Of a stretch of DNA of 7,231 nucleotides, positions 1 to 7,231 are shown piece by piece (position 1 is the first letter of the stretch; each line of letters starts with the position of its first letter). The DNA is taken from positions 1 through 7,231 of the forward strand of contig JAFTEG010000266.1 in NCBI GenBank assembly GCA_017453765.1, given 5' to 3'. Origin of the DNA: Selenomonadaceae bacterium. Lineage in GTDB: Bacteria > Bacillota > Negativicutes > Selenomonadales > Selenomonadaceae. A program made the position numbers and the translations under genes. Under the pieces are notes generated by a model. That model made no database searches. It saw only the letters and a program-made list of their open reading frames with translations, and had not been told where the DNA came from.

Positions 1-307
1 TATTAATGTCGGATTGAATTCCAATTTCATCTTTATCAAGGTTCAAATGTTTTGCCAAAACTTCACGAACTTTTTCAAAAACGGGATCGTCTTCCATATT
101 ATATTTGTCATAGGGAAGGATTTTTCTTACAAGGTCATTGAGCAAATCAACATTTTCACGAAGTGCGGCAATTTCGGCGTAAATGGTGGAAAGATTGACG
201 TCGGCATTAGCATTTTCACGAAGTTTGCGAAGCTCCGATTTTAAGGTTTTGACTTCAGCGCGGCTTTTCAAGTATTCGCGTTTCCAATTTTGAGAATCAA
301 GAGCCAT
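1..307 (-). CDS. Coiled-coil protein with C-terminal acyl-carrier-protein-like domain (partial, runs off left edge)
   Basis: This open frame starts at ATG 307-305 and runs off the window after 102 codons without a stop. A GGGGGA Shine-Dalgarno lies 6 bases upstream. Residues 8-62 are charged and leucine-rich (WKREYLKSR, LKSELRKLREN, IAALREN, LLNDLVRKI) and look like a coiled coil. From about residue 76 the sequence VFEKVREVLAKHLNLDKDEI resembles helix I and the first loop of acyl carrier proteins (E. coli ACP has VKKIIGEQLGVKQEEV). The phosphopantetheine serine (DSL motif) would lie a few residues beyond the window edge. An ACP with a coiled-coil N-terminal extension is larger than the usual stand-alone ACP of about 80 residues. 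The ACP assignment rests on about 25 residues. If correct, the protein carries acyl chains or an aryl or peptidyl group, and the coil may mediate dimerisation or docking. It is divergent from the amidohydrolase. Confidence 0.6.
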   Translation of the reverse strand, partial: MALDSQNWKREYLKSRAEVKTLKSELRKLRENANADVNLSTIYAEIAALRENVDLLNDLVRKILPYDKYNMEDDPVFEKVREVLAKHLNLDKDEIGIQSDIN

Positions 308-350
308 AAAAATTCCCCCATACATTAGCTATAAAATTTTACTTAAAATG

Positions 351-380
351 ATTTTACTACCCATTACCTTTTGACGTCAA
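351..380 (-). promoter_or_regulatory. Probable promoter of the coiled-coil/ACP gene
   Basis: On the minus strand, TTGACG (380-375) and TAAAAT (356-351) are separated by 18 bp, matching sigma-A consensus at five of six positions in each box. The -10 box lies 43 bases upstream of the ATG. The -35 box sits inside the palindrome at 371-380. Confidence 0.55.
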
Positions 381-398
381 GCATAAAATTTTTATTAA
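371..398 (+). promoter_or_regulatory. Possible promoter of the amidohydrolase gene, sharing a palindrome with the divergent promoter
   Basis: The 10-bp sequence TTGACGTCAA (371-380) is a perfect palindrome, so it offers a -35-like TTGACG on both strands. On the plus strand a weak -10, TATTAA (393-398), follows after 16 bp. The -10 is a poor match in AT-rich sequence, so this assignment is tentative. If both promoters are real, the divergent genes share one -35 palindrome and could not be bound by two polymerases at once. Confidence 0.35.
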
Positions 399-461
399 TA
401 ACTAAGATTTTTTTGGATTTTCGATTTTTTAATTTAGCAACAACATAAATTGAGGTGCCAA

Positions 462-1352
462 ATGATTATCGACATTCACACGCATATTTTTCCAAACAAA
501 ATATCCGCATCGACTCTTGAAAAGTTGAGCGGCATAAGCCACAGTACGCCTTTCACTGACGGCACGTTGGACGGACTTTTACAGTCAATGAAAAAATTTC
601 ACGTCGACATTTCCGTAATCCTACCCGTCGCCACAAAGCCGGAGCAGGTTATAAAAATTAACGACAATGCCGCGCAGATTAACGAAAAATATTTTGACGC
701 TGATAAAAAATATTTTAATGCCGATGAAAAGCACTTGGACGCGGGGATTATCTCTTTCGCAAGCATTCACCCCGACTTTGAAGACTTTCGCGCAGAATTG
801 AGCCGCGTAAAAAATTTGGGCTTTAAAGGCATTAAAATTCACCCCGTCTATCAAGGTACGAATCTCGACGACAAAAAATTTCTGCGCATAATTTACCGCG
901 CCGCCGAACTTGATTTAATCGTTATCACGCACGCGGGACTTGACATAGGTTTTCCCGGCAAGATTAACTGCACGCCGAAAATGTCGCGTCACGTTGTAAA
1001 AGAGATTGGCGAATTTAAATTTATTTTGGCGCATATGGGCGGCTGGAAAAATTGGGACGAAGTTGCAGAGGAGCTTGCCGACTTGAATATTTTTATCGAC
1101 ACCGCCTTTTCAACCGGCTTAATTCCTGCGAAAGACAATTACTACAGCGAAGAGGAATTGAAAATGTTGGACGCGGCAGGTTTTATGCGGCTTTATGAAA
1201 TTTTCGGCGCAGAAAAAATTTTATTCGGCACGGACAGCCCTTGGATGGCGCAGGGTATGCCGATTGATTTTATCAACCGCCTGCCGATTGGTGACGCCGA
1301 TAAAAATAAAATCTTCGGTTCCAATGCGGCTAAACTGTTAAACTTAAAATAG
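462..1352 (+). CDS. Amidohydrolase-2 family metal-dependent hydrolase (TIM barrel)
   Basis: This 296-residue protein is close to the usual size for the amidohydrolase-2 (ACMSD-like) family. Visible metal and catalytic elements are H6-T-H8 on the first strand, GIKIHP (123-128), H157 in ITHAG, H191 in LAHMGG, and D258 in FGTDSPW. Together they make a zinc-type hydrolase or decarboxylase likely; the substrate cannot be told. I chose ATG 462 because GAGGTG (452-457) sits just upstream. A TTG at 450 would add four residues but swallow that ribosome site. Residues 76-95 contain three consecutive copies of a K-[YH]-[FL]-[DN]-A-[DG] heptapeptide, placed just before the strand leading to FASIHPD. I read this as a small insertion in a surface loop. 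The gene is transcribed alone and converges on the ACT-domain gene. Confidence 0.88.
   Translation: MIIDIHTHIFPNKISASTLEKLSGISHSTPFTDGTLDGLLQSMKKFHVDISVILPVATKPEQVIKINDNAAQINEKYFDADKKYFNADEKHLDAGIISFASIHPDFEDFRAELSRVKNLGFKGIKIHPVYQGTNLDDKKFLRIIYRAAELDLIVITHAGLDIGFPGKINCTPKMSRHVVKEIGEFKFILAHMGGWKNWDEVAEELADLNIFIDTAFSTGLIPAKDNYYSEEELKMLDAAGFMRLYEIFGAEKILFGTDSPWMAQGMPIDFINRLPIGDADKNKIFGSNAAKLLNLK
687..749 (+). repeat. Three 21-bp imperfect tandem repeats inside the amidohydrolase gene
   Basis: Units start at 687, 708 and 729 and encode KYFDADK, KYFNADE and KHLDAG plus one residue. The first two share most bases (AAATATTTT core), and the third has diverged more at DNA than at protein level. The unit length keeps the frame. 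It looks like a local in-frame duplication that lengthened a loop. Confidence 0.7.
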
Positions 1353-1355
1353 CTC

Positions 1356-1387
1356 AAAAAAATATCAGTGAAAAAATTTTTCCACTG
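1356..1387 (-). terminator. Intrinsic terminator of the paaK-ACT operon
   Basis: On the minus strand CAGTG-GAAAAA (1387-1377) pairs with TTTTTT-CACTG (1376-1366) with one mismatch, and is followed by ATA and a run of seven T (1362-1356). The U-tract on the minus strand side makes this a terminator for the paaK-ACT unit. The hairpin's own A/T stem could also act on the converging amidohydrolase transcript, but no T-run follows on the plus strand. The first stem arm coincides with the last unit of the adjoining heptamer array. Confidence 0.7.
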
Positions 1388-1436
1388 ACCACTGACCACT
1401 ATTAACTATTAACTATTAACTATTTACTATTTACTA
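1381..1436 (-). repeat. Heptamer array A, starting at the stop codon of the ACT-domain gene
   Basis: Eight 7-bp units lie in unbroken register, read on the minus strand from the TAG stop (1436-1434). They are TAGTAAA twice, TAGTTAA three times, TAGTGGT, CAGTGGT, then CAGTGGA. The last unit forms the first arm of the terminator stem. Six of the eight units contain TAG, and the T-to-C change in the last two removes it. Confidence 0.9.
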
Positions 1437-1859
1437 AACATCCGCAATTTCGTCCTGCGACAAAGATTTCAAACCTTTACTCGCCAAAAGTTTTTCCGCC
1501 GTCTTCGTATCGCTAACGCGGAAAATCATAAAGGCGTTTTTTTGTCCCGCAAATGCGTACATATATTCAATGTTGACGTCGGCTTCTGCAAATTTCTGCA
1601 AAAGTTTATTCAAACTGCCCGCCTCGTCCGTAATGCCGTAAACCAAAACCGGCGTAAACGTTGCGACAAAGTTCGCCTCTTTCAAAACGTTAGTGGCCTC
1701 AAAAACGTCATTCACAATCATTCGTACAATGCCGAAGTCCTTTGTATCGGCAAGCGACAAGGCGCGAATGTTGACGTTGTGTTTCGCCAAAACTTCCGTC
1801 ATTTTATTCAGCGTGCCGGGTTTATTTTCCAAAAACACGGAAACTTGATTGACGCTCAT
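1434..1859 (-). CDS. Tandem ACT-domain protein, partner of PaaK
   Basis: This 141-residue protein is made of two ACT domains, about 3-68 (VSVFLENKPGTLNKMTEVLA, with the usual E-N-K-P-G-T-L ligand loop) and 71-138 (LVYGITDEAGSLNKLLQKFA). ACT domains bind small effectors, usually amino acids. Stand-alone tandem ACT proteins of this kind are commonly found next to phenylacetate-CoA ligase in anaerobic Bacillota and archaea and are thought to sense an aromatic amino acid or its product. There is no catalytic domain, so a regulatory role is inferred. ATG 1859 is chosen because GGAAGG (1872-1867) sits 7 bases upstream; a GTG at 1886 would include that site. The gene lies 39 bp after paaK and is probably co-transcribed with it. 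Its stop codon is the first unit of heptamer array A. Confidence 0.88.
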   Translation of the reverse strand: MSVNQVSVFLENKPGTLNKMTEVLAKHNVNIRALSLADTKDFGIVRMIVNDVFEATNVLKEANFVATFTPVLVYGITDEAGSLNKLLQKFAEADVNIEYMYAFAGQKNAFMIFRVSDTKTAEKLLASKGLKSLSQDEIADV

Positions 1860-1898
1860 GCTATCACCTTCCTGTTTAAAATTCACTGCCTGTTGAAA

Positions 1899-3200
1899 TT
1901 AAATTTTACGCCTGTCAATAACGCGAACGGCTTTACCTTCACTGCGGGTAATGGATTTCGGCGCGACGAGAGAAATTTTCGCCTTAATGCCGAGCATTGA
2001 GCGTAAACCGTCTTCCAAAACTTTTTTGCGTGCTTGAATTTCGCCGACATTGTCGGTGAACATATCCGGCGTCATTTCAACGTTAATGTCGAAAGTATCG
2101 GTATGGTTCACGCGGTCAACGATAATTTGATAATTCGCCGCGTAACCGTTTTTAAGCAGTACCGTTTCAATTTGGCTGGGAAATACATTGACGCCGCGAA
2201 TGATTAACATATCGTCCGTGCGACCCTTAAGCCGCGTCATCTTTATCAGCGTGCGACCGCAGGAACATTTTTCACGCGTCAAGCTGCAAATATCGCGCGT
2301 ACGATATCTGAGCAGGGGGAAGGCTTTTTTGTCAAGGCAGGTGAAGACCAATTCGCCAAGTTGACCTTCAGGTAACACGTCGCCTGTTTCGGGATTTATA
2401 ATTTCAGGGTAGAAGTGATCCTCTTGAATATGCATGCCGTTTTGTTCGGAGCATTCGCAGGAAACGCCGGGACCGGAAATTTCTGTCAAGCCGTAAATAT
2501 CATAAGCCTTAATGCCCAACGTTTTTTCAATATCGCGGCGCATTTCTTCCGACCATGCCTCTGCACCGAAAATTCCAATCTTAAGCGGAATTGTTTCCGG
2601 CGTGTAACCCATTTCCTTCATTGATTCGCCTAAGTACGCGGCGTAGCTGGGAGTGCAACAAAGAATCGTTGCCTGCAAATCCATAATGAACATAACCTGA
2701 CGTTCGGTGTTGCCGGAGCTTGTAGGAACAGTCATACAGCCTAATTTATGTGAACCGCCGTCAAGCCCCGCGCCGCCGGTGAATAAGCCGTAGCCGTAGG
2801 ACACTTGACAAACATCTTTTTTCGTGCCGCCCGCCATCATTATCGCACGTGCGCAACATTCATTCCAAATGTCAATGTCATTTTGCGTATAAAAGGCAAC
2901 GACGCGCTTGCCGGTAGTGCCGGACGTTGAGTGAATACGAACGCACTCATCAATCGGCACGCCGAGCATACCGTAGGGGTACGCCTCTTTCAAGTCAGCT
3001 TTTGTCAAGAAAGGCAACTTGTACAAATCGTCGACAGATTTAACGTCGCCGGGCTCAACGCCTTTGTCCTGCATTTTCTTGCGGTAGTAGGGGACGTTGT
3101 CCCAAACGTGCTGAACCTGCGCGGGGAGTAATTTATTTTGAATTTCACGCAGTTTTTCAACAGGCGCACACTCAATTTCCGGCTGGAAATAATGTTCCAT
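1899..3200 (-). CDS. paaK: Phenylacetate-CoA ligase
   Basis: This 433-residue protein has the full length of the family. It activates phenylacetate or a related aryl acid to its CoA thioester using ATP and CoA in the cytosol. Seen in the sequence: the adenylate-forming P-loop STSGTTGK (91-98), the A5-like motif DIYGLTE (234-240), the hinge region RLKGRTDDMLIIRGVNVFP (323-341), a CSCG cysteine cluster just before it, and the C-terminal lysine in SEGKAVRVID (K423). The C-terminal subdomain matches the one typical of PaaK. ATG 3200 is preferred over an upstream TTG at 3221 because GAGGA (3213-3209) stands 8 bases before it. In anaerobes this enzyme often works with indolepyruvate:ferredoxin oxidoreductase to make or use aryl-acetyl-CoA during aromatic amino acid metabolism; those genes are not in the window. 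The exact aryl substrate is not determined. Confidence 0.93.
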   Translation of the reverse strand: MEHYFQPEIECAPVEKLREIQNKLLPAQVQHVWDNVPYYRKKMQDKGVEPGDVKSVDDLYKLPFLTKADLKEAYPYGMLGVPIDECVRIHSTSGTTGKRVVAFYTQNDIDIWNECCARAIMMAGGTKKDVCQVSYGYGLFTGGAGLDGGSHKLGCMTVPTSSGNTERQVMFIMDLQATILCCTPSYAAYLGESMKEMGYTPETIPLKIGIFGAEAWSEEMRRDIEKTLGIKAYDIYGLTEISGPGVSCECSEQNGMHIQEDHFYPEIINPETGDVLPEGQLGELVFTCLDKKAFPLLRYRTRDICSLTREKCSCGRTLIKMTRLKGRTDDMLIIRGVNVFPSQIETVLLKNGYAANYQIIVDRVNHTDTFDINVEMTPDMFTDNVGEIQARKKVLEDGLRSMLGIKAKISLVAPKSITRSEGKAVRVIDRRKI

Positions 3201-3225
3201 AAAAGTTTTCCTCACTTCCAAAATT

Positions 3226-3250
3226 TGTTAATTCCTTTAGAACATTAACA
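3226..3250. promoter_or_regulatory. Candidate operator of the paaK promoter
   Basis: A perfect inverted repeat, TGTTAAT (3226-3232), 11-bp spacer, ATTAACA (3244-3250), starts at the last base of the -10 box and covers the predicted transcription start. The 18-bp centre-to-centre spacing would put both arms on nearly the same DNA face, as expected for a dimeric repressor. No matching regulator gene is in the window. Confidence 0.45.
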
Positions 3251-3278
3251 TTATAGTTGTTGAAAGAAAATGTTGCAA
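3250..3278 (-). promoter_or_regulatory. Strong sigma-A promoter of the paaK-ACT operon
   Basis: TTGCAA (3278-3273), a 17-bp spacer and a perfect TATAAT (3255-3250) on the minus strand give the best promoter in the window. The leader to the paaK ATG would be about 43 bases. Heptamer array B ends a few bases before the -35 box. Confidence 0.8.
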
Positions 3279-3284
3279 GGGGTT

Positions 3285-3389
3285 GTTAGGAGCTAGTGGT
3301 TAGGGGCTAGGAACTAGGGAACAGGGATTAGGAATTTTCATCCCTAATTCTTAATTCATTACGCATTGCGAATTACGCCTTACGCATTA
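3285..3389 (-). repeat. Heptamer array B, starting at the stop codon of aroH and ending at the paaK promoter
   Basis: Fifteen 7-bp units in register can be read on the minus strand from the aroH TAA (3389-3387). The first seven are of a TAATGCG-like type that degrades (TAATGCG, TAAGGCG, TAATTCG, CAATGCG, TAATGAA, TTAAGAA, TTAGGGA). The TGAAAAT unit (3340-3334) then separates these from seven of TCCTAAC or CCCTAGT type. The junction can fold as a 6-bp hairpin, ATTAGG with CCTAAT. Most units carry TAA or TAG. The units are degenerate, so exact edges are uncertain. Confidence 0.85.
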
Positions 3390-3749
3390 ATCCAAGTCGG
3401 GGCGAAGTTTTTTCGCGTCGCCTAAGTAAACGTGACAAAGTTCGTGCAAACTCTTATCAATGTCCGCCAAAACCAAAACCCTTATGCACTTCTGCATACT
3501 ACCTTCAACGTCCATTTCCTGCGTATCGAAAAGCGGCAGGTGTTGAAAATTTGGAAGTTGACGTACGCCGCCTGCGGGAAATGCAGCAGTTAAATCTTTC
3601 GTGCAGGAAAAAATTACCGCGCCTACCGTGTCAGGGTGAATTTGGTTTGCCGACAAAAGTTCTGTTATGAGAAATTGCGCCGCGTTCCAAATTGCCTTCT
3701 GCGAATTTTCTTCAACGGTTATTGCGCCTCTTATTCCTCTCAATGCCAT
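3387..3749 (-). CDS. aroH: Chorismate mutase, AroH type
   Basis: This 120-residue protein catalyses the rearrangement of chorismate to prephenate, the branch step to phenylalanine and tyrosine. It aligns almost end to end with the trimeric B. subtilis AroH fold. The active-site residues known for that enzyme are found at the same numbers: R7, F57, R63, E78, R90 and Y108, within RGIRGA, AAFPAGGVR, QEMDV, KCIRV and HVYLG. It ends at LRPDLD, a few residues shorter than B. subtilis AroH, which loses only the mobile tail. ATG 3749 has GGAGGG 7 bases upstream. The start follows the TIR gene stop by 22 bp, so the two are probably one transcript. That pairing is unusual, since other aromatic biosynthesis genes are absent here. 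paaK downstream has its own promoter. Confidence 0.94.
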   Translation of the reverse strand: MALRGIRGAITVEENSQKAIWNAAQFLITELLSANQIHPDTVGAVIFSCTKDLTAAFPAGGVRQLPNFQHLPLFDTQEMDVEGSMQKCIRVLVLADIDKSLHELCHVYLGDAKKLRPDLD

Positions 3750-3771
3750 TTACATTCCCTCCAATTGTCGA

Positions 3772-4557
3772 TTAACTTTTTTTGAAAACGTCTTCAAATT
3801 CTTTAAAGACCGGCGATAATGGTATTGTTGCAAATGATTTAAATCTTGCTGAATCAGTTGAACTTGTCTTAGTCGTGTCGCTGTCCCTTCTATATTTTTG
3901 AGGTTGATTGATAATCGCTTTAACATCCACTCCTCTGCTTTCAAAAAAACTACGAGCCGCCGAATCTTTCAACATATCTTTCAATAACGCCGCCGCTATA
4001 AAATTTCCTTTGAGTGATGGGCGAATAAGATATTCAAAAGCCTTTACAAATTTTTTTTGTTTTATATATTTAGAGGCGGTATCCAAAAGCCATGTTGTCG
4101 TTGCCTCGCCTTGACTTTTTTGCAGTGCCGTTGCGTCAATCAATCTTTCAAAAAATTTTTCGCGATTTTCTTTGTACTTATAAAATTTCGCGGCTTGAAT
4201 GAAATTAAAAACTTCCAGTTCAGGGGACAAATTGATTTCTTCTAATGACTCCAAATGAATGGGGAACAAAATTTTTTTATTCGACTTCGCGCAGTCAATT
4301 TCACGCTTACAATGCGGCGATTTGTTATACTCAGCCAAAATAAACGCCATTACCACATCGCAGTTTACAATGTGATTTTCTAAATCCTGCGTCCACTTTT
4401 GCCCCCACTCTAAGCCTTCGTCATACCAAATTCTGAAACCGGCGTCATTGAGCTTTTCAAGTATTTCAAAAACTGTCGGCGCGTCGGTATGTTTGTAGCT
4501 GACAAAAATATAGGGTTCGTCGCCTTCGTACGGCGTAAAAGAGCATTTAAGTTGCAT
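3772..4557 (-). CDS. TIR-domain protein with C-terminal helical region
   Basis: This 261-residue protein has no signal peptide or membrane segment. Residues 15-105 form a bacterial TIR domain: YIFVSYKHTDAP on the first strand, GFRIWYDEGLEWGQKW around the BB loop, DVVMAFILAEYNKS, and SPHCKREIDCA, in which E86 occupies the position of the catalytic glutamate of NAD-cleaving TIR enzymes. Residues 150-205 are helical and TPR- or Sel1-like. The tail from about 215 is rich in Ser, Thr and charged residues and probably disordered. Many bacterial TIR proteins hydrolyse or cyclise NAD in immunity or stress; others only scaffold. The retained glutamate favours an enzyme, but this is inference. No ThsA-like or other known effector gene is adjacent. 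ATG 4557 has GGGGAG 7 bases upstream. The gene is followed by aroH 22 bp later. Confidence 0.85.
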   Translation of the reverse strand: MQLKCSFTPYEGDEPYIFVSYKHTDAPTVFEILEKLNDAGFRIWYDEGLEWGQKWTQDLENHIVNCDVVMAFILAEYNKSPHCKREIDCAKSNKKILFPIHLESLEEINLSPELEVFNFIQAAKFYKYKENREKFFERLIDATALQKSQGEATTTWLLDTASKYIKQKKFVKAFEYLIRPSLKGNFIAAALLKDMLKDSAARSFFESRGVDVKAIINQPQKYRRDSDTTKTSSTDSARFKSFATIPLSPVFKEFEDVFKKS

Positions 4558-4593
4558 TGTGGAACTCCCCTTTGTCAGGCGGTGTATTTTAAA

Positions 4594-4635
4594 ATTTTTA
4601 ACCCCTAACCCCTAGTCCCTCTTCACTAATCCCTA
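4594..4635 (-). repeat. Heptamer array C, starting at the stop codon of the ABC-ATPase gene
   Basis: Six 7-bp units can be read on the minus strand from the TAG stop (4635-4633): TAGGGAT, TAGTGAA, GAGGGAC, TAGGGGT twice, then TAAAAAT. Five of the six begin with a stop triplet. The units resemble the CCTAAC-type half of array B read on the opposite strand. The array fills most of the gap before the TIR gene's ribosome site. Confidence 0.82.
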
Positions 4636-5709
4636 CAAATTATATTTTTCGCGAATCTGTTGTTGTACCGTTTCATTGCCCAAAAATTCTTCGTACGTAC
4701 AAATTCTGTCAACGGTGCCGTTCGGCGTAACGTCAATGATTCTGTTGGCAACAGTCTCAACAAGTACGCGATCTTTGGACGAAAAAATTATCGTGCCGCC
4801 GAACTCTTTCAAGGCGCGTTCAAACTCTTCAGTCTGCGGCAGGTCAAGGCAAGTCGTGGGGTTGTCCAAAAGTAAAAAGTTCGCGCCGCTTTTCTTCAAC
4901 GCGTCAATCTCCGCCCGCGCGGCGGTACTTGAATAAACCTGCGGCATATACGCAATTTTCACGTCGTCGCTGAAATTTATAGTGCCTTTGAATGATTCGG
5001 CTGAATGTTCATTGCGCCAAAATGAATTTAACGTCTTTAAAAGGCGTGACTGTCCGAATTGGTTTTGTCCTACCAACGCGATTTTTTGTCCGCGCCTTAT
5101 GGTAAAGCTTACGTTTTGAAAAATCGTTTCGCCGTCACGAACTTTTAATAAATCGTCCACTTCCAAAATAATCGGCGTCGACAAGTCCTTAGGGTCAACC
5201 GCCGTGAAATCTTCGTCGCACTGTAAATTTATCGGCGTGACTTTCTTTTCACCGAGCGGGATAATTTCCTTGCACGAAGACCACAAAAAATATCTGTCGT
5301 TGCTGACAATGATGGCGGTTAAATCTTGTCGCGTCTTTAAAAAATCTATCAGCCATTCAACGCCGCCTGCGTCCAAATTTTTTGTAGGCTCATCCAAAAG
5401 TAAAATTACTTCCGAATCTTTCAAGCCGTGCAGAGCACGTTTCAATTTGTCAATCGCGGACATTTCAGCCATATGCAGTTCGGAAAAATCGGAATAGGCA
5501 CTGCCGGTGACAAGTAACACTTCGCCGAAAACCCGCGCACTGCCGGAAGTTGGCGGCAGGCGTCCCGCTATTATGTCAAGCAATGAAGATTTGCCGGAGC
5601 CTTCACTGCCGATAATGCCGACCTTTTCGCCGCGCTTCACGTCGAGATTTAAGCCTTTGAAAATTTCTTTTTGACCGAGTTGCAGAGTCAAATTTTTTAT
5701 CTCTACCAA
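4633..5709 (-). CDS. Short, degenerate tandem ABC-ATPase related to ABC-F proteins
   Basis: This 358-residue protein holds two nucleotide-binding domains, no membrane segments, and is well below the 500-650 residues usual for ABC-F. Domain 1 (1-165) keeps Walker A GSEGSGKS (34-41) and Walker B LLLDEP (103-108), but the H-loop histidine is asparagine (N137 in SNDRYF) and the LSGGQ signature is reduced to MSAID (83-87). Domain 2 (181-340) has Walker A GQNQFGQS, with the lysine replaced by Q220. Its Walker B is LLLDNP, with the catalytic glutamate replaced by N283, and its H-loop is SKDR. Only 19 residues separate the Q-loop AYMPQ from the Walker B strand, so the helical subdomain and signature are gone. 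It may bind ATP at site 1 but is unlikely to hydrolyse normally. The start is TTG 5709, with GAGAGG 9 bases upstream and no ATG near. It could be a ribosome-associated or regulatory relic. Confidence 0.8.
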   Translation of the reverse strand: MVEIKNLTLQLGQKEIFKGLNLDVKRGEKVGIIGSEGSGKSSLLDIIAGRLPPTSGSARVFGEVLLVTGSAYSDFSELHMAEMSAIDKLKRALHGLKDSEVILLLDEPTKNLDAGGVEWLIDFLKTRQDLTAIIVSNDRYFLWSSCKEIIPLGEKKVTPINLQCDEDFTAVDPKDLSTPIILEVDDLLKVRDGETIFQNVSFTIRRGQKIALVGQNQFGQSRLLKTLNSFWRNEHSAESFKGTINFSDDVKIAYMPQVYSSTAARAEIDALKKSGANFLLLDNPTTCLDLPQTEEFERALKEFGGTIIFSSKDRVLVETVANRIIDVTPNGTVDRICTYEEFLGNETVQQQIREKYNL

Positions 5710-5805
5710 TTTGTTATACCTCTCAAAAAATTTTGCGGTAAAAATTCTGCCAACAAATTATTTTTCCTGCTTAATAGCCGGTAGCCTGCCCTCTACCTTT
5801 TTAAT

Positions 5806-5840
5806 TCCATTACGCATTGCGCCTTACGCATTACGCATTA
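5806..5840 (-). repeat. Heptamer array D, entering the 3' end of the methyltransferase-STAS gene
   Basis: Five 7-bp units can be read on the minus strand: TAATGCG twice (5840-5827), TAAGGCG, CAATGCG, TAATGGA, then AT-rich sequence. The units match the first half of array B nearly exactly. The first two units are coding and supply the last codons of the gene (M-R-N-A and part of the isoleucine). The stop TAA (5826-5824) is the first triplet of the third unit. Confidence 0.87.
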
Positions 5841-7050
5841 TCTTGTAGCCGTTTTCTTTCAAAATCTTTTTTACTTCGTCATTGGCATTGCTTATTTTAA
5901 AAAGGTTAGCGTCTTTCAAAGACTCCTGCATAATTTCAAACGTGTGCAATCCCGCGTAAGAAATGTAGCTGAGTTCGGTTGCGTCTACGTGAATTTCGGT
6001 AAAGCCGCTTTGCTCTTCGTATTTTTCAAGCAATTTAGGCGCTGTAATCGTATCCAAACGCCCGCGCAGACGTATTGAAAGGACGTTATCGGTCAGTGAA
6101 AATTCCTGCGCGAAAGGTTTTTCGGCGTCCAAATTACCTTGAAAATTTTCAGCGTCCGTGTCATCAGCCGTAATCAGCCATTCTTCCATTTCTTGGTACG
6201 CCGCCAACATCTTTTCCATTAAGTCCGGCTTATCTTTCAGCGAAGGGATAAAGTTTAATTTTTCGGGATAACGAAAACTTTTTACGCTAAAGCCGCACTC
6301 TTTCAAAAAGCGCCGCCGTTCCTCAAGCGTTCCCTCCATAAAAAGTGCGCCGTTACTTGAATCGGTATGCGCTATTTTGTTGCGTCCGCTGTCATTTAAA
6401 TTCCAAATATAATCTCTGTCGCCGCCGGTAAGTACGACGTATGTTAGCGCCATTAAATCGGTGAATTGAGAGTCCGAAGTATACCAACAGCCGCCAAATT
6501 CCCTTAGCAAACGGTGAACATTTGCACAAACCGCTTTTAAATCGTGGAATTTAAAATATCCCAAAAAGCCGTCAGTAATGATACAGATTTTGCCGCGAAC
6601 ATCTTTCAAGGCGTTGCGCATCGACTCATAATTTGTCGCGTCAATGCCGTGATATTGCACAAAATTTTTTTCGGCGTCACTTAAATATTTCGCGGCAACG
6701 GGAGCAATTTCCTCAGTTACAATCGGCAGGTCAAAGCCGTAGTAATTTTTATTCAGCCGCGCCGCTATCAGACTGTGCGGAAGGTAACCGCAGGGCAAAT
6801 CGACAATCGTTTGGCAGTCGGTATCCTTCGCAATTGCGTTCCACATATGATAGCGCGCCTCCAGCGAAATTACTCGACTTTCGGTAACGGGGTCAGACAT
6901 GTCAAATGAAATAAGCCGCTCTTTGTCAATGCCGCCATAAAAATTTTTAATGTCGACGTCGCCTGTTTCTGCCAAAAGACCAAGACAGCCTTTCGCGCTA
7001 AAGTAAATCGGATTTACTTTTTTCAAAATTTCATCATGATTTATAGACAT
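5824..7050 (-). CDS. SAM-dependent methyltransferase (LCM-like) fused to a STAS domain
   Basis: This protein has 408 residues and no membrane segment. Residues 1-285 look like a class I methyltransferase close to the leucine carboxyl/LCM group: motif I region TIVDLPCGYLPHSL (81-94), acidic ribose ligand in YYGFDLP (D107), HGIDAT (134-139), and ITDGFLGYF (158-166), which stands where related enzymes have an EG-x-x-x-YL motif. A linker rich in Asp and Glu (290-312) leads to a STAS domain (about 317-403): LRGRLDTITAPKLLEKYEE, IHVDATELSYISYAGL, and a final helix. The usual serine pair before AGL is S-Y here, so the phospho-acceptor serine of anti-sigma-factor antagonists appears replaced by tyrosine (Y365). 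The substrate is unknown. ATG 7050 has GGAG 7 bases upstream. The last residues come from heptamer array D. Confidence 0.82.
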   Translation of the reverse strand: MSINHDEILKKVNPIYFSAKGCLGLLAETGDVDIKNFYGGIDKERLISFDMSDPVTESRVISLEARYHMWNAIAKDTDCQTIVDLPCGYLPHSLIAARLNKNYYGFDLPIVTEEIAPVAAKYLSDAEKNFVQYHGIDATNYESMRNALKDVRGKICIITDGFLGYFKFHDLKAVCANVHRLLREFGGCWYTSDSQFTDLMALTYVVLTGGDRDYIWNLNDSGRNKIAHTDSSNGALFMEGTLEERRRFLKECGFSVKSFRYPEKLNFIPSLKDKPDLMEKMLAAYQEMEEWLITADDTDAENFQGNLDAEKPFAQEFSLTDNVLSIRLRGRLDTITAPKLLEKYEEQSGFTEIHVDATELSYISYAGLHTFEIMQESLKDANLFKISNANDEVKKILKENGYKIMRNA

Positions 7051-7056
7051 AAAAAA

Positions 7057-7071
7057 TCTCCTTTTCGGAGA
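7057..7071 (-). promoter_or_regulatory. Small hairpin sequestering the Shine-Dalgarno of the methyltransferase-STAS gene
   Basis: On the minus strand TCTCC, loop GAAAA, GGAGA forms a 5-bp stem in which the second arm holds the Shine-Dalgarno. Six T follow, then the ATG. It could damp translation or pause polymerase. A 5-bp stem is weak and the arrangement could be chance. Confidence 0.4.
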
Positions 7072-7075
7072 AAAT

Positions 7076-7103
7076 ATTTTAACTGATTGAAATCTAAAGT
7101 CAA
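7076..7103 (-). promoter_or_regulatory. Promoter of the methyltransferase-STAS gene
   Basis: TTGACT (7103-7098), 16-bp spacer and TAAAAT (7081-7076) on the minus strand each match consensus at five of six positions. The -35 box begins at the base where array E ends, so the array and the promoter abut with no gap. Confidence 0.65.
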
Positions 7104-7204
7104 GTTAGTGGTTAGATCGATAGTAGTTAGATCGATAGATCGATAGTAGTTAGATCGATAGTATTTTTTCCAACGATCTATCGATCCACCGATCCATCGA
7201 GCTA
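7104..7204. repeat. Array E: 8-bp GATCGATA-type repeats in two opposed halves
   Basis: The left half (7104-7163) holds GTTAGTG and then three blocks starting GTTAGATCGATA, of 15, 23 and 15 bp, containing one or two copies of octamer GATCGATA. A T-run (7164-7169) separates it from a right half which, read on the minus strand, gives octamers GATCGGTG, GATCGATA and GATCGTTG (7194-7171) preceded by GCTCGATG. A perfect 13-bp inverted repeat joins the halves (7130-7142 with 7174-7186), and a 9-bp stem with a 16-base loop is also possible (7153-7161 with 7178-7186). Seven GATC sites fall within 80 bp. The right half begins at a minus-strand TAG (7204-7202). Confidence 0.85.
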
Positions 7205-7231
7205 ATAATTTTCTGCGTTGATTTCAAAATA
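7202..7231 (-). CDS. Possible 3' end of an unidentified gene (partial, right edge)
   Basis: Nine sense codons, read on the minus strand from the edge, give YFEINAENY and then TAG (7204-7202). Nine open codons prove nothing alone. The call rests on the pattern at four other loci, where a short-repeat array begins at a minus-strand stop codon. No function can be assigned. Confidence 0.4.
   Translation of the reverse strand, partial: YFEINAENY

Follow-up and report, generated by a model that had tools for sequence, protein, structure and literature searches.

Facing heptamer arrays with inward strand polarity between the genes of a Selenomonadaceae bacterium

Why should tandem arrays of unlike sequence, with units of seven or eight bases, stand at the 3' ends of successive genes? 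The question is raised by a 7,231-bp stretch of DNA (the window), which is an entire contig and whose closest named relatives are Selenomonadaceae; the host is a rumen bacterium. An earlier note, made from the sequence alone, had proposed a genome-wide class of 3'-end elements that either guard against readthrough and frameshift extension or arise by slippage seeded at stop codons. Here, we show that the class exists, that stop codons are not its organising rule, and that paired arrays follow an inward strand order, for which we tentatively suggest an origin in the growth of DNA ends.

Genes and arrays of the window

Table 1. Genes, arrays and hairpin of the window (array units in gene sense unless a strand is given)
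Feature	Position	Strand	Place or basis
Amidohydrolase (PF04909)	450..1352	+	domain match
Bidirectional terminator-like hairpin, CAGTG..CACTG with A and T runs	1355..1388		between convergent genes; read from sequence
Period-7 array, units TAGTAAA, TAGTTAA, CAGTGGT	1382..1436		ACT-domain gene end; TRF and own scan
ACT domain pair protein (PF19571)	1434..1868	-	domain match
AMP-binding enzyme (PF00501, PF14535)	1899..3200	-	domain match
Degenerate facing arm of array 3357-3389, TTAGGAGCTAGTGGTTAGGGGCTAGG...	3284..3335	+	by eye
Period-7 array, units TAATGCG, TAATTCG	3357..3389		chorismate mutase gene end
Chorismate mutase type I (PF07736)	3387..3749	-	domain match
TIR-domain protein (PF13676)	3772..4557	-	domain match
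Period-7 array, units TAGGGAT, TAGTGAA, TAGGGGT	4599..4635		ABC ATPase gene end
ABC ATPase, two matched stretches (PF00005)	4633..5709	-	domain match
Period-7 array, unit TAATGCG	5808..5840		STAS-domain gene end; stop within third unit
Protein with C-terminal STAS domain (PF01740)	5824..7050	-	domain match
Period-8 inward pair, TAGATCGA type (7113-7161) and CGATCCAT type (7169-7200)	7113..7200

We take the AMP-binding enzyme to be PaaK-like and the chorismate mutase gene to be aroH; the ABC ATPase is probably ABC-F-like. The TIR-domain gene is missing from the corresponding place in two relatives (loci L011 and L012), and an Rfam search of the window gave zero matches at gathering scores.

All five arrays of the earlier note were present on re-scan, four of period 7 and one locus of period 8. 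Its claim that gene stops coincide with the array start stands for the ACT-domain gene (TAG at 1436-1434), the chorismate mutase gene (TAA at 3389-3387) and the ABC ATPase gene (TAG at 4635-4633), each of which stops on the first unit, but not for the STAS-domain gene, whose stop at 5824 lies in the third unit, so that 14 bp of its array are translated as codons (..ATG CGT AAT GCG) before TAA is reached. Beyond the putative stop at 7204, just nine codons are left on the contig. Two arrays are weak, namely, 3357-3389 (TRF score 45, own-scan score 8), whose facing arm fell under the period-7 scan threshold and was missed by the scan and included in the RNA fold, and 4599-4635 (TRF 32), where our scan detects 4599-4614 only, with a score of 9. 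The period-8 arrays show higher-order units of 15, 16 and 23 bp, and 7113-7206 is predicted to form one hairpin (RNA fold, -35.7 kcal/mol). The hairpin at 1355-1388, which by its form may function as a terminator, is retained in L011, and its outer arm continues into the ACT array. That arrays are absent within the two operon pairs is correct, yet uninformative, because the gaps there measure just 22 and 30 bp.

Arrays across the genome and at stop codons

We scanned 80 of the 431 contigs of the genome (C1-C80; 415,829 b), picked by number and not by content, with genes called by a simple codon-usage caller of our own; the window was added for the analyses of pair order, unit profile, folding, gene 3' ends, unit identity, thresholds and gap length. 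The 80 contigs hold 100 arrays of period 7 and 22 of period 8, compared to three of period 6 and two of period 9, which bears out the proposed class of 7- and 8-bp arrays with free unit sequence and leaves it standing on the unit-length check that came with it. Shuffled sequences gave 0.1-0.2 arrays (period 7, a mean of 0.1 over ten dinucleotide shuffles), and a chance origin of the arrays genome-wide is excluded. Ninety of the 100 period-7 arrays are intergenic. Arrays occur in 59 of 164 tandem, 6 of 17 convergent and 5 of 18 divergent gaps, their density being lowest in divergent gaps (1.86 per kb, compared to 3.73 in tandem and 4.85 in convergent ones), and array-bearing gaps exceed array-free ones only slightly in length (medians of 104 bp, n = 74, and 97 bp, n = 130).

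At gene 3' ends, a period-7 array is present in 58 of 320 cases (window plus 80 contigs), 28 of them with the stop inside the array, and 262 ends have none. The enrichment at stop codons that had been predicted is real: in 39 of 61 tandem gaps the array starts no more than 5 bp past the stop, compared to 26.9 under uniform placement, a value matched by only 1 of 2000 placements. The excess is also seen at 10 bp (42 compared to 31.3) and is zero at a cut-off of 0 bp (22 compared to 22.3). As had also been predicted, more reading frames are closed within 24 nt of array-bearing stops (2.43 and 2.10 of 3) than of array-free ones (1.50). The units of 47 of 52 3'-end arrays contain a stop in sense (34.7 with letters permuted), and those of 36 contain one in antisense (17.5 permuted). 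Among stops inside arrays, TGA is depleted (1/28 compared to 71/262 at array-free ends, p 0.005); TAG as the favoured stop was considered and dropped (12/28 compared to 76/262, p 0.14, not significant).

Strand tells more of the arrangement. Read in gene sense, arrays near stops are G-rich in 36 cases, C-rich in nine and neither in one, whereas near starts the corresponding numbers are 9, 22 and 3, and 0 of 100 array edges overlap a start codon. The bias is about equal for arrays beginning past the stop (23/30 G-rich in sense) and arrays containing it (23/28). Stop codons are not the organising rule of the arrays. The purine-rich strand runs inward from gene borders; slippage seeded at a stop could account for the array on one side of a gap, yet it leaves the opposite, facing array unexplained.

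Order, units and folding of paired arrays

In gaps holding both orientations, the G-rich array precedes the C-rich one in 36 of 37 cases and in every gene arrangement. This comprises 25 of 25 gaps in the genome of the window (18 tandem, 4 convergent and 3 divergent), 5 of 5 in G033 and 6 of 7 in the loci of relatives, the exception being a YRY arrangement (R, G-rich; Y, C-rich). Adjacent pairs in the window's genome number 25 RY, 0 YR, 2 RR and 1 YY, and YR remains at zero under all nine threshold settings. Across the genus, the inward pattern TTAGN3TTAG..CTAAN3CTAA has 461 matches in 28 of 37 genomes and the outward one 5 matches in 5 of 37 (both counts include overlapping matches); the inward pattern read backwards has 7, in three genomes. 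Reading the heptamer pattern backwards was rejected as a control for the array, being another phase of the same heptamer. Nine of the 37 genomes are without an inward match, among them G025, which is dense in TAGN4 (489), and polarity is moderate in the 52 gaps of one orientation, 16 of which are directed toward the gene border closest to them and 36 away from it. Beyond the genus the case for the rule is weak. A further 298 genomes from the phylum yielded 31 inward matches, spread over 13 genomes, and 8 outward ones, spread over 7; eight of the 31 belong to a single genome, G065, whose listed matches are near-identical 26-bp palindromes. In 23 genomes that belong to the class but not to the genus, there were 3 inward matches and 1 outward.

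The units themselves share a degenerate 7-periodic profile, T-A-R-G-R-R-T (91 G-strand arrays), and change gradually along the array. Identity between units is 0.858 at lag 1 (0.778 with unit order shuffled), 0.792 at lag 2 and 0.562 at lag 8; since the scan detects arrays through the similarity of adjacent units, and this in itself inflates the lag-1 value, it is the fall from lag 2 onward that is unaffected. The two arms of a pair mostly carry unrelated units: an outer unit is shared in 0.09 of 46 places among the matches listed (seven genomes; two places combine matches that overlap; G029 and G031, with one place each, and the class genomes excluded), compared to 0.12 with partners swapped within the genome, and the length of one arm is not correlated with that of the other (Spearman 0.12, n = 35). 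Uniformity of the units is not higher at the inner end (0.870) than at the outer end (0.899, n = 65) and therefore gives no indication of growth direction.

At orthologous gaps, a check that the earlier note had called for, the close relatives L011 and L012 carry no array or a different unit. The gap between aroH and the PaaK gene is array-free in L011, where the PaaK gene with its promoter is 88.6% identical to the window. The aroH protein ends in DLD-stop in the window, its TAA coming from the first array unit, and in DLNV-stop, one residue longer, in L011; L012 has a weak TAGCTTK array, by eye. Judged by eye in this one gap, where the window's array taken as the empty-site case is itself weak, the L011 sequence resembles replacement more than clean insertion.

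Folding adds a different view of the pairs. Native composites of the two arms and their gap (35 pairs) fold at -0.390 kcal/mol per arm nt, compared to -0.171 for letter-shuffled and -0.338 for swapped-partner composites; 22 of 3000 swaps are as stable as own partners (348 of 3000 in the window's genome alone). That own partners fold better than swapped ones, and that some pairs are well matched, as at the ACT end of L011 (-48.9 kcal/mol, including the terminator-like hairpin), suggests that part of the pairs originated as hairpins or by fold-back. The arms lie close together (median gap, 8 bp), and the resulting short-loop stem-loops behind genes resemble intrinsic terminators but differ from them in the T run: TTTT occurs no more than 12 nt past the C-rich arm in only 3 of 36 pairs and is missing there from the other 33.

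Possible origins and relation to known repeats

Our preferred reading, which we hold tentatively and well short of even confidence, is that inward heptamer and octamer pairs arise by slip-and-copy growth of exposed 3' ends, followed by joining. A break or stalled fork between genes would expose the 3' DNA ends, purine-rich 3' ends would lengthen as their last seven bases slipped and were copied again and again, and both extended ends would subsequently be joined. The geometry is what two ends with growing G-rich 3' strands would leave once fused, and telomeres grow G-rich 3' strands. Growth invading a gene would survive only near the gene end, where T-A-R units (TAG, TAA) give a stop, and we propose that arrays overlap stops because selection tolerates growth only there; the start side differs, arrays halting before the start codon, in line with such selection. 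We count in favour of slip-and-copy growth (i) unit length, (ii) pair polarity, (iii) unit drift, (iv) unrelated arms, (v) turnover at orthologous gaps, (vi) stop-containing arrays and (vii) the hardly greater length of array-bearing gaps. Against it we count the well-matched pairs (L011 ACT end; window 7113-7206), the moderate polarity of single-orientation gaps, the nine genomes without an inward match, the few pairs that Nostoc repeats are described as forming (PMC4692102) and the absence of Ku matches from the genus (0/41 genomes), which bears on the joining step.

A bolder form is unlikely in our estimate: telomere-like healing, in which each 3' end would grow self-templated purine-rich heptamers and the ends fuse, a facing pair being the scar of one break. 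If it held, the genome would be a record of its break sites. If the polarity is general, the heptamer excess of bacteria would be explained by DNA geometry, independent of unit sequence, quadruplexes and gene direction; it would also reveal a way in which gene ends are remodelled, in that an array can supply a gene's stop codon. Among candidate enzymes, Ku end joining was rejected, as was an enzyme of the reverse transcriptase or telomerase kind: RVT_1 matches came from 12 of the 41 genomes of the genus, and G002, the densest genome (80% complete), gave none.

Unlikely is the alternative that facing arrays are RNA stem-loops under selection, for termination or for protection of transcript 3' ends, where the G-rich-then-C-rich order would leave the polymerase on a weak pyrimidine-RNA hybrid at hairpin closure and so produce the polarity. 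It draws on the folding of native pairs, the short inter-arm gaps and the low array density between divergent genes, and is opposed by the scarcity of T runs, the unmatched arm units in the 46 places among the matches listed, the same order in divergent gaps (3/3), the ACT gene's own terminator-like hairpin beside its array, kept in L011, and two genus genomes whose samples are without a period-7 array (G003, 323 kb; G034, 369 kb). Ordinary replication slippage with a preferred 7-nt step anywhere in gaps, selection purging genic arrays and strand bias at hairpin-forming seeds such as terminators giving the polarity, is likewise of rather low probability. In many bacteria, no class of long repeats is commoner than heptamers, and a polymerase contact spanning 7 nt has been put forward (PMC4692102, PMC4679880); both the gradual change of units and the continuation of the ACT array into the stem of the terminator-like hairpin fit slippage; alone, however, it leaves the 461 inward and 5 outward matches without a reason, and MutS-type repair genes do not follow array density. 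Loss of MutS as a cause was rejected, a strong match being missing in the window's genome, G002, G012, G018 and G026, with TAGN4 counts of 501, 620, 4, 20 and 2.

We regard as doubtful a fold-back synthesis, in which a slipped purine-rich 3' end would snap back and copy itself, the arms of the palindrome later diverging; the two well-matched pairs and the swap test over all pairs speak for it, and the unmatched unit types in the 46 places among the matches listed, the uncorrelated arm lengths and the 52 array-bearing gaps of single orientation against it. Very improbable is the guard of the earlier note, closing all frames past a stop: closed frames and sense stops agree with it, but units are stop-rich in antisense as well, facing arrays are also found on the start side of genes and between divergent genes, the polarity is about as clear with the stop outside the array, most gene ends (262/320) are array-free, and so are the samples of G003 and G034. 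A mobile palindromic element of REP or MITE kind, suggested by the palindromic outline and by presence or absence at orthologous gaps, is hardly credible, given that unit types vary among loci and between arms and that the 7-periodic profile is the only sequence shared.

The STRR of heterocystous cyanobacteria are intergenic 7-bp tandem units as well, in another phylum and with defined units. Rehm et al. (2015) described intergenic GGGNATC heptamers in Xanthomonas and Nostoc, whose G-rich strand is coding near or over stops and noncoding near starts in any ORF direction, and which are under-represented between divergent ORFs, form convergent close pairs (70 in Xcc, 75 in Xac), vary in length and sequence among close species and, by that account, are missing from Nostoc plasmids (PMC4692102). 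A preference for four units and the formation of quadruplexes also count among the traits of that class. The Selenomonadaceae arrays share with the repeats so described the 7-bp unit over-represented between genes, the strand rule at stops and starts, the scarcity between divergent genes, the convergent pairs and the variation. They differ in their unit, which is neither GGGNATC nor GGGGA(C/T)T: that study describes one unit kind per genome, whereas here the unit is free and varies within and between arrays. They also go beyond its account in including 8-bp arrays and in the counting of the outward arrangement as a control. The TAACTGA repeats of Beggiatoaceae, Cyanobacteria and Bacteroidetes (MacGregor, 2015) are likewise intergenic heptamers with three-frame stops, some overlap with ORF ends and a scattered presence among relatives, lie mostly just upstream of starts in one orientation, and are reported with one inverted repeat in 170 sets (PMC4679880). 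There the unit is single, and neither our profile nor the arrays listed follow it. As far as these sources describe them, heptamers beside stops, three-frame stops and convergent pairs are thus already published for Xanthomonas, Nostoc or Beggiatoaceae (PMC4692102, PMC4679880). What the present arrays add is the Selenomonadaceae lineage, the free unit sequence and the near-absolute polarity. The accounts of intrastrand triplex motifs (PMC4666352) and of structure-prone repeats (PMC4060949), in the parts drawn on, offer no closer match. A constrained unit length with free sequence is also described for tandem repeats of Bacillus, whose units differ in size, being 52 or 20-21 nt long (PMC8161180).

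Arrays in the window and across the genome

The window (7,231 bases) is contig 149 in its entirety, part of a 2.09-Mb assembly in 431 contigs that is 69% complete. Judged by the AMP-binding enzyme, its nearest named relatives are ruminant Selenomonadaceae (93% for the loci L011 and L012, 81% for two Quinella assemblies). All five tandem arrays described in an earlier note are present, two of them weak; their placement at gene stops holds for four, in which the stop lies in or at the first units, whereas the fifth stop is putative only, the contig ending there. The proposed preference for 7- and 8-bp units was borne out in a scan of 80 of the 431 contigs (415,829 bases; score threshold 11), which gave 100 period-7 and 22 period-8 arrays but just 3 with 6-bp and 2 with 9-bp units; in control dinucleotide shuffles, each period (6 to 9) yielded 0.1 to 0.2 arrays. 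Although called genes cover 77%, 90 of the 100 period-7 and 19 of the 22 period-8 arrays are intergenic, and arrays occur in 59 of 164 tandem, 6 of 17 convergent, and 5 of 18 divergent gaps of at least 30 bp. Most of the 8-bp arrays (in the window and at L102, L142, L147, L156, L157, and L159) resemble GATCGATA and have units that are almost self-complementary. A sample from another genome, G033 (L180 to L199), held 21 period-7 arrays, plus 9 of period 14 and 10 of period 15.

Window features with coordinates
Feature	Position	Observation
TIR-domain gene	3772-4557	Flanked by the ABC ATPase and chorismate mutase (aroH) genes; same neighbors without TIR in L011 and L012
8-bp array	7113-7200	8-bp units mixed with 7-bp units, giving 15- and 23-bp periods

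The suggested nearness of arrays to stop codons is real: of 61 tandem gaps, 39 have an array that begins no more than 5 bp past the stop (26.9 under uniform placement), although at a cutoff of 0 bp there is no excess (22 and 22.3). A period-7 array includes the stop at 28 of 320 gene 3' ends and starts −2 to 12 bp past it at 30 others. Stops occur at arrays because the G-strand unit, T-A-R-G-R-R-T (91 arrays), itself contains TAG and TAA; in 52 3'-end arrays, the unit holds a stop in 47 in sense (34.7 with permuted letters) and in 36 in antisense (17.5). PMC4679880 already states that heptamer repeats close all frames and are located at ORF ends, and PMC4692102 reports the same position and strand preference, with convergent pairs, for Xanthomonas heptamers. 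None of the top-ranked matches in the open-licence literature described arrays of this type from Selenomonadaceae.

Inward polarity and its possible origin

On the plus strand, period-7 arrays are mostly G-rich in the left half of the gap (30 G-rich, 8 C-rich, 2 neither) and C-rich in the right half (30 C-rich, 11 G-rich, 2 neither); in gene sense, G-rich arrays prevail near stops (36 versus 9) and C-rich ones near starts (22 versus 9). Where a gap holds both orientations, the G-rich arm comes first in 25 of 25 cases in the window's own genome (G000), 5 of 5 in G033, and 6 of 7 at relatives' loci, with 0 to 26 bp between arms in 35 of 36 pairs and 236 bp in the remaining one. Single-orientation gaps obey this rule less strictly (36 versus 16). 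Across 37 genomes of the genus, the inward pattern (TTAGN3TTAG, then CTAAN3CTAA) has 461 matches and the outward one 5, and since both consist of identical letters, the excess is not explicable by base content. Beyond the genus, numbers are small (31 inward and 8 outward in 298 genomes of the phylum).

The inward rule has its axis of symmetry at the gap's midpoint and does not depend on which way the genes run; both features point to a two-ended process at the level of DNA, not to translation. In the simplest process with this symmetry, purine-rich 3' strands would grow inward from both sides of the gap and the grown ends would then be joined, an origin that we put forward tentatively; the top-ranked open-licence papers included none proposing it. 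RNA stem-loops maintained by selection would be an unlikely origin. Pooled over all groups, folding energies favor an arm's own partner (22 of 3,000 swaps equally stable); within G000 alone the preference is not significant (348 of 3,000). TTTT follows 3 of 36 pairs. Slippage at terminator stems appears just as doubtful. Fold-back synthesis is slightly less probable still, the outermost unit of one arm matching that of the other no more often (0.09) than with arms swapped (0.12; 46 places among the matches listed, seven genomes). The arm-matching, folding, and TTTT results thus leave stems possible and locus-specific pairing weak.

Variation between genomes and at orthologous loci

Common units differ by genome among the matches listed (TAGTNAG in G002, TAGCTGT in G017, TAGGAAT in G024), and TAGN4 matches range from 0 to 620 within the genus, with 501 in G000 (backward control, 32). 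Along an array, unit similarity declines with distance, its lag-1 value being inflated by the array-finding procedure. Two genomes from other families of the phylum, G219 and G148, are equally dense in TAGN4 arrays (534 and 334 matches; controls, 5 and 12), yet have 0 and 4 inward TTAG matches. G065 carries a recurring, near-identical 26-bp palindrome, several copies of which lie close to contig starts, and in contig C6 of G040 a 24-bp TAG-periodic string recurs in eight identical copies, whose dispersal over the contig marks it as interspersed, not as a locally arrayed repeat. The two densest genomes, G000 and G002, have no strong MutS match, just a weaker MutS_V; strong MutS is also missing in the sparse G012, G018, and G026, all five genomes being incomplete.

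L011 shares the window's gene order (ABC, aroH, AMP-binding, ACT, amidohydrolase) without the TIR gene. Its aroH has no array 3' of it despite conservation of the next gene's promoter region; at this position the window carries a single kind of array and L012, by eye, a weak array of a different unit. The window's aroH ends in DLD-stop, its stop codon being the TAA supplied by the array's first unit, and its relatives' products are one residue longer (DLNV-stop in L011, DISF-stop in L012). Downstream of the ACT gene, a terminator-like hairpin is common to the window and L011, and both carry arrays, which differ in size and units.
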